The notes under the pieces are model-generated. The model was not told where the DNA came from, ran no database searches, and saw only the letters and a list, made by a program, of their open reading frames with translations. A stretch of 64,000 nt of DNA. It comes from Rubellicoccus peritrichatus. Lineage in GTDB: Bacteria; Verrucomicrobiota; Verrucomicrobiia; Opitutales; Cerasicoccaceae. The position numbers and the translations under genes are program-made. Of the stretch, positions 1-64,000 are shown piece by piece; position 1 is the first letter of the stretch, and the number at the start of each line of letters is the position of its first letter. The DNA lies in assembly GCF_033100135.1 (NCBI RefSeq), contig NZ_CP136920.1, positions 3,095,001 to 3,159,000 on the forward strand. Reading direction: 5' to 3'.

Positions 1-144
1 TGAGTCGGAGGTTACATTGCCATGCTGCCATCCTTCGACGTCAGTTGAAAAGTCATTGCTGAAACCAATGCTGATTGCGGATGCTTCGAATGAAACGAGA
101 GCAAGTGCAGCCACCGTTAAACGAGGTAGTAGTCGGGAGATCAT
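1..144 (-). CDS. Secreted protein, N-terminal fragment
   Basis: Reading leftward from the ATG at 144 gives 48 open codons running off the window edge. The first ~22 residues (basic MISRLLPR, then a hydrophobic alanine/leucine/valine stretch ending SFEASA) look like a signal peptide, followed by a polar segment (FSNDFSTDVEGWQ) like the start of many PEP-CTERM or carbohydrate-binding extracellular domains. It is divergent from the PEP-CTERM gene at 345. Only the N-terminus is visible, so function cannot be named; a second PEP-CTERM protein is possible but unseen. Confidence 0.6.
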   Translation of the reverse strand, partial: MISRLLPRLTVAALALVSFEASAISIGFSNDFSTDVEGWQHGNVTSDS

Positions 145-257
145 GCCTGTTTTTTAACACCATGCCTGATGTAGTCAAATGCTTAGGCAAGGGGTGTTTC
201 CTCTAATTCGCTACATCGGAAGTAGTTTTAAATGCATTTGGTGCCTTTTTTGACTCA

Positions 258-271
258 CCGTAAAAATACGG
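258..271. promoter_or_regulatory. Palindrome upstream of PEP-CTERM gene
   Basis: CCGTA-AAAA-TACGG forms a perfect 5-bp inverted repeat 74 bp before the PEP-CTERM start and between two divergent secreted-protein genes. It could be an operator, or a small hairpin in the 5' leader. No promoter boxes are convincing around it and I did not notice a second copy in the window. Confidence 0.3.
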
Positions 272-344
272 AGGGGCGGATTGTTGGCCATAAGTCCGAT
301 ATGCTTATGCTGTAGCTGTTCAATCAAACAACACTGTAGATCTT

Positions 345-1172
345 ATGAAACACACTATTACTATTCTTCTCGCATCAATATTATCCCAAGGCATATCTGC
401 TGCGATTACGGCTCCTGTTAGCGGCCCGGTTATCGGCAATGGTGTCATTAACCTCGGAAGTCCCGAGCCGGTCTTCAACGAGTTTGGAGTTCAAATCACA
501 CACCCATTTCACAGTTCTTTTGCCAATATTTATGGAGAACTGACCGGAGCAGAGTCATTTGACTTTGATACGGGCAATGATCTGGCATTGGGCCATAACG
601 CGATTAATAATGTCGTTTATACCGACCCAGCGGCTCCTACCGGCAATGGATATTGGTCTGGCCTGATTGGTATCAATCATGGCCTGTCAGGTGCTCTTGG
701 GATTGCCGAGTCCTCTCAAATTGGCTTTGCCTTTCGCGGTTTTTCTCTGAATCCCAATGTTGCGACGGATTACTTCATCAATACCACGACCAACGTCGAG
801 ACGCGTATCTACCGTAATGGTGAAGTCGGCATATTTGATCTCAGTACCAACACCATGGTTTATACGCAAGGTGGATTGATTGCGAAGATCTTTACTGATT
901 GGGATGGCGGCGATACCGGTGTTACCGCTTTTGACACAGACGCGGGTATTGGTGACATCGACACATCGATTGAAGGCTGGAATGATATTATCACTTCCTA
1001 CTATGCAGACAGCGATACACCGATCCAGGTCGATGGAGGCACTCTTGAAGGTAACTATGCAGTGTTTCCCGGCGTTGGAGAAGTGACTGCTGTCCCCGAG
1101 CCAAATGCGATATATGGTGCTGCACTAGTCCTGTTCGGAGTGCTGGTTTTTCGCCGGCGTTTCAAAAGTTAA
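345..1172 (+). CDS. PEP-CTERM sorting domain protein
   Basis: A 275-residue exported protein. It has an N-terminal signal peptide (MKHTITILLASILSQGISA), a long polar body with no enzyme motif I recognise, and a C-terminal tripartite sorting signal: VPEP at about residue 250, a hydrophobic helix, and the basic tail RRRFK. This is the classic exosortase substrate layout, so the protein is expected to be cut and anchored or secreted by the exosortase encoded at 57.0-58.1 kb. The body resembles PEP-CTERM surface or matrix proteins only in being extracellular and Asn/Thr/Gly-rich. Start is the ATG directly before the signal peptide; no clear ribosome site. A strong hairpin follows the gene. Confidence 0.85.
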   Translation: MKHTITILLASILSQGISAAITAPVSGPVIGNGVINLGSPEPVFNEFGVQITHPFHSSFANIYGELTGAESFDFDTGNDLALGHNAINNVVYTDPAAPTGNGYWSGLIGINHGLSGALGIAESSQIGFAFRGFSLNPNVATDYFINTTTNVETRIYRNGEVGIFDLSTNTMVYTQGGLIAKIFTDWDGGDTGVTAFDTDAGIGDIDTSIEGWNDIITSYYADSDTPIQVDGGTLEGNYAVFPGVGEVTAVPEPNAIYGAALVLFGVLVFRRRFKS

Positions 1173-1206
1173 ATCTTTCTATTCACTGTTACTACCTTAC
1201 ACAGAA

Positions 1207-1239
1207 AAACGGCTGCGGGGATTTTTCCTGCAGCCGTTT
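1207..1239 (+). terminator. Terminator after PEP-CTERM gene
   Basis: AAACGGCTGC pairs perfectly with GCAGCCGTTT around a 13-base loop, 35 bp after the stop codon. The downstream side (ACTGTTTTTAG) is only moderately T-rich. Fits a Rho-independent terminator for the monocistronic PEP-CTERM gene. Confidence 0.7.
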
Positions 1240-1464
1240 ACTGTTTTTAGCGTACTCTGTATATGGATGACCAGGCTGTGCCTTCAAATTAATTTATGTG
1301 CAGATTTACACCACTTTTGGGCTCAATATCCGAAATTCCTTTATCCATGAGCTTTGGAAACCCAGTCCAGCGTCGCTAACGGTCGGAAGCCATGGCACAA
1401 CGGTGGTTAGACGAATTCTTTGATCCAACTGTCAGATATTTGCGCTGGTTGGTATAAACAGGTA
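1240..1464. other. Intergenic region before the PSD1 cluster
   Basis: About 225 bases with no supported gene, repeat or RNA. It should contain the promoter of the beta-propeller/sigma-factor cluster, but I cannot pick -35/-10 boxes with confidence. Very short open frames here have no initiation signal or recognisable product. Confidence 0.4.
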
Positions 1465-2436
1465 ATGGCGTTTTATCTACGTTTGTTCATATACCTGCTG
1501 CCCGTTTCTCTTTTGGGGCATAACTATCACGCTGAAGAGGCTTGGCTGGAGTCGCCTGCGTCATTGGACCAGATCGGAAATACCCATGGTGAAGTGGCCG
1601 TTGCTGCGAATGGCGAGATTTACTTGTCTGTTCAGGGCGGAGAGCTCAAGGGGATCCAGGTTTATTCGCCGGATGGGCAGTATTTGCGGAATGTCCCGGG
1701 GGCGCCCAATGATATCCATGGTTTCGTTATCCGCCAGGAAGATGATGATGAGTTCATCTATTACGTCCAGTTGCAAAAGGGCACACTGGTAAAGATGAAT
1801 TTGTCAGGTGAGCAAGTTTGGGAAACGCCCCACACACAGATCCCTGAAAAATACCTGCTCAAGCACAAAGAAACAGGCCAGCCGCGGCCGCGCTTCACAA
1901 TGGTTGATGTGGCCCCTGATGGTCGTATCTTTGTGGTGGATGGTTATGGCACGGATAATATCCATGTGTTTGACGCCAAAGGAGAATATTTGGATACTTA
2001 TGTTATGAAAGCGGCTCCATTTAGCTGTAATAACCTGCACAAAATCCACATCGATACCCGGTATGCCGACCCCCGGATTCTTGGCTGCGACCGCAGGAAT
2101 GACCGTCTGATTCACCTGACACTGGATGGTGAGTGGATTGGTGAATACGCAACCGGTTTGCGCCGTCCCAGTGCCGCTGCTTTTCGCGGTGACGTGGTTG
2201 TGATTGCTGAGATCAATGGCCGTATTTCGATCCTGGATAAAGCAGGCAAAATTACGCAAAAGCTGGGGACAAACGATAACCCAAAGACCTACGGTCATAA
2301 CAAAACCAGGCCAGCTGAGTGGAAGACCGATGTTGTGCATTCGCCACATGGCATTGCTTTTGACCAGGATGGAGATATTATTGTTTCCGAGTATAACCAG
2401 TTTGGGCGTGTTTTGTGTTTCAAAGCCCTGAATTAA
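1465..2436 (+). CDS. Secreted NHL/SMP-30-like beta-propeller protein
   Basis: From the ATG at 1465 the product is 323 residues: a signal peptide (MAFYLRLFIYLLPVSLLG), then repeated blades of NHL type, with the pattern 'D-x-D/G-I-x-V-x-D/E' seen in VAPDGRIFVVDGYG and in FDQDGDIIVSEYN near the C-terminus. A TTG start at 1420 is possible but would bury the signal peptide behind 15 residues. Such propellers in Verrucomicrobia and Planctomycetes are often fused to or sit beside PSD1/DUF1501 genes. The stop is 15 bp before the sigma factor start, so it heads that operon. Substrate or partner unknown; an enzymatic role (gluconolactonase-like) is not supported by visible catalytic residues. Confidence 0.7.
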   Translation: MAFYLRLFIYLLPVSLLGHNYHAEEAWLESPASLDQIGNTHGEVAVAANGEIYLSVQGGELKGIQVYSPDGQYLRNVPGAPNDIHGFVIRQEDDDEFIYYVQLQKGTLVKMNLSGEQVWETPHTQIPEKYLLKHKETGQPRPRFTMVDVAPDGRIFVVDGYGTDNIHVFDAKGEYLDTYVMKAAPFSCNNLHKIHIDTRYADPRILGCDRRNDRLIHLTLDGEWIGEYATGLRRPSAAAFRGDVVVIAEINGRISILDKAGKITQKLGTNDNPKTYGHNKTRPAEWKTDVVHSPHGIAFDQDGDIIVSEYNQFGRVLCFKALN

Positions 2437-2451
2437 AAAAGATCCAATATT

Positions 2452-2988
2452 ATGCAACCCAGCCAAACTGACAGTGATTTAGACGCTGGCTATGTGATTG
2501 AGATTTCCGAATCCCAGATTCCGTTGCGCTCTTATATCTGGAAGTTTGTCGGGAATCGGCATGATACCGATGATATTCTTCAGAATACGAATATTATCCT
2601 CTGGGAGAAACGGATGGATTGGGACCCTGAGACAGTCTTTCTGAAATGGGCATACCGGATTGCATACTTTCAGGTGAAGGCTCATTTTCGTGACCGAGGC
2701 CGTGAGCAAAAACGCCTTCGTTTTGATGACTCCCTGCTTGATCTGCTGGCGCATGATGAACCGCATATGTTTTCATCAACCAAGTTGTTCGAAGCACTGG
2801 ATACCTGTCTGGGGAAAATGGAAACGACCAAGCGGGAGCTTCTGGTAAGGCGTTACGAAGGCAGCACGTCTGTCGAAGACCTTGCCAAAGAAAAAGGCTA
2901 TTCCGCGAACACACTTTCACAAATATTGAGGCGTATGCGATCCAGATTATCGGACTGCATTCAGCTACAATTAAACACTTCAACTTAG
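2452..2988 (+). CDS. ECF-type RNA polymerase sigma factor (Verrucomicrobia/Planctomycete family)
   Basis: A 178-residue protein with sigma-70 region 2 at about residues 20-80 ([16 protein letters not shown], then [21 protein letters not shown]) and region 4 at about 118-172 ([14 protein letters not shown], then a helix-turn-helix around [20 protein letters not shown]). It matches the sigma subfamily that in Planctomycetes and Verrucomicrobia is followed by a FecR-like protein and then PSD1/DUF1501 genes, as here. The next gene starts 15 bp downstream and probably encodes its membrane anti-sigma or signal-transducing partner. It likely drives this gene cluster, but no target promoter motif could be identified. 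Confidence 0.85.
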
Positions 2989-3003
2989 TGAACGGAGGCT
3001 GGT

Positions 3004-4317
3004 ATGAATAAACAATTCGACAGTATTGACGGGCTCATATGGAAGTATTTGGACGGTTCGATTACAGAGCCCGAGTTTGATGAGCTACAGCAGTTGCTCA
3101 AGGAGGACGAGGACTACCGTCGCCGCTATCAGTTGCTGACAGAGATACATAATGGCCTTGATGCTCGGCCAGCGGGTGAGGTTTCCCTCGCTCAAGAGTC
3201 GCTGCCTGCCACCAGAAGTACTGGCAAGCGTTCCTTTCTTTGGCTTGGAGGGATCGCAGCGGTGATTCTTTTTATGTTGTTGAGCCTGACGATTTTTTCA
3301 GAGCCCAAACTCGATGTCATTTTAAGTGCCTCAAGAGAAGCTGACTGGCGTGGAGCGGACCTTCAAGTGGGAGAGCAGGCAACAACACGTATCATGCACC
3401 TCATGGGAGGTGCGATTGCTTTGAAATTTCCCGGTAAAACCAGCGCAATCATTGAAGGCCCGGCCCTCTTTCAGATTCAAAACAATGAAACCATAGAACT
3501 TTCTTCCGGAACGATTACCGTCCATCATGAAGGCAAACCGGGAGATTTCCGGGTAATCACACCGGTTGGTCGGTTTACTGATTTAGGAACCAAATTTGGC
3601 ATTGCGGTTGGCAATGGCGTGAAGGATTCGGTGGTTATGGCCGAAGTTTACGAAGGGGAAGTGGTTTTTGATAACTATGAAAACACACAGGTCAGCTTTA
3701 CCGATGGCGATGCCTATGCAATTGTCGGAGATAATGAACATCAGGTAATGCTTGCAGACCTTGACGGTGAACAGGTTAAGGTCACCGGGATGTTTGAGCT
3801 TTCCTCTTCCGGGGAGAGGATCAAATCCACTGATAATCTGGCGCTGGGAAAACCTGTGATTGATGCCCGATATTATAACTCGCCCAAGCATGGTGAGGTT
3901 TTCCCACCTTCTGCCCTGACCGATAATCGATTGAATGACTCAGGATCTCCATGGAATTGGTCCTTTTGGCTGGCGCCTGATGGTGAAGCAGGCCGTTTTA
4001 CACTCGATCTACTCGATGTATATTCTATCTCCCGTATTGAGCTGCTGAATACCCGGAATCGCCACTATGACGATCGAGGTATAGACGAATTTTTTATCGA
4101 GGTCTCGAGCGATGGTGAGTTTTACGAGCCTTTATTGGAAGGCCGTTTGCAGCGTATTCCGACGCAGGATGAACAAGATTATCAGTTCGAGGTATTTTCG
4201 TTTGATCCGGTTCAAGCCCGTTACATACGGTTGACAGGAAAATCGCATCATAGTGAAAGGGGTATCAAGCAGACATCCAATGGCGGTGGACTCAACGAGA
4301 TCCGGGTATTCGAGTAA
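3004..4317 (+). CDS. FecR-like membrane protein with discoidin-type C-terminus
   Basis: 437 residues. A cytoplasmic N-terminal part (1-78) with a short helical anti-sigma-like segment (LIWKYLDGSITEPEFDELQQLL) is followed by one transmembrane helix at about 80-99, then a periplasmic FecR beta-domain (about 110-240; FRVITPVGRFTDLGTKFGI is the typical FecR signature) and a C-terminal F5/8 type C (discoidin) fold ending near SRIELLNTRN...ARYIRLTG. A strong ribosome site GGAGG lies 5-9 bases before the ATG, unusual for this window. It probably senses an extracytoplasmic ligand, perhaps a glycan, and controls the sigma factor encoded just before it. Confidence 0.8.
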   Translation: MNKQFDSIDGLIWKYLDGSITEPEFDELQQLLKEDEDYRRRYQLLTEIHNGLDARPAGEVSLAQESLPATRSTGKRSFLWLGGIAAVILFMLLSLTIFSEPKLDVILSASREADWRGADLQVGEQATTRIMHLMGGAIALKFPGKTSAIIEGPALFQIQNNETIELSSGTITVHHEGKPGDFRVITPVGRFTDLGTKFGIAVGNGVKDSVVMAEVYEGEVVFDNYENTQVSFTDGDAYAIVGDNEHQVMLADLDGEQVKVTGMFELSSSGERIKSTDNLALGKPVIDARYYNSPKHGEVFPPSALTDNRLNDSGSPWNWSFWLAPDGEAGRFTLDLLDVYSISRIELLNTRNRHYDDRGIDEFFIEVSSDGEFYEPLLEGRLQRIPTQDEQDYQFEVFSFDPVQARYIRLTGKSHHSERGIKQTSNGGGLNEIRVFE

Positions 4318-4408
4318 TACCTAAAGGCTTTGGACAGGGGTGGAACTTGACGGATAAAATTAGCAAAGAAAATACGTCATATTTGTAATCCTACTGGTAT
4401 AGATTAGC

Positions 4409-7400
4409 ATGCCTTTGCTTGTTCGTTTATACAATATCCCGATAATCGCATTTGTCCTGCCCCTTTTTCTGCTCTTGGGTTGTGCTGACTCTACAAAAGA
4501 GGCTTCTGTGGCAGATATGCAGAGCGATGCGGCCAGCGCTCATGAAGAGTCTGGTATCGCGATAAAGGTTGAGCCGATTAGCTTTAACCGGGATGTCCGG
4601 CCGATCCTGTCTGAGAATTGTTACTTCTGCCATGGCCCTGATGAAACGAATAATAAGGCAGACTTGCGTTTGGACCTTCGTGATGCCGCTATCGCTTCAG
4701 GGGTTCTTGTTCCCGGTGATGCGGCGAACAGCGAGCTGGTAAAACGTATTATGACGGATGATGTCGATGATGTCATGCCGCCACCCGATGCACACAAAAC
4801 CCTCACTGATGAGCAGAAGGCGTTAATGGCACGCTGGATTGATGAGGGGGCTGAGTATGAAGGGCATTGGTCATACCAGCGAGTAGAGAGGCCGGACTAT
4901 GCTTCGATTGATGCAATTGTAAGTAACAATCTGAAAGAAAGGGGGCTGAACTTTTCGCCACCTGCGGACAAGGAAACTCTTGTACGTCGAGTCTATTTGG
5001 ATGTGACTGGTCTCCCTCCGACACCGGAAGAAGCGCGTGCTTTTCTCGATGACGAATCAACGGATGCCTACGAAAAACTCATTGATCGTCTGCTGGAATC
5101 TCCGCATTACGGAGAATATATGGCCATTTACTGGCTGGATGCAGTTCGCTTTGCCGATTCGGTCGGTTATCATGGAGATCAATCACGGGATGCCAGTGCC
5201 TTTCGTGATTATGTGATTGAAGCATTCAATGCGAATATGCCATTCGACCAATTTACGATCGAACAGATTGCTGGTGACCTGCTTCCGGACCCGACATTAC
5301 GGCAGCGTATTGCAGCGAGTTACAATCATCTCAATCAGGTCAGTAAGGAAGGAGGTATTCAGGATAAAGAGTACATAAAGAAGTATCAGGCAGAGCGCGT
5401 TCGTACCACATCGACTGCGTGGTTGGGGTCGACGTTAGCTTGTGCGGAGTGCCACGACCATAAATTTGATCCGTTTACCGCGAAAGACTTTTACTCATTC
5501 TCTGCATTCTTTGCGGATATCCTGGAGAAAGGGGCGTGGACCGGCAATGGGAGTTATCAGGAAGATATCCAGCCTTTTATCGAAAGCTTGGGTTTACATT
5601 TACCCAAGCAGACATCGAAGGCTGGGTTTGGGCTGACTCTTGAGGTGCCTAATCGCACATTTTTGCTTAATCAGGAAAAACATGAGTTGGAACTGGAAGC
5701 ACATAAGCAGCGACTGAATGCTGGAACACCCTCAGCACATGCAGAATTCGAAACATGGCTTGCCGCTGAAAAGCGTTTTCATGAACAAGGCATTCAGCGG
5801 ACCTATCAATTTGAAGTTAAAGATACGGAAAATGATATTGCGCCCCTTGAGCTTAACTTGCCAAGCCAGCCGATTAAGAGTATGAACTTCCAGGTTGCCT
5901 ATAATGATAAGGTCGAGAATAAGAAGGCACAGTTTGGCGTCGTCGTTCATTTTGATACGAAGAGTTATCTGCTGGCCTGGGGGGATGACATAGAAGTTGA
6001 GGGGCTTGAGAGGATTAAACAGAAACGCCCCTGGAGGTACAAAGCTGTCAATGATCAGAGCTTTAACTTAAGTGACCTAAAGCTTCCATCTGATGTGGAG
6101 ATGCTGAACTCGATTGAGTTTATTAGCAATGCGAACGAGGAGGGTGATCCAGCCTTTAAACTGCAACGTGTTGATGTAACAACCAGGCGATACGATGTGC
6201 CTAAAGGCACTCTTGAGGACGAGAATATTGCTTTAGTCGAAGAGTATTTGGCTGGCACTATAAGCGAAGAGAATAACACAAATTTAAGACACAAGTTTTT
6301 TGAGAAACATGCGAGTAGCGAAGATCTGAGTGAGGCGCAGGAAAAGTATTCGGAAGTCAACAATTTGCTGAATGGAAGTCGATACGTGCCAGCGACGGTG
6401 AGTGCCAAACCCCGGGAAATTAAAATTCTACCTCGTGGTAATTGGATGGATGAGAGCGGTGAAGTCGTGCTTCCCACGACACCTTCTTTTCTTCCTGATT
6501 TGCGTGCATCCACTGAAACGGAACGTCTGACACGCCTTGATCTTGCCCAGTGGATTGTCAGTCGGGAGAATCCCTTGACTGCACGTGCATACGTTAATCG
6601 CTTGTGGGCTCAGTATTTTGGGACGGCACTTTCAAGTGCACCAGAGGACCTTGGATTGCAGGGCGAATATCCAGTCTATCCTGAGTTGCTCGAATGGCTG
6701 GCTGCGGAATTTATGGAATCCGGTTGGGATGTGAAACGCCTTGTGAAGCAGATTGTCATGTCCCGGACCTACCGGCAGTCGAGTGAGGCGAATCCTGAGT
6801 TAATGGAATTGGATCCCTACAACCGATTGCTTGCGCGACAGACTCCGCGTCGTTTGCCGGCAGAGTCAATTCGTGATAACGCTTTGGCAGCCTCGGGATT
6901 GTTGGTTCGAAACATCGGCGGGCCAAGTGTAAGGCCTTATCAACCAGCAAACTACTACCAGCATTTGAATTTCCCCAGACGCAAATACGTCAGTGATACC
7001 AATCATGATCAGTATCGCCGAGGCGTATACACACATTGGCAGCGCACTTTTCTTCATCCAATGCTCATGGCTTTCGATGCGCCTTCGCGTGATGAATGTA
7101 CGGTGTTGCGGGCACAATCAAATACACCACTACAAGCATTGAATTTGTTGAATGATCCCACTTTTGTTGAAGCGGCAAAAGCATTGGCTGACAAACTTGT
7201 CACCTCGCAAACAGAGGACGAGTTGCGTTTGGCGGATGCCTTTGAAGCGGTTCTGATGCGTGAGCCATCAAAGAGGGAAATGGAGGTTATGCTGACTTTT
7301 CTTTCACGTGAACGCGAAAGGTTCGCTGAAGAGCCTGAGCGTTCCAAATCTTTCCTGAACGTAGGTCTCTATCGGGTAAATGAATCCATTCCCAAATCAG

Positions 7401-7468
7401 AAATCGCAGCGTGGACGAGTGTCTGTCGGGCAATCTTTAACCTTAATGAATCCATCACTAAATACTAA
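4409..7468 (+). CDS. PSD1 protein: lipoprotein c-type cytochrome with DUF1549/DUF1553
   Basis: 1019 residues. The N-terminus ends in a lipobox (LLLGC, Cys 25), then a planctomycete cytochrome C domain with haem motif CYFCH (residues 71-75), a DUF1549 domain with a second CAECH-DHK motif (345-349), a beta-rich middle insert, and DUF1553 in the C-terminal 300 residues (LARQTPRRLPAESIRDN, DAPSRDECTVLRAQSNTPLQALNLLNDPTF). The family is highly expanded in Planctomycetes and Verrucomicrobia and has no established reaction; a periplasmic redox role tied to polysaccharide use has been suggested. The DUF1501 gene follows after 6 bp, a nearly universal pairing. Upstream gap of 91 bp may hold an extra promoter. 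Confidence 0.9.
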   Translation: MPLLVRLYNIPIIAFVLPLFLLLGCADSTKEASVADMQSDAASAHEESGIAIKVEPISFNRDVRPILSENCYFCHGPDETNNKADLRLDLRDAAIASGVLVPGDAANSELVKRIMTDDVDDVMPPPDAHKTLTDEQKALMARWIDEGAEYEGHWSYQRVERPDYASIDAIVSNNLKERGLNFSPPADKETLVRRVYLDVTGLPPTPEEARAFLDDESTDAYEKLIDRLLESPHYGEYMAIYWLDAVRFADSVGYHGDQSRDASAFRDYVIEAFNANMPFDQFTIEQIAGDLLPDPTLRQRIAASYNHLNQVSKEGGIQDKEYIKKYQAERVRTTSTAWLGSTLACAECHDHKFDPFTAKDFYSFSAFFADILEKGAWTGNGSYQEDIQPFIESLGLHLPKQTSKAGFGLTLEVPNRTFLLNQEKHELELEAHKQRLNAGTPSAHAEFETWLAAEKRFHEQGIQRTYQFEVKDTENDIAPLELNLPSQPIKSMNFQVAYNDKVENKKAQFGVVVHFDTKSYLLAWGDDIEVEGLERIKQKRPWRYKAVNDQSFNLSDLKLPSDVEMLNSIEFISNANEEGDPAFKLQRVDVTTRRYDVPKGTLEDENIALVEEYLAGTISEENNTNLRHKFFEKHASSEDLSEAQEKYSEVNNLLNGSRYVPATVSAKPREIKILPRGNWMDESGEVVLPTTPSFLPDLRASTETERLTRLDLAQWIVSRENPLTARAYVNRLWAQYFGTALSSAPEDLGLQGEYPVYPELLEWLAAEFMESGWDVKRLVKQIVMSRTYRQSSEANPELMELDPYNRLLARQTPRRLPAESIRDNALAASGLLVRNIGGPSVRPYQPANYYQHLNFPRRKYVSDTNHDQYRRGVYTHWQRTFLHPMLMAFDAPSRDECTVLRAQSNTPLQALNLLNDPTFVEAAKALADKLVTSQTEDELRLADAFEAVLMREPSKREMEVMLTFLSRERERFAEEPERSKSFLNVGLYRVNESIPKSEIAAWTSVCRAIFNLNESITKY

Positions 7469-7474
7469 ATAATC

Positions 7475-8911
7475 ATGAGTGATTCCGAGGCATTCAAATC
7501 GATCAAAGCGGCTGTTAGTCGCCGTACCTTCTTAAAGCGCTCGTTGACCAGTATGGGGGCGTTTGCATTGGGCGACCTTTTGGCCTCTTCGGATGCACAG
7601 TCCGCCTGGAAGGGAACTTTTGGCGACGGTACCCACCATCTACCCAAGGTTAAGCGGGTGATTCACTTGTGCATGGCGGGTGGGCCCTCACATCTTGAGA
7701 CCTTTGACTACAAGCCTGAGTTGGAACGATTGAATGGACAGGCAATGCCTGAGTCCTTTACCAAAGGAGAACAACTGGCACAGCTCCAAGGCTCTAAATT
7801 GAATGTAATGGGACCCATATCCGGCTTTGAGCGGCGAGGCCAATGCGGGATGATGGTGAATGAACAGTTCCCGCACATCGGAAGTATCGCTGATGATATT
7901 GCCGTGGTTCGCTCAATGTATACCGAGCAGATCAATCATGACCCGGCGCATACGTTCATGAACACCGGTTCGATCATACCAGGTCGGCCATGCATGGGAG
8001 CGTGGACACTTTACGGATTGGGTAGTCTTTCGTCAAATCTGCCAGGTTATGTCGTGTTGACAAGTGTTGGTGGAGGGCAGGGGCAACCCATTTCCTCCAA
8101 GCAATGGCATAATGGATTCCTCCCCAGTAAATTCCAGGGCGTTCCATTGCAGTCGAAAGGAGACCCTGTTTATTATGTCAATAATCCCGACGGGATTCAT
8201 CATGAAGCACAAGGTGATTTGATTGATACCGTTAATCAGCTCAATCACATGCATTTGATGGAGAGCCATGACAAGGAAATTGCTGCACGCATCTCACAAT
8301 ATGAGCTCGCATTTCGTATGCAGACATCTGTTCCGGAATTAACAGACTTTAGTAATGAGCCAAAGCATGTCTTTGATCTCTATGGTTGTCAGCCAGGTGA
8401 TGGAAGCTTTGCTTCCAATTGCCTGATGGCACGTCGCCTTGCGGAGCGTGGAGTGCGTTTTATCCAACTATATCACAGAGGATGGGATCATCACGGAAAC
8501 ATCAGGCAGGGGTTTCCAGTTGCTGCCAAACACGTGGATCAGGGGACGGCTGCCTTGATTAAAGATTTGAAAATGCGTGGTCTTTTGGAAGACACTCTTG
8601 TGATCTGGGGTGGTGAGTTTGGCCGTACACCCATGAGCCAAGGGAGTGGCGAAGGAGCAGGACGTGATCATCATATCAAAGGCTTCTCGATATTCCTTGC
8701 TGGTGGCGGTATCAAAGGGGGGACGGTTTATGGCTCGACTGATGAACTTGGTTACTCAGCATTGGAAAACCCGACTTCAGTTCACGATCTTCACATGACG
8801 ATGCTCTATTTGCTCGGTGTTGATCACAAGCGATTGAATTTCCGTTTTCAGGGCCGTGATTTCAGGCTCACTGATGTGCACGGTAAACTGATCAAAGGAA
8901 TTCTAGCCTAA
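7475..8911 (+). CDS. DUF1501 protein, Tat-exported
   Basis: 478 residues with a twin-arginine signal (SRRTFLKRSLTSMGAFALG) and the DUF1501 hallmarks: CMAGGPSHLETFDYKP near residue 70, the metal-site-like stretch YHRGWDHHGN, and VIWGGEFGRTPMSQG near residue 380. DUF1501 belongs to the alkaline-phosphatase/sulfatase-like superfamily, so a periplasmic metal-dependent hydrolase acting with the PSD1 cytochrome is plausible, but no substrate is known. It follows the PSD1 gene by 6 bp and precedes the DUF2231 cytochrome by 14 bp, so the three are surely one transcript. Confidence 0.9.
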   Translation: MSDSEAFKSIKAAVSRRTFLKRSLTSMGAFALGDLLASSDAQSAWKGTFGDGTHHLPKVKRVIHLCMAGGPSHLETFDYKPELERLNGQAMPESFTKGEQLAQLQGSKLNVMGPISGFERRGQCGMMVNEQFPHIGSIADDIAVVRSMYTEQINHDPAHTFMNTGSIIPGRPCMGAWTLYGLGSLSSNLPGYVVLTSVGGGQGQPISSKQWHNGFLPSKFQGVPLQSKGDPVYYVNNPDGIHHEAQGDLIDTVNQLNHMHLMESHDKEIAARISQYELAFRMQTSVPELTDFSNEPKHVFDLYGCQPGDGSFASNCLMARRLAERGVRFIQLYHRGWDHHGNIRQGFPVAAKHVDQGTAALIKDLKMRGLLEDTLVIWGGEFGRTPMSQGSGEGAGRDHHIKGFSIFLAGGGIKGGTVYGSTDELGYSALENPTSVHDLHMTMLYLLGVDHKRLNFRFQGRDFRLTDVHGKLIKGILA

Positions 8912-8925
8912 AGCCTGCCATCTGA

Positions 8926-10422
8926 ATGAAACTGGATAAGACTATAATTTACTGCATCGTCGTAGTCTGTGTTATTACGAATATTTGTCTGCTTGGTGCT
9001 GCCTTCTGGTTAACCAGCCGACAATTCGAATCTCTGCCGACGATTCTTCTTCTTGGAGGTAATCTGCATCCCTTGCTGCTGCACCTGCCTATCGGGATAT
9101 TCATCTATGTTATCACTGCTGAAGTGATTAATCTGGGAATGGGTTTCACGAAGTCCCCCTGGCGAGTCACGGGCATACGTTTGGCCCTGGCTTTTGGTGT
9201 GGTCACATCATACCTCGCTGCAGCATTTGGGTTGATGTTGTACATGCGGGGAGACTATGAAGGCGAATTGATTCAGAATCATTTGTGGTGGGGAGTTGGT
9301 TTCGCAATCAGTGCGAGCGTGGTATTTATTGTTTCAATTTTGATTGATAATGCATCTTTGCGTTACCGTGTTGTGTTATTTTCAAGTGTAGCCCTGATGA
9401 GCGTTGCCGGTCATTATGGAGGACTTATTACGCATGGTGATCCATTGGATCCACTCTGGGAAGCCAGATCGAAACAAGCAGAACAAAAAACATTCCATGA
9501 GTTACTCCTCTACGAAGACGTTGTGACTCGTGTCTTCGAAACCAAGTGTTACGATTGCCATTCGGTTGGTAAGAAGAAAAAGGGCGGTCTTCTGATGGAT
9601 AGTCATGAGGCTTTATTGGCCGGTGGTAAGAAGGGACCTGCAGTTGTCCCAGGCTCACTGGATGAAAGCTTGATTGTGGAATACATCCATCTGCCTGAAG
9701 ATCACGAGCTTCATATGCCACCGGAAGGTAAACCGCAACTAACGAACGAAGAGCTTGCACTCATTGATGCATGGGTTGCTGCGGGTGCGCCACAATTGGT
9801 TAAACTTGCTGATGCAGAACTCCCGGACGAGCAATTTGAATGGGCGCGAGTTTACATGGCATCGAAGCCTGAGCCAGAAGCATTGCAGGTAGATACGATT
9901 GAGAGTCAAAATCTGGTTACATCAGAATCAAACCAAAACCTGGCCAAACATATTTTCGCACTTGAGAGTACCTTGGGTAGTTGCATTTCAAGGTATGGAC
10001 CGGCTGGGGATTCACTGGCGTTTTCTGCAGTCAATATTAGAGAAGCATTCGATGATTCAGCGCTAAACCAACTGAAACCCCTGATGCCGTACTTGATTGA
10101 TATCGATCTATCAAAGACGCAGGTTACTTCATCAGGTGTTGCCGAGATACTGAGAGATGCACGACAGCTTAAGAGGCTCAACTTATCCGCTACGGCAATT
10201 GATGATAACTGGGCGGCAGGGCAGACTTCAGAATCGCTGGAGCCGCTTGAGCATCTGATACTTTTCGAAACACGGACAACCCCGGAGAGCATTCCTTTTC
10301 TCAGCGAGTTAAAGCAGCTCAAGTCTCTTTATCTTGGCAGTACTGCCTTGGATAATAATGACTTGATGTCGCTTAGGCAGGCACTTCCAAATACCGAAAT
10401 TATTGGCCAAGCCTCCTTATAG
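8926..10422 (+). CDS. DUF2231 membrane protein with c-type cytochrome domain and leucine-rich C-terminus
   Basis: 498 residues in three parts. Residues 1-170 have a signal-anchor and about four further membrane helices with the DUF2231 motif (HPLLLHLPIGIFIYV). Residues 185-285 form a PSCyt1-type cytochrome with one CxxCH (CYDCH, 208-212) and a distal methionine candidate in HMPPEGKP. The last ~130 residues have leucine-rich repeats (LNQLKPLMPYLIDIDLSKTQVTSS). It probably passes electrons between the PSD1 cytochrome and the membrane, while the repeats may bind a partner. It is the last gene of the cluster; a small hairpin follows. Confidence 0.85.
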   Translation: MKLDKTIIYCIVVVCVITNICLLGAAFWLTSRQFESLPTILLLGGNLHPLLLHLPIGIFIYVITAEVINLGMGFTKSPWRVTGIRLALAFGVVTSYLAAAFGLMLYMRGDYEGELIQNHLWWGVGFAISASVVFIVSILIDNASLRYRVVLFSSVALMSVAGHYGGLITHGDPLDPLWEARSKQAEQKTFHELLLYEDVVTRVFETKCYDCHSVGKKKKGGLLMDSHEALLAGGKKGPAVVPGSLDESLIVEYIHLPEDHELHMPPEGKPQLTNEELALIDAWVAAGAPQLVKLADAELPDEQFEWARVYMASKPEPEALQVDTIESQNLVTSESNQNLAKHIFALESTLGSCISRYGPAGDSLAFSAVNIREAFDDSALNQLKPLMPYLIDIDLSKTQVTSSGVAEILRDARQLKRLNLSATAIDDNWAAGQTSESLEPLEHLILFETRTTPESIPFLSELKQLKSLYLGSTALDNNDLMSLRQALPNTEIIGQASL

Positions 10423-10436
10423 TTAAGTCGCAAAGA

Positions 10437-10454
10437 CTGGAAGATAGCTTCCAG
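10437..10454. terminator. Short hairpin between convergent genes
   Basis: CTGGAAG pairs with CTTCCAG around a 4-base loop, exactly between the DUF2231 cytochrome stop and the sulfatase stop (the stem ends one base before the sulfatase stop codon). No T-run on either side, so it is a weak terminator candidate shared by convergent transcripts. Confidence 0.45.
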
Positions 10455-11999
10455 CTATTCACTTGAAACCCGGTAAAATCCATTTGTGGACAATGCAGCA
10501 TCGTCTTTCACATAGTAGACATTACTACCGTCATCAGTGATCGTAAAATTCGCTACTGGCTGCCATGAGTCTTCAGTCAGTTCGGTGCTTTTTTGGAGCG
10601 TCAGATTGGCGTTGGCGAACCAACCGACTTCAGCAGTGAATTGATTGTCATTGTCCAGATATACTGCGTGGATTTGCGGAACATTCTGTAGTGATTCAAG
10701 TTCTGTTGTGAAATCAGTCAGGGCAGCTGATTCGTTGGAATCGAGTGTTCCTGTTAATCGATCATTGGTTTCGGACAGGCCGTCGGAGAGTGCGTAGAAT
10801 TCATCAGAGCGATCTGCATAGTTAATCCATTTATATTTGCTGTTGACGATGATAGCTCCTGGATTGGCACCACTGCTGGGAGAACGTGAATATGCTATTT
10901 CTCTGGTATGCACCGAGCTTGCTCCTGTTAGGAGAGGGTGAAAAGACTGGGAGTCAAAAACCAATTCAGAAGGCAGAATACTATTTGCATCTATAGCGAA
11001 GAGATCCAGGACGGTCTTATAAAGATCAACAGTATTAATGATTTCGTTGCTTACTGTGTTGTGAAGATTATTCGCTACAGCCTCTCCGGCAATAATCATT
11101 GGCACATTGACACCGCCCTCATAGAGCGAACCCTTGGCATGTCTGGTTGAAAAAGGTGACTGCACAACCGTCCCGGGAGAACCATTGTCACCAATAAAAA
11201 TGACAGTTGTGTTGTTTAAATCAACTGATTGCAGCAATCGCTCAATTTCAGTATCCATGGCTTGAACCATGGCCTCATAATACGGACGTGGGTTTGCCTC
11301 TATGTCTTCATTAGTTCCATCCAATGAGTCATAGTCATGTAAGTCGTTGTCTGGTTTGTGGAACGGAGTGTGTGGGGCATTGAATGCAACCCAGAGAAAC
11401 CAGTCATCTGATCCCTGCTCTGTAATCCAAGTGACTGCATCATTGACGATATCTGTCGTTGCGTAGGTTGTGTAGCGACTTGTGCTGACTCCATTAATCA
11501 CTTTGGTCCATCGGTTATAGCTGGAAAGGCCTCCGCCTAATGAGCCAGCAAAGTGTGGCCAGCCACCGATTGTATTGGGGATATCTGCAGTCTCATTTCC
11601 CAGATGCCATTTTCCCAATTGGGCCATTCGTGTTCCTATCGCACCAGAAGCCAGAATCGCCTCAGGTAAGGTAAACTCATTCGCTTGCAAAGTGTGCTCC
11701 CCCTCGTTGGGACCAATGACTCCGGTCCGAAAGCCATAACGCCCAGTCAGGATGGACGCACGGGTTGGTGAGCAAGTGGCATAAGCATAGGTGCGTTCAA
11801 AGCGAATTCCCTGCGCGGCCAGACTATCAATGGTTGGCGTTGGTGGAAGGGAAGCTGCCGGATCATTGTTGAAAGCACTCAGGCTATCCCGACCGAGATC
11901 GTCTGCGATAATTAACAGAACACTGCCAGCCTGTAGACTGCAGATGCTTGTCATTAGAGAGAGTAGTAGGTAGCTGAAGTGTTTGGGGGATGTATTCAA
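10455..11999 (-). CDS. S1-family sulfatase, secreted
   Basis: 514 residues with a signal peptide (up to about residue 24, SLQAG) and the sulfatase core. The formylglycine site is CSPTRASILTGRYG with Cys 76, so maturation needs a formylglycine-generating enzyme or anaerobic maturase, not seen in the window. Metal ligands include the Asp pair in IIADDLGRDSL (33-34) and GDNGSPG. The C-terminal ~60 residues form a beta domain with W-x-P-V and ending FYRV, common on verrucomicrobial exported proteins and similar in style to the protein at the right edge. The only usable start is TTG at 11999, as no ATG lies between it and the upstream stop; an internal ATG (residue 16) would shorten the signal peptide. 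Likely removes sulfate from algal or animal polysaccharides. Confidence 0.88.
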   Translation of the reverse strand: MNTSPKHFSYLLLSLMTSICSLQAGSVLLIIADDLGRDSLSAFNNDPAASLPPTPTIDSLAAQGIRFERTYAYATCSPTRASILTGRYGFRTGVIGPNEGEHTLQANEFTLPEAILASGAIGTRMAQLGKWHLGNETADIPNTIGGWPHFAGSLGGGLSSYNRWTKVINGVSTSRYTTYATTDIVNDAVTWITEQGSDDWFLWVAFNAPHTPFHKPDNDLHDYDSLDGTNEDIEANPRPYYEAMVQAMDTEIERLLQSVDLNNTTVIFIGDNGSPGTVVQSPFSTRHAKGSLYEGGVNVPMIIAGEAVANNLHNTVSNEIINTVDLYKTVLDLFAIDANSILPSELVFDSQSFHPLLTGASSVHTREIAYSRSPSSGANPGAIIVNSKYKWINYADRSDEFYALSDGLSETNDRLTGTLDSNESAALTDFTTELESLQNVPQIHAVYLDNDNQFTAEVGWFANANLTLQKSTELTEDSWQPVANFTITDDGSNVYYVKDDAALSTNGFYRVSSE

Positions 12000-12108
12000 T
12001 GTATCATCTGAAACCCCACTTTTGCCTGAATGTTACTCTTTACAAAATTATCCTTCGTATCACTTACCGATTGCGTGGTTTTTGATATTATCGCATTTTA
12101 GCCTCCAA

Positions 12109-12789
12109 ATGCTACATTTGCTGGCTCGGCATCGTCTGAAGTTTGGCCTCGCCGTTATCTTTGGCGCGGTTCTCATTGCGCTATTGATCATCTATGGAGG
12201 CTCAGCTTTTCAGTGGGCCTTGCAGGTGTCGGATATCGTGATCGATTGGATTCGTGATGCACCATTGGCTATATTTTATCTGGCTACAGCTTTACTACCT
12301 CTTACGGGCCTGCCGGTTGTTCCCTTTTACCTGGCGTCGGGTGCGGCTCATGGGCTGGCAGTGAGTCTGCTTGGTGTTGGAATCGCTTTGCTGATCAATC
12401 TTTCGATTTCCTATTATGCTGCCCGCTGGTTGCAGGGGCCGGTTGGGCGTCTTTTGGCCAGGGCAGGCTGGAAGGTTCCCAAGGTGCCAGAAGATCAGTA
12501 TGTCCGTTTTACCATTCTGGTTCGTTTAACGCCCGGCGCTCCACTCATGGTACAGAACTATATCCTTGGGCTGACTGGGACCCCATTTAAGACCTACATT
12601 CTGGTTTCTTGGTGCTCTGAAATGCTTATTGCTACAGGCTATATCGTGACAGGTGAGTCGATTTACGCAAAAAGCTGGGGCTTTCTTTTCGCGGGACTTG
12701 GCTTGATCGTGTTCGTTGTCTTGCTAACTCAGTTTCTAAGAGCTACTTTTAAAGATAAATCCACACCTGCGATTACGAAAGAATCATGA
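12109..12789 (+). CDS. VTT-domain (TVP38/TMEM64, DedA-like) membrane protein
   Basis: From the ATG at 12109 the product is 226 residues with about five hydrophobic segments. The VTT/SNARE-associated signature is visible: a re-entrant-like LPLTGLPVVPFYLASGAAHG, then G-x-G-x-A-x-x-x-N-x-x-S-Y-Y-x-A, and RLTPGAPLMVQNYILGLTGTPF matching the family's R-x-x-P-x-x-P-x-x-x-x-x-x-x-x-G. An upstream ATG at 11983 would overlap the sulfatase gene and add 42 atypical residues, so I reject it. Family members include eukaryotic scramblases TMEM41B/VMP1 and bacterial DedA lipid-carrier transporters. Its stop overlaps the next start as ATGA, so the two proteins are coupled. Confidence 0.85.
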   Translation: MLHLLARHRLKFGLAVIFGAVLIALLIIYGGSAFQWALQVSDIVIDWIRDAPLAIFYLATALLPLTGLPVVPFYLASGAAHGLAVSLLGVGIALLINLSISYYAARWLQGPVGRLLARAGWKVPKVPEDQYVRFTILVRLTPGAPLMVQNYILGLTGTPFKTYILVSWCSEMLIATGYIVTGESIYAKSWGFLFAGLGLIVFVVLLTQFLRATFKDKSTPAITKES

Positions 12790-15700
12790 GTAAAACATGG
12801 AAGAAGCGGCTGATCATTGCTGGCAGTGTCATTGGGGTATGCCTGATCATTGGCCTTGTTATCGTCTTTAACCCTTCATTCCAGAAATCACTGCTCGTAT
12901 CGCAATTGGAAAATCACTTTGATGAGGTGAGTTTGGATAGTTCTGCTTTTGGACCGTTTTCTGGCGAGATCAAAGGACTTCATGTGGCGACGGACGATTA
13001 TTCAATCAGCCTGGATTCAGTCACAGCCAAATACTCACCTTGGAGAATTCTTCTTCTACATGTTTATATCGAGGCATGCGACGTGGCTGGTTTGGAAGTG
13101 GACGTAAAGCAATGGCCTGAGAAAGAAATAGATGAAGCTGAGGAAGAGGCCAGGGAAGGATTCCCAGGTCTTTTGGCCCTGAGTAAGCTTGGAATCAAAT
13201 TGTCACTTAATGACTTCACCCTGGACGCGAAGGCAAAGGTCCCTGATTTTGAAATGGAAGTTGCAATCAAGGGTGGGGGACTTGCACCCGAGGAAACAGG
13301 CAATTTTCAACTGGAGCATCTGAAAGTTGCCCGACCAGGGCAGGAAGATTTGAAGCGGGTCAGTGCCATCGGTGATATTGCAGTCGACGAAATTGCATCT
13401 GGAGCCATTGGGAAGCTGGGCTGGGATATTAATGTGACTGCTGAAGGGACGATATTTGATACAGAGCCTAAGTTATCAATTGGTGGGAGTCTTTCTTCGG
13501 GGGAGGAGCGTGAGAATGATAAGGGCGATGAAATTCCAGCGATTGAATCGCTATTGTTGACATTAAAGGAAGTGTTGGAAACGCCTTCGAATTCGGACCT
13601 CTTTCAGCTCAATGCACAATATGATGGATCGACGTCGGAGTTTGCAGGCGATTTTCAAGTCAACGCTGACAATGAGACTCTGACTCCATTTGCGATTGCT
13701 TTGGAGTTGCCGATTTTTCGGGGCACTGGCGACGGCAAGCTGGAATGGAATCTGGATACCATGACTGGTGAATCGACCATGACCATGGATGTGTCGCTTT
13801 CTGATATTGAGCGGATGTCTTCCGTTTTAGCCAGTATTGGAGACCTCAAAGTTAAGGAAAAACACCACATCACTGCAACGCTGGATCAGCTTTCAGTTGA
13901 GAGCTTTGCGCTTGAGGTCACTCGTGCTGACGGACGCAAGGTTGTGGACTTGGCGACAAGCCGACCGTTGATTTTTAAGCGAATTGAGGAGGACAACAAA
14001 CTTGGTGATTTTGAGAAACCGTGGCTGTCGTTGGCTGTTGGAATTCCATTGGAATGGTTCGATCCAGTTTTGGGTGGGTTTGAACTGGAGGGAGCGAATG
14101 TTGAAGGTGATTTGAATTTTGCTGGAAGCCCGTTTGATGAAATGAGTATCACAGTCAGCGAGCCGCTTGAGGTGAATGGAGCAACCCTCTATCGGGCAAA
14201 AGAAAAGCTTTTGGGAGATATTTCCATGCGTATGACGCCAGAGGCCAAAGTGAGTCCCAAGCATTCAACCTTTGCCTTGAGTAAGGTTAGTATCTCCACT
14301 CAAAAGCAGGATCTTGTGAAGGGGGACTTTAAGGCAGGCTTGGATCTCAGTGAGAATGAAGGGTTTGCTGCAACTGCTGATGGCACTGTGGAGTTTTTTG
14401 TTCGCGGCTTGGTTGGCAAAGCCCTTGAGCGAAGCGAGTCAGCGAAAGGAGCCGTCGCGTTGGATGCCGCGGCCAGAAATAAGATAAAAATCATGTCCGA
14501 CAAGTTGGGGCCATCGAGCCTGAAGGCGACTTTCAACGTCACAGCCAAGCCGGAAGTGGTGACAGCTGAAACCTTTGAGATGGTTATCGCACAGACTGAC
14601 AAACCTCCGCTTATGGAAGCATCACTCTCTGATCCGGTTTCTGCCAAATTCAGTGGAGGCGAAATTGCTTTCAGCGGATTGGATAATGATTGGTTCTCAG
14701 CTGTGATCAGTGGCTTACCCGTTAGCGTCGTCGCCGTGTTCGTTGATGCCTTCGACCTGAGTGGCGACACCATTCATGGGAAATTGAAAATGGGTGCAGG
14801 TGAATCTCAGGGTAGTTTTGTTCTTTCGTTTCAGGAGCCTTTAACCGTGGGCCAGGTCAATTTGGCGATGGATGAGCAAGCCCTACTGCAAGCAGTGGAT
14901 GTATCAGTTCTTCCTTCGGTGCTTTACAAGGAGAATCAGTTGAACCTGAAGTTGGATGCTTTCTCTGCCAAAAGTGAAGACGGAACCCTTGCCGCAGGTA
15001 ACCTTACCGCTGATGCAGCGATCGATGAACTGTCGATCAAGGAAATTAATTTTACGCTCGATGGGCAATCGACACTCAACGCAGTTTTAACACAGCCAGT
15101 TACAGCACCATATGTTAAATCGTCGTTGCCGGAAGCAGTGAATGGTGTGCTTAAATTGGCCGGGAAGACGGACTTGAAGAGCGTTGATCTGGATCGCCTG
15201 GAAGCGAGTTTAAGCACGGGCGAAGCCAATGAAATTCTACATTTTGGAACGACCAAGCCACTTCAGGTTTCGAGCTTTGCTTTAACTGACCTTGAAACGA
15301 TCCTCAATCAAGTTGATCTTCAGGCAACGAATTCGCTGAAGGCGTTTCCGCTTTGGTTGCCACTTGCTTTTGTCGAGACAAGTCCAGCCAGTGTGACTGC
15401 GGGAACGCTCAATGGAACGACTGAGCTAACCGTGGGAGAGGGGAGTGCGAGCATCATTGGCAAGGATGTTTTTCAGCTGCAAAAACTGAATGTTTCCCTG
15501 TCAGATAAGCCAGCAATCAAACAGGTGTCTGTTGCCTTGATGCCATCGCTCAAGCTGGATTCTACTTTGGCTACGATTGAGGCGAAGGATATTCAAGTAT
15601 CGATGGGTGGATCAAAGGCACAGCCGGTAAAGGGGGCTTTTTCCTCTGAAGTGGAGTGGTTGGAACCGATGCCCGTCAAGACACTGAACGTTGAACTGGC

Positions 15701-17321
15701 AGGTGATATCAAGCCTTGGTTTGACCAGCCAATTGTGCCTGATAATGGCGTGAGCGGAGGACAGTTTTCCTTTGCTACAACTATAAAGGAAGAAAGAACT
15801 GGAACAATTGAAGGCAAATTGAACAACCTTGCCTTCTACGGGGACAAACCGCTGCTCAAATTGGCGTCTCTTGATGGGACCGTGCAGATGGATTTGGACA
15901 GCGGACAATACAAAGGAAATGTACCTGTGCTGATTGAGACAGAGCGTGGTGTTTCGGATTTCAATACCACTTTTCAATATGAAATAAAAGATACACGGGA
16001 TCAACTGGCGGTTGATATCAAGAGTAAGTTGGTTCGGCTTGCTGATCTGGAGAAAATCATCAAGCACTTCCTCACTGCCAGAAAACCAGCACCTAAGGTC
16101 GTCGAAAATCGTGGTATTATGACGGACACTGAAGCGAGTTCGCGTGAAAAGAAGCCAATGTATGAGCAGGACAATGCATCGGAAATCGCCAGGTTGAAGG
16201 AGAAAGATAATGCGAAAGTGGTGGAAGAACCAATATGGGAGACGCCGCCTGAAGAAATTGATTTTAGCAAACTGAGTGCTGATACATCGCCGCCGAAAGT
16301 TGATGCTTTCGATGAATCACCTTTCTGGTTGATGCTCCCGGCTGATTCCACAGTTGATTTTGCAATAGAAGATGTTCGCTACACTGACTTTTTAAGCCTG
16401 ACTGCCGTTGCGGGTCAGACCAAGGTTAATGCAGGTCATATTGGTCTGGATTCCTTTACTGCTAGTTTTCGTGAAGCATCAATCAAGGCAAAAGCTGGTT
16501 TGGAATGGCGCCCGGAAAATGGCAATAAACCCTACGATCTTGATGCCGATTTTCATGTAAAACAGTTCAATCTAAGTGAGTTTTTCGGGGCACTTGTTCC
16601 TGGTGATAAACCACGAGTTGAAGGCCTCTTTCGAATGACTGCGACAGCAGATGGGGATTTCCCAAATTTGGAGTCTGCCAGGAATTATGTAAAGTTCCTG
16701 GTGGATCTTGAAAGTAAGAGTGGGGTCTTTAGAGCGATTCCGCCTGGGAGTGAGTTGGCTCAAGGATCTTCAACCATTGCAGCCACAGCCGGTGAAGTGC
16801 TTTCATGGATACCGACTGGAGGTGTCGGACTTGGGGCTCTTTCGCGTCTTGTTTCCTACATGCGCGAAATTCCGTATAAGTTAGTGCATATTCGCGTGAC
16901 GCGGGAGGCCGACCTGAATGTAAAAGTCGAGAAAATGGAAGTTCGCAGTGAGGAGATGCTTATTATCGGCCGCGGCGGTATTCTTTATGAGGAAGGGGTC
17001 GATATCCTGCAACAGAAGCTGGATTTAACGACTGAAATGGATGCCGTGGGAGAAATGGCGGCGATTCTCAGTGGTTTGGGACTTTTGAAGGATGAGCGGG
17101 CAGAAAATGGCTACTGGCATGGTTTTGACTTCAGGATATGGGGTACTTTGGAGGAGCCAAAGTCCAACTTCGACCAAATCGTGACGCAGGCCAGCTCTGG
17201 TGCCTTGACTCGGAACATAACCAACCCATTCCACGGTATTATGGGCAATATCAAGCATCAGGGAGAGAAGATTCAGGTTCCGGATGACGATGACGAACAA
17301 GACCCCGAAGATGTTAACTAA
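12786..17321 (+). CDS. Giant AsmA/TamB-like protein
   Basis: 1511 residues: one N-terminal membrane anchor (about residues 9-30, RLIIAGSVIGVCLIIGLVIVF without the first residue), then a very long series of beta-strand repeats with alternating polar/hydrophobic residues and no cysteines or catalytic motif, and a C-terminal AsmA-like region (about 1370-1490) with RGGILYEEGVDILQQKLDL, ILSGLGLL and IWGTLEEPKSNF. This is the layout of inner-membrane-anchored periplasmic AsmA-clan proteins (YhdP, TamB, YdbH) that form a hydrophobic groove carrying phospholipids to the outer membrane. It begins inside the stop of the VTT gene (ATGA). A charged, likely disordered insert lies around residues 1110-1170. 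Exact subfamily uncertain. Confidence 0.8.
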   Translation: MSKTWKKRLIIAGSVIGVCLIIGLVIVFNPSFQKSLLVSQLENHFDEVSLDSSAFGPFSGEIKGLHVATDDYSISLDSVTAKYSPWRILLLHVYIEACDVAGLEVDVKQWPEKEIDEAEEEAREGFPGLLALSKLGIKLSLNDFTLDAKAKVPDFEMEVAIKGGGLAPEETGNFQLEHLKVARPGQEDLKRVSAIGDIAVDEIASGAIGKLGWDINVTAEGTIFDTEPKLSIGGSLSSGEERENDKGDEIPAIESLLLTLKEVLETPSNSDLFQLNAQYDGSTSEFAGDFQVNADNETLTPFAIALELPIFRGTGDGKLEWNLDTMTGESTMTMDVSLSDIERMSSVLASIGDLKVKEKHHITATLDQLSVESFALEVTRADGRKVVDLATSRPLIFKRIEEDNKLGDFEKPWLSLAVGIPLEWFDPVLGGFELEGANVEGDLNFAGSPFDEMSITVSEPLEVNGATLYRAKEKLLGDISMRMTPEAKVSPKHSTFALSKVSISTQKQDLVKGDFKAGLDLSENEGFAATADGTVEFFVRGLVGKALERSESAKGAVALDAAARNKIKIMSDKLGPSSLKATFNVTAKPEVVTAETFEMVIAQTDKPPLMEASLSDPVSAKFSGGEIAFSGLDNDWFSAVISGLPVSVVAVFVDAFDLSGDTIHGKLKMGAGESQGSFVLSFQEPLTVGQVNLAMDEQALLQAVDVSVLPSVLYKENQLNLKLDAFSAKSEDGTLAAGNLTADAAIDELSIKEINFTLDGQSTLNAVLTQPVTAPYVKSSLPEAVNGVLKLAGKTDLKSVDLDRLEASLSTGEANEILHFGTTKPLQVSSFALTDLETILNQVDLQATNSLKAFPLWLPLAFVETSPASVTAGTLNGTTELTVGEGSASIIGKDVFQLQKLNVSLSDKPAIKQVSVALMPSLKLDSTLATIEAKDIQVSMGGSKAQPVKGAFSSEVEWLEPMPVKTLNVELAGDIKPWFDQPIVPDNGVSGGQFSFATTIKEERTGTIEGKLNNLAFYGDKPLLKLASLDGTVQMDLDSGQYKGNVPVLIETERGVSDFNTTFQYEIKDTRDQLAVDIKSKLVRLADLEKIIKHFLTARKPAPKVVENRGIMTDTEASSREKKPMYEQDNASEIARLKEKDNAKVVEEPIWETPPEEIDFSKLSADTSPPKVDAFDESPFWLMLPADSTVDFAIEDVRYTDFLSLTAVAGQTKVNAGHIGLDSFTASFREASIKAKAGLEWRPENGNKPYDLDADFHVKQFNLSEFFGALVPGDKPRVEGLFRMTATADGDFPNLESARNYVKFLVDLESKSGVFRAIPPGSELAQGSSTIAATAGEVLSWIPTGGVGLGALSRLVSYMREIPYKLVHIRVTREADLNVKVEKMEVRSEEMLIIGRGGILYEEGVDILQQKLDLTTEMDAVGEMAAILSGLGLLKDERAENGYWHGFDFRIWGTLEEPKSNFDQIVTQASSGALTRNITNPFHGIMGNIKHQGEKIQVPDDDDEQDPEDVN

Positions 17322-17339
17322 GCCTTGAGCGGCATATTT

Positions 17340-17416
17340 ACCACGGAGGTGCAGAGTGCAGTTTAGTTTTTGAAACTTATATTTCATTCTATCTATCCTC
17401 TGCGCCTCTGCCGCAA
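17340..17416. repeat. Dispersed imperfect inverted repeat (copy A)
   Basis: The left arm (17340-17361, starting ACCACGGAGGTGCAGAG) and the right arm (17398-17416, CTCTGCGCCTCTGCCGC) are degenerate reverse complements built of 'GCAGAG/CTCTGC' units around an A/T-rich centre. It lies in the gap between the AsmA-like gene and rpsR. It resembles copy E at 38.58 kb and could fold in RNA as a bidirectional terminator-like hairpin. Confidence 0.5.
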
Positions 17417-17504
17417 AATAGTCTTCTGCATCGAGAATGTTTAACTAAATGAACTAATTTACTTGCCAAGGTATGGGTGAGCCTATTTTTTCTCCCTCTT
17501 TTTA

Positions 17505-17702
17505 ATGAGCGAAGAAACCACAGCACCTTCTCAAAGCAAAAAGCCCGAAGATCTCGATTTCAATGATGTCGAAGCTCTTTCACGCCACGTGACAGACACG
17601 GGTAAGATTCTTCCGCGTCGTATTACCGGACTGACTGCGCTGCAACAGCGCCGCGTCACCAAGGCAATCAAGCGTGCTCGGAATCTGCTTCTAATGAAGT
17701 AA
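17505..17702 (+). CDS. rpsR: 30S ribosomal protein bS18
   Basis: 65 residues. The core matches bS18: [26 protein letters not shown] followed by [18 protein letters not shown] (given here in two parts, both intact). It binds S6 and 16S rRNA in the small-subunit platform. The family is usually ~75 residues; this one has a short N-terminal tail. It stands alone, without the usual neighbours rpsF, ssb or rplI, and is followed 40 bp later by the Sua5-type gene, another translation function. No Shine-Dalgarno site; the leader is pyrimidine-rich. Confidence 0.95.
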
Positions 17703-17742
17703 ATTCAGTCGGTGGCGCATTCATTGCGCTATTGCGAATACA

Positions 17743-18729
17743 ATGGCAACGATCCTACGGCCCAGCCCAGAATCCGTTGCCATTCTTGTTGTACACCTTT
17801 CAGAGGGGGGCATTGCAGCAATTCCTACCGAGACTGTTTACGGCCTGGCTGCTGATGCCACGAATCCGGATGCGATAGCAAAGATATTCGTAGCGAAGAA
17901 TCGTCCGCAAAACAATCCACTGATCTTGCATTGTCATTCGATCGAGCAAGTTGCCGAATACACTATTGGAGAGACAGAAAGGTGGTATGACTTGGCCCGA
18001 CAGTTTTGGCCAGGCCCTCTAACACTCATTTTGAAGAAGAACCCTGCGATTCCGGATGTTGTTACAGCGGGACGTGATACTGTCGCGGTGCGCATTCCAG
18101 CCAGTCAGTTGTCCCGTGAGGTTATTCGTAAGTTGGGGCGTCCTATTGCGGCGCCAAGTGCTAACCCATCAGGCTACGTTAGTCCAACGACCGCTGAGCA
18201 TGTTGAGGAATCTCTTGGAGATCGCGTCCCATATATTCTTGATGGTGGTGCTTGTGAGCGTGGAATCGAATCGACCATCATTTCTCTGATTGATCCTGAG
18301 AAACCCATGATTCTTCGTCCCGGGCCTATCAACCAATCAGAATTGACAAGCGCACTTAAGCGTCAAGTGATCACGAAGCATGTAGCAGGTGATGAATCTC
18401 AAGCTCAGGATGCGCCCGGTCTCTTTTCCGCTCATTATCAACCAACTATTCCTGTCATCCTGTGTGATGATCCGCTGAAGTTAAAGCAAATCGATAAGTC
18501 CTCGAGTGCTCTTTTGCTTATCAGCAAAAAAAGTGAAACCGTAATGCCCGATGTTGTTGAATATTTGACGGAATCGGGAAATGCCAATGAAGCGGCGACT
18601 AATCTTTATTCTGCGCTGAGGCGTTTGGACAAAAGTGGCGTCAAAGCGATCTATGCAGAAGTGCCACCTGCAGATCAGGAATGGCAAGGCGTGGCTGATC
18701 GCCTCAATCGAGCGAGTTCGAATTTATAG
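17743..18729 (+). CDS. sua5: L-threonylcarbamoyladenylate synthase, Sua5 type
   Basis: 328 residues. The N-terminal TsaC/YrdC domain (about 10-195) has PTETVYGLAADA at the ATP/threonine site, K-x-R in FVAKNRPQNNPLI, and SANPSGYVSPTTAEHV. The C-terminal ~115 residues are the extra Sua5 domain that separates this type from the short TsaC. The enzyme condenses threonine, bicarbonate and ATP into threonylcarbamoyl-AMP for the t6A37 modification of ANN-decoding tRNAs. It follows rpsR on the same strand. Confidence 0.93.
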   Translation: MATILRPSPESVAILVVHLSEGGIAAIPTETVYGLAADATNPDAIAKIFVAKNRPQNNPLILHCHSIEQVAEYTIGETERWYDLARQFWPGPLTLILKKNPAIPDVVTAGRDTVAVRIPASQLSREVIRKLGRPIAAPSANPSGYVSPTTAEHVEESLGDRVPYILDGGACERGIESTIISLIDPEKPMILRPGPINQSELTSALKRQVITKHVAGDESQAQDAPGLFSAHYQPTIPVILCDDPLKLKQIDKSSSALLLISKKSETVMPDVVEYLTESGNANEAATNLYSALRRLDKSGVKAIYAEVPPADQEWQGVADRLNRASSNL

Positions 18730-18745
18730 CGAACTCTTGGTAATC

Positions 18746-18822
18746 ATCTCTCGCAAAGGCGCACAGTCGCAAAGAAGATAACTTGTAATTACTTTGCGTC
18801 TTGAGCGAAGCGGGCGAGAGAA
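18746..18822 (+). repeat. ~80-bp dispersed element, copy B (forward)
   Basis: The left part (18746-18777) begins ATCTCTCGCAAAGGCGCA and the right part (18792-18822) ends GCGAAGCGGGCGAGAGAAT. The ends are inverted repeats (CTCTCGC/GCGAGAG) with further pairing through GCAAAG/CTTTGC. The same element occurs reversed at 22551-22630 and forward at 46991-47070. Here it sits just after sua5 and before the leftward response regulator gene. Confidence 0.7.
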
Positions 18823-18860
18823 TATTATCTGCTTATCTGACGTAGCTTTTGAACTTAACA

Positions 18861-19487
18861 CTAAATCAGTCCATTCTCAACAGCATAGCGAGTCAGGCTG
18901 GGGAGATCGTGAATCTCGAGTTTTTGCATTATGTTATAACGGTGATTCTGCACAGTACGGCGAGAAAGGCCCAGGTCTTCGGCAATTGCCTTGCTGGTCT
19001 CGCCTTGGGCTACCTTGCGAAGGATCTGCTGTTCGCGCTCGCTGAGAATCTTATAAAAAGAAAAAGGGTCTTGTACTAGATTGTTTTTCACAACCTCCAT
19101 AACCGGGCTGAAATAGCTGCGTCCGGATTCGATGGTATCGAGTGCTTCCTCAAGCACATCGACCGGTTGGTTTTTTTCCACATAGCCGTGAAATCCGGTT
19201 TCACGGATGCGTTTGATCGTAAAAGGATCGGTCAAGGTTGTGACGGCGAGGCGTCGGGTTTCCGGCAGTTGATCCCGAAGCTGTTGGCCGAGTTCGATTC
19301 CATCCATTCCGATCAATCGAATATCAACAATAGCCAGATCCGGTTTCAGCCTCAAGCACTGTTCCAGTGCTTCTTCGCCGCGCGGACTTTGCCCTATCAG
19401 CTCAAAACCTTCCTTGTCGTTAATCAACTTAACAAGCAAGGTGCGAAAAAGGGTCTGGTCCTCAGCTATGTAGGTTCTGAGCGGCAT
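18861..19487 (-). CDS. NarL/FixJ-family response regulator
   Basis: 208 residues. Receiver domain 1-120 with the acidic pair E9/D10, phospho-acceptor Asp 55 (LAIVDIRLIGMDG) and conserved Lys 105 (YVEKNQP). A LuxR-type helix-turn-helix at about 145-205 (LSEREQQILRKVAQGETSKAIAEDLGLSRRTVQNHRYNIMQKL, split over the two helices) binds DNA. It is divergent from the DUF4331 gene and lies inside the segment bounded by repeat copies B and C. A sensor kinase is encoded just outside that segment at 22.7-24.3 kb and is the best partner candidate, but pairing is inferred only from proximity. Confidence 0.92.
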   Translation of the reverse strand: MPLRTYIAEDQTLFRTLLVKLINDKEGFELIGQSPRGEEALEQCLRLKPDLAIVDIRLIGMDGIELGQQLRDQLPETRRLAVTTLTDPFTIKRIRETGFHGYVEKNQPVDVLEEALDTIESGRSYFSPVMEVVKNNLVQDPFSFYKILSEREQQILRKVAQGETSKAIAEDLGLSRRTVQNHRYNIMQKLEIHDLPSLTRYAVENGLI

Positions 19488-19664
19488 GTGTTGGGTTTAG
19501 ACCAGATGCTTACTAAATGGCAATCATGGTTTGGCCATGGCTCTATTTGTAAAAGAGTTTTAAAATGAGGCTGGTTGAGCACATGTACTCAATCGGTCCC
19601 ATTGTTGTTTCGGTGCCTGGATGAGAAACTTGGTGAAGTTGAAAACCGACAACTGGATCTCATC

Positions 19665-21284
19665 ATGAAAAAAACAAAACTCATCATTGCTTCAATCTGC
19701 GGCGCAATCCTCGCGAATTCTGCTGCTTTTGCTTCCAGTCACGGAGAGGCACCACTGATTAAGGAAACCCCCAAGGTGGATGCCACCGACTTCTATATGT
19801 TCAGAAGCTATGAACCTGGACGCGAAAATTACGTTACACTGATCGCTAACTATCTTCCCTTGCAGGATGCTTATGGTGGTCCCAATTATTTCACACTGGA
19901 TGATAATGCCATCTATGAAATCCACATTGATAATAATGGAGATGCGATTGAGGATTGGACATTTCAGTTCGATTTCGAAAACACTTTCAAAGATACGAAG
20001 CTCACGATCGGCACAGGTGATAACGCCCGGGAAATGAGTGTTCCGTTGATCAATATCGGTCCGATTTCGGTCTCTGATGATTCCGCATTACTGCTCCAGC
20101 AAACTTATACCTTGAGCATGATCGAAGGACCGCGTCGCGCGAGTGAAGGTACGCCACTTGAAAGCATTGATGGGCTTTCGACATTCACTAAGCCAGTTGA
20201 TAATATTGGTACCAAGTCCATTGCGGATTATAATGCCTACGCAAATCAGTTCATTTATGAAATCGATTTGCCGGGAACTGATATCAATGGCCGTCTTTTT
20301 GTAGGGCAAAGGAAGGACCCATTTGTTGTTAATCTTGGTGAGATTTTCGACCTGATCAACATCACTGACAGCCCGGTCGGAAGTAACATGTTCTCAAGAG
20401 ATGACCTTGAGGATAAGAACGTAACGTCACTTATCCTTGAGTTGCCAATAGCCTTTCTGACCAGCTCAAGTGAGGTTCCTGTGATTGCGGGTTGGACAAC
20501 TTCCAGTATCAAAGAAAATGACACTTACATGCAGGTTTCGCGTTTGGGTCATCCGTTGGTCAATGAAGTTGTGATTGGTCTTCCTGACAAAGACAGATTT
20601 AACGCCAGTGAGCCAAAGGACGATGCTCAGTTTCTCGCTTATGTGACCAATCCAGTGCTGCCGGCTTTGATTGAAATTCTCTTTGATGTTCCAGCGCCAA
20701 CCGCGATTCCGCGCCAGGACCTCGTTCAGGCATTTCTTACAGGTGTCCCTGGACTTACTGAAGACGGTGGCGTTGGGGAAATACTTCGTTTGAATACCAG
20801 CATTGCAGTGACTCCAGCTGCGGACCAAATGCCCCTTGGTGTTCTGCAAGGTGACAATGCCGGCTTTCCAAATGGGCGCCGTCCGGGGGATGATATTGTG
20901 GATGCAACCCTGCGTGTTGCGATGGGAGTTCTTTTATCAGAGGAAGACGCACCGGCAGGCCAGGCTCCGTTCACGGATGGAGCGTTTATTGATGCCCGCA
21001 TGTTTCCAGCTGAGTTTCCCTACTTGAATGATCCGATTCCTGGTTCGCCTCAAGACCTGCGTCCAGGGCAGGACTTCTTCAGCTTTTTGCAGGAAGGCAG
21101 CTTTGAGGACGATGCCGTGGTTTACTTTGACCGCAAGGTTGGGAGCTACCTTTTTACACAGGCAGAGGTGTTTCCAAGTTTGTATGATTTCAACGGCCAG
21201 CGCTGGATTTATTACTTTATGGGAACCACCAATCCACGCGTCTTCTTTGATTTTACCAATCAACAGATTTTCGTGGATCAATAA
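19665..21284 (+). CDS. Secreted DUF4331 protein
   Basis: 539 residues from the ATG at 19665, which directly precedes a signal peptide (MKKTKLIIASICGAILANSA). A TTG at 19575 would place 30 polar residues before it and is unlikely. The mature N-terminus SSHGEAPLIKETPKVDATDF is the DUF4331 signature, with YMFRSYEPGRENYVTLIANYLP further on and two later repeats of the same style. DUF4331 proteins are exported, of unknown function, and often sit beside TPR proteins, as here (20 bp to the next gene). The gene is preceded by a 177-bp divergent promoter region shared with the response regulator. Confidence 0.88.
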   Translation: MKKTKLIIASICGAILANSAAFASSHGEAPLIKETPKVDATDFYMFRSYEPGRENYVTLIANYLPLQDAYGGPNYFTLDDNAIYEIHIDNNGDAIEDWTFQFDFENTFKDTKLTIGTGDNAREMSVPLINIGPISVSDDSALLLQQTYTLSMIEGPRRASEGTPLESIDGLSTFTKPVDNIGTKSIADYNAYANQFIYEIDLPGTDINGRLFVGQRKDPFVVNLGEIFDLINITDSPVGSNMFSRDDLEDKNVTSLILELPIAFLTSSSEVPVIAGWTTSSIKENDTYMQVSRLGHPLVNEVVIGLPDKDRFNASEPKDDAQFLAYVTNPVLPALIEILFDVPAPTAIPRQDLVQAFLTGVPGLTEDGGVGEILRLNTSIAVTPAADQMPLGVLQGDNAGFPNGRRPGDDIVDATLRVAMGVLLSEEDAPAGQAPFTDGAFIDARMFPAEFPYLNDPIPGSPQDLRPGQDFFSFLQEGSFEDDAVVYFDRKVGSYLFTQAEVFPSLYDFNGQRWIYYFMGTTNPRVFFDFTNQQIFVDQ

Positions 21285-21304
21285 TCAACACGCAGGCAGA
21301 TCCA

Positions 21305-22519
21305 ATGAAATCAATCCAGAAGGTTAATTTGATACTTATTATGATGACGACATTCAACTGTCTTGTAGGGCGAGAGGATCACTTGGACAACGTGTCACCG
21401 GTGGGACTCTCCGGTGACCGCGGCCAACTCATTCAAGGAGATCTATCTCCGTCAGATGCTCTCGGTTTAAAAATCGAAGGGATACGTGAGCTGATTGAAA
21501 GCGCGCGAATGACCGGGAGTCATGCCGCCCACCATGAGGCAGAAGCACGTTTGGAAAAACTGATCATGGAGTCGGACGCAAATGCGGAACTGCTTGTTCT
21601 CAAAGCAATCCTTTTGCAGCATGAGCATCATTTCGAGGAAGCGAACGAATATATTCGTCTGGCCTTGTTGCATGATTCTGGTAATGCGCAAGCCTGGCTG
21701 ACCCGGTATAATATCGCACTGGTTCAGGGGAATTATCACGAGGCTCGCTTTGCTGCTGCTGCGTTATTGAACAAGCTGCCAATGATCGTTTCGATAACTG
21801 CGATTGCCAACGTTGGCAGTCTTACCGGCAAGGCAGAGCAGAGCTATCGCATCCTTTCTGAGTCGCTGCACGCCGGCAGCACGAAAAGCGAAGACAAAGC
21901 TATTCAAGTTTGGGTTCATACGGTTTGCGCAGAAATCGCTTCGCGTCTTGGTCGAACTGCTGAGGCGGAAGAGCACTTCATTAATGCTATGAGTATTAAG
22001 TCGCCAGATCATTATCTGGTTCATGCCTACGCGGATTTTCTTCTCGATCAAAAGCGTTATTATGATGCTTATGCATTCCTCGAAGAACGTCAGGATACAC
22101 CGGATAGGCGAGTGCGTTTGGCATTGGCTCAAAAGGTTCTGAGACCAGGCTCGTTGACAGTTGAGCAGCTTCATGAGATTGAAGATTCTATCCTCGGGCA
22201 TAATGAGTCACATCACCATGGCGGCGTGGGTGATCATGCGACCCATGCCCGACCACATGTCCCATTACCACCGAGCCGTCTGGCCGCTCGCTACCTGCTT
22301 CACTTGGAAGGCTCTGTCGATGAGGCACTCAACGTTGCTCTTCAGAATTGGGATATCCAACGTGAACCACGCGATGCGGAGGTCGTGCTGCAAGCCGCAA
22401 TGGCGGCAAACAAACCAGCGGCGGCACTACCTGTCATTGCCTGGATGCAAAGATGGAAGGTTGAGGATGTACGCTTGGATGTGCTTGTTGATGAGCTTGG
22501 CATGCAGCCTCAATCCTGA
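21305..22519 (+). CDS. TPR protein partnered with DUF4331
   Basis: 404 residues. A short hydrophobic N-terminus (VNLILIMMTTFNCLVG) may be a signal peptide or poor lipoprotein signal with Cys 19. Residues 90-260 contain about five tetratricopeptide-like helical pairs (EANEYIRLALLHDSGNAQAW; AEEHFINAMSIKSPDHYLVH). A histidine-rich loop (ESHHHGGVGDHATHARPH, about 300-317) could bind metal. Starts 20 bp after the DUF4331 gene and is surely co-transcribed; probably an exported scaffold for it. Repeat copy C begins 31 bp after its stop. Confidence 0.75.
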   Translation: MKSIQKVNLILIMMTTFNCLVGREDHLDNVSPVGLSGDRGQLIQGDLSPSDALGLKIEGIRELIESARMTGSHAAHHEAEARLEKLIMESDANAELLVLKAILLQHEHHFEEANEYIRLALLHDSGNAQAWLTRYNIALVQGNYHEARFAAAALLNKLPMIVSITAIANVGSLTGKAEQSYRILSESLHAGSTKSEDKAIQVWVHTVCAEIASRLGRTAEAEEHFINAMSIKSPDHYLVHAYADFLLDQKRYYDAYAFLEERQDTPDRRVRLALAQKVLRPGSLTVEQLHEIEDSILGHNESHHHGGVGDHATHARPHVPLPPSRLAARYLLHLEGSVDEALNVALQNWDIQREPRDAEVVLQAAMAANKPAAALPVIAWMQRWKVEDVRLDVLVDELGMQPQS

Positions 22520-22550
22520 CAGTTAGTAGAAAACATTAAAAGTATAAATT

Positions 22551-22630
22551 ATTCTCTCGCCCGCTTCGCTCAAGGCGCAAAGGCGCTAAGCATTGGTATA
22601 GCTTTTCTTCTTTGCGCCTTTGCGAGAGAT
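22551..22630 (-). repeat. ~80-bp dispersed element, copy C (reverse)
   Basis: Starts ATTCTCTCGCCCGCTTCGCT and ends CTTTGCGAGAGAT, the reverse complement of copy B at 18746-18822 with only a few differences and a different short centre. It lies between the TPR gene stop and the 3' end of the leftward histidine kinase, so copies B and C are an inverted pair around three intact genes. Confidence 0.7.
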
Positions 22631-22673
22631 CATAGTGTTAGAATTCACCGCGCTGGTCATACCGATCCTGGTG

Positions 22674-24281
22674 TTAGTCTTGATCTGTTTTAACGGGAAC
22701 CTTGAGTGCAACCGTCGTTCCTTTTCCCAGCTCACTTTCTATGATCAGCTGGCCTTCCAGCTTTCTTGAAAGGGTGCGGCATATCACAAGTCCGAGTCCG
22801 AGACCACCACTCTCGGACTTGGAGCCGCGGGAGATGGGGAGGTCAGTTTCAATCAAACGCTGAACGACTTCAGGGGGCATGCCAGCCCCGGTATCAGTTA
22901 CGGAAAAGCAGGCATTAACATCTTCCTGCTGAAAGCGAATGATTATGGTTCCGCCCGGTTCGGTGTAAGCCAGTGCATTGGAAACGAGGTTGCGCAGAAT
23001 GACTTTAACCATCTGTGGATCTGTATAAATTGCCCCATCTTTAGGACACTCAATGAACAGCTTCAGTTGATGTCTTTCTGCCTGAAAACGAAACAAGGTT
23101 GCGGTTTCATTAAGTAGGTCTACTGGTGCAACCCAAGTGGGTTCCAGTGTGATTTCTTCCTGTTGCCATTGGGCCCAGCAAAGCAAGTTCTCCAGAAGCG
23201 CATACAACTCTTTTCCACAATCGAGGATTGTCTCGAGCGTATCACGATAGGAATCGACATCCGTGCTTTTTTCACGGCGAATGCTGTACTCGCAAACCTG
23301 GTTGATGCTGTTGAGAGGAGACCGAAGATCGTGCGCGAGAATTGAAAGCAATTGGTCTTTATGGGCACTGACTGAGGCGAGTTCGCGGGTGCGTGTTTCA
23401 ACATCTCTCTCCAGACGTTGGGTGTATTGGGCTTCGACCTCCTGTGCACGCTGGAGATTTTCTATCGCCTCTTCCTGGGCACGATTCCGCTCAAGAAGCG
23501 TGCGCCGAAGCAGGTCGATCAGTGCAATGGACAGCAGGCTGATCTCAAAAGTGGAACCAAGGAGCAGTTGATAATAGGCGAAGCGATTTCCTGGTTCATC
23601 GCTCTGCCCAAACGTCAGAAATATGATGAGGGCGATCAGGTGAATCCAAAAAGCTAAAACAAAAAAACGCGCTTCCTCCTGTTTGCGCATCCAGGCTCGC
23701 CAGCCTGCTGCGATTAGGAAAAAACCGGTTATTGGTGCGAGGATTCGTTGAACGTCCGATACGATTTCCAGTGCTTCCGGCAGATTGACCAGAAATGCCT
23801 GCCCTAGAAGCATGATCCAAATGATGGTGAGGATGTTGGTCAGCCGGTTTGTGAGCAGATCATGTTTCTTAAGCGCTAAAAAGTTTTTAGTGAAGAGCAG
23901 CAGGGCAATGATGCTGAGTGGGACTGAGAGGAGGAAAAGCTCGTCCAGGCCGGCATCTTCTTTTTGATCGAAATGTAACCAGCCTTCGTAATACGCCGTG
24001 GTGAATCCGTGAAACAGCAGGAAGGCAGCATAATACAGATAGGTGCTTCGTTTTAATGAGGCTGCGACTGCAAAATTGATAATCAACAGAAAGCCGAGCA
24101 GGGTGAGGTAGGCGGCGAGAATGGATTGATGGAGTCTTGCGGTGCCTTCCGGTGTCGTTGGCCCATACTCAGTCAGTAGTATGCGCAGGCCTGCGGCAAA
24201 GAGCGTGAAAAGTAAAGCGGCAGCAAGGAGTTCCAGCCCTCGCTTTATGCCTTGTTTTTCCCAGATGCCACCTTTTGACAT
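22674..24281 (-). CDS. Membrane sensor histidine kinase with 7-helix sensor
   Basis: 535 residues from the ATG at 24281, which has AAAGGA upstream; an ATG at 24413 would add 44 residues before the first membrane helix. Residues ~15-260 hold about seven membrane helices resembling 7TMR-DISM sensors. A coiled coil (265-305, TLLERNRAQEEAIENLQ) leads to the HisKA domain with phospho-acceptor His in ILAHDLRSPLN (about 315), then the ATPase with N box (VILRNLVSNALAY), G1 (DTGAGMP) and G2 (GGLGLGLVICRTL). No receiver domain. Likely phosphorylates a separate regulator, plausibly that at 18.9-19.5 kb. Confidence 0.9.
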   Translation of the reverse strand: MSKGGIWEKQGIKRGLELLAAALLFTLFAAGLRILLTEYGPTTPEGTARLHQSILAAYLTLLGFLLIINFAVAASLKRSTYLYYAAFLLFHGFTTAYYEGWLHFDQKEDAGLDELFLLSVPLSIIALLLFTKNFLALKKHDLLTNRLTNILTIIWIMLLGQAFLVNLPEALEIVSDVQRILAPITGFFLIAAGWRAWMRKQEEARFFVLAFWIHLIALIIFLTFGQSDEPGNRFAYYQLLLGSTFEISLLSIALIDLLRRTLLERNRAQEEAIENLQRAQEVEAQYTQRLERDVETRTRELASVSAHKDQLLSILAHDLRSPLNSINQVCEYSIRREKSTDVDSYRDTLETILDCGKELYALLENLLCWAQWQQEEITLEPTWVAPVDLLNETATLFRFQAERHQLKLFIECPKDGAIYTDPQMVKVILRNLVSNALAYTEPGGTIIIRFQQEDVNACFSVTDTGAGMPPEVVQRLIETDLPISRGSKSESGGLGLGLVICRTLSRKLEGQLIIESELGKGTTVALKVPVKTDQD

Positions 24282-24653
24282 TTCTGCATCCTTTTCTCTT
24301 AAGGAAGATGCCACAATACTAAAGGGGATTGGCTGAACCTGCAAATGATCGGAAACATGCCGCATGTCACGCTTAACCTGCCACAAGCTATGTGTAAAAT
24401 AGGCCGGATTCACCCTAGATTAATGAGAGATTTCTTAGTTCAAAGGAGCAGGGCATTCTTGCCTCCGTCAGTGCGTTTTGCGCTCTTTACGGCTAAATAC
24501 CGAATGTTCGAGTGCTCCGATTTGCTTTGAAGAAAGGTTTTTAGAATCAGAAATCTGCAAATTGTTTCATTCGCTGACATATCCCCTACAGTAGCTGTTA
24601 CGATGAAGTAACCAGCGCAGTGTTAGAATCGCCCCTAAAGTAAACACCAGCTC
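24282..24653. other. Divergent intergenic region (372 bp)
   Basis: Holds the 5' ends of the leftward kinase gene and the rightward Gfo/Idh gene. An open frame at 24345-24530 has no start signal and no recognisable product; I treat it as non-coding. I see no repeat, hairpin or clear promoter boxes. Confidence 0.4.
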
Positions 24654-26063
24654 ATGAAAAAAGTATCTCGTCGTAATTTTCTTAAATCCTCAGCCGCGCT
24701 AGGCAGCTTCATTGTTTTGCCTTCCTATGTGGCATTAGGGAGCAAGGCGAAAAGTGGCATTAAAGCTCCCAGTGAACGCGTGAACGTGGCCTTTGTTGCC
24801 AGTGGGGGAAAGGGCTACCGCAATCGTTTGATATTTGAAAATAGTGGCCTCATGAATGTCGTGGCCCTATGCGATGTTGATCTGGAAAGAGAGGAGCCGC
24901 AGAAGTCTGCCGCGGCACATCCTGGCGCAAGGCAGTTCACCGATTTCCGTGTAATGCTGGAGGAGATGGAAGACGAAATTGATGCGGTCGTAGTATCGAC
25001 ACCGGATCATTCCCACTTTGCTGTAACGATGATGGCGATGGCACTTGGAAAACACGTCTGGTGCGAAAAGCCACTCGCTCACAGTTATGGTCAGTGCCAG
25101 CGCATGATGGATCTGGCTGAGCGTAGTGGTGTGGTCACTCAGATGGGGAATCAAGGACACTCCAGTCCGAACTATTTTCAGTTCAAAGAATGGACAGAAG
25201 CTGGCGTCATTAAGGATATCACAAAAATCGATGCGCATATGACTCGAGGTGGTAGCTGGGGAGGCTGGGGAAAACACGTGACCAAATACGAGAGTGAGCC
25301 GCTTCCTGAAGGTTTGAACTGGGAGAACTGGATCGATGTGGCCGAAATGAATCCCTACAGCCCGCGCCTGCATCCTAACAAGTGGCGTGGCTGGGTCGAA
25401 TATGGGAATGGTTTTTTGGGGGACTGGGCACCACACATCCTTGATACATGCCACCGCTTTCTGAAATTAGGCATGCCGGAAAAGATCACAGCAATACAAC
25501 GTGTTGGCGGGAATGATTTCGTATTCCCGGAAGCGTCAATTATTCGCTTTGATGTTCCCGCCCGTGAAGGCATGCCAGCTTGTGAAATCAACTGGTATGA
25601 CGGTTGGAAAAATAAGCCGAAGATAGATCTGCAATACGGTGATCTGGTTACGGATAATGTAACGGGCAAAGCTTCCAGAAAACCGCTTGAGCTGGATTAC
25701 GCAGGCAAGATGCTTTATTCAAAGGATATGGTTTTCAAGGGAGGTCACCATGGCCAGATTCTGCAGGTTGTTCCTCGAGAGAAATACATAGATATTCGCA
25801 AATCACTGCCGCGCTTTCAGACTCGCTGTTCGGATCATTGGACGAATTTTCTGTTGGCTTGCAAAGGTGAAGAGGAAACGCGTTCCCCGTTCAGTGTTGG
25901 AGCGCCGCTTACACAGTTTATGTTACTTGGCGTTATCTGCCAACGGGTTGGTGGTGAGCTGGAATTTGATCGTGAGTCAGAAAGGTTTACCAACAGCGAT
26001 GCAGCTAATGCATTGCTCGACCCTGCACCACGTAAAGGTTGGGAAGAATTCTACGCGCTTTAG
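24654..26063 (+). CDS. Tat-exported Gfo/Idh/MocA oxidoreductase
   Basis: 469 residues with a twin-arginine signal ([19 protein letters not shown]), a Rossmann NAD(P) domain from about residue 44 ([15 protein letters not shown]), the family motif W-C-EKPLAHS (about 140) and the C-terminal alpha/beta sugar-binding half. Tat export suggests folding around NAD(P) before transport. In Bacteroidota and Verrucomicrobiota such proteins oxidise a glycoside at C3. The next gene, a DUF1080 protein, belongs to the family now shown to cleave 3-keto-disaccharides, so the pair plausibly performs oxidation-elimination cleavage of a glycoside in the periplasm. Confidence 0.88.
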
Positions 26064-26096
26064 TCCTGCTTCGTTAGATCAATAATTTAATATAGT

Positions 26097-26204
26097 ATCC
26101 ACAGATTTCGCAAATTAATGCAGATTCATAATACAGGATTTCTTATGCAACTCTGCGTCTTTGCGTGAGAAAAAAATCTGTGTTAATCTGCAAAATCTGT
26201 GGAT
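26097..26204. repeat. Inverted repeat element with 30-bp arms (copy D)
   Basis: The left arm (26097-26126, ATCCACAGATTTCGCAAATT...) and right arm (26175-26204, ...CAAAATCTGTGGAT) are reverse complements at about 26 of 30 positions. The centre carries GCGTCTTTGCGTGAG, similar to the arms of the copy B/C/F element. It fills the gap between the Gfo/Idh gene and the DUF1080 gene and would form a long hairpin in their shared transcript. Confidence 0.7.
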
Positions 26205-26244
26205 GAAAATTACGTCTCACAAAGTCGATCACAGAAATATAACA

Positions 26245-26898
26245 ATGAACAAGTTACGTTTTATCATTTGCTTGCTTGGTTTCTCTGCGGCAGCCTCCAC
26301 GCTTAGCGCCAAATCAGAATTTGAGGATCTATTGGCGAGTGGCGATTTGTCGCAGTTTTACACTGGCGATAAGGAAGGTAAATGGACCTTTGTCGATGGG
26401 GCTGCGTATCGAGGAAAGGTAAAAGCGGGTAATTTGATGACCCGCAAAAAGTATAAAGACTTCGAACTCCACTTTGAATGGAAGATCGCGGAAGGGGGTA
26501 ATAGTGGAGTAATCTATCGGGTAAACAAATGGCCTGGGGTTGAGTATCAGGTGTTGGATGATGAGCGTCACGTTCGTGGTAAAACTCCGAACTCTTCAGC
26601 TGGTGCGCTCTATGATCTTATCGCTCCCATCGAGGATAAGCCTTACAACCCTGCTGGCCAATGGAACTCCAGCCGCATCATCGCCAAAGGCAACCATATC
26701 GAGCATTGGTTAAATGGCGTGAAAATCGTAGAGATCGAAATCGGAAGTGCTGATTGGGATGAGCGTTTTAGCAAAAGCAAGTACAACAGATATCGTGACT
26801 TTAAAGGCTACGCTCTGGGCGAAAGCCATATTCATTTTCAAGACCATGGTGCAGAGGTCTGGTATCGAAATATCAAAATTCGGGAACTTAAGGATTAG
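26245..26898 (+). CDS. DUF1080 (3-keto-disaccharide hydrolase family) protein
   Basis: 217 residues from the ATG at 26245; an upstream ATG at 26161 lies inside the repeat element and would mask the signal peptide (MNKLRFIICLLGFSAAASTLSA). The body is a concanavalin-like beta-sandwich with the DUF1080 motifs FELHFEWKIAEGGNSGVIYR, VEYQVLDDERH, and WNSSRIIAKGNHIEHWLNG, ending in IHFQDHGAEVWYRNIKIREL. Members hydrolyse 3-keto-glycosides; its partner is the preceding oxidoreductase. Exported to the periplasm. Confidence 0.9.
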   Translation: MNKLRFIICLLGFSAAASTLSAKSEFEDLLASGDLSQFYTGDKEGKWTFVDGAAYRGKVKAGNLMTRKKYKDFELHFEWKIAEGGNSGVIYRVNKWPGVEYQVLDDERHVRGKTPNSSAGALYDLIAPIEDKPYNPAGQWNSSRIIAKGNHIEHWLNGVKIVEIEIGSADWDERFSKSKYNRYRDFKGYALGESHIHFQDHGAEVWYRNIKIRELKD

Positions 26899-26913
26899 AG
26901 ATTTCAAATAAAA

Positions 26914-26942
26914 ACCCGGGACGGCTTTGAGCTGCCCCGGGT
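26914..26942 (-). terminator. Rho-independent terminator between convergent genes
   Basis: ACCCGGG pairs with CCCGGGT, with partial inner pairing, between the DUF1080 gene and the DEAD-box helicase gene. On the minus strand the stem is followed by TTTTTATTTG, a good U-run, so it terminates the leftward helicase transcript and probably also slows the rightward one. Confidence 0.8.
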
Positions 26943-26981
26943 CTCGAAAAGTTAGGTTATACTATTTGAGATGTGATCATC

Positions 26982-28418
26982 TTAACCTTTTGCGGCAACT
27001 TTTCTGCCGCCATTTTTGCTCCGTTTGCTTTTGCCTGCAAATCCGCCGCCACCGCCTTGTCCGCGATTGAAATTTCTTTTGCCATTTGGCTTCTTGCCGC
27101 CAGAGGCACTTCCGCCGCGACCATAAGATTTTCCGCCCCCGTTCTTGGAGTAGCCACTACCGCCGCCGTTGCGGTTACCGAAGCGGCGCTTTTTATTGCT
27201 CTTGTTGAAAGAGCCGCCACCGCCGCCTTTTGTACCACCCTTGTTGTAGCGATTCGCTATACCTTCTGCATGATGCTCATGATCTTTGTCCACTGGAACG
27301 CTTTGCTTGATCAGGCGCTCTACATCACGAAGTAGTGGTAATTCTTGGCCTGAGCAAAAAGAGACGGCACGGCCACTTTCACCGGCGCGGGCTGTGCGAC
27401 CGATCCGGTGCACATAGTTGTCCGCTTCCTGTGGGAGATCGAAGTTGATCACGAGTGTGATGTTTTTTACGTCAATTCCGCGGGCAGCAACATCGGTTGC
27501 AACAAGCACGGGAGTGCGCCCATCACGAAAACGGTCGAGTGTCTTTTGGCGAGCAGCTTGCGTTTTGTCACCGTGAATAGCGTCCGCACGTATTCCCTTG
27601 CGGTTTAACTTTTCAGCCAGCTTTCGTGCCCCGTGACGTGTGCGACTGAAAACGAGACTGAGCTCACCTTCGGTTTCATCAAAATGTGTGTTGAGCAGAT
27701 TAAGCAGAAGATCGTGTTTATCTTCCTGTTGGACAAAGAGTATGCTCTGCGTGATTTTTTCAGCAGTCGTTACTTTTGGTGCGATCCGGATTTCTTCCGG
27801 ATCATCAAGCAGGCTGTTGGCCAGCTTGGTAATCGTGGGGGCCATTGTGGCGGAGAAGAAAACAGTCTGACGATCTTCAGGTAGCTCGTCCGCAATCTTG
27901 CGAATGTCATGGATGAAACCCATGTCGAGCATACGATCGGCTTCGTCCAAAACGAAACATCCAACACCTGACAAATCCACATGGCCTTGCTCATACAAAT
28001 CGACGAGTCGGCCTGGTGTGGCCACAAGGACATCAAGGCCTCTGTTTAATGCCTTTACCTGAGGATATTGGGAGACGCCGCCATGGACGAGTCCAATACT
28101 GAAACGCATGTTCTTGCCGTAAGTGCGGAAGCTGTCAGCGACCTGCACAGCAAGCTCGCGAGTGGGGGTCAGAATCAGGCTGCGTACTTCGTGGCGCTCA
28201 GGCCGGCGACGGATTTCTGTCAAACGATGCAGAATCGGTAGCGCAAAGGAAGCTGTTTTGCCGGTTCCAGTCTGGGCACAAGCCATTAGATCGCGCCCTT
28301 CTAAAAGGACAGGGATCGATTGCGCCTGGATCGGAGAAGGCTGCGTGTAGCCTTTGTCCGCAAGAGCTTGCTGGATAGGAGCTGCCAATGGCAGCATTTC
28401 AAAAGTTATTTCACTCAT
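26982..28418 (-). CDS. DEAD-box ATP-dependent RNA helicase, RhlE-like
   Basis: 478 residues from the ATG at 28418 (MSEITFEMLPL); a longer frame to 28484 adds 22 residues without support. Motifs in order: Q motif (PSPIQAQSIPVLL), Walker A AQTGTGKT, PTRELA, DEAD in VLDEADRMLD, SAT in FFSATMAP, and HRIGRTARAGESG. The last ~110 residues are a Gly/Lys/Arg/Asn-rich, probably disordered RNA-binding tail. The RhlE/CsdA group remodels RNA and aids ribosome assembly, often in the cold. Single gene with its own terminator. Confidence 0.95.
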   Translation of the reverse strand: MSEITFEMLPLAAPIQQALADKGYTQPSPIQAQSIPVLLEGRDLMACAQTGTGKTASFALPILHRLTEIRRRPERHEVRSLILTPTRELAVQVADSFRTYGKNMRFSIGLVHGGVSQYPQVKALNRGLDVLVATPGRLVDLYEQGHVDLSGVGCFVLDEADRMLDMGFIHDIRKIADELPEDRQTVFFSATMAPTITKLANSLLDDPEEIRIAPKVTTAEKITQSILFVQQEDKHDLLLNLLNTHFDETEGELSLVFSRTRHGARKLAEKLNRKGIRADAIHGDKTQAARQKTLDRFRDGRTPVLVATDVAARGIDVKNITLVINFDLPQEADNYVHRIGRTARAGESGRAVSFCSGQELPLLRDVERLIKQSVPVDKDHEHHAEGIANRYNKGGTKGGGGGSFNKSNKKRRFGNRNGGGSGYSKNGGGKSYGRGGSASGGKKPNGKRNFNRGQGGGGGFAGKSKRSKNGGRKVAAKG

Positions 28419-28909
28419 GTTGTGCATGCGTCGTTTAACGCGATTATTCATAAACCACAGAATAGCGCTGAAAGCACTGAGCATTGGGACAAAGCCTCAG
28501 ACCAAACGCCAATCCGCTTGGATTTGGTTCAAATTAGGTCAACACGACGCTAAGATGAATTTCACAATCCTCGTGAATTTGCGTCTATCCCGTGGCTAAT
28601 AAACACTCAGCGTGCCATACGCACCCTGCGGTTAGACTGTCATTCGATGATGAATTGTTGTTGTTTCCCGAGAAATCAATCACTCATCGAATCTGACCGA
28701 CATTCAGGCAGGTTTTCTGCCAGAATGAGCTCGCTACCTGCGTGCCATGTATCGGAAAAAACCTAATGAAGGGCTGCACAAGATACTTTTTTTGAGATAT
28801 GGCAAGCTATTTCTTTGAAGCGCTTGAAGCTATCTTTTGATTTTTTCCATCGTATGACTCTAACTAAATGGTTTGTCATCATCGATTTCCTTGAACAAAG
28901 TTTTAATAC
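28419..28909. other. 491-bp gap with hairpins
   Basis: No gene is supported. A 9-bp inverted repeat (ATTCGATGA at 28642-28650, TCATCGAAT at 28684-28692) is followed by a second stem: CATTC-A-GGCAG (28701-28711) pairing with CTGCC-A-GAATG (28717-28727) around GTTTT. GCGTGCCAT occurs at both sides of this block (near 28613 and 28740). It could be a small RNA or a long structured leader for the CYTH/chromate operon starting at 28910. Confidence 0.35.
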
Positions 28910-29782
28910 ATGACTACTGCCAAAGAATACTCTGATGGCCACCCGCTTGATGAAATCGGTTATCTGGAATATAAGATTTTATTAAAGCCGGATCACTTTG
29001 TTCGTCCAGAAGGTTACGAATACTATTGGGCAAATGTCTGTAAGGTTGCCGAGAAGCTGGGAGTTGGCGTAAAAATGCGGAAAGAGCCTTTTAAGCGTGA
29101 AGTGCGTGAGGTGCTCTTTTTTGACACCCATAAATTCGATCTTTATAATAATTCATTCATCTTGCGAAAGCGGACTTATTATATCGATGGTTGGCCCGAG
29201 CCGGATCATGAACTTGCTTTTAAATTCCGAAATGAAGACATGGATATGTCTGCGGGGATAGATGTCCGTTCAAATATTGAGGGAACTGAACGTATCAAAT
29301 TTAAGGAAGAACTCCTGCCATTGCGTGATGAGGTTGGGGGAATGCGTAGTATTTACTCCCACAATTGCATTCTGACTTCGCCGAATATCGTGCTGGATCA
29401 AGGGCTGTCGAATGTGGCCAAAGTGTTCCCCTGTCTCCGGGATGTTGGAGTGAAACTGAACTCCAAGATCGATCTGGTGAATCAAGTCCGCGTCAATGAA
29501 GTGGAGGTAACTCCCGGACATTTGGACTTCGGCCATCACCTGAAAGCCAAAGCCACGATTGCAATATGGCGTAATCGTGCGACTGAGACCTCACTTGTGG
29601 GTGAGTTTGCGTTTCAGGCTAAGTTCAATCGCTACGACGATGTCCATGCAAAAGCACGAGCCCTTGCTGACAAGTTTTTTATAGCCCTTCAGAAAGCAGC
29701 CCCTGAGTGGATTCAGTTGGGAACAACAAAAACTTACATGATTTACGGTATGGGAAACAAAGCGCCTTCCAATCATGAGTAA
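28910..29782 (+). CDS. CYTH-like (triphosphate tunnel) protein
   Basis: 290 residues, soluble. The N-terminal LEYKILLKPD near residue 19 looks like the E-x-K start of CYTH/triphosphate tunnel enzymes, and FFDTHKFDLYNNSFILRKR (about 70-88) matches their 'YFDTpd..L...g..LRiR' strand pair. Charged strands follow (HELAFKFRNEDMD). Family enzymes hydrolyse inorganic triphosphate, thiamine triphosphate or nucleoside triphosphates, or make cAMP. It is longer than typical CYTH proteins (~200), with ~90 extra C-terminal residues. Its 3' end overlaps the chromate transporter gene by 8 bp, an unexplained functional link. Confidence 0.6.
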   Translation: MTTAKEYSDGHPLDEIGYLEYKILLKPDHFVRPEGYEYYWANVCKVAEKLGVGVKMRKEPFKREVREVLFFDTHKFDLYNNSFILRKRTYYIDGWPEPDHELAFKFRNEDMDMSAGIDVRSNIEGTERIKFKEELLPLRDEVGGMRSIYSHNCILTSPNIVLDQGLSNVAKVFPCLRDVGVKLNSKIDLVNQVRVNEVEVTPGHLDFGHHLKAKATIAIWRNRATETSLVGEFAFQAKFNRYDDVHAKARALADKFFIALQKAAPEWIQLGTTKTYMIYGMGNKAPSNHE

Positions 29783-30455
29783 ATCAAAGCCACAGAAGCT
29801 GACGGCTTACGGAACGATTTCGGCACCCGAGTCGGTCGAAGATTCTGTTCACAGCACGCAATTGCTGCGTGACAAACATGTTCCTGTTCTAGAGATCTTC
29901 TGGACTTTTTTGATCATTGGGGCGACGAGCTTCGGCGGTGGGGTTGTGGCTTATTTGCGTAGCTATTTGGTGCAGCGTAAGGAGTGGCTGGACGAAGAAC
30001 AATTTTTTGCGGCGCTTGAAATCTCACAGGCTTTGCCAGGCTTAAATGCAACGAACATGGCAGTAATTGTGGGTGATCGCTTGCGAGGGCCTGTTGGTGC
30101 AATAGCCGGGTTTCTTGGAATGTGCATTCCCGGAGCAACCTTGGTTTTTATCCTTGGAATTGTTTATGCAAGCAACGCTCACAATGCCAATATCAATGCT
30201 GCCTTGAAGGGTGTCGGTGCGGCATCTGTGGGTTTGCTTTCCGCAGTTACACTGCAGATCGGTCACAAGCAGATGGAGCACTTGCTGGATATCTCCATTG
30301 TGGTGATTACCATTTATCTAGTTAGTTTCCTCAAGGTTTCCCTCGTCGTTGTGCTGTTAACCGTCGGCCCGATTGCGATCTTTCTTTACCGACCTCGGCC
30401 AAGCCAGGAAATTGTTGCCGGCAACAGGGGGACGGATCGTCGCCCAGCTGATTAA
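29775..30455 (+). CDS. chrA: Chromate transporter, N-terminal CHR half
   Basis: 226 residues. After a ~35-residue cytoplasmic start come about five membrane helices with CHR motifs FGGGVVAYLRSYLV, EISQALPGLNATNMAVIVGDRLRG (in two halves) and GFLGMCIPGATLVF. This is one half of a short-chain CHR pair; the other half follows after 5 bp. The pair should form a heterodimer. Characterised members export chromate; in many bacteria the physiological anion is unknown, perhaps sulfate-like. It overlaps the CYTH-like gene by 8 bp. Confidence 0.88.
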   Translation: MSKSKPQKLTAYGTISAPESVEDSVHSTQLLRDKHVPVLEIFWTFLIIGATSFGGGVVAYLRSYLVQRKEWLDEEQFFAALEISQALPGLNATNMAVIVGDRLRGPVGAIAGFLGMCIPGATLVFILGIVYASNAHNANINAALKGVGAASVGLLSAVTLQIGHKQMEHLLDISIVVITIYLVSFLKVSLVVVLLTVGPIAIFLYRPRPSQEIVAGNRGTDRRPAD

Positions 30456-30460
30456 AGATT

Positions 30461-30994
30461 ATGCATCAAGGTTCTATATTCAGCGTTCTCGGGGTCTTCA
30501 GCTTACTTTCAATTCTGGCAGTTGGTGGCGGTACTGCTGTTTTGCCGGAGATGAAAAAGGAGGCGGTCGTCGATCATCAATGGATGAACCAAACCGAATT
30601 TCGTGATGCTTACTCGATTGGGCAGATTGCTCCCGGACCGAACATGATGATGGTCATCCTGATTGGCTATAAGGTCGCAGGTATTCCAGGTGGGTTGGTT
30701 GCTTTTGGAGCCTTCTTTTTCCCATGCGCTTTGATTGCCTGGGGCACTTCACGGATATGGGATCATTTTGAAAGAAATCCATGGCGATTGTCAGTCCAAC
30801 GAGGGATGGCGCCGATGGTCGTTGGGCTTATGATTGCGGGCATCATTGCCATTGGTCGTACGGCGATTATTGGTTTTGAAACCATTGTTCTGGCTGTTGT
30901 CGTATTTGCGGCGCTTTATTTTGGCGGCAAGCGGGCGAATCCTGCTTTGCTTATTTTGGGGGGCGCTATTGCTGGCTGGGTCTTTATGCGGTGA
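30461..30994 (+). CDS. Chromate transporter, second CHR half
   Basis: 177 residues, nearly all membrane. CHR signatures VGGGTAVLPEMKKEAV, YSIGQIAPGPNMMMVILIGYKVAG and FGAFFFPCALIAW are intact. It lies 5 bp after the first half, matching the bicistronic short-chain CHR arrangement with antiparallel topology. No regulator (ChrB) is present nearby. Confidence 0.88.
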   Translation: MHQGSIFSVLGVFSLLSILAVGGGTAVLPEMKKEAVVDHQWMNQTEFRDAYSIGQIAPGPNMMMVILIGYKVAGIPGGLVAFGAFFFPCALIAWGTSRIWDHFERNPWRLSVQRGMAPMVVGLMIAGIIAIGRTAIIGFETIVLAVVVFAALYFGGKRANPALLILGGAIAGWVFMR

Positions 30995-31052
30995 TCACTT
31001 GTCGTGCTTTGGCATTGCCTCATCGATGCCAAGCACCCAATAATTACTCACT

Positions 31053-31247
31053 ATGCGCTCGCTGATTGTTTCTTTGACTATAGTCTTAGTATTGCTCTGT
31101 GGCTGCGCCTCGAGTGATGATATTGAGTATAATCATACGGGGAGCACTGTAGGTTTCCAGACCGGACGTGATGTCACGGAGGACCCATACTTGCGCAAGG
31201 ATTTCGATGATCCGTCTCATGTCTTTCGAAGGGGTTCCCCTTATTAG
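31053..31247 (+). CDS. Small lipoprotein, unknown function
   Basis: 64 residues: a signal sequence (MRSLIVSLTIVLVLLCGC) with lipobox LCGC at Cys 18, then a short polar tail with a GSTVGFQTGRDVTEDPYLRK stretch. No family recognised. It is 58 bp after the chromate transporter and 13 bp before the octahaem cytochrome, so it probably shares the cytochrome's transcript and may be an outer-membrane partner. Confidence 0.6.
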   Translation: MRSLIVSLTIVLVLLCGCASSDDIEYNHTGSTVGFQTGRDVTEDPYLRKDFDDPSHVFRRGSPY

Positions 31248-31260
31248 AAACGTCCTGGAT

Positions 31261-33456
31261 ATGTGTGGGTGTAAAAGAGCATGGTTGTATGTCTGTGTTC
31301 TGTCTTTGCTTCTGTTAGCTGGATGCGGGCAGGAAAAGCGAAATGGAACAGGCACGAAGCAGGTCCAGAAGGTTTTTCCTGAGACTTTTGATCCACATCG
31401 ATTGGCCAAAGTAGGCTCGGATGTATGTTTGGAGTGCCATGCGGATATTGTGGAGAAATGGTCTGACTCACATCACGCCTGGGCGAACCGTCCGGTTTCT
31501 GCCAAGTTGGATGATTTTGCCTTTATCCCACCGCACCGTTTCGAAGAAGGCGGCTTTGTTTATGAGTTGAAAAAAGAAGGTGAAGCCTTTGTCTTGAAGG
31601 TCACCGATCAAGATGGAGAAGTTGAGGTCCATTCGCTCGAGGGCGTAATTGGGGTTGATCCACTTGTGCAGTATTTGGCAACTGCGTCCAATGGTCGTTT
31701 CCAGACCACGGCACTTGCTTTAGATCCGGCAACCAGAGAATGGTTTGATGTTTTTGCTGGAGAGGGGAGGCAACCTGGAGAATGGGGGCATTGGACCGGG
31801 CAAGGGATGAACTGGAATGCAAACTGCGCTTACTGCCACATGACAGAATATTATAAGAATTTTGACCTTGGCAAAGAAAGCTACAGTTCGACCTGGCTTA
31901 AGCAGGGAATTTCCTGTGTGCAGTGTCATACAGGAATAGAGCAACATGTTACCTCGGCCAAACAGGGAGACTACACCACTGGGATTACATCATTGTCTGC
32001 CCTGCAAACGATGGAGTCATGTGCCACTTGCCATTCACGTCGCGACCAGTTGACCCCGGAAACATTTCGTCCGGGCGACCTTTATGCGGACCATTTTGCG
32101 CTTTCTTTACCGGATCAGCCGGGGCTCTATTATCCCGATGGTCAAATTCGTGATGAAGTATTCGTTTATGGTTCATTTATGATGAGTCCAATGGGGCATG
32201 CCGGAATTACATGCCTGGACTGCCATGATCCGCATTCCAATGACACTATCTTGCCTTATGAAAACAATTCGCTGTGCATGCGTTGTCACGGAAGCGGTCT
32301 CCAGGATGCACCTATTATTGAGCCCACAAAGCATAGTCACCATGCTGAAGGCAGTACGGGTAATCAATGTGTTGAGTGTCATATGCCCCATACGACTTAC
32401 ATGCAGACCGACCCACGTCGTGATCATGGGTTTCTCTCTCCGGACCCTCTGTTGACTCAGGAATTGGGAATTCCGAATGCATGCAATGGGTGCCACACTG
32501 ACGAGTCTGTCGAGTGGGCTGTAGAGTGGTCGGAAAAGTGGTTTGGTGACATGTTGATGGATAAGCCTCAACGTGAACGAGCGAGGGCAATTCATGCGGC
32601 ATATGAGGGATTGCCCGAGGCAGCCAGGCAGTTACTGTCGCTTTCAGAGGGTGAAGCTAATGCAGCATGGCGGGCGACTTATACTGGATTGCTTGGAAAT
32701 TACGCCAATGATTCCGAGGTCGTGATGTATCTAAGGAGTCGTTTGAAGGATGAAAGCCCCCTGGTGCGCTCACGTGCGCTGGGTGGTCTAGCTTATGTGC
32801 CCGGAGAGAGTGACGTGATCGCCGGAGGTCTGGATGATCCCGTGCGTGAGGTGCGCATTGCGGCAGTGCGGGCAATGATGGCTCGTGGCGAATCAATTCC
32901 TCAGGGGGAGGCACTGAAGGATTGGGAAACGTATTTACACTTCAATGCGGATCGCCCGCAGAACACTTTTATTCTGGCTGATGAGGCCAGCAGGGCTGGA
33001 CGAATTGCTGAGGCAAAGCGCATTAATGAATTCGCAGTATCCCTGGATCCTGTGAACCCCGAGGTGCTGCGACAGGCGGCAATTATATCCAGTGGTTATG
33101 GTGATAATGAACAAGCCAAGGCCTATTTGATTGATGCCTTGGGGCGTGCTCCGGATGATGCGATTTATCCGTACTCTCTGGCGTTAATTCGAGCCGAAGA
33201 AGGTGAGCTTGCTGAAACCGTCGCTCTTTTGCAGGATGCCGTCGCTATTGATCCTGAGTTTTATCGTGCGTGGTATAATCTGGCGCTTGCCCTGACTAAA
33301 TTGGGTGATTGGCAGGCAGCTTCGGAGGCACTGAATAGGGCAGCGCCCGCTTTTCAGAATGATATGAACTGGATGAGGACTCGCGCTGTTATCGACCAGC
33401 AATTGGATTCAGAACAAGAGGATGGAGTCCCTCCTATGCTCAGGCGCCAGCCTTGA
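31261..33456 (+). CDS. Eight-haem c-type cytochrome lipoprotein with HEAT and TPR repeats
   Basis: 731 residues from the ATG at 31261, right before a lipoprotein signal (WLYVCVLSLLLLAGC, Cys 22). An ATG at 31168 would overlap the small lipoprotein gene. Eight CxxCH sites start at residues 56, 189, 219, 254, 318, 339, 370 and 408. After the cytochrome part come HEAT-like repeats (about 455-560; ALGGLAYVPGESDVIAGGLD, DPVREVRIAAVRAMMARGE) and TPR units (600-715). Related to periplasmic multihaem TPR cytochromes of unknown substrate. Likely electron transfer with a bound partner; no quinol dehydrogenase is adjacent. Confidence 0.88.
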   Translation: MCGCKRAWLYVCVLSLLLLAGCGQEKRNGTGTKQVQKVFPETFDPHRLAKVGSDVCLECHADIVEKWSDSHHAWANRPVSAKLDDFAFIPPHRFEEGGFVYELKKEGEAFVLKVTDQDGEVEVHSLEGVIGVDPLVQYLATASNGRFQTTALALDPATREWFDVFAGEGRQPGEWGHWTGQGMNWNANCAYCHMTEYYKNFDLGKESYSSTWLKQGISCVQCHTGIEQHVTSAKQGDYTTGITSLSALQTMESCATCHSRRDQLTPETFRPGDLYADHFALSLPDQPGLYYPDGQIRDEVFVYGSFMMSPMGHAGITCLDCHDPHSNDTILPYENNSLCMRCHGSGLQDAPIIEPTKHSHHAEGSTGNQCVECHMPHTTYMQTDPRRDHGFLSPDPLLTQELGIPNACNGCHTDESVEWAVEWSEKWFGDMLMDKPQRERARAIHAAYEGLPEAARQLLSLSEGEANAAWRATYTGLLGNYANDSEVVMYLRSRLKDESPLVRSRALGGLAYVPGESDVIAGGLDDPVREVRIAAVRAMMARGESIPQGEALKDWETYLHFNADRPQNTFILADEASRAGRIAEAKRINEFAVSLDPVNPEVLRQAAIISSGYGDNEQAKAYLIDALGRAPDDAIYPYSLALIRAEEGELAETVALLQDAVAIDPEFYRAWYNLALALTKLGDWQAASEALNRAAPAFQNDMNWMRTRAVIDQQLDSEQEDGVPPMLRRQP

Positions 33457-33549
33457 GTCTGTTTTGGGTCATTGTTTTCCATTGCACGAGTCATTTTAAA
33501 GTAGCTTGCGGGTGAAGAGACTTCGGTTTTAAATAAAGCAATATTATCC

Positions 33550-34767
33550 ATGGATAAAGAAAACGAAGAACTGGGGAAAGTTTTTGGAGTCGAAGGCTAT
33601 GGTGCTTCGGGGGCGCAATTGTTTCATGCCATCATGGAGCAATCTCCGGACCATATCTACATTAAGGACATGCAGAGTCGCTTCATTGCCGTTAGTCGTA
33701 AAATGGCTAATCACTTTGGCTTGGATTCGATGGATGACGCTGTTGGGAAAACCGATGCGGATTTCTTCAGCGAGGAGCATGCGACCCAGGCATTGATGGA
33801 TGAACAGGAGATCCTCCGGACTGGCAAGCCCATGTTGGGGAAGGAAGAGAAGGAGACATGGGAGGATGGCCATGTTACCTGGGTTTCGACAACCAAGGCA
33901 CCGATATGCCTCAACTCAGGAAAGATAGTCGGGCTTATTGGCATTTCGCGTAATGTCACTGCCGAGCATGAGGCACGAGAGGCAGTTGCCAGGAGCGAAC
34001 AGAAGCTGCGTGTATGGGAAGAGCGCATCAGCCGGGACTTAAGAAGTGCAAGCCATGTCCAGAAGGTCTTTATTCCGGGTGATATACCTGACTTTCCCGG
34101 GGTGGATGTGGCTTTGAAGTTGGAACCAATGGATGAAGTTGGTGGCGATATCATCACTTTTCCTGAGTCTCCACCTCACGGCCTCTTGTTTTTCCTTGGA
34201 GATGTTACCGGTCACGGGGTTACCGCTGCCTTGTTTACCTTGTTGGTGAAGTATCTGACTGACCAAAGAGGTGGTGAGTTTAATGGCAACTTGAAACATT
34301 TTCTTGAGTGCTTGAATGAAGGCTTGGTCGGTCGGATTCCGGATGGCTTTGTGGCTGGTTTATGTGGCCAGATCACCAAAAGTGAAAAGCGTGATGGCAG
34401 TTTTGTGTTCACTGCATCGAATGCCGGTCATCGTGAGTTTATTCATTATCATGCTGATTCATGTAGTGCCGAGCTAGTTCACCTGCCGCTGGGGAATGTG
34501 CTTGGATTGCCTTTGGATGCGGGATCGGAAGATGCATCCTACTCCATAAAACCTGGAGATCGCTTGCTCTTTTTTACGGATGGTATTGTGGAAATGCAGA
34601 ATGAGAATGGCGAAGAATTCGGTTATCTTCGAGTTGCTAAAACGCTTGAAGGGCTTGCCAATCTGCCAGGTAAACAGGCGATTGATAGCATTGTTGCTCA
34701 GAGCAGAGCATTTAGTGGAAATCGGAAAGCGACGGACGATGTTTCGTTGCTCTTACTTAGTTTTTGA
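33550..34767 (+). CDS. PAS domain protein phosphatase of the SpoIIE/RsbU type
   Basis: 405 residues. A PAS/PAC domain (about 20-140: SPDHIYIKDMQSRFIAVSRK, ending GLIGISRNVTAEHEA), a short coiled coil (142-172), and a PP2C-like SpoIIE phosphatase (173-405) with metal-binding MDEVGGDI, GDVTGHGVTAAL and LLFFTDGIVEMQN. Such proteins dephosphorylate an anti-sigma-factor antagonist in a partner-switching stress or motility pathway; no such partner is in the window. The PAS domain probably senses a small ligand or redox state. Confidence 0.9.
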   Translation: MDKENEELGKVFGVEGYGASGAQLFHAIMEQSPDHIYIKDMQSRFIAVSRKMANHFGLDSMDDAVGKTDADFFSEEHATQALMDEQEILRTGKPMLGKEEKETWEDGHVTWVSTTKAPICLNSGKIVGLIGISRNVTAEHEAREAVARSEQKLRVWEERISRDLRSASHVQKVFIPGDIPDFPGVDVALKLEPMDEVGGDIITFPESPPHGLLFFLGDVTGHGVTAALFTLLVKYLTDQRGGEFNGNLKHFLECLNEGLVGRIPDGFVAGLCGQITKSEKRDGSFVFTASNAGHREFIHYHADSCSAELVHLPLGNVLGLPLDAGSEDASYSIKPGDRLLFFTDGIVEMQNENGEEFGYLRVAKTLEGLANLPGKQAIDSIVAQSRAFSGNRKATDDVSLLLLSF

Positions 34768-34829
34768 TATCTAGTGCAATTTTACTGAATTTTGTATGTC
34801 TGGTATAGGATAAGGATTTTTATTTTTTA

Positions 34830-34841
34830 GACACCGGTGTC
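34830..34841. promoter_or_regulatory. LacI-type operator, site 1
   Basis: GACACCGGTGTC is a perfect 12-bp palindrome with the central CG of LacI/GalR operators. Extended to the right it reads ACACCGGTGTCATT, which matches 12 of 14 bases of site 2. Centre at 34835.5, about 52 bp before the start codon. Confidence 0.6.
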
Positions 34842-34861
34842 ATTAAAATTGCTTGATTTTC

Positions 34862-34871
34862 ACAACGTTGT
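34862..34871. promoter_or_regulatory. LacI-type operator, site 2
   Basis: ACAACGTTGT is a perfect 10-bp palindrome followed by CATT, as in site 1. Its centre is 31 bp (three helical turns) from site 1 and it ends 16 bp before the start codon, so a bound repressor would block initiation. No LacI-family gene is in the window. Confidence 0.6.
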
Positions 34872-34887
34872 CATTCATCTATGATGG

Positions 34888-36369
34888 ATGCGTGAAAAAA
34901 TACTTGGATGTTGGCTGGGTAAGTCAGTAGGCGGAACTCTTGGGATGCCTTTTGAAGGTGCGGCAGGACCGCTCAAGCTTACCGAAGCTGACTTAAACAT
35001 GCCTGAGTTTCTGCCCAATGACGATTTGGACTTGCAGATCGTCTGGGCTCATCATCTGAAGCAGCGTGCTGCAGGTGCTCCGATCTCTCCTGATCTCTTT
35101 TCTGAAGCCTGGTCAAAGCACATTGTATTTCCCTGGGACGAATATGGGATTACCCATCGCAATGATAAATATGGCATCAAGGGTGCGCTTCGTGGTTCCT
35201 TTGATAACTATTTCGGCGAGGGTATGGGGGCCGCGATCCGTAGTGAAATCTGGGCCTGCATCGCCCCCGGGAATCCTGAGAAAGCAATGGCTCTGGCTTG
35301 GAATGATGCTGCTGTCGATCATTCAGGAGAGGGGATTTGGGCTGAAGTTTTCCTGGCAAGCCTGGAATCGCGTGCTTTTGTCGAAACTGACATCGATACA
35401 CTTATTGCTGCATCCTGTGCCGATTTGCCCTCAGACTCCAAACTGCGACATGCGATTGAGTTGACTCAGGAGTGGTGGAAACGTTCCGAGGATTGGGTCA
35501 AGGTCCGAGGAGAGATCCTGGAAGCGTATCCCTACACGAATTTCACACATGTGATTCCTAACCTGGCTTTTACAGTTCTCGGGTTGTTGGCCGGTAAAGG
35601 CGATTTTACTGAATCAGTTCTGATTGCTACAAATTGTGGTTGGGATACCGATTGCACGGGAGCGACAGTCGGTTCGATTCTGGGCATTATTGCACCGGAT
35701 ACATTTCCTTCGCACTTCTACCCGGTTGATGCTCAAGCTGTGGTGCTTTCGCCAGAGATTATTGGAGTGCCATGTCCGAAGGATTTAAGTGTTCTGACGG
35801 ATTGGACTGAAGAGCTGGCTGAAGATCTTAAGGATGAGGTTGTCTCAATTGGTGAGGTTGCTCCTTGTGTGCCGGAATCATCGGTCAGCTTCATTGAAAT
35901 TCCCGCGACCATCGGGCGTGTGCAATCTGGTTCTGCTACACCTAAGCTTGTCGATGCTCGGGAATCAATATTGCCAGGTCACTGGAGGCAGTTCACGAAC
36001 GACGATTTTGTAGGTGAGCCGATTGGTATGACTTTTCCTGTGAATCTCGAGTCAGATAGTGATTTCAAAAAACTGATGGTCAGCATTTCAGGCAAGGCAA
36101 AGCCGTCAGTTTGGCTGGATGGGCAGAAGCTTGAAGAAAGCGTATTATTGCGTCCTGACCTTATTGATCATGCTCCATCCTTCCATCGCTTGCGTCGTGA
36201 TAGTTTCAGTTTGGATGCGTTTGATGCTGGCGAACATGAGGTGACGGTCGTAATCGATGCGCCAGAGAGTAAAGAGGAAGTGCTGGATCTTGTGATTGGT
36301 GTTGGTGATTCCAAGAACCAATGGGTGCCTTCCGCTTTGGCTCGTCAAGTTGCTGGTGTGTCAGCATAG
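34888..36369 (+). CDS. ADP-ribosylglycohydrolase family protein
   Basis: 493 residues. Residues 1-290 form the all-helical ARH fold: start motif ILGCWLGKSVGGTLGMPFEG, acidic metal-site candidates in LPNDDLDLQ (about residue 50) and NCGWDTDCTGATVGSILG (about 250). The last ~170 residues are an extra beta-rich domain not needed for ARH activity. Many verrucomicrobial members lie in sugar-use loci and may act on glycosides rather than ADP-ribose, which fits the LacI-type operators just upstream. Start is the ATG at 34888; a nearby ATG at 34881 is out of frame. A strong terminator follows. Confidence 0.82.
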   Translation: MREKILGCWLGKSVGGTLGMPFEGAAGPLKLTEADLNMPEFLPNDDLDLQIVWAHHLKQRAAGAPISPDLFSEAWSKHIVFPWDEYGITHRNDKYGIKGALRGSFDNYFGEGMGAAIRSEIWACIAPGNPEKAMALAWNDAAVDHSGEGIWAEVFLASLESRAFVETDIDTLIAASCADLPSDSKLRHAIELTQEWWKRSEDWVKVRGEILEAYPYTNFTHVIPNLAFTVLGLLAGKGDFTESVLIATNCGWDTDCTGATVGSILGIIAPDTFPSHFYPVDAQAVVLSPEIIGVPCPKDLSVLTDWTEELAEDLKDEVVSIGEVAPCVPESSVSFIEIPATIGRVQSGSATPKLVDARESILPGHWRQFTNDDFVGEPIGMTFPVNLESDSDFKKLMVSISGKAKPSVWLDGQKLEESVLLRPDLIDHAPSFHRLRRDSFSLDAFDAGEHEVTVVIDAPESKEEVLDLVIGVGDSKNQWVPSALARQVAGVSA

Positions 36370-36421
36370 ATCTTTTTTGCGAGGAAGACGAGCACGAGGC
36401 AGCTTGTCTTCTGTTTAACCT

Positions 36422-36454
36422 AAAAAGCCCAGAGCATATACTCTGGGCTTTTTT
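36422..36454. terminator. Strong bidirectional terminator
   Basis: AAAAAGCCCAGAG pairs perfectly with CTCTGGGCTTTTT around the loop CATATA. The A-run and T-run make it work in both directions, ending the rightward ARH transcript and the leftward SDR transcript. Confidence 0.9.
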
Positions 36455-36475
36455 ATTTGAAGAGCTGGATAATTC

Positions 36476-37270
36476 TTAAAGGCGTGGCAGAGTTAATCCA
36501 CCGTCGACCAAAATGACTTGCCCAGTAGAGTAGGGGAAGTCACCACGTGCGAGTGCGGTGACTGCCTTACCCACGTCAGCTGGGAATCCCCAACGCTTTG
36601 TTACGCAAAGTCCGTCTTCGATCATCTTGTCATATTTATCTGTGACGCCGGAAGTCATGTCTGTTTTAGTGACGCCTGGGCGTATTTCGTAAACAGGAAT
36701 GTTGTATTCTCCGAGTCGTGCAGCAAACAGGGCAGTCATCATGGCAATGCCTGCCTTGGCGACGCAATATTCGCCACGATTGACAGAGGCAACGGTTGCC
36801 GAGACAGAACCAACATTGATCACTCCGTAAAAACCGTTAGGGTCGTCAGCTCGCTGTTCGACCATCCAGTTGGAAGCACTTTGCGTGAGGAAGTAAGGCC
36901 CCTTCAGATTGGTTCCTACAACGTAATCGAAACTCTCTTCCGAGGCCTCAAGGATGTCTTTACGCTCCTTCGGTGCAACTCCGGCATTATTGACGAGTAC
37001 ATTCAAGCGCCCGAACTCGGACTTGATCTGAGCGAGCATAGCCGCTCGTGCTTCTGCCGAACCAATATCTCCACGACAGTAAACGACCTTTGCCCCAAGT
37101 GCTTCAAGCTTTTCGATTGGCTCGCTCACTTGTTCTTTGGGTCGCATGCCGTTGATGGCGACATCAAAGCCAGCTTTCGCCAGATGTTCGGCGCAGCCAA
37201 AACCAATACCGCGACTTCCGCCGGTTACCAGGGCCACGGGCCTTTTGTTTTCTTGGGTTGAATTGTTCAT
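36476..37270 (-). CDS. SDR-family oxidoreductase
   Basis: 264 residues from the ATG at 37270, which has AGGAA a few bases upstream; a longer frame to 37357 is not supported. NAD(P) motif VTGGSRGIGFG near residue 14, NNAG in VLVNNAGVAP, catalytic Ser in INVGSVSA and Tyr/Lys in GEYCVAKAG. Looks like the FabG/KduD branch. As the last gene of the leftward uronate cluster it is a candidate 4-deoxy-5-hexosulose uronate or sugar reductase, though a fatty-acid ketoreductase cannot be ruled out from sequence alone. Confidence 0.88.
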   Translation of the reverse strand: MNNSTQENKRPVALVTGGSRGIGFGCAEHLAKAGFDVAINGMRPKEQVSEPIEKLEALGAKVVYCRGDIGSAEARAAMLAQIKSEFGRLNVLVNNAGVAPKERKDILEASEESFDYVVGTNLKGPYFLTQSASNWMVEQRADDPNGFYGVINVGSVSATVASVNRGEYCVAKAGIAMMTALFAARLGEYNIPVYEIRPGVTKTDMTSGVTDKYDKMIEDGLCVTKRWGFPADVGKAVTALARGDFPYSTGQVILVDGGLTLPRL

Positions 37271-37385
37271 GGGTTCCTGTGTTTTTCGATTTTTTGTGTC
37301 GCTGGGTTCAGGTCTAACTGCATTCTCATTTTTTTGAACACAAGAACATGTTAACACTTGAACTCATTAACTCATATCCCAGCGC

Positions 37386-38537
37386 TTAAGCGCTGAGATT
37401 TGGCACATCCATCCACTTGCGTTCTTCGGAACTTTTCAGACCAAGCTCGGCAAGTTGAACACCCTTGGCACCTTCGAGCAGGTTCCAGCGGAAAGGCTCG
37501 TCCAGGACAACGTGGCGGAGGAACATTTCCCATTGGACCTTGAAGGCATTGTCGTAATTTTCCTGGGCAGGGACTTTGCTCCAGTCATCGTAGAAATTGA
37601 TCGGCTGATCAATGTCCGGATTCCAAACAGGCTTTGGTGTATTGCCATAGTGTTGGATATAGCAGTCGCGGAGGCCAGCAACAGCGCTGCCTCGGGTTCC
37701 GTCGACTTGAAGTGTCAAGAGGTCATCACGGCGAACTCGGACATTCCATGATGCATTGATGTGGACAATGACACCGTTATCGAGCTCGAAGGTTGAGTAA
37801 GAGCTGTCATCTGCGGTGCAAGGGTAGGGCTTGCCGCTTTCATCAACACGCTCGGGAATATGGGTTGCCGTGCGGCAGCTGATTCCTTTTACGTTGCCGA
37901 AAAGATTGTCCACAACATAGCGGAAGTGACAGAGCATATCGATGGCCATGCCACCACCGTCTTCCTTGCGATAGTTCCAGGATGGGCGCTGTGCCGGGAT
38001 GCTATGGCCTTCGTAAACCCAATAGCCAAATTCACCACGGACGCTGACGATATCACCGAAGAAACCAGCTTCCATCAGGCGCTTTAGTTTAAGCATGCCT
38101 GGCAGCCAAAGTTTATCCTGGACCACCCCGTTCTTGATGCCTGCATCGCGGCAGATTTCATAAAGCTTTACAGCGTCTGAGGTTGTAATTGCTGTTGGTT
38201 TTTCGCAGTAGACATGCTTCCCGGCTTCGGCAGCTTTCTTGACTGCTTCGAAGCGACGCAATGTCGTTTGTGCATCAAAGTAAATCTGGTAAGCCGGGTC
38301 TTTCATCACGCTATCAAGGTCAGTTGTGTACTCCTTGACGTGGGAGATTTGAGTCAGCTCCTTCAGTTTGTTTTCGTTACGACCAACAAGGATTGCCTTG
38401 GGCATAATGACTTCATTTGGAGAGACTTGAACACCACCTTGTTCGATGATTGCGTTGACCGAGCGCAAGAGGTGCTGGTTAGTTCCCATGCGTCCGGTGA
38501 CGCCGTTCATGATGATGCCGATTTCGTGCGTTTTCAT
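37386..38537 (-). CDS. Gfo/Idh/MocA oxidoreductase
   Basis: 383 residues, cytoplasmic (no signal). N-terminal Rossmann fold begins EIGIIMNGVTGRMGTNQH, with the family EKP motif in VYCEKPTAITT (about 110) and sugar-binding C-terminal half with GGMAIDMLCHF. The first ~30 residues are unusual: a G-x-x-G-x-x-G loop resembling dihydrodipicolinate-reductase-type starts. Lies between the SDR and a sugar isomerase in the leftward catabolic cluster, so it likely oxidises a sugar or inositol-like acid. Confidence 0.88.
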   Translation of the reverse strand: MKTHEIGIIMNGVTGRMGTNQHLLRSVNAIIEQGGVQVSPNEVIMPKAILVGRNENKLKELTQISHVKEYTTDLDSVMKDPAYQIYFDAQTTLRRFEAVKKAAEAGKHVYCEKPTAITTSDAVKLYEICRDAGIKNGVVQDKLWLPGMLKLKRLMEAGFFGDIVSVRGEFGYWVYEGHSIPAQRPSWNYRKEDGGGMAIDMLCHFRYVVDNLFGNVKGISCRTATHIPERVDESGKPYPCTADDSSYSTFELDNGVIVHINASWNVRVRRDDLLTLQVDGTRGSAVAGLRDCYIQHYGNTPKPVWNPDIDQPINFYDDWSKVPAQENYDNAFKVQWEMFLRHVVLDEPFRWNLLEGAKGVQLAELGLKSSEERKWMDVPNLSA

Positions 38538-38575
38538 AAGTTCTTTTTCTGTCGAGGTTCTTTTAAGGAGTTTTT

Positions 38576-38648
38576 AAACCGCAGAGTGCGCTAAGAGCGC
38601 GGAGTATAATCAATGGATTTCTCTGAGAGCTCTCTGTCTCTTTGGCTA
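38576..38648. repeat. Dispersed imperfect inverted repeat (copy E)
   Basis: Left arm AAACCGCAGAGTGCGC (38576 on) and right arm CTCTCTGTCTCTTTGGCT (38631-38648) are degenerate reverse complements built of GCAGAG/CTCTG units. It fills the gap between the Gfo/Idh gene and the isomerase gene inside the operon and resembles copy A at 17.34 kb. Confidence 0.5.
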
Positions 38649-38680
38649 ATGATTAGTGGTGACTATATGATTGGTCAGGC

Positions 38681-39514
38681 TTAGCTGTGCCTCAGATAAG
38701 CTTGCTTAATTTCTGACAAATAATCTGCCTGATCTTTTTCCCAGCGTGAATTGGAGAAGATTTCTACTTCGTTGTAGCCTTTGAATCCGGCATCTTCTAC
38801 CCAGCCGCGAATCTTGCGGATATCGATGCAGCCTTCGCCCATCAGCCCGCGATCGAAGAGGATGTCTTCTGTTGGTGTCTTCCAGTCGCAGATATGAAAG
38901 GCGAAAATCTTTTTCATGCGACCACATCGTTTGATTTCTACTTCAAGACGCGGGTCCCACCAAAGATGATATACATCAATGGCAACTCCTACATAATCTG
39001 ATCCGATCTCCTCGGCGACATCATTCGCTTGCTGCATTGTGTTGATGGCAGAGCGATCATCGGCATACATCGGGTGGAGTGGCTCAATCGCCAACTTGAT
39101 TCCCTTGTCCTTGGCCCGCGGTAATATTGCTTTGATGCCGTCCACGATGTGTCGGCGCGATTCGCTTAGAGGCAGCCCGGGAACAGCACCACAAACCAGA
39201 ACAATCAGTGGTGCGCCAAGTGCTGCCGCTTCATCAATCATACGTTCGTTGTCGTGAATCGCAGATTGGCGATCAAGCGCAGTTTTCGCTGGAAAGAATC
39301 CACCACGGCAGTATGAGACGATTTCCAAGCCGCGACTGCGGATCATTTTGCCTGCCTCAACCGGACTACCACCTTCAATGTCGCCACGCCATACAGTGAT
39401 TCCTTTGACGTTCTCACGGGCAAAGTTGTCGATGACTTCACGCAAGCTCCATGGCTTGTGGGTGATTGTGTGGATGCAGAGTTTGTCAAAAGAGGTTAGC
39501 GGTTGGGCACTCAT
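38681..39514 (-). CDS. Sugar phosphate isomerase/epimerase (TIM barrel)
   Basis: 277 residues of the xylose-isomerase-like TIM barrel family. Metal-site residues appear in KLAIEPLHPMY, GVAIDVYHLWWDP, FHICDW and the C-terminal GYNEVEIFSN, the standard Glu-Asp-His-Glu set. Members convert ketose/aldose or inososes (IolE/IolI type). Sits downstream of the GH88 gene (77-bp gap) and upstream of Gfo/Idh, as in many sugar-acid or inositol loci. Confidence 0.88.
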   Translation of the reverse strand: MSAQPLTSFDKLCIHTITHKPWSLREVIDNFARENVKGITVWRGDIEGGSPVEAGKMIRSRGLEIVSYCRGGFFPAKTALDRQSAIHDNERMIDEAAALGAPLIVLVCGAVPGLPLSESRRHIVDGIKAILPRAKDKGIKLAIEPLHPMYADDRSAINTMQQANDVAEEIGSDYVGVAIDVYHLWWDPRLEVEIKRCGRMKKIFAFHICDWKTPTEDILFDRGLMGEGCIDIRKIRGWVEDAGFKGYNEVEIFSNSRWEKDQADYLSEIKQAYLRHS

Positions 39515-39591
39515 ATTTGATTATTTTTGGATGTTAGGATCTTACTGTCAGGGAATGGCTTTAAAGCCGGTTGTTTTTTAACCGACCCTAA

Positions 39592-40968
39592 TTAGGCATC
39601 AAAGAACGTAAGGTACGGTTTTTCTTCAATCAGGCGCTGAAGATAGACGGCCAGTTCCATTAAGTGATAATCACCCCACATTGACGACTCACCATAGGCT
39701 GCCTTGTTTGGTTCAGGACGGTGGTCCCAGCCATTTGGCTCGTGGTAGATCGAGTGGAGTAACAGACCTTGGTGATTCGAATCTGTGCTGAGGTAAGGTT
39801 CACTGAGTAACGATTTCGCCGTGATCAATCCTGCTTTTTCGTAACGATCTGCTGCTTCGGTTTCACCCTTGCCACGCAGATAGCGCGCAAGCCTTAGTAA
39901 TCCTTGGGCGGTGATTGCAGATGCAGTACTGTCAACCGGTTCATATTCGTTGAAAGGGTCGGCAGGGCGGTCAAGGTAGTCACCCAGCTTATAGAGGTTT
40001 GGGGCACCCTGATCCCAGTAGCTGATGCCATCAGTCGGTGTGTTTGCGATAAAGTTTTCTGCGATCGCAATGGAAGCCTTGAGCATCAGGACTTCCCATT
40101 CTGCTTTTCCACCGAATGGCTCAAATTCTGCATCGTCCATTGTTTTCAGAAGCTCGAGTTCTTCAGGAAATCCAACGGCGGCCCAAGATTGACCGCGCGT
40201 CCATGTGCTGAATCCAGTGTAGCCTTGCTGTGAATTCGGGCAACGGTAAGCTCCGTCTTTGGTGTTGAATACACATTCATGAGCGGTTCTTCCGCTGACG
40301 TCATAGCTATCGCGACCTTCTCCATAAAAGACCGAGTATTCGGCAGTAGAGCGTATGTGCTGAAGGGCACGATCGAGGAGGCTGATTGGCTTATCACCTT
40401 CGCCCATGAGGACATGGCCAAGCTGATGTGCGACCATCAGGATTCGGCATGATCGGATTGTATCTACAAAGAGTGAGTGCGGGCCATTGAAACTGTGGAT
40501 GAATCCACCTTTTTGATGCGGTGTCCAGCGGGCGGCTTGAACCGCACCAGAGGTTTTAATCGCAAGTTCGTAGAAGTGACGCTCCCATTCGTTGTCCGCA
40601 ATACGGCCTTCGAGCATAAGGCGTCGAAGATTTCCGTAAGTGGAAAGATTATTGAATCCGTGGTCATGGACACCAATGTGGCTGACATGAGTTGCCATGC
40701 GGCTGACGGTCTTATCACGGCCTGATGCCAGGCTGGCTTCGTCGCCGGTTGCGTCAAAGTGGAGAATTGCGATTCCGTAGCGAAAGCCTTCAGTCCATTC
40801 GGTCCAGCCGCGTGTGGTGTATTTTCCTTCGACTGTGAAAACTGGCGATCCCTTGGAGTCGTCGTAATCGCGGTCAATCGCCTCGACCTTTTGTTTTGCT
40901 AGCTCAAATGTACGGTCGAGCGCTGGTTTCAGGTCTTCAAGTTTGGGAGCTGATGTGAGATCAATCAT
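39592..40968 (-). CDS. GH88 unsaturated uronyl hydrolase
   Basis: 458 residues, no signal peptide, so cytoplasmic. (alpha/alpha)6-barrel GH88 motifs: HDHGF with Asp 102, LFVDTIRS with Asp 169 (the Asp pair that hydrates the C4=C5 bond in characterised enzymes), TWTRGQSWA and DSTASAITAQGLLRLA. It removes 4,5-unsaturated uronic acid from lyase-generated oligosaccharides (chondroitin, hyaluronan, xanthan, ulvan and others), feeding 4-deoxy-hexosulose uronate into the pathway. The regulator gene is only 2 bp upstream, so the two are co-transcribed. Confidence 0.9.
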   Translation of the reverse strand: MIDLTSAPKLEDLKPALDRTFELAKQKVEAIDRDYDDSKGSPVFTVEGKYTTRGWTEWTEGFRYGIAILHFDATGDEASLASGRDKTVSRMATHVSHIGVHDHGFNNLSTYGNLRRLMLEGRIADNEWERHFYELAIKTSGAVQAARWTPHQKGGFIHSFNGPHSLFVDTIRSCRILMVAHQLGHVLMGEGDKPISLLDRALQHIRSTAEYSVFYGEGRDSYDVSGRTAHECVFNTKDGAYRCPNSQQGYTGFSTWTRGQSWAAVGFPEELELLKTMDDAEFEPFGGKAEWEVLMLKASIAIAENFIANTPTDGISYWDQGAPNLYKLGDYLDRPADPFNEYEPVDSTASAITAQGLLRLARYLRGKGETEAADRYEKAGLITAKSLLSEPYLSTDSNHQGLLLHSIYHEPNGWDHRPEPNKAAYGESSMWGDYHLMELAVYLQRLIEEKPYLTFFDA

Positions 40969-40970
40969 GA

Positions 40971-41513
40971 TTAAAAGCGATGTGATTTGGTTAGGTGAAT
41001 AATAAAGAGATCGGCATCCTCGAGGATTTCGTAGGTATGATGAAGAGCGGCGTCGAATTTGAGTGATTCACCTCCTCGGAGGGTGTGTTCTTCGCGCGTG
41101 AAACAGATTTTGATAGCACCGGATTGGACCCAGCAGATTTCAAACTCATCTCCGTGGGCTTCCGGGCGTTGGAGTGATTCTCCCGCTTTGGCTGTCGCGT
41201 GAAAGCACTCTACGCCTTGGTAGGAAACTTTGTGAAAGTCAAATGGGCCCGAACGGTAGCTTTCGGCCGTTTTGAAGTGTGCGCTGCATTCCTCTGCCAG
41301 GCTTAGGACAGCAGAAGCGGAAAGCCCAAAGACTCGCCCCAGACGATAAAGCGTTTCCAGTTCGACAAGGTTCTGGTTTCGTTCCAATTTCGATAGAACA
41401 CCGATAGAGATGCCAGACCGATTTGATACATCTTCCAAAGTCAGACTTTCCCGTTTTCGCAGATCGCGGATAAACGAGAAGTCGAGTGGAGGAAGTTGTT
41501 CTTTTGGGGTCAT
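40971..41513 (-). CDS. XRE-family regulator with cupin domain
   Basis: 180 residues. Helix-turn-helix at about 15-65 (LTLEDVSNRSGISIGVLSKLE) and a C-terminal cupin (about 105-178; EFEICWVQSGAIKI, LRGGESLKFDAALHHTYEI). The cupin probably binds a pathway sugar or sugar acid. First gene of the leftward cluster and divergent, by 49 bp, from the aldolase gene; it likely binds the inverted repeat in that gap and controls both arms. Confidence 0.9.
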   Translation of the reverse strand: MTPKEQLPPLDFSFIRDLRKRESLTLEDVSNRSGISIGVLSKLERNQNLVELETLYRLGRVFGLSASAVLSLAEECSAHFKTAESYRSGPFDFHKVSYQGVECFHATAKAGESLQRPEAHGDEFEICWVQSGAIKICFTREEHTLRGGESLKFDAALHHTYEILEDADLFIIHLTKSHRF

Positions 41514-41515
41514 AA

Positions 41516-41562
41516 TTTTCTTGAGGTGAAATATAGGCTATGTTTTTATTGTTTCAAGAAAA
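41516..41562. promoter_or_regulatory. Inverted repeat in divergent promoter
   Basis: TTTTCTTGA (41516-41524) and TCAAGAAAA (41554-41562) are perfect 9-bp reverse complements, 38 bp centre to centre, each touching one of the two divergent start regions. They are good candidates for the binding sites of the XRE-cupin regulator. Confidence 0.55.
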
Positions 41563-42174
41563 ATGAGTAAAAAAAGACTTCTTCCTGTTGTTGTATTAAA
41601 CGAAACTGCCTGGGCAGAACCTCTTGCAGAGGCTTTGCTGGCTGGTGGTCTCGATCAAATCGAGATCACATTGCGGACAGATGCTGCCTTGGATGGTATT
41701 CGAGCGGTTGCTAAAAAATTTCCGCAGATGCGTCTCGGTGCCGGAACGGTTCTGGACGCTGAGATTATTCCAGTGCTGAAGGATATTGGCGTGACCTTTC
41801 TGGTTTCACCTGGTGTGAATCCCAAGGTTGTTGATGCGGCTCATGAAGCTGGCTTGAAGATTTATCCAGGGATTACCAGCCCTTCTGAAATCGAGTTGGC
41901 GCGTTCGCTTGGCTGCGAATCGGTAAAGTTTTTTCCGGCAGAACCGCTGGGTGGTGTGAAAATGCTTAAGGCTCTGGTTGCTCCTTATGGGCACACCGGT
42001 CTTAAGTTTGTGCCCACTGGCGGTATTTCTCCTGAAACATGCCCCGATTATGCTGCTTTGCCGGAAGTTGAAGCAGTTGGCGGATCTTGGTTTGTTAAGG
42101 CTGGTCTCATGAAAGAGGGCAAATGGGATGAGATTACTGAGTTGACCAGCGAGGGGCTCAAAATTGTCTCCTGA
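41563..42174 (+). CDS. eda: KDPG/KHG-type aldolase
   Basis: 203 residues of the class I aldolase family. The general base Glu 34 in QIEITLRT and the Schiff-base Lys 122 in SVKFFPAEPLGG are present, with GAGTVLD and PTGGISPET. It cleaves 2-keto-3-deoxy-6-phosphogluconate (or a 4-hydroxy-2-oxoglutarate-like acid) to pyruvate and an aldehyde, the end step of uronate breakdown. First gene of the rightward arm; 14 bp before the dehydrogenase start. No KdgK kinase is in the window. Confidence 0.92.
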   Translation: MSKKRLLPVVVLNETAWAEPLAEALLAGGLDQIEITLRTDAALDGIRAVAKKFPQMRLGAGTVLDAEIIPVLKDIGVTFLVSPGVNPKVVDAAHEAGLKIYPGITSPSEIELARSLGCESVKFFPAEPLGGVKMLKALVAPYGHTGLKFVPTGGISPETCPDYAALPEVEAVGGSWFVKAGLMKEGKWDEITELTSEGLKIVS

Positions 42175-42188
42175 CACATACTTTGATT

Positions 42189-43187
42189 ATGGCGAAAGTA
42201 AAAGGGGTTTTTCTGCTTAACGACTATGGGCTCAATCGCATCTATGGAGATGATGAGCTGGATGCGATTGCTTCGCTCGTTCAGATTGAGCGTCGTCCTG
42301 TTCGGCTTGATGACCCGGCTGATTCGGAGCTCCTGGCAGAGGCGGAAGTTGCGTTTTCCGGTTGGGGGGCTCCAGTTCTCGATGAGGATTTGTTGAGGCG
42401 CATGCCTAAGCTTAAAGCGCTTTTTTATGGCGCAGGTACGGTTCGATATATGATCACGGATGCTTTTTGGGAGCGTGGGATTCGTCTGACGAGTGCTTAC
42501 GTCGCCAATGCCCGCCCAGTTGCCGAGTTTACTTTTGCCCAGATCATTCTGGCTTTGAAGAAAACCTGGCAGCAATCGTTGCATATTCGTGAAGCCAAAG
42601 CATGGGGGCGGCAATGGGATATGCCTGGTGCTTACTTTGGATCGCGCATTGGCGTGGTTTCACTCGGTGCTATCGGGCGGATGGTTTGTGAGCGTCTTAC
42701 TGCCTTGGATGTTGAGGTATTCGCCTACGATCCGTTTGTCAGTGATGAAGATATGCGGAAGATAGGGGCGCGCAAAGCCAGTCTGAATAAGCTTTGTGAA
42801 ACCTGCGATGTGATTACACTTCACGCCCCGCAGCTGGATGAAACCATTGGGATGATTCGTGAAGAACATTTCAAGATGATGAAACCCGGGGCCACGATTA
42901 TTAATACCGCCAGGGGGGCGATTATTGACCATCCTGCGATGATCAAGGTTTTACAGGAACGGACGGACATCGTCGCGCTTTTAGACGTGACAGATCCGGA
43001 GCCGCCAGAGCCTGGCTCCTTGCTCTACACATTGCCAAATGTGGTCATGACACCGCATATTGCCGGCTCTATGGGGCGTGAATGCCGCCGAATGGCACGT
43101 TTGGCAATTGATGAATGTCGTCGCTATCTCAAAAACGAATCCGCTCTGCATCCTATCACAATCGATAATTTTTCACGTCTTGCATAG
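42189..43187 (+). CDS. D-isomer-specific 2-hydroxyacid dehydrogenase
   Basis: 332 residues from the ATG at 42189; a TTG two codons upstream is less likely. NAD-binding loop GVVSLGAIGRMV (about 155), catalytic Arg in INTARGAIIDH, Glu in DPEPPEP and His in MTPHIAGSMG. It reduces a 2-keto acid or oxidises a hydroxy acid; in this locus perhaps an aldolase product or sugar acid. Lies between aldolase and isomerase genes on the same strand with short gaps. Confidence 0.9.
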   Translation: MAKVKGVFLLNDYGLNRIYGDDELDAIASLVQIERRPVRLDDPADSELLAEAEVAFSGWGAPVLDEDLLRRMPKLKALFYGAGTVRYMITDAFWERGIRLTSAYVANARPVAEFTFAQIILALKKTWQQSLHIREAKAWGRQWDMPGAYFGSRIGVVSLGAIGRMVCERLTALDVEVFAYDPFVSDEDMRKIGARKASLNKLCETCDVITLHAPQLDETIGMIREEHFKMMKPGATIINTARGAIIDHPAMIKVLQERTDIVALLDVTDPEPPEPGSLLYTLPNVVMTPHIAGSMGRECRRMARLAIDECRRYLKNESALHPITIDNFSRLA

Positions 43188-43199
43188 CTGAACTTCAAA

Positions 43200-43967
43200 A
43201 TGAAATCTGGACTCGTTTCGATAACCTTTCGTCAACTATCGCCAAGCCAAATTGTGGATCTCTGTTTGAAGGCAGACGTCTCGGCAATCGAGTGGGGTGG
43301 AGACATTCACGTGCCTCACGGCGAGGTTGATATCGCCAGAGAGGTTGGCCAAATGACGCGTGATGCGGGTTTGGAAATTGCTTCTTATGGTTCTTACTAC
43401 AAGTCCGTTGACAGCGAAAACGGAGATTTACCGTTTTCAAAAGTCCTTGAAACAGCTGTGGCCCTGGGGGCTCCGCGTATACGGGTCTGGGCAGGGGGCA
43501 AAGGCTCTGCAGATGCATCGCCTGAATATCGATCTTCGATTGTGGAGAACCTTCGGACCATTGCTGCTGCTGCGGCGGAGCACGGAGTTGTCGTCGATTT
43601 AGAGTATCATGCCAACACGCTAACGGATGACAATGCCTCGGCTGTTAGCCTAATGCGTGAGGTGAATCATCCGAACTTGCGTTCGCTTTGGCAGCCTTCT
43701 TTTGCCTTTTCCTATGAGGAACAGGTTCAGGCTCTTGTTGATATTGCACCCTGGTTGGACTATTTGCATGTTTACACTTGGATTGAGGAGAACGGTAACT
43801 GTGTCCGTCATCCGCTCGCTAAGGGTGAACTCCAATGGAAGGTGTTTTTTGAGGAAGCGGCTAAACATGTCCCACCTTATGCGCTTATTGAATTCGTGGC
43901 TGATGACAGGCCGGAGCAATTCTTGGAAGACGCCAAGGCCCTCAATCACTGGCTGAATTCTCTTTAG
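43200..43967 (+). CDS. Second sugar phosphate isomerase/epimerase
   Basis: 255 residues, TIM barrel of the AP-endonuclease-2 type. Metal-site candidates are in VVDLEYHANTLTDD, a Trp-Gln pair (SLWQPSF) and the C-terminal ALIEFVADD. It starts 12 bp after the dehydrogenase stop and ends the rightward arm. It differs clearly from the isomerase at 38.7 kb, so it is not a recent duplicate. Confidence 0.87.
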   Translation: MKSGLVSITFRQLSPSQIVDLCLKADVSAIEWGGDIHVPHGEVDIAREVGQMTRDAGLEIASYGSYYKSVDSENGDLPFSKVLETAVALGAPRIRVWAGGKGSADASPEYRSSIVENLRTIAAAAAEHGVVVDLEYHANTLTDDNASAVSLMREVNHPNLRSLWQPSFAFSYEEQVQALVDIAPWLDYLHVYTWIEENGNCVRHPLAKGELQWKVFFEEAAKHVPPYALIEFVADDRPEQFLEDAKALNHWLNSL

Positions 43968-44033
43968 ATTCATCGTAATTGCGCATTTTTCTTTTGACGA
44001 GTGCATAAAATACTCAATTCTGTGCACTTGCTG

Positions 44034-44288
44034 ATGGAATCTGAAAACAGAAAGCTGATAACACCTTTAGGTGCCTTGATTGATCTCGCGATTGCGGGGG
44101 TGATTTTCCTCGTGTTCATGTTCAAGATCATTCCACCGCATGTTCCAGTTTATGATCCGGGCTGGAAGATGTTCTGGTCGGCATATACATCAGTCGTTAT
44201 GGCCGGATTCTTCTTCATGGCCATTTGCCTGTTCCATGTCACGTTGGCCGATCAACTCCGCCGTAAGCGTGAAGGTATCAAAGACTAA
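44034..44288 (+). CDS. Small two-helix membrane protein
   Basis: 84 residues from the ATG at 44034 (a GTG at 44001 is an alternative). Two hydrophobic helices (LIDLAIAGVIFLVFMFKII and VVMAGFFFMAICLFHVTLA) joined by a short loop with PPHVPVYDPGWK, and a basic C-terminus. No family recognised. It stands after the isomerase by 66 bp; whether it belongs to that operon is unclear. Confidence 0.6.
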   Translation: MESENRKLITPLGALIDLAIAGVIFLVFMFKIIPPHVPVYDPGWKMFWSAYTSVVMAGFFFMAICLFHVTLADQLRRKREGIKD

Positions 44289-44290
44289 TT

Positions 44291-44306
44291 AAAGGCCTTT
44301 GCCTTT
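44291..44306. terminator. Weak hairpin between convergent genes
   Basis: AAAGGC-CTTT-GCCTTT between the small membrane protein stop and the SNF2 helicase stop. Six base pairs and no T-run on the plus strand; A/T bases flank both sides. Low-confidence shared terminator. Confidence 0.35.
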
Positions 44307-44307
44307 A

Positions 44308-46857
44308 TCAGGCTTTTTGTTCGGCTGCTACATCTTCGGGTAGCATGGCGAGCAGTTCCCTAAGGCTGCCGCAGTATTCACCAAAGTTGTCTCCACCGGT
44401 TGCGCTGCCGATTGCCTCTCCAAAGAGGGCTCGTTTTTCGGCCTGAAGCATCTGGATTTTCTGCTCAATCGATTGAGTTGCTACCAGGCGGTAGACAAAA
44501 ACGGATCCCGTCTTTCCTATACGGTGAACCCGATCAATGGCCTGTTCTTCAACGGCTGGGTTCCACCATGGGTCCAGCAGGAACACATAATCCGCATTGG
44601 TTAAGGTAATTCCAGTCCCACCTGCCTTCAGGCTGACCAACATGAAGCCCGCTTTTTTCAGCTTTTGGAATTGCTTCACAGGTTCTGCACGGTCGCGGGT
44701 GCGGCCGGTCAATGAATAGCGCTCAACATCCGGAAACCGTGTATCTAGGGCTTTTTCCAGTCTTTCCAGCAAGGTGACAAACTGACTGAATACGACAGCG
44801 CGGCGTCCGCTCGCGGCGACTTCTTCAAGACGATCAAGCAGTACCTGGATTTTTCCACTGCTTTCCCAGCTTTGATTGATCCAAGGTAAAAGCCCAGGGT
44901 CGCAACATGCCTGCCGTAATCGAGTTAGCAAACTGAGGAAGGTCATTCCATGCTCACTTTTCGCAGTTCTGAGATCATCACCGAACTTGCTCAGTCCTTC
45001 CTTGGCTAAGCGATCATACTCGGAGCGTTGAAGCCCGGACATCGGGCAGAGGATTTCGGACTGGAGTTTTTCCGGCAGTTCGTTGGCGACTTCGGCTTTG
45101 GTTCGGCGGAGGACAAATGGCCCGATTTGACCGCGCAGGCGCTTCAAAAGAGCTTCAGAGTCTGTCGCAACCGCATTCTCAAAACGGCGTCTTGATCCCA
45201 GCAGGCCAGGCATGAGGAAGCGGAACAAGGTCCAGACGTCAAGAAGGCGGTTTTCAACCGGAGTGCCGGTCAAAGCCAGGCGATGCTTCGATTTGATTGA
45301 GAGGCACGCTTGAGTTACTTTCGCGTCGGGGTTCTTGATGAATTGAGCCTCATCGAGAACTGCATAGGCAAACTCGCTGTTGGCCAGCAAATGCTTATGG
45401 CGGCGCAACTGTGTGTAGCTGGCGACCCAGAGGTCGATTCCAAAAGTATCGGCGAAGGTGCTTTCTTTTCCAAGGACTGCGACACGTAAGTGTGGAAAGA
45501 AGCGTTTCACCTCCATTTGCCAGACCGGGATGACACTTGCCGGGCAAACGACCAGCGAGGGCAGGTCGCCAACAGATTTCCAATTCAAAAGACTGAGGAC
45601 CTGGAGGGTTTTGCCCAATCCCATCTCATCGGCCAGTAAACCATGGCAATCATTGCTGGCCAGGTGAGCCATCCATTGGATGCCGTAACGTTGGTAATCG
45701 CGAAGCAGATTCAGCAATTCGCCATCACGATTGGTCTCGGGATTCAGTAATTTATCCCGCCAACTGGTGATGGTTTCATCGAACTTCAAGTGGACTTCCT
45801 CGGCGCCAAAGAGCGAAAAGACAAGGTATCTGGGGAAAGCTCCATCGGCAAAAAGCGAAGCTACCTCCCGCCAGGATTCTGCCACAGCGGCGGCACGGCT
45901 CGATAGATTCGCCAAACCCTGACCTGGGAGAAGCAGGGTAGTCCCACCATTGCTGATCAGTCGTCGTGCTTCGGCACCGCTCAAGCGGTTACCATCAAGC
46001 TCCACCAACCAATCAATGCTGATGTTCTGGTCCTTCCCGAGGCTGGCGGTGGCTGTGATATTTGCCTCCTGAACCCCTTTGCTTAGGCGCTTAACATCGT
46101 TCGGGAGCTCTACCTGAAAGTGGTGTGACCACTTAGGCAACTCTCGACGGATAAAACTGGGAGCTGCTTCGACGTTGCTGAGCCAGTAGCGGGAGTCATC
46201 CGTCCGGAAGCGAAAGCTCGCCCGTCTCGCTGCACTGGCCAGGCGAATAACCAGTTCGCGCTCTGTATTGGTCAGTTCGCCAGCCGCTTCGCTGCCTTTT
46301 CCAAGAGCAGGAATGCGCCGTTTGCCTTTGTCTTCCCAGAAAGTCTGGAAATTCAATCCATTGCTATCAGCTTGAAAAGTGACGAGTAAGGTGCGTGGCG
46401 GTTTTTCATTCTCAGCAGGTGATGCTTTGGGCTTTTGCGGAATATCACCTAGTTTTGTCCTCTGGTTTGCAGAGTCTTCTTCGGGCTCTTCTGTCTTCTC
46501 AGGGCGCTTAACCTGAGGCAAATCAGTTGCCTCATCTCCAACCAGCTCTTCGATTTCGTAAAGACCTGCGGCGGCCAGGGTTTGACCAAATTCGGCGTCA
46601 TCTGTCGATGAGCGTATGGTTGGGCCAGTCCCGTTCCAGTCAATGACGGCATAGCCTTCTAGTTCGTCCGAGCGGACGTGAATGATGGCATCCTCCTCAC
46701 CAAGCTCGATCTCGCGAACGGCGCAGTCGAGATACAACTCGCGCGCGGTTTTCAGGATTTCGCTCTCGAAGAGCTGTTCCCAGTCACAATCCAAGCGCGT
46801 AAGCCAAGCCTCTAGAGCTGTGCCTGAGTAGAGTCGTTTGATCGCGCGCGTGTTCAC
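44308..46857 (-). CDS. SNF2-family ATP-dependent helicase/translocase
   Basis: 849 residues. An N-terminal ~370-residue region without a recognised domain is followed by the SNF2 motor: Walker A in DEMGLGKTLQ (about 406-415), DEAQ box (about 500) and the C-terminal half with VHRIGKTGSVFVYRL (about 780). It resembles bacterial RapA/HepA-like or orphan SNF2 proteins that move along double-stranded DNA. No methylase or nuclease is adjacent, so a restriction or defence role is not suggested. Confidence 0.9.
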   Translation of the reverse strand: MNTRAIKRLYSGTALEAWLTRLDCDWEQLFESEILKTARELYLDCAVREIELGEEDAIIHVRSDELEGYAVIDWNGTGPTIRSSTDDAEFGQTLAAAGLYEIEELVGDEATDLPQVKRPEKTEEPEEDSANQRTKLGDIPQKPKASPAENEKPPRTLLVTFQADSNGLNFQTFWEDKGKRRIPALGKGSEAAGELTNTERELVIRLASAARRASFRFRTDDSRYWLSNVEAAPSFIRRELPKWSHHFQVELPNDVKRLSKGVQEANITATASLGKDQNISIDWLVELDGNRLSGAEARRLISNGGTTLLLPGQGLANLSSRAAAVAESWREVASLFADGAFPRYLVFSLFGAEEVHLKFDETITSWRDKLLNPETNRDGELLNLLRDYQRYGIQWMAHLASNDCHGLLADEMGLGKTLQVLSLLNWKSVGDLPSLVVCPASVIPVWQMEVKRFFPHLRVAVLGKESTFADTFGIDLWVASYTQLRRHKHLLANSEFAYAVLDEAQFIKNPDAKVTQACLSIKSKHRLALTGTPVENRLLDVWTLFRFLMPGLLGSRRRFENAVATDSEALLKRLRGQIGPFVLRRTKAEVANELPEKLQSEILCPMSGLQRSEYDRLAKEGLSKFGDDLRTAKSEHGMTFLSLLTRLRQACCDPGLLPWINQSWESSGKIQVLLDRLEEVAASGRRAVVFSQFVTLLERLEKALDTRFPDVERYSLTGRTRDRAEPVKQFQKLKKAGFMLVSLKAGGTGITLTNADYVFLLDPWWNPAVEEQAIDRVHRIGKTGSVFVYRLVATQSIEQKIQMLQAEKRALFGEAIGSATGGDNFGEYCGSLRELLAMLPEDVAAEQKA

Positions 46858-47222
46858 TAGCTAGTTGGTGTATCCCGAGAGATAATGAACCTAATAAAAT
46901 ACGTATTACATCAATGCGCTGCAAGCGATAAAGCGTTCTCTTTTTCAGCAAAATTCTAATGCGGTAACTACTTATTGAGTGGAATATTTAGCTCTCGCAA
47001 AAACGCAAAGGAGGGAAGGTCTAATTAATACTTGGCGTCTTTGCGACTTAAGCGAAGCGGGCGTGGGAATGATAAGCCTGCTTAATCGGATTCGAAATAT
47101 CAAACGCGTCGTTATTCGAAGTTTCAAATACCTCATTGCAGGCAAGCAATTCCGCTAATATTATCTTCGAATATCAGAATTCACGATTGCTTAGCCTGAT
47201 TGGATCTGACTCGCTCCCTGCC
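46858..47222. other. 365-bp gap with repeat copy F
   Basis: Between the leftward SNF2 gene and the methyltransferase. Apart from the element at 46991-47070, no gene, terminator or clear promoter is visible. The frame from 47136 is open but starts with TTG and adds 29 residues unlike the family. Confidence 0.4.
46991..47070 (+). repeat. ~80-bp dispersed element, copy F (forward)
   Basis: Begins GCTCTCGCAAAAACGCAAAG and ends AAGCGAAGCGGGCGTGGGAA, the same order as copy B (18746-18822), with TTTGCG in the right half. It is the third member of the family and the most diverged (GTGGGAAT instead of GAGAGAAT at the end). Confidence 0.65.
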
Positions 47223-47807
47223 ATGACAAAACAATTGTGGGCCGATACTTTAATTGGTGATGAGCATTATGCTTTGATGAACCTGAATCACGCTCAAATC
47301 GAAGAACGCATTATTGCGGATATGGATGCAGGCGTTGACGTTTATTATGACAACCGCTGGGCCGCAACTGGCATTTTAAGTGAATGGCTGGCCCAGAATC
47401 TTGAGCTGATTCAGGAAAAGAATGTTCTTATTCTTGGTGCTGGAGTCGGTTCCGAAACCCTCGTGCTTGGTCGTCATTGCAAGCACGTGTGGATCAATGA
47501 CCTTTCTGCTGTCGCCCTGGAACTCTGTGCCGAACAAATGGATCAGAATAGCTTTAAAAATTACACAACCTTGTGTGGTCGCTACGAGGAATTGGATCTA
47601 CCCGAGGTGGACCTGGTCGTGGCCAGTTTTCTCATTTATAACAAAGACACCTACACCGCCATGCGCTCATTTATCGCAAACCACAAAGGCGAAGTCATCC
47701 TGATGAACGAACGCCTTGGTCCTTTCCCGAAGTTTTTGGAGCAGGAAGCTCACACGATCATTTTCGAAATAGATGACGCCGTCGGGGTGCTGTTGAAGAG
47801 GGGCTGA
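47223..47807 (+). CDS. Class I SAM-dependent methyltransferase
   Basis: 194 residues from the ATG at 47223. SAM-binding motif I is VLILGAGVGSETLVLGRH (about residue 63), with ND at the end of strand 2 (WINDLS). The YYDNRWAATG stretch at about 37 resembles the lysine methyltransferase group related to METTL20/METTL16-like protein methylases. Substrate unknown. Stands alone, downstream of repeat copy F. Confidence 0.78.
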   Translation: MTKQLWADTLIGDEHYALMNLNHAQIEERIIADMDAGVDVYYDNRWAATGILSEWLAQNLELIQEKNVLILGAGVGSETLVLGRHCKHVWINDLSAVALELCAEQMDQNSFKNYTTLCGRYEELDLPEVDLVVASFLIYNKDTYTAMRSFIANHKGEVILMNERLGPFPKFLEQEAHTIIFEIDDAVGVLLKRG

Positions 47808-47983
47808 TTTACTGTTTTAGGAAGTGCTGCGCTTACTGAGTCGGGCATTTTTGAGCTGCCATTGCTTGAATGCACGACATAATTATCGCACAGCGAATTT
47901 ATTGTGCAAAATGGCTGTAACCTTAATTTCTAAACTGAATCAGGAAATTCTAAGGCCGACTCTCTGACATCAAGAGAGGCTTA

Positions 47984-48166
47984 TCATTTCTCCAGCTTAT
48001 CGCATACCTTTTCCATTTCAGTAGTAATGAAATTGGAACGGTTACGATTTTGAGCTGCCGCCTTCTTGTCAATTGCCTGAATCAAGTTGGTTGGCATGCT
48101 GATCGATATCTGAGTTTCCCCTTTGGCGCGACCGTGGGGGACTTTTGCTGTTTTCTTTTTTGGCAT
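47984..48166 (-). CDS. Ribbon-helix-helix protein
   Basis: 60 residues. A basic start (MPKKKTAKVPHGRAKG) then one strand and two helices (TQISISMPTNLIQAIDKKAA, NRSNFITTEMEKV) typical of CopG/Arc-like dimers. Such small proteins are often antitoxins or local repressors, but no toxin gene is adjacent (263 bp of apparently empty DNA lies upstream). Likely binds DNA as a dimer. Confidence 0.7.
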   Translation of the reverse strand: MPKKKTAKVPHGRAKGETQISISMPTNLIQAIDKKAAAQNRNRSNFITTEMEKVCDKLEK

Positions 48167-48429
48167 AGTTACGTGAGTGAGATTTTTTGCTAAGTCAATC
48201 AGGGTGAAGTATTACTAATGCAACACTACAAAGCCTTAAACAAACAGATATCCAAAGGTCATCAAAGCTAAACTTACTTTTATGGAGGATTATATTGAGC
48301 TAAACATCTGCTTTTTAGATCCGGCTAACTAATTAGTAACAATTCAGCGTATGCATGGAATTCATTTCGAGGTATATCCTCATGTAATATGCATTTAGTG
48401 CGTTGCTGCCGTTCTTCAGGCAGGCTTGG

Positions 48430-49494
48430 TTAGCTATCCTGATTCCGGAAAGACTCGAATTGGCTCTTGTTGGATGCTTTCATGTAGGCTTCTCTTCCAC
48501 TGATGACACCTTCGTTTAACCGGCTCATAAGAGAGTGGTCCATGGTTGTCATGCCTTCGGCCATACTGCTTTCGATGATGCCGCGAATGTTGCTTATCTT
48601 TCCTGAGCGGATGCAATTGGGCAGGGCATCATGTTTTAATAAAATCTCATGGACGGCTACGCGGCCTTTGGGGAGTTTTTTGCACAAGAGTTGAGATACG
48701 ACTCCACTGAGACAACCGGCCAGCATGGTGCGAATCTGGTTTTGTTCGTCTGCTGGAAATGCGTCGATTATGCGGTCGATGGTCTTGGGTGCGTTGTTGG
48801 TGTGCAGGGTTCCAAAGACGAGCATCCCCATCGATGCACAGCCGAGGGCCAGTTTGATGGTTTCGAGTTCGCGCATCTCACCAACGAGAATGATATCCGG
48901 GTCGGCTCGCATTGCTCCGCGCAAGGCGTTGCCAAATGATTCGCTGTGTTCTCCAACTTCGCGGTGGACGATGACGCTCTTTTTGTTTGGGTGCACAAAC
49001 TCAATCGGATCTTCGATCGTAATAATGTGCTTTTCGTAATTTTCATTGATATAGTCGATCATGGCAGCCAGGGTCGTTGACTTACCACTTCCGGTTGGTC
49101 CGGTGACAAAAACCAGGCCTTCTTTAAAGCCACAAACCTGCCTCAGTATATCGGGCAGGTTTAAGTCATCAAAGGAAAGGATCTTAGCTGGGATTTGGCG
49201 GAAGACGGCTCCCATGCCCCAATGATTGTAGAGGTAGTTTCCCCGAAAGCGGGCCAGACCTTTGATCTCATAAGCGAGGTCTAAATCCCGTTCATGAATA
49301 TAGTGATTCCAGCGCTCCTCATTCGTGATGCCACGTAGCAGCTCCGTCATTTTATCTTCTGTGATGTTCCCTTCACCTGGCATCGGTTTGATAACGCCTG
49401 ATGATCTTACCTTGGGAGGCATGCCGACAGACAAGTGCAAGTCGGAACCGCCGAGGTCCAACATTCCTTTTAAATATTTATCGAGTGAGGCCAT
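48430..49494 (-). CDS. pilT: Type IV pilus retraction ATPase PilT
   Basis: 354 residues. N-terminal PAS-like domain (1-100), then the secretion ATPase core: Walker A GPTGSGKSTTL, the Asp box around EDPIEFVH, Walker B IILVGEMRELETI, and the His box GTLHTNNAPKTIDRIIDAFP. The C-terminal helical part matches PilT. It powers pilus retraction and twitching. The larger paralogue ends 6 bp upstream. The usual C-terminal AIRNLIREGK motif has no exact match; NIRGIIESSMAEGMTTMD is close. Confidence 0.92.
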   Translation of the reverse strand: MASLDKYLKGMLDLGGSDLHLSVGMPPKVRSSGVIKPMPGEGNITEDKMTELLRGITNEERWNHYIHERDLDLAYEIKGLARFRGNYLYNHWGMGAVFRQIPAKILSFDDLNLPDILRQVCGFKEGLVFVTGPTGSGKSTTLAAMIDYINENYEKHIITIEDPIEFVHPNKKSVIVHREVGEHSESFGNALRGAMRADPDIILVGEMRELETIKLALGCASMGMLVFGTLHTNNAPKTIDRIIDAFPADEQNQIRTMLAGCLSGVVSQLLCKKLPKGRVAVHEILLKHDALPNCIRSGKISNIRGIIESSMAEGMTTMDHSLMSRLNEGVISGREAYMKASNKSQFESFRNQDS

Positions 49495-49500
49495 GATGAT

Positions 49501-51603
49501 TTAGAAAAACTTCCTCTTCTTTTTCTCGGGCTGCGCTTCCGGGGTTACGGCTGCTTGTGAAACTGGTGGAGGTGAGATTTGATTGCGCATCATTTTGTTG
49601 CCTATGTTTTCCAGAGCAACCTCGTCGGATATGGTGCCATTCTCCCACAAAGCCATGATGGATTTATCCATCAAACACATGCCTTCGCGCATGCCCGTTT
49701 CCATGGCATTGACCAAACCATCGGGCTTGTTTTCACGGATGAGGTTTGCGACTGCGATGTTGTTTAAAAGTACTTCGTAAGCGAGGGCGATATCCCCCTT
49801 CTTGGTGAGCAGCAGACGTTGGCAGATCACTCCCTTCAAGCTTTCGGAAACCATTGCGCGAATTTGAGTTTGCTGTGCTGCAGGGAATACATCGAGCAAT
49901 CGATTCAGTGTGGTTGCGGCGTCGCTGGTGTGCATTGTGCCAATGACAAGGTGTCCGGTTTCAGAGGCACTAATGGCCATTTCAATGGTCTCAAGGTCAC
50001 GCATTTCACCGATAACGATGATGTCCGGGTCTTGCCTCAGGGCTCCTTTCAACGCACTATGAAATGTATTCGTGTGTGAGCCGACTTCGCGCTGTGTTAT
50101 TTGACAGGTGTTGGATGTTTGAACAATTTCTATCGGTGCCTCGACCGTGATGATATGATCTTCACGTTGCTTGTTGAGTTCATCAACCAGTGAAGCCAGC
50201 GTTGCTGTCTTGCCAGCACCTACCGGGCCGGTTACAAGGATTAAACCATTGTGGTAAGTCAGCAGTTTGCGAATGACTTCGGCATTGTCGAATCCCAGGG
50301 CTTCAAGTGACTGGATCTTATTGGGAATGAAACGGTAGGTGCCAGCCGTTCCATTTTTATGAACCATCAGATTGACGCGGAAGCGCTTGGTCGCATCCAA
50401 AGCCATGGCAAAATCGTAATCCTGAGTGCTTTCAAAAATGTAATTCTGCCGGTCAGATAAAAGTGCGGTGTTGAGGAGTTTGGTTTCCTTGGCGGTTAAA
50501 ATATGTTTGCTTAAATACTGAATGCGGCGGTTTTTGCGCATAAATGGGCGCGCGGTAGGGGAGAGGTGTAAGTCGCTGGCGCCTTGTTTTTGGCATTCAA
50601 GAAGGAGCTGGATGAGAAACTGTCGAGCTTCGCTTTTGCCGAGTCCGGATAATGCCTTGAAGTCGGGTAAACCGCTGGGGACTTTCAGAGAGTATTGGGG
50701 GCGGTCATTGGAATAGCTGTCTGCAGGGTTTGCTTTGGGGGCGGGAGCACGCCTGGCCACTTCTTCATACTCTTCCTCATGGGCTCCAGAGGGGGCACCG
50801 GATGAGGGCCTTACCGTTTTTCTCTTTTTTGGGGCTGCTTTTTGCCCTCCATCGAGACTTTGCAATAAATCGTTGGCAAATGACTGCAGATCATCTCCTC
50901 CGCCTGTAGCTGGAGCTGCCCTTTTAGGCGTAGGCGTCGGGGGTTCTGCGACATCGTCGTGGCGCGGTGGTGGAGCAAATGGATCTTCGTCTACAGTCTC
51001 AGGTTGTCTGGAGATTTTTCTTTTCGGAGCAGATGCAGCCGGAGCTGGTGCAGATACTGCTTCGTTATCCTGACGTGGTGGTGGCGCGAAAGGATCGTCA
51101 TTGTCGCTGGGTGCTTGACTTGGAGTTGGCGCTGGAGTCGGAGCTTTCGCCTTTTCTATGGCTATCGGCTCAACAGGGGCAGCCTTTGGAGCTGGAGGCT
51201 CTGGAGGATCAATGGGTTCCGGCTTGGTGGTTTCTTTGGCAGCAGGCTCGGGTTTGGGTTCAGGAGATGTGTCTTTTGCCTTGGTTTCGCTTTGAGGTGC
51301 GATCGGTGGTGTGGTGACCAAGATAAAAGGATCATCTGGCGGCGGGCCGTCTTTTCCTTTTTCCCAGGCTTTATCCATGAGCTCCTGCAGGCGGTCAAAG
51401 TCCGTGAAAATATCTTTCTCAAGAATGGTTTGCCCGAAGGTGAGCAAGTCCGCGTCCTTACCGGTAGTGCGAATCAGTGCCTTGCATAATCTTTTGTTTA
51501 AAAATCCTTCCTGGATGCCGAAATGGGCCAACCATTGAACGTCGTTATTCACAGTAAAAGTCCTGAAGTAGTTAGCAATTGGGTGGAGTTCCCAATCAAA
51601 CAA
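49501..51603 (-). CDS. PilT/PilU-like ATPase with long disordered N-terminus
   Basis: 700 residues. Residues 1-95 form a small folded N-terminal domain; 95-320 are Pro/Ala/Glu-rich and probably disordered, with repeated DPFAPPPR (twice, plus DPFILV); 330-680 are a full PilT-type motor with Walker A GPVGAGKTATL, Walker B IIVIGEMRDLETIE and His box GTMHTSDAATTLNRLLDVFP. The start is TTG at 51601-51603, as no ATG precedes it in frame before a stop. Gene order with pilT 6 bp downstream suggests two retraction motors acting together, as PilT and PilU do. Confidence 0.85.
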   Translation of the reverse strand: MFDWELHPIANYFRTFTVNNDVQWLAHFGIQEGFLNKRLCKALIRTTGKDADLLTFGQTILEKDIFTDFDRLQELMDKAWEKGKDGPPPDDPFILVTTPPIAPQSETKAKDTSPEPKPEPAAKETTKPEPIDPPEPPAPKAAPVEPIAIEKAKAPTPAPTPSQAPSDNDDPFAPPPRQDNEAVSAPAPAASAPKRKISRQPETVDEDPFAPPPRHDDVAEPPTPTPKRAAPATGGGDDLQSFANDLLQSLDGGQKAAPKKRKTVRPSSGAPSGAHEEEYEEVARRAPAPKANPADSYSNDRPQYSLKVPSGLPDFKALSGLGKSEARQFLIQLLLECQKQGASDLHLSPTARPFMRKNRRIQYLSKHILTAKETKLLNTALLSDRQNYIFESTQDYDFAMALDATKRFRVNLMVHKNGTAGTYRFIPNKIQSLEALGFDNAEVIRKLLTYHNGLILVTGPVGAGKTATLASLVDELNKQREDHIITVEAPIEIVQTSNTCQITQREVGSHTNTFHSALKGALRQDPDIIVIGEMRDLETIEMAISASETGHLVIGTMHTSDAATTLNRLLDVFPAAQQTQIRAMVSESLKGVICQRLLLTKKGDIALAYEVLLNNIAVANLIRENKPDGLVNAMETGMREGMCLMDKSIMALWENGTISDEVALENIGNKMMRNQISPPPVSQAAVTPEAQPEKKKRKFF

Positions 51604-51741
51604 GAATCTGCAGCTTTGAAAAGCTAGAATTCAGATTATTCAGGTCTCTTTAACAAACTCTTTAAATATGGTAAGTAGCTGGGGATTTTGCTATCTCGAT
51701 TGCAACTATTATGCAAAATGATGGTTATACACGTTAGATAT

Positions 51742-54117
51742 ATGCAGAAAGCTGTTTACCCCTTTATATTACTGTCATTCGTTTTAGGTCTTCAACCTTA
51801 TACCCAGGCACAGAATCTGGATACTCCACTTGGTGTGGAAGCCTCTGATCGAGATTATACAACCAAGGTCATGGTTCGCTGGGAGCCGGTTGCTTACGCA
51901 ACGACTTATCGGGTTTATCGAAATACGGTTAATGATTCGGCAAATGCGGTTGAGATTGGGTCGACTGAAAGCGTCAGGTTTTTTGATACAAGTGCGGTGG
52001 CAGAACAGACTTATTTTTATTGGGTTCTTGCTGAGAACGGCAGCGATACCAGCAGCCTTAGCGCCAATGACACGGGAGTTCTGGCAAACGGTAATACCAC
52101 ATTCGATGACGAATCGCCCCTTGAGCCGCCAGTAGATCCTGCTGGGAACGCTCTGACAGGAGCCAAGGTTGCTTTGGGGAAAGCATTGTTTTGGGAGGAG
52201 CAAATTTCGTCAACCCGAACCATGGCATGCGGCACCTGTCATGCTCCGACTAAAGGCGGTGTCGATTTACGTGGCGTCCTCAATGATGATCGTTCCACAC
52301 ATCCGGGGCCGGATGGTGTCTTTGGGACGGATGATGATATAACCGGATCACCGGGAGTGATTTTAAATAATGTGGCCGGTCTCTACGAATGGAGTGAAGT
52401 CTTTGAAATGTCAGAACAAGTGACTGGGCGTTACCCACGGCCTTCAATCAATGCAGGTTATACGGACACGCTTTTCTGGGATGGAAGAGCCGGAGGTGAG
52501 CTGGTCGATCCGCTTACCGATACAACAATACTTGCCAATGGAGCGGCGCTCGAATCTCAGGCACTCGGCCCACCAGTCAGCGATGCAGAGATGTCACATA
52601 TTGGTTCAACCTGGCAGGATATCATCGATCGCCTGAACAGTGTTACTCCTCTTGCACTTGCAACGGATGTGCCTGTTGCGCTCGATGCATGGATTGATGA
52701 CCGGAGTTATCCCGCACTTTTCACAGAGGCTTTTGGTGATTCGGAGATTACCGCATCCCGTGTGGCCATGAGTATTGCCAGTTACGAACGGACTCTCTTT
52801 TCAGATCGCACGAAGTATGACCGCATGTTGATGGAGATTGAGAATTTCACTGCCTCGGAAAACCGTGGTCGTAATATCTTCAACGGGCGTGGGCGTTGTG
52901 ATACCTGCCATAATGGGCCTGCTTTTACCGACGGTGAATTTCATCATATTGGTGTTCGCCCCATTGCTGACGGTGAGGATCTTGGACGGTTTGATGTAAC
53001 CGGGAATAACGGGGATCGAGGCGACTTCTTAACTCCAGGTTTGCGCAATGTTTCTTTGCGCGGCCCATTCATGCATAACGGCAGTATTGGAACTCTCACC
53101 GAGGTTATGGAATTCTATAACCGTGGTGGCGACTTTCTCAGTGCAGCCAATGAACTGGTTCCCAGAAATTTAAGTGCTAACGACATCGCTGATTTGAATG
53201 CATTCATGGCGACATTAACCGATGACCGTGTTACGAATGAACTTCCTCCTTTTGATCGTCCTACACTTTATACGGAGTCCGACTTAATGCCCAATCTATT
53301 TGGCGCGGGTGCATCAGGTAGCGATGGCTTAACACCACAGATTGCGGCAATTGAACCACCGCTCATCGGTAACCCAAGTTTTACTCTCGGTGTTGTTGAT
53401 GGCCGCCCTGGTGCGGTTGCAACTTTTGTTCTCGATACAACCGAGCCACCGCTCGGTGCTATTCCAGGCGAATCCGAAGTCGAGTATCATGCAACGACAA
53501 CTTTGATTGGAGATGGAGTAACGGGTGAGGGCTCGGGATCTGTTTCGCTCTCGATTCCTGATGATGAAAACTTGATCGGGCAGACGCTTTATGGTCGTTG
53601 GTACGTAGTCGATGCCGATGCATCCAGCGGAATTGCTTGCAGTCCTTCTATTGTCCTTACGCTCTTTGGCGATGGTGGAAATATTGATGAACCAGGCGGC
53701 GATGATACGGATGATGACACAGGTGGTGGTGATGATGGTGGTGACGGAGACGATACTACACCTACTGTGGATACATCAATACTGGTTGCGAATGCTGCCA
53801 TCTTATCCAATGACTGGTATTACTCCAACTGGTTTGAAAGCTTTTATGTCGGTTCTTACCCCTGGATTTTACAGGAGAACCTTGGTTGGTTTTATATCGT
53901 TCAGGATACCATTGACCCCAACCTGACAGAGCAGGATCAGACTTGTTGGATGTATGATTTAATTGGTGAAACCTGGATATGGACTGGTGACAGCGTTTAT
54001 CCTTTCTTCTTTGATGCCTCCACGGATGGAGGGTGGCGTGTGTTCTTCGTAACGGAAGATGGTTTGTTTGTCTTCAATAACGAAACGCAGGCTTTTACTG
54101 AAAGAGCGACCTTATAG
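51742..54117 (+). CDS. Di-haem cytochrome c peroxidase/MauG-like secreted protein
   Basis: 791 residues from the ATG at 51742 before the signal peptide (AVYPFILLSFVLGLQPYTQA); earlier ATGs at 51718 and 51721 are possible. Order: a fibronectin type III domain (about 35-115; MVRWEPVAYATTYRVYRN), a di-haem peroxidase domain (120-520) with haem motifs CGTCH and CDTCH and the conserved LRNVSLRGPFMHNGSIGTL region, a beta domain, an Asp/Gly-rich linker (about 650-680) and an aromatic-rich C-terminal domain with repeated W-Y/F-x-x pairs. Probably periplasmic or surface; reduces peroxide or oxidises an unknown substrate. Confidence 0.85.
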   Translation: MQKAVYPFILLSFVLGLQPYTQAQNLDTPLGVEASDRDYTTKVMVRWEPVAYATTYRVYRNTVNDSANAVEIGSTESVRFFDTSAVAEQTYFYWVLAENGSDTSSLSANDTGVLANGNTTFDDESPLEPPVDPAGNALTGAKVALGKALFWEEQISSTRTMACGTCHAPTKGGVDLRGVLNDDRSTHPGPDGVFGTDDDITGSPGVILNNVAGLYEWSEVFEMSEQVTGRYPRPSINAGYTDTLFWDGRAGGELVDPLTDTTILANGAALESQALGPPVSDAEMSHIGSTWQDIIDRLNSVTPLALATDVPVALDAWIDDRSYPALFTEAFGDSEITASRVAMSIASYERTLFSDRTKYDRMLMEIENFTASENRGRNIFNGRGRCDTCHNGPAFTDGEFHHIGVRPIADGEDLGRFDVTGNNGDRGDFLTPGLRNVSLRGPFMHNGSIGTLTEVMEFYNRGGDFLSAANELVPRNLSANDIADLNAFMATLTDDRVTNELPPFDRPTLYTESDLMPNLFGAGASGSDGLTPQIAAIEPPLIGNPSFTLGVVDGRPGAVATFVLDTTEPPLGAIPGESEVEYHATTTLIGDGVTGEGSGSVSLSIPDDENLIGQTLYGRWYVVDADASSGIACSPSIVLTLFGDGGNIDEPGGDDTDDDTGGGDDGGDGDDTTPTVDTSILVANAAILSNDWYYSNWFESFYVGSYPWILQENLGWFYIVQDTIDPNLTEQDQTCWMYDLIGETWIWTGDSVYPFFFDASTDGGWRVFFVTEDGLFVFNNETQAFTERATL

Positions 54118-54140
54118 GCACTGATTGTTTCAAGTGAAAC

Positions 54141-55460
54141 CTACTCGAACTTGGGCGGACGCTTAATCGCGATTTTGCTTTTACCCGTAATCAAGCGTGC
54201 TCCTCTATCTGAGAACAGATAGGTCCAGCACCAACTGATTGCAACGGCGACTTTGCTCCTGAAGTTTACTAGAAAGAGAATATGAACGGCCGCCCATATG
54301 ATCCATGCAGGGAGTCCTTTTAGTTTTACGCCGAAGGCATCAGCGACAGCCTTATTGCGTCCAATCGTTGCCAGGTTTCCTTTGTCGAAATAAGTGAAGG
54401 CATTGCGTTTGGGAGAGCTTTCGCTACGTTGTTTTGCTTCGAATTCCTTACGGATGATTTTACCAACAAACGCGCCTCCCTGCATCGCCCCTTGTGCAAC
54501 ACCAGGGATGGGTTTTCCGGTTTTGGCGCATTTTGCTGCTGCCTGATCTCCGATAACAAAGACGTTGGGATGCTCGGGGATACTCAAGTCAGGGTTGACG
54601 ATGACTCGTCCAGAGCGGTCGAGCTCCACGCCGAGCGATTCTCCCAGTGGCGATGCTTTCACGCCGGCGGCCCAGAGAACGTTTTGGGCGGCGACAAATG
54701 TTTCACCGCAGCGTACGCCATCTTCCTGGATTTCAGTAACGCTTGTGTTGAGCATGATTTCCACACCGAGCGATTCAAGTTGCTCATGGGCTGCCTTGGA
54801 ACATTTCTCGGACATGGCACCAAGAACGCGTGGGCCGCCTTCGATTAGTATGACGCGTGCTGTGGTTGTATCAATGTGTCGGAAATCTGCCGGGATGATA
54901 TTGTGGGCTATTTCTGCCATTGCTCCGGCCAACTCGCAGCCAGTAGGGCCGGCACCGACAACGATGAAAGTGAGGCAGGCAGAACGGGCTTCGGGATCGG
55001 TTTCGACCTCCGCAGCTTCAAAGGCCAACAGAAAGCGCCGACGAATTTCCGTTGCATCATCAATGGTTTTCAATCCCGGCGCATACTTTGCCCACTGGTC
55101 ATTTCCAAAATAGGAATGCGTTGCCCCGGCTGCCAGAACCAGGTAGTCGAAAGGAACAGATTCGCCATCAATGCGAATACACTGTCCAGATAGATCAACC
55201 TGGTCGACTTCTCCGAGAAAAACACCGACATTCTTTTGGTGACGGAAGATACGCCGAATGGGCGATGCGATATCCGATGGGTTTAGAGCAGCAGTCGCAA
55301 CCTGATAAAGAAGTGGTTGAAAAAGATGATAGTTGCGTCGGTCAATCACTCCGACTTCAACGGGAAGATCTTTCAGTTCTTTTGCCGCTGAGACGCCCCC
55401 AAAGCCTCCGCCTACGATCAAAATCCGTTCGGCTTCCTTATTGGTGACATTGATTCCCAT
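54141..55460 (-). CDS. ndh: Type II NADH dehydrogenase (NDH-2)
   Basis: 439 residues. FAD site ILIVGGGFGGVSAAKEL at the N-terminus, second dinucleotide site FIVVGAGPTGCELAGAMAE (about 165) for NADH, and the FAD-contact GVAQGAMQGG. The C-terminus has amphipathic/hydrophobic segments (LPAWIIWAAVHILFLVNF) that anchor it to the inner membrane. It passes electrons from NADH to quinone without pumping protons. Single gene, convergent with the peroxidase gene. Confidence 0.92.
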   Translation of the reverse strand: MGINVTNKEAERILIVGGGFGGVSAAKELKDLPVEVGVIDRRNYHLFQPLLYQVATAALNPSDIASPIRRIFRHQKNVGVFLGEVDQVDLSGQCIRIDGESVPFDYLVLAAGATHSYFGNDQWAKYAPGLKTIDDATEIRRRFLLAFEAAEVETDPEARSACLTFIVVGAGPTGCELAGAMAEIAHNIIPADFRHIDTTTARVILIEGGPRVLGAMSEKCSKAAHEQLESLGVEIMLNTSVTEIQEDGVRCGETFVAAQNVLWAAGVKASPLGESLGVELDRSGRVIVNPDLSIPEHPNVFVIGDQAAAKCAKTGKPIPGVAQGAMQGGAFVGKIIRKEFEAKQRSESSPKRNAFTYFDKGNLATIGRNKAVADAFGVKLKGLPAWIIWAAVHILFLVNFRSKVAVAISWCWTYLFSDRGARLITGKSKIAIKRPPKFE

Positions 55461-55486
55461 TTGTCATTGGGGTCGATTGTCAGCGC

Positions 55487-57022
55487 TTAGCCGCCTACCG
55501 GGAAGGGAGATCTGGATAGGCTGGTTGCAGACGGGATGCCCAGACCACGTAGTCTTGCGTCTCTTGCCCAGCGATAGACATCACCATAGACCTTTGCCGA
55601 TGCACTCCAGCTTAGATCACGGGTCATGGCATTATAACGCAGTTTCGCAATGTCTTCGGGGCGGTCGTAATAAGTGGAGCATGCCCATCCGATCGTATAA
55701 TAAAGTGCATGGCTTGACACTTCTTCGAATCGAAAGCCAGTGCCTGTGCCGCGACCTTCAACATACTGTTCCACCGTATCAGCGAGCCCGCCTGTGGATC
55801 GAACAATTGGCAGCGTTCCATAGGCCATGGAATACAATTGGTTCAACCCGCAGGGTTCGAATCGACTAGGCATGACAAAAAAGTCGCAACCAGCTTCGAC
55901 CAGATGGGCCAGTTTGTTATTGTATCCTATAAAGACACCAACCTTGCCCGGATAACGGGCAGCCAGGTCTTTAAATTCATTTTCCAGTGCAGGATCACCA
56001 GCACCAAGCAGGACAATCTGCACGACCATCTCTTCCATGATCTGTGGAATGATCGCGGACAACAGGTCGAGGCCTTTTTGATCAAAGAGTCGGGCAACGG
56101 CTCCAAAGACAGGAACTTCGGCTGTCTCTTCCAATCCGAAAGCCCTTTGGAGTTCTGTTTTGCAGACGGCTTTGCCGGAGAGATCGTCTGCGTTGAAATT
56201 TGCAGGAATCAGCGGGTCAGTTGCCGGATTCCATTCCTTGGTATCGATGCCGTTGGTGATGCCGACGAGGTCCGCTGCGCGGAATTTGAGCACATGGTTA
56301 AGACCACAACCAAGTGCCGGTTCCTGGATTTCGCGACCATAAGTCGGGCTTACCGTGGTAAGCTTGGTTGAGTTGTAGAGCCCGCTTTTCATCATGTTGA
56401 CATTACCAACAGACTCGAGGTTGTCCGGGCGGAACAGGCTTTGAGGGAGACCAGCAAAGTCGAGGACATGACGCCCGTAAATTCCCTGGTGCTGAAGATT
56501 GTGGATCGTGAATACAGTGGCAGCTCCTACAAGTGGAGTTCCTGTTTCCGTGCTGTTGAGGTAGGCCGGAACCAGACCGGTGGTCCAGTCATGGCAGTGA
56601 ATGATATCGGGATACCAATCAAAGGCGTGGCAATAATCGATGGCCGCTCGTGAGAGAAAAGCAAAGCGCTCATGGTTGTCGGCGTGGCTGCCCCAAGGGC
56701 CAGTGTAGATCTCGTGCCGGTCGAAATATTTGTCAAATTCGATCCAGTAGACCTGCCCCGGAGCATCGAGGTAAGGCATACGCCAGAGGCGACAATACTC
56801 TTCTTTGCCTCCGCCCAGATGAACACTCAACGGGGATTCGAGCGCGGTCCAGTTCTCGTCTGGTTCCAGAAACCCATACTTCGGAACAATGGCGCGGACA
56901 TCATGTCCGGCTTGTGAGAACTCGCGTGTCATTGCGCCGACGACATCGGCCAAGCCACCTACTTTGGCGTAGGGAGCAATTTCAGGAGCGACTTGTAGTA
57001 TTTTCAGAGGTCTGTCTGGCAT
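55487..57022 (-). CDS. glgA: Glycogen synthase (ADP-glucose, GT5)
   Basis: 511 residues. N-terminal KVGGL loop (APYAKVGGLADVVGAM) binds ADP-glucose; the C-terminal half has the E-x7-E-type motif in MPSRFEPCGLNQLYSMAYGT and GGLADTVE. Transfers glucose from ADP-glucose to alpha-1,4-glucan ends. The start overlaps the exosortase stop by one base (ATGA arrangement on the minus strand), so it is translated with the exosortase gene. A malQ homologue lies 2 kb away. Confidence 0.94.
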   Translation of the reverse strand: MPDRPLKILQVAPEIAPYAKVGGLADVVGAMTREFSQAGHDVRAIVPKYGFLEPDENWTALESPLSVHLGGGKEEYCRLWRMPYLDAPGQVYWIEFDKYFDRHEIYTGPWGSHADNHERFAFLSRAAIDYCHAFDWYPDIIHCHDWTTGLVPAYLNSTETGTPLVGAATVFTIHNLQHQGIYGRHVLDFAGLPQSLFRPDNLESVGNVNMMKSGLYNSTKLTTVSPTYGREIQEPALGCGLNHVLKFRAADLVGITNGIDTKEWNPATDPLIPANFNADDLSGKAVCKTELQRAFGLEETAEVPVFGAVARLFDQKGLDLLSAIIPQIMEEMVVQIVLLGAGDPALENEFKDLAARYPGKVGVFIGYNNKLAHLVEAGCDFFVMPSRFEPCGLNQLYSMAYGTLPIVRSTGGLADTVEQYVEGRGTGTGFRFEEVSSHALYYTIGWACSTYYDRPEDIAKLRYNAMTRDLSWSASAKVYGDVYRWARDARLRGLGIPSATSLSRSPFPVGG

Positions 57023-58050
57023 CAGGATTCAGGTTCAGGATCTGCCAGCGGATATTCTTCATCATCATCTCCATCCGGCGGAGCAATGGTGAAGTTGAAT
57101 ATCGGCAGTAGCATAATAAGCAGTATACAGGTTACTCCAAGGACGGCATAGCCGGTGAAGTCATGCAGAGTAATCCCACCTCCAACGAAGGTGAAAATTT
57201 TCTCATCCAGCGCCTCTGAACCTTTGGCATAAGCCGTGCCGGTCAGGAAAAGGCTACGCATGATGTTTGTCAGGAATGCGAGCAGCATGGCGGTTGCGAT
57301 GAGCAGGAACTTCTTCCAGAATTTGTCCAGGAAAACTGCAGCGAGAAAAGATCCGGCAAAAATACAACCCGTTAAAGAGCGGACACCGGAGCAGGCGTCG
57401 GCCACTCCAACCACACCCTTGGGCAGCATCAGGGTGTTACCTTCGCGAACGATGGACAGGCCGAGGAAGTCGAAGACATTAAAGACGATAATCGATACCC
57501 ATTCCATCAGGATCAGTTTAACGTCTGAGTCCAGATACATGACCATTGGGGCGGAGATCAGCCAGACGAGTGCCGGAAAGAGAAAGATAAAGGTGAAGCC
57601 CAGGCGTTCCTTCAATGGTGGATGCCGACCAGTTGCATCTTCACCGCTGTTGATGTAGGCGATCCCCATAAAGGCACCACCAAAGCCAACGGCAATCATC
57701 AGGCTGGCCAGGTTGGCCGGGCCTTGTGCCACCCGCATGGCACCACCGGTGATCATGACGAGGAATGAAAAAATCAGCCCAAGAGCAACGATGAAGCTGA
57801 TGCCTGACGTGAGTAAGCCGCCTTTGCTTTCTGCCTTACTCTTACCAAGCCCCAACAGGTAGTTTTTTATGATCGGCCAGCGTTCGTGGAGTACGTAGGC
57901 GACAAAGAGTGGTACGATAAAACCAAAGCTATAATCCTCCTGTGTCGACCAGTAGTAGTATTGGTCGTAGCAGACAAATGCTGCAAGCAGGAGTATAAGC
58001 AGGCCAGACGCTTTGGTCCATGGATCGATTTGAGAAGAATTTGAAGACAC
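57022..58050 (-). CDS. Exosortase
   Basis: 342 residues with about eight to ten membrane helices. The catalytic triad of exosortases is present: Cys 220 in ACSGVRS, Arg 265 in NIMRSLFL and His 296 in HDFTGYAVL, and the N-terminal DYSFGFIVP motif. It cuts PEP-CTERM proteins at the C-terminal signal during export, so the protein at 345-1172 is a likely client. The acidic tail (DGDDDEEYPLADPEPES) is unusual. It overlaps glgA, an unexpected pairing; no EPS glycosyltransferases lie nearby. Confidence 0.92.
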   Translation of the reverse strand: MSSNSSQIDPWTKASGLLILLLAAFVCYDQYYYWSTQEDYSFGFIVPLFVAYVLHERWPIIKNYLLGLGKSKAESKGGLLTSGISFIVALGLIFSFLVMITGGAMRVAQGPANLASLMIAVGFGGAFMGIAYINSGEDATGRHPPLKERLGFTFIFLFPALVWLISAPMVMYLDSDVKLILMEWVSIIVFNVFDFLGLSIVREGNTLMLPKGVVGVADACSGVRSLTGCIFAGSFLAAVFLDKFWKKFLLIATAMLLAFLTNIMRSLFLTGTAYAKGSEALDEKIFTFVGGGITLHDFTGYAVLGVTCILLIMLLPIFNFTIAPPDGDDDEEYPLADPEPES

Positions 58051-58229
58051 GGGAAAGGGAATCGCTAAACAGGCAACAGCAAATGCTTCCGCACTATGAC
58101 TGCAATCCGAAAAGGGCGTTCCATATTGGCTGTTTAAACTTTTCTAATGGTTTGTTTAACTGTACAATATGGCATCAATTGAAGAAAATGCGAGTTAAGC
58201 CGATAGTAAATCCTAACAAAAACGCCCCT

Positions 58230-59090
58230 ATGAATATCCGAAAAATCTCATTGTTTACCTTCTTAACGGCCGTTCCCGGTCTCATGTTTGCCGAAGCCAA
58301 GGTCAATATCGCTGAAGACGATGCGAGTTATGGCAATTATAACAATGGCTGGGGAAGTGATCAAAACAGTGGAGGCGGCTTTGGCCCGTGGACCCTGGTC
58401 AGCACGGCAACTGATGAGTCAAAGCAAACCTGGGCCGGCTTTTACGTCGCTCCAAGCAGCAATCACGGCCTGGATACCATTGCTTATAATGGAAAAGCCT
58501 GGGGTATGTATGCCAACGGCCAGCGCTTTGAGGAAACCATTGCCTTTCGCGACCTTTCCCGCCCCTTGGAATCTCGGGACACTTTTTCGCTTTTCTTTGA
58601 GTTCGATGGCTTCTCCACAAAATGGTCTGCTGACACCTTGCGTCCTGGCCGTGCCGGTTTTGCTCTGAGGGTCGCTGATTCACCGGATACCCTCGATGAC
58701 TATCGAAAAGGAGCCCGCTTTATCTTCGAGACCGTCGATTCCAGCGGGAACTACATCGTGAGTGATTCCGTCAATGAGTGGAACACCAAGGTCAAGGTGG
58801 ACCCCAAAGGTGCCATGGTTTCGGTAACGCCTCGTGGTTTTTACAGTTACGATCTGGAAATTAAAACGCTCGGCGATGGTGTCATGCACAAGTTCCCGGC
58901 GCGTCGCTTTGCCGGCAAGGCAAGGGATTTGGTTCAGAACATAGCTATTTTTGCTCTCAATACGGAAACAAACGACGTTTATTTCAGTGGCTTGCAGGTT
59001 GCTCGTCCATTGCCTCCAGCAGATGAAGCAGTGAAAAGTCTGGTCTCAAAAAGCAAGCCTGCGACAACGGATAAATCTGATACGAATTAG
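58230..59090 (+). CDS. Secreted protein of unknown function
   Basis: 286 residues from the ATG at 58230, directly before a signal peptide (MNIRKISLFTFLTAVPGLMFA); an upstream ATG at 58020 would overlap the divergent exosortase gene. The mature part is beta-rich with Gly/Asn/Trp/Phe (NNGWGSDQNSGGGFGPW) and reads like a jelly-roll, as in many PEP-CTERM substrates, but it lacks a PEP-CTERM tail; the C-terminus is Ser/Lys/Thr-rich. Its position next to the exosortase is suggestive only. Confidence 0.7.
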   Translation: MNIRKISLFTFLTAVPGLMFAEAKVNIAEDDASYGNYNNGWGSDQNSGGGFGPWTLVSTATDESKQTWAGFYVAPSSNHGLDTIAYNGKAWGMYANGQRFEETIAFRDLSRPLESRDTFSLFFEFDGFSTKWSADTLRPGRAGFALRVADSPDTLDDYRKGARFIFETVDSSGNYIVSDSVNEWNTKVKVDPKGAMVSVTPRGFYSYDLEIKTLGDGVMHKFPARRFAGKARDLVQNIAIFALNTETNDVYFSGLQVARPLPPADEAVKSLVSKSKPATTDKSDTN

Positions 59091-59144
59091 GTGGCTAATG
59101 ATAGAACTCATGTTCATCCTTGATCGATAAACAGCGTCTGCCGA

Positions 59145-60668
59145 ATGCTATTCTCACGCGAAAGCGGTATCCTGCTTCATCCCACTTCATTGCCGGGTAA
59201 ACACGGTATTGGAGACCTTGGGCCCGAGGCGATTAAGTGGCTGGATTGTTTGGCCGAGGCTGGGCAAAAACTTTGGCAGGTATTACCGCTCGGGCCGACG
59301 GGCTACGGCGATTCGCCTTATCAAGGGCTTTCCAGCTTTGCCGGGAACCCACTGCTGATCAGTCTGGATTTGTTGGTGAAGGATGAGCTGCTGGACCCGG
59401 AGGCTTTGGAGATCATTCCGCGTCTGCCTCAAGGCGAAGTGCTATACGAGAAGGTTATTCAGCCCAAGCAGGCGTTATTACAGAAAGCAGCCCAACGCTT
59501 TCTTTATGAAGTCCCCGTGACCCGACTTAAGGATTACGTATCTTTTTGTGAAAAAGAGAGTTGGTGGCTGGATGATTTCGCACTCTACGTTGCGATCAAA
59601 GAGCGGCAAAAGCTTCGTCCGTGGTCTGACTGGCCTGAAGAATACCGTGACCGTGACCCTGAAGCATTGGACAATGCCCGCGAGCGGCTCTTTGATGCCA
59701 TTGAAGAGCAAAAGGCGCTTCAGTATTTCTTTTACGAACAATGGGCGACAGTCAGAACGGCTGCCAACGAACGCGGTATTCGGATCATTGGGGACATGCC
59801 CATCTTCATCGCGCATGACAGCGCTGGTGTGTGGTCGCATCCGGAGTTGTTCAAGCTCGATGATCAGGGGCAGCCAACCGTGATTGCCGGGGTGCCGCCC
59901 GATTATTTCTCCAAAACCGGACAGCGTTGGGGCAATCCGCTTTATCGCTGGGACTTGATGGCCAAGGATGGTTACGCCTGGTGGAAGAAGCGTGTCGCGA
60001 AAACCCTTGAGCAGGTCGATATTGTGCGGGTGGATCACTTTCGCGGCTTTGCTGCCTATTGGGAGATCCCGGGCGACGAGCCAACCGCAATCCATGGCAA
60101 ATGGGTCGATGGGCCGGGCAAGGCTTTTTTCGATGAGATTGTCAAAGAGTTTGGCAAAACCCTGCCGATTCTGGCTGAAGACCTGGGCAACATCACTGAG
60201 GATGTTATTGCGCTGCGTGATGGCTTCGGGTTACCCGGTATGCGCATCCTGCAATTTGCCTTTGGCACGGACCCGATGAAGCATACATTTTTGCCGGAGG
60301 CCTTTGTTGAGAATTGCATCGCTTACTCGGGCACCCACGATAACGACACGGTTTGCGGCTGGTTCCATGATGACGGCTCGGCCAGCAGTCGAACCTCTGA
60401 GGAATGCGAAACCGAGCGTCAGGCCTGTCTGGAAGTCATTGGTGGTGATGGAAACGATATCGCCTGGGATTTCATTGAAACGCTTTTAAATTCCAAGGCC
60501 GGAGCGGTTATCTTTCCGATGCAGGATGTCCTTGGGCTTGGTTCGGAAGCCCGCATGAATACTCCCGGTAATCCTTCCGGCAACTGGCGCTGGAGAATGA
60601 CTGAAGCCGATTTTACCCCTGAAATGATTAAGCGTCTGGCCAAGTCGATCAAGGACGCTGGTCGCTAA
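59145..60668 (+). CDS. malQ: 4-alpha-glucanotransferase (GH77)
   Basis: 507 residues. GH77 motifs: SGILLHPTSLPGKHGIGDLG at the start, QVLPLGPTGYGDSPYQ, nucleophile Asp in VRVDHFRGF, acid/base Glu in ILAEDLGNIT and the third acidic site in SGTHDNDTV. It moves maltooligosaccharide segments between glucans. An MFS sugar transporter gene follows after 8 bp, so the operon handles maltodextrin or stored glycogen. Confidence 0.95.
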   Translation: MLFSRESGILLHPTSLPGKHGIGDLGPEAIKWLDCLAEAGQKLWQVLPLGPTGYGDSPYQGLSSFAGNPLLISLDLLVKDELLDPEALEIIPRLPQGEVLYEKVIQPKQALLQKAAQRFLYEVPVTRLKDYVSFCEKESWWLDDFALYVAIKERQKLRPWSDWPEEYRDRDPEALDNARERLFDAIEEQKALQYFFYEQWATVRTAANERGIRIIGDMPIFIAHDSAGVWSHPELFKLDDQGQPTVIAGVPPDYFSKTGQRWGNPLYRWDLMAKDGYAWWKKRVAKTLEQVDIVRVDHFRGFAAYWEIPGDEPTAIHGKWVDGPGKAFFDEIVKEFGKTLPILAEDLGNITEDVIALRDGFGLPGMRILQFAFGTDPMKHTFLPEAFVENCIAYSGTHDNDTVCGWFHDDGSASSRTSEECETERQACLEVIGGDGNDIAWDFIETLLNSKAGAVIFPMQDVLGLGSEARMNTPGNPSGNWRWRMTEADFTPEMIKRLAKSIKDAGR

Positions 60669-60676
60669 TACTACCT

Positions 60677-62011
60677 ATGAAAAAGCCCCCTTTATCCTTT
60701 TGGCAGATCTGGAACATGAGTTTCGGCTTCTTTGGTATCCAGTTCGGCTGGGGACTGCAGATGGCCAACATGAGCAGCATCTACCAATACCTTGGGGCTG
60801 AGGCGGATAAAATTGCTTTCCTCTGGCTGGCGGCACCGGTGACCGGGCTGCTCGTTCAGCCAATCATTGGTTATTACAGTGACCGCACCTGGACCCGCCT
60901 CGGGCGCAGGCGGCCATACTTTCTTTTTGGGGCCATCTTCGCCAGTCTTTCACTGATCCTTATGCCGAACTCGTCGGCGGTTTGGATGGCGGCTGGTTTA
61001 CTTTGGATACTGGATGCATCGGTCAATATTTCAATGGAGCCCTTCCGTGCCTTTGTTGGCGACCTTTTGCCGCACGAACAGCGCAAGGCGGGGTTTGCCA
61101 TGCAGAGCTTGTTCATTGGTCTTGGTGGCGTCCTTTCATCCCTGATGCCTTGGCTACTTGGTACTGTCTTCGGTGTTGCCGACAAAACGGGCGAGGGCAA
61201 CGCCATCCCGCTTGCCGTGCATCTTTCTTTCTACATTGGCTCAGCGGTATTCTTTGTCGCGGTGATGTATACCATTTTCACAACCAAAGAATATCCTCCT
61301 GAAGACATGGAGGCTTTTGAGAGGGAGAAAAAAGAGACGGCTGGAGTTGGACATGCCTTTGTCGAAATCTTTCGTGGGATTGGATCGATGCCGCGTATGA
61401 TGAAGCAACTCGCCGTTGTGCAATTCTTCACCTGGTTCGCGCTTTTTTGCATGTGGATTTATTTTGTACCTGCGGTGGCCGAGCACGTCTTTCACGGAAC
61501 ACCCGGGACGGGTGATGCGCCCGCCAGCCCTGAATACGAGGAGGGTGCTTACTGGGGTGGGGTGCTCTTTGCAGTCTATCAGGGAGTTTGCGCTGTCTTC
61601 TCCTTCGTGCTGATTAAGATCGGTAAAAAATTCACCGCCCGTGACATTCATACCGTCTGTTTGCTGATTGGGGCGATCGGACTTTTCTCTGCAACGCTCA
61701 TCACAAACTCCATGGTTCTGATCCTGCCCATGATCCTGATTGGGGTCGCCTGGGCCAGTATTGTGTCGATGCCATACGCCATGCTGTCCAACGCGTTGCC
61801 CCCTGATAAAATGGGCTTTTACATGGGCGTATTTAATTTCTTCATCGTGTTACCCCAAATCGCTGCATCGCTGGGCCTTGGCCTGATTATGGAACATTTT
61901 CTCGGCGGAAACACCATGAATGCGATCATGTTGGGAGCTGCTTCGATGTTCATCGCAGCAATCTGTGTCAGAATCATCGATAAAGATGCCTCGGAAGGTG
62001 TGGTGCAGTAG
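60677..62011 (+). CDS. SLC45-like MFS sugar transporter
   Basis: 444 residues, about twelve membrane helices. The first loop has DRTWTRLGRRRPYFLFGA, the SLC45/sucrose-transporter form of the MFS motif, and FGFFGIQFGWGLQMAN at the start. Members carry sucrose, maltose or glucose with protons. Placed 8 bp after malQ, it most likely takes up maltose or maltodextrins. The tandem 22-bp repeat begins about 25 bp after its stop. Confidence 0.9.
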   Translation: MKKPPLSFWQIWNMSFGFFGIQFGWGLQMANMSSIYQYLGAEADKIAFLWLAAPVTGLLVQPIIGYYSDRTWTRLGRRRPYFLFGAIFASLSLILMPNSSAVWMAAGLLWILDASVNISMEPFRAFVGDLLPHEQRKAGFAMQSLFIGLGGVLSSLMPWLLGTVFGVADKTGEGNAIPLAVHLSFYIGSAVFFVAVMYTIFTTKEYPPEDMEAFEREKKETAGVGHAFVEIFRGIGSMPRMMKQLAVVQFFTWFALFCMWIYFVPAVAEHVFHGTPGTGDAPASPEYEEGAYWGGVLFAVYQGVCAVFSFVLIKIGKKFTARDIHTVCLLIGAIGLFSATLITNSMVLILPMILIGVAWASIVSMPYAMLSNALPPDKMGFYMGVFNFFIVLPQIAASLGLGLIMEHFLGGNTMNAIMLGAASMFIAAICVRIIDKDASEGVVQ

Positions 62012-62036
62012 CTTTATTTGCTGAGCGGACAGAGTC

Positions 62037-62146
62037 CGCCGCTTATGTTGACTCGGTAAGCCCCTTACTGCGACAGACCAAGCCGCTTACTCCGGCTCTT
62101 CAAGCTGCTTACCGAGCCAGACTAAGCGGCTTACTTCGACAGAGTA
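62037..62146. repeat. Five tandem 22-bp degenerate repeats
   Basis: Units at 62037-62058, 62059-62080, 62081-62102, 62103-62124 and 62125-62146, each 22 bp, share the core AGCsGCTTACtnCGACAGA with variation. A degenerate partial unit precedes (62015-62036, ending GGACAGAGTC) and another follows (62147-62157). The junctions form TAAGC-C/G-GCTTA palindromes. It lies right after the MFS transporter gene. Function unknown; could be a protein-binding array or an RNA element. Confidence 0.8.
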
Positions 62147-62277
62147 AGCACGCAGACATTTTGTCACACCTGTTCTGATTGAATTCTTAAGCGGTCAAAA
62201 ACAATCAATGCTGGGAGCTTATTTGCCTTGTTGGAGTCTTTCGGAGATCCTTAAAGGAGGGTTTTCCTAGGGCTAAC

Positions 62278-62430
62278 GGACATTCAAGTAGTTCCTTTAG
62301 TGAGGCCCGAAGGGCTGATATAATCAAGCCCAGGGCTGCGCGATTAACATCGCTTACTCTGGGCTTGGCTGGTCTGGCTTTAGGTGCCGCTGGTCTGCGT
62401 CTTTGGCGTAAAGCCAGGAAAAACGCTTGA
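62278..62430 (+). repeat. Hairpin-rich element, possible dispersed repeat or ncRNA
   Basis: Three successive stems: GCCC-GAA-GGGC (62305-62315); CAAGCCCAG with CTGGGCTTG (62325-62333, 62359-62367); CTGGCTTTA with TAAAGCCAG (62374-62382, 62409-62417). One frame is open from 62278 to the TGA at 62428 with a low-complexity product but no start codon. From memory, similar 'SSSFSEARRA' readings appear in spurious small proteins of Planctomycetes/Verrucomicrobia, suggesting a widespread repeat; not verified. Confidence 0.45.
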
Positions 62431-62441
62431 GTCGTATCTGA

Positions 62442-63410
62442 CTAACAGACCAGATCTTTGAAGTGATCAAAGTCGGCCGTGAATCCGCCACGGATGCCTT
62501 TGTTGATCACGGCGACCGCATCATGGGAGTGCAGTGATTCCAAATGCGCACATGCGACCTGGAAGTCGTAGATTCGCTCGTCTTGATCAAGCTCTTCATA
62601 GACGACACGGGCTGCGTCTTCTACGAATTTGACATAGGCGCCGTTGAGCTCGGCAAAGGCTTGCTCGTCTTCACGCTTAACCATCACCTGGGTCTCTGTT
62701 TTGAGTGCATTGAGGCAATGTTGCTGGATTTCCTCAATCGTAAGGTGGGCTCCGGGCTTGATTTCGACGCTGACGCGGGCCTTGCTCCTTTGAGAATGTG
62801 GAATGCCGAAGATCTCACGCTCATCCCGGGCATGTTCGCTTAACTCTGCTGAGCAGGGACAGGCTGAGGAATAAACAAAATCAAAGTGGATCAGCTTGCG
62901 GAAGCGATTAAGGTCATCAATGAAGCCTTCAAAGGACACTTGATAATACTGCCAACCTTCCAATCCGCTACGCAGACTCTTCTGAAGGATAGGGTAGTTG
63001 AAGGAAAGTTTGAGCCGCCCACGGCTGCTTTTCAGCTCCCGCTTGTAGGCAATCAGGATTTCTTCAAGGAGCTCGGGGGAGAATACACGGTCTTTAAACT
63101 CGTAAAAGACACGCATGATCCGGCTCATATTGATGCCCTTGAGGTCGGCAGCCAGGGAGACCGTGCCGGTTATGTAGGTCTCCAGAGAGACTTTTTCGCA
63201 GGAGCTGGTCAGGAACTGCAGAGGAAGACGGAAACCGGCGATGCCCACCTGCATGATTGGTACATTGGCGCCATGAATCTCCGAACTCTCAGAATTCTGC
63301 ATGTCGGGCAGTGACGCACGATACTCGTCAGTCACGACGAAATCTGCTTCGTAATGCTTACGAAGGCGCGCTTCTTCGGCCTTTTTCTGGTCTATGTCCT
63401 GCGATTTCAT
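62442..63410 (-). CDS. folE2: GTP cyclohydrolase FolE2
   Basis: 322 residues. FolE2 signature: [17 protein letters not shown] with the zinc-binding Cys of CPCS, then [12 protein letters not shown] and the start of the fold in [10 protein letters not shown]. The first ~45 residues are charged and may be an extension. It makes 7,8-dihydroneopterin triphosphate from GTP for folate or queuosine; FolE2 uses metals other than zinc and often replaces FolE under zinc shortage. No other folate gene is nearby. Confidence 0.93.
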
Positions 63411-63566
63411 AAAATACTCAACCTTTCACGCTAACAAACACCTCCAATACTTCAAGTCGCTTTGTAACAAATATAAATGAAACTCTCTGAGGTATTAGAC
63501 GAAGACGGGAGTGAAACCTTTGAAGTTTCAGATCCCATTCTAACTCCACATAGTTATTTAGCTTTT

Positions 63567-64000
63567 TTATTGGGCATTTTGTGAAAAGAGATTGAAGAAC
63601 AGCTTGTCGACATTTGCTACCTCGACCAGGATCAGCTCAGCGCTGCCGTCGCCATCTACATCTGGGTCGATCACCGAGATCGTGACATCGGGAGCATCGG
63701 CGTCGATCGCATTCCAAGTGATTAGGTCATTGCTATATTGTGGATAGAAGACAATTGAATCGACCAGCTTGCTCCGGCGATAGGTAAACGAGAAGGTATT
63801 GCTATCAGTTGGCGACGCAACGCGAGGAAGTGTTGCGTCGGGATTCAAGGCCACTGGATCCAGATCCATTGCGAACAGGATGATATTGGGAATACGATAA
63901 GCGTTATCTACCGAATCGGCGCTGCTATCGCGTCCTTGCCAATCAATGTCTGTTGCCCAATCGTTGAATGAGACCAATATCTCCGCGACGCTAATGCTCA
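63567..64000 (-). CDS. Secreted protein, C-terminal fragment
   Basis: The frame is open from the window edge to the stop at 63567 (about 144 codons). It has the verrucomicrobial C-terminal beta domain pattern: RIPNIILFAMDLDPVALNPD, FSFTYRRSKLVDSIVFYPQYSND-LITW, then PDVDGDGSAELILVEVANVDKLFFNLF. Similar ends occur on exported sulfatases, LamG-like and other carbohydrate-active proteins. Only the C-terminus is visible. Confidence 0.65.
   Translation of the reverse strand, partial: SISVAEILVSFNDWATDIDWQGRDSSADSVDNAYRIPNIILFAMDLDPVALNPDATLPRVASPTDSNTFSFTYRRSKLVDSIVFYPQYSNDLITWNAIDADAPDVTISVIDPDVDGDGSAELILVEVANVDKLFFNLFSQNAQ

Follow-up and report, generated by a model that had tools for sequence, protein, structure and literature searches.

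By what route phospholipids get into AsmA-type bridges at the inner membrane, and whether a scramblase serves the bridge there, are questions raised in compact form by two overlapping genes of Rubellicoccus peritrichatus, one for a VTT/DedA membrane protein and one for a giant AsmA-like protein: do their products work together in moving lipids? The genes lie in a stretch of 64,000 nucleotides (contig NZ_CP136920.1, forward strand, positions 3,095,001 to 3,159,000), which we call the window and from whose first letter coordinates are counted below. AsmA-clan proteins of E. coli, namely YhdP, TamB and YdbH, are phospholipid transporters. The initial annotation had suggested that the locus is a bacterial version of a eukaryotic scramblase and bridge-like lipid transporter partnership, that of TMEM41B/VMP1 with ATG2 (PMC10127716 also states this eukaryotic partnership). 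Our best reading of the pair is a lineage-specific two-gene unit for envelope lipid movement.

A conserved overlapping gene pair

Both reading frames are open, the VTT gene at 12109..12789 (+ strand, 226 aa; recognized by its ORF, PF09335 match and hydrophobic segments) and the giant gene at 12786..17321 (+ strand, 1511 aa; recognized by its ORF, PF05170-passing homologues and a full-length homologue in a second genome, G002), and they share four bases, the ATGA at 12786..12789 (+) where the VTT stop overlaps the giant start, just as first described. A 4-base overlap by itself is an ordinary operon feature; three of the 27 same-strand adjacent pairs among the 45 listed window genes overlap at all (by 1, 4 and 8 bases). 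In favour of a functional unit, two AsmA-clan genes of E. coli likewise have four-base overlaps, at tamA-tamB and ydbH-ynbE, their coupled neighbour being tamA or ynbE where the giant's is a VTT gene. Scans for promoters and terminators returned sites no more numerous than in shuffles.

What carries the overlap beyond chance is its retention in another genus of the family (G002, L067), which has the identical pair with the identical ATGA overlap at protein identities of 62% (VTT) and 42% (giant) and with differing flanks. In the 20-kb G002 region compared by protein clustering (L038; VTT 9967-10647, giant 10644-15182), the sole proteins besides the pair that grouped with any from the window (at E 1e-8 and with coverage of half the shorter protein) were those at 5162-5911 in G002 and 36476-37357 in the window, far from the window's pair. 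The gene coupling is real, then, and extends, among different neighbours, to a genus beyond that of the window; confinement to one genome would have counted against the initial annotation.

Loop features and relatives of the VTT protein

Membership of VTT/DedA (PF09335), originally assigned from the letters and reading frames, is supported, borderline by score: the protein reached 33.2 bits in hmmscan (E 7.9e-8), just under the cut-off of 33.9, and 37.3 bits, over the cut-off, in a six-frame search of the window, and seven of seven aligned VTT relatives matched the family at E 0.01. In a 21-row alignment with E. coli YdjX, YdjZ, YqaA and YqjA, the first re-entrant loop (VTT residues 64-80; 12298..12348, +) has no acidic tip residue, and the second, COG0398-like loop (residues 139-154; 12523..12570, +; RLTPGAPLMVQNYILG, identical in G002 over these residues) has one arginine at its tip together with an NY motif, as in YdjX. 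By the loop features of COG0398 and other DedA subfamilies that we took from PMC10127716, a non-acidic first tip and a single-arginine NY second tip support a COG0398-type assignment, judged from sequence. COG0398 comprises putative phospholipid scramblases and is the subfamily closest to TMEM41B/VMP1 (PMC10127716), with which the window pair has COG0398-type loops in common.

The VTT tree, rooted at its midpoint and with several very long branches, puts the window protein among 12 rows from Verrucomicrobiota; the nine rows that include YdjX, YdjZ, YqaA and YqjA are set apart from these (support 98/98), and the paired VTT proteins have a five-row sister group (support 97/95). Beside the nearest relatives there is a gene of arnT type instead of an AsmA gene. 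Both xseA-linked and arnT-linked VTT proteins of Verrucomicrobiota (L048, L052, L068-L070) belong to the same VTT subgroup as the window protein but have different neighbours, and their identities to it are 26-32% (five xseA-linked rows) and 38-43% (three arnT-linked rows).

The substrate of ArnT is an undecaprenyl-phosphate-linked sugar, and the arnT-type gene beside these nearest relatives keeps open a reading in which the VTT protein acts on a substrate linked to polyprenyl phosphate, not on bulk phospholipid, and the giant takes this glycolipid, or helps it, toward the outer membrane. The sister group of the paired proteins adjoins an ArnT-type transferase and a DegT-family aminotransferase, found beside arnT-linked VTT genes in three Verrucomicrobiaceae assemblies (of which the Pfam scan covered L069). 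In Pseudomonas, moreover, lipid A aminoarabinosylation is supported by a DedA protein (PMC12893004). However, undecaprenyl-phosphate flipping is tied to acidic residues plus two arginines (PMC10127716), whereas the window protein is without an acidic first-loop tip and has one arginine in the second loop, and the Pfam-scanned near neighbours in the window and G002 include no glycolipid gene (three G002 neighbours have no Pfam match). We consider this reading improbable.

AsmA kinship and modules of the giant protein

Kinship of the giant with the AsmA-like clan comes by way of its homologues. In hmmscan the giant itself gave no AsmA family and no PF05170 match at E 1 (an LmeA match of 16 bits was set aside as weak), and PF05170 scored 18.7 bits against it in the six-frame search, below the 29.8 cut-off. 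Of the 11 aligned family members, 5 matched PF05170 with E no higher than 1 (the strongest at E 1.3e-12 and 47.8 bits), and the giant matches at E 1e-23 a protein of G001 (L041) that passes PF05170 with 47.8 bits; these homologues support, at the level of sequence, a distant AsmA relative. Compared with E. coli proteins, the profile of the giant's family (A2) aligned with TamB residues 33-113 at hhalign probability 81, against at most 0.6 for eight non-AsmA controls, and in hmmsearch it scored TamB at 17.4 bits and AsmA at 10.4 bits, with controls at -3.4 or less. The hhalign values for AsmA (7.0) and for YhdP and YdbH (0.2 each) were weak and at control level, respectively.

The AsmA/TamB-like label given initially therefore holds as distant kinship only. 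Like YhdP, TamB and YdbH, the giant has a single clear membrane helix at its N-terminus, then a long body that is probably rich in beta-strands, and its family includes PF05170 matches and a TamB-similar N-terminus. The differences are that the giant misses the PF05170 cut-off, gives no PF04357 (TamB) match in hmmscan, is longer and has three modules of ~215 aa, and that its family has no hhalign similarity to YhdP or YdbH above controls. The genome's only PF04357 match at E 0.001 is another gene (C1:3166197-3166937). Since the genome encodes LptD and this separate TamB, the host is a diderm.

The membrane helix spans giant residues 9-27 (12810..12866, +; from hydropathy, with a helix at 3-28 in the model) and is followed by a helix-plus-strands region at residues 31-110 (12876..13115, +; pLDDT 55-78), which the TamB alignment makes a chorein-N/TamB-N-like candidate. 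Self-comparison and hhalign delimited module 1 (residues 408-628; 14007..14669, +) and module 2 (residues 629-844; 14670..15317, +), which match each other at probability 94.5. Module 3 (residues 845-990; 15318..15755, +) is shorter and more diverged, with hhalign probabilities of 33.7 against module 2 and 18.0 against module 1, and the module HMM that also detects it was built from module 3 itself. A conserved C-terminal region (residues 1176-1480; 16311..17225, +) is shared by shorter relatives, and the two giants are 64-68% identical over residues 1301-1500. Module number goes with length: relatives of ~940-1090 aa have mostly one module and those of ~1180-1300 aa mostly two. Hydrophobicity alternates along the giant in a strand-like manner (lag-1 autocorrelation -0.162, shuffle sd 0.027).

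AlphaFold with two-row alignments gave mean pLDDT values of 35.3 for giant residues 1-800 and 54.5 for residues 1-300. In a fold search the low-confidence model of residues 1-300 matched LPD-3 (Z 8.6), a TamAB entry (8.1), Vps13 (8.1) and Atg2 (6.8), and outer-membrane barrels score alike on it (OmpC 8.2, OmpT 7.7); Foldseek with the same model returned nothing at E 0.001 or better. The model's resemblance to the bridge proteins Vps13, Atg2 and LPD-3 is suggestive only. That TamAB entry, together with the TamB-similar N-terminus of the family, would also suit a giant whose main role is that of a scaffold in outer-membrane protein assembly, a role proposed for TamB, with the VTT protein aiding its insertion or the local membrane state. 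Yet the host has its separate TamB, the giant is without a PF04357 match, and there is no TamA/BamA-type gene among the Pfam-scanned near neighbours in either genome, so we rate a scaffold role as very improbable.

Rarity of the pair

The pair was found in two of 10 family genomes (absent from the other eight) and in two of 372 order genomes. Full-length giants in the order draw were limited to the window's own genome (G000) and G002, and the draws from the phylum (387 genomes) and class (384), evidently without G002, gave a full-length giant in G000 only. Among 45 AsmA-like loci examined, two were coupled to a VTT gene and 43 were not (the VTT profile behind this count excluded the VTT row of G000_4623_fused), so neither protein generally requires the other as neighbour. 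G000_4623_fused is an 868-aa protein carrying a VTT domain. Each pair-bearing genome has in addition an unpaired xseA-linked VTT gene (L048, L052) and an unpaired AsmA-like gene (L037, L039), from which we infer that the paired copies are extra ones.

A neighbourhood survey had been proposed with the initial annotation; by these counts the pairing is not general, and with a full-length giant in the draws only in G000 and G002 it does not amount to a common bacterial equivalent of ATG2-TMEM41B. The suggested bacterial version of a VTT-bridge pairing nonetheless keeps its conserved coupling, COG0398-type loops and AsmA kinship; what falls away is generality.

Rarity also bears on a reading with a shared operon but no shared mechanism, in which additional copies, one VTT and one AsmA-like, came to lie side by side in the ancestor of the two genera and were kept together by need under the same conditions or by inheritance, and do separate envelope jobs. 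Restriction to two genera, the 43 uncoupled loci and the several partners of VTT genes in the phylum (xseA, an arnT-type gene, a DUF547/DUF2064 cluster) all favour it, but the exact overlap has been retained despite different flanks, and in both genomes it is extra copies of both kinds that adjoin. We regard it as a serious if somewhat doubtful alternative. Should the pair prove incidental in this way, it would counsel caution in inferring mechanism from one coupled gene pair.

A possible lipid-moving unit

We tentatively propose, at a little short of even confidence, that the products of the two genes make up a dedicated pair that moves lipids between the membranes of a diderm; the observed basis is the gene coupling and its retention in two genera, the VTT loop features, the AsmA kinship and the module repeats. 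The N-terminal helix would anchor the giant in the inner membrane, and the rest would extend into the periplasm as a long AsmA-type bridge, built mostly of beta-strands and probably shaped as a groove, which owes added length to its three tandem ~215-residue modules and has the outer membrane as its presumed far end. The COG0398-type VTT protein would sit beside, and presumably touch, the giant's inner-membrane end. Phospholipids, the putative cargo, would cross between leaflets through it, so that withdrawal or delivery of lipid at the periplasmic leaflet would leave the inner membrane balanced. More doubtful is a fuller version of the proposal, a scramblase-plus-bridge module of one verrucomicrobial lineage. 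An additional VTT protein of COG0398 type and an additional, lengthened AsmA-like bridge would there be fixed as one coupled operon; bridge length would be set stepwise by the number of ~215-residue modules (one, two or three), and the form with three would have its own dedicated lipid scramblase. The stepwise module count within the giant's family would also offer a way into the question of what sets bridge length, and a natural two-gene unit would be a compact object for co-purification, complex prediction and reconstitution.

Compared with TMEM41B/VMP1-ATG2, the window pair likewise links a VTT-domain membrane protein with a long bridge-type protein; unlike there, the link is gene coupling alone, and the membranes and compartments differ. 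The general idea of a DedA-AsmA partnership is already in print and hence not new: Todor et al. 2023 (PMC10127716) proposed DedA-AsmA contact for COG1238, not COG0398. The likeness lies in a DedA/VTT protein supplying an AsmA bridge, and the difference in that the window pair uses a COG0398-type protein and is linked as an overlapping gene pair. Indirect support for a DedA-AsmA link comes from Pseudomonas aeruginosa, where overproduced PA5244 (YohD) or AsmA proteins lowered CtpA activity (PMC12569750). On sequence grounds, then, the pair appears to fit the published idea that such proteins work as pairs, though it is rare. Among the matches listed in our literature searches we found no published DedA/VTT-AsmA gene pair. 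The Neisseria folP region, where some species have dedA and asmA, is no precedent for a coupled pair because other genes lie between the two (PMC1431543), and PMC12713373 was set aside as concerning another flippase family.

VTT and AsmA-like genes elsewhere in the phylum

In a sample of 96 phylum genomes, PF05170 gave 89 rows from 60 genomes and PF09335 gave 147 rows from 75; both families had rows in 44 genomes. Six PF05170 rows had a VTT row within 30 kb, two of them ~24 kb away, and the only coupled case was the window's own, which speaks against VTT-AsmA pairing as a common feature of the phylum. Since some members of the giant's family escape PF05170, the 45-locus survey covers that family separately. 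A viral contig scan with the giant as query returned no relative.

Two other arrangements came to light. G142 has a same-strand run of VTT, DUF547, phosphorylase-superfamily, DUF2064 and DUF748 genes; because tblastn found a DUF748 homologue in none of nine other regions with related VTT genes (L092, L140-L147), we treat this run as incidental. In G041 and G097, of one genus, a VTT-xseA-like pair is divergent from a NUDIX/AsmA-like run, with a gap of ~1.5 kb in G041.

A VTT gene coupled to a giant AsmA-like gene in two genera

A VTT gene translationally coupled to that of a giant AsmA/TamB-like protein had been proposed in the initial annotation, and the overlap is borne out: in the window (G000:C1:3095001-3159000, of a 5.8-Mb genome in a single contig) the VTT gene (12109-12789, +, 226 aa) and the giant gene (12786-17321, +, 1511 aa) share an ATGA at the 3' end of the former and the 5' end of the latter. 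Upstream lies a divergent sulfatase gene, and downstream, across a gap of 183 bases, are the ribosomal protein S18 gene (17505-17702) and then a Sua5-type gene; the unit therefore looks like two genes. Such overlaps are frequent in operons, and alone are weak evidence of anything. At window positions 4409-10422 is a run of PSCyt1/PSCyt2/PSD1, DUF1501 and DUF2231/cytochrome genes, a type of array familiar in the Planctomycetes-Verrucomicrobia group.

The pairing is not confined to its own genome: the same pair, with the same four-base overlap, occurs in G002, a second genus of the Cerasicoccaceae, the only one of 54 relatives where a full-length giant match (residues 4-1507, 42% identity) adjoins a close VTT match (62%). 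The G002 VTT gene also encodes 226 aa, given a start at the GTG aligned with the window's ATG. Its flanks are unlike the window's, with a decarboxylase gene and genes lacking Pfam matches upstream; downstream (L038, the G002 pair region, 10644-16159) menC starts in a four-base overlap with the end of the giant gene, an arrangement not shared by the window, and is followed by an AMP-binding (menE-like) gene. In the order draw (372 genomes, E 1e-35), G000 and G002 alone yielded full-length giants, and G003 a partial match; the paired-VTT profile gave 456 bits in G000 and G002, with the next score at 150. The phylum (387) and class (384) draws, both evidently without G002, returned a full-length giant from G000 alone. 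These draws are samples, so more such pairs may exist beyond G000 and G002. A scan of named genomes with two short peptide patterns, which distant relatives would escape, gave 4 loci.

Neighborhoods of AsmA-like and VTT genes

Regions around AsmA-like loci from the relatives and phylum searches, plus a few others, were searched with VTT and AsmA-like profiles built here. An AsmA-like gene was present in 45 of the 47 regions (G000, G002 and G022 give two each, and several stop at a contig edge); a VTT gene was also found in 4 of the 45 and was coupled in 2. The giant's nearest relatives by the C-terminal tree are in L106 and L107: the latter has no VTT gene across the ~1.4 kb upstream of its AsmA-like gene, and the former is cut at its 5' end before any upstream neighbor. 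In six compared regions, including the unpaired copies of G000 and G002, the gene preceding the AsmA-like one belongs to a single cluster (DUF2851 in L037). A single cluster (xseA in L048) also supplies the neighbor of five VTT genes that are relatives of the one in the window.

Other arrangements were seen. In G142 (L088 4587-10052) VTT, DUF547, phosphorylase-superfamily, DUF2064 and DUF748 genes form a same-strand run. None of 9 further regions carrying a related VTT gene shows a DUF748 homologue. In one genus (L089 6951-12175, L090 1035-6148) a VTT gene, with an xseA-like gene as its neighbor, is divergently oriented to a gene run that closes with NUDIX and AsmA-like genes. In an 868-aa protein (L095 9123-11729) a VTT domain is fused to an alpha/beta hydrolase and to an ATP-grasp-like part (a weak match, RimK, E 7e-5).

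Subfamily of the VTT protein

By alignment, the loops of the window VTT protein are COG0398-like: the second reads RLTPGAPLMVQNYILGL against RLIPLFPYNIQNYAYGL in E. coli YdjX, and the first is without an acidic residue, where E. coli YqaA has LPGNSE and YqjA has LPGDS. The VTT tree places the G002 protein as sister to that of the window (96/96), with three Verrucomicrobiaceae proteins next to them (97/95); all five sit with the xseA-linked proteins in a group of 12 rows, separate from the E. coli rows (98/98), under a midpoint root and with long branches, so that the tree is no firm guide to the subfamily.

Todor et al. (PMC10127716) describe COG0398 as without acidic residues and with one or both basic residues missing, liken it to eukaryotic phospholipid scramblases and consider undecaprenyl phosphate flipping unlikely. 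The chief fact against a simple phospholipid reading along these lines comes from the sister VTT genes, those of the three Verrucomicrobiaceae proteins, which directly precede genes for an ArnT-type transferase and a DegT-family aminotransferase (L068 3414-6966, L069 5786-9464 and L070 1976-5654, from three assemblies, with Pfam run on L069 only).

Kinship and modules of the giant

The giant begins with a single hydrophobic helix (residues 9-27), and hydrophobicity alternates along the protein in a strand-like manner; a second hydrophobic stretch (637-655) is within module 2. The giant missed the PF05170 cut-off, which some homologues pass. Using hhalign, its family matched E. coli TamB residues 33-113 with probability 81, AsmA with 7.0, YhdP and YdbH with 0.2, and eight unrelated proteins with at most 0.6; hmmsearch gave TamB 17.4, AsmA 10.4, YdbH -0.6, YhdP -2.5 and controls at most -3.4 bits, and the two-giant profile alone gave AsmA 1.0 and TamB -0.9 bits. 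Because of the missed cut-off, the passing homologues and these mixed scores, AsmA-like is the name its sequence suggests. Membership of PF05170, TamB, YhdP or YdbH was set aside on the same cut-off and scores. Conservation is highest towards the C-terminus (64-68% across residues 1301-1500), and in a tree of the C-terminal part the giant groups with proteins of other families in the phylum (92/88), apart from the paralogue in its own genome.

Self-comparison of the two alignments of the family revealed a repeat offset of ~200-220 residues (A1, prob 96.2; A2, prob 99.8). A module model was built from both giants, so that three copies in each are built in; at i-E-value <0.05 the other 43 proteins had two copies (16), one (23) or none (4), with lengths counted as stop-to-stop frames. 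Fifteen of the 16 two-copy proteins have frames of 1182-1304 residues, with the weaker match below 21 bits in 9 of the 15; the sixteenth (L116, 1072 residues) has a second match of 6.3 bits. Among the 23 one-copy proteins, frame length is 939-1088 residues in 18; three are off the ladder (1247, 1273 and 1330, the first including a long upstream stretch aligning with nothing), and the other two (689, 751) are short or cut. The zero-copy proteins have 783, 1206, 1250 and 1278. The kinship between modules 1 and 2 is clear (prob 94.5), and that of module 3 to them weak (33.7 and 18.0). The giant (modules at window 14007-15755) and its relatives in L037-L137 present a length ladder in which ~215-aa modules number from one to three, though exceptions and weak matches occur; from it we infer that bridge length would increase module by module.

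Predicted structure

AlphaFold was applied to giant residues 1-800 and 1-300, each with a two-row alignment, and pLDDT was 35.3 and 54.5, respectively, with block means of 55-78 across 31-110 in the shorter model, where the membrane helix is followed by a short helix and long strands. Foldseek with this model returned nothing at E 0.001 or better (top, BPI, 0.033). VIA-align ranked LPD-3 (Z 8.6), OmpC (8.2), a TamAB entry (8.1), a Vps13 N-terminal fragment (8.1) and OmpT (7.7), with Atg2 (6.8) and many further barrels (6-7.3) lower, and itself warns that such Z values may mirror merely a common arrangement. These matches of a predicted fold give weak backing to a bridge-type reading of the giant.

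The pair beside known systems

The initial reading of a scramblase with a lipid bridge is plausible and partly supported, and its reach is narrower than had been hoped. Four-base overlaps also join E. coli tamB to its partner gene tamA, and ydbH to ynbE. The idea of DedA-AsmA cooperation is already published, as a proposal for COG1238 by Todor et al. 2023 (PMC10127716), and a P. aeruginosa study reports one readout shared by the overproduced DedA protein PA5244 and overproduced AsmA proteins (PMC12569750). Searches of an open-licence library, which lacks most subscription papers and preprints, turned up no published VTT/DedA-AsmA gene pair. The variant found here, to date in two genera, is an unusually long AsmA-like protein whose partner gene encodes a VTT protein of COG0398 type. 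G000 also encodes a separate TamB, LptD and a 266-aa PF05170 protein, and has six PF09335 matches in all; the pair therefore would add to the ordinary outer-membrane machinery, not replace it.
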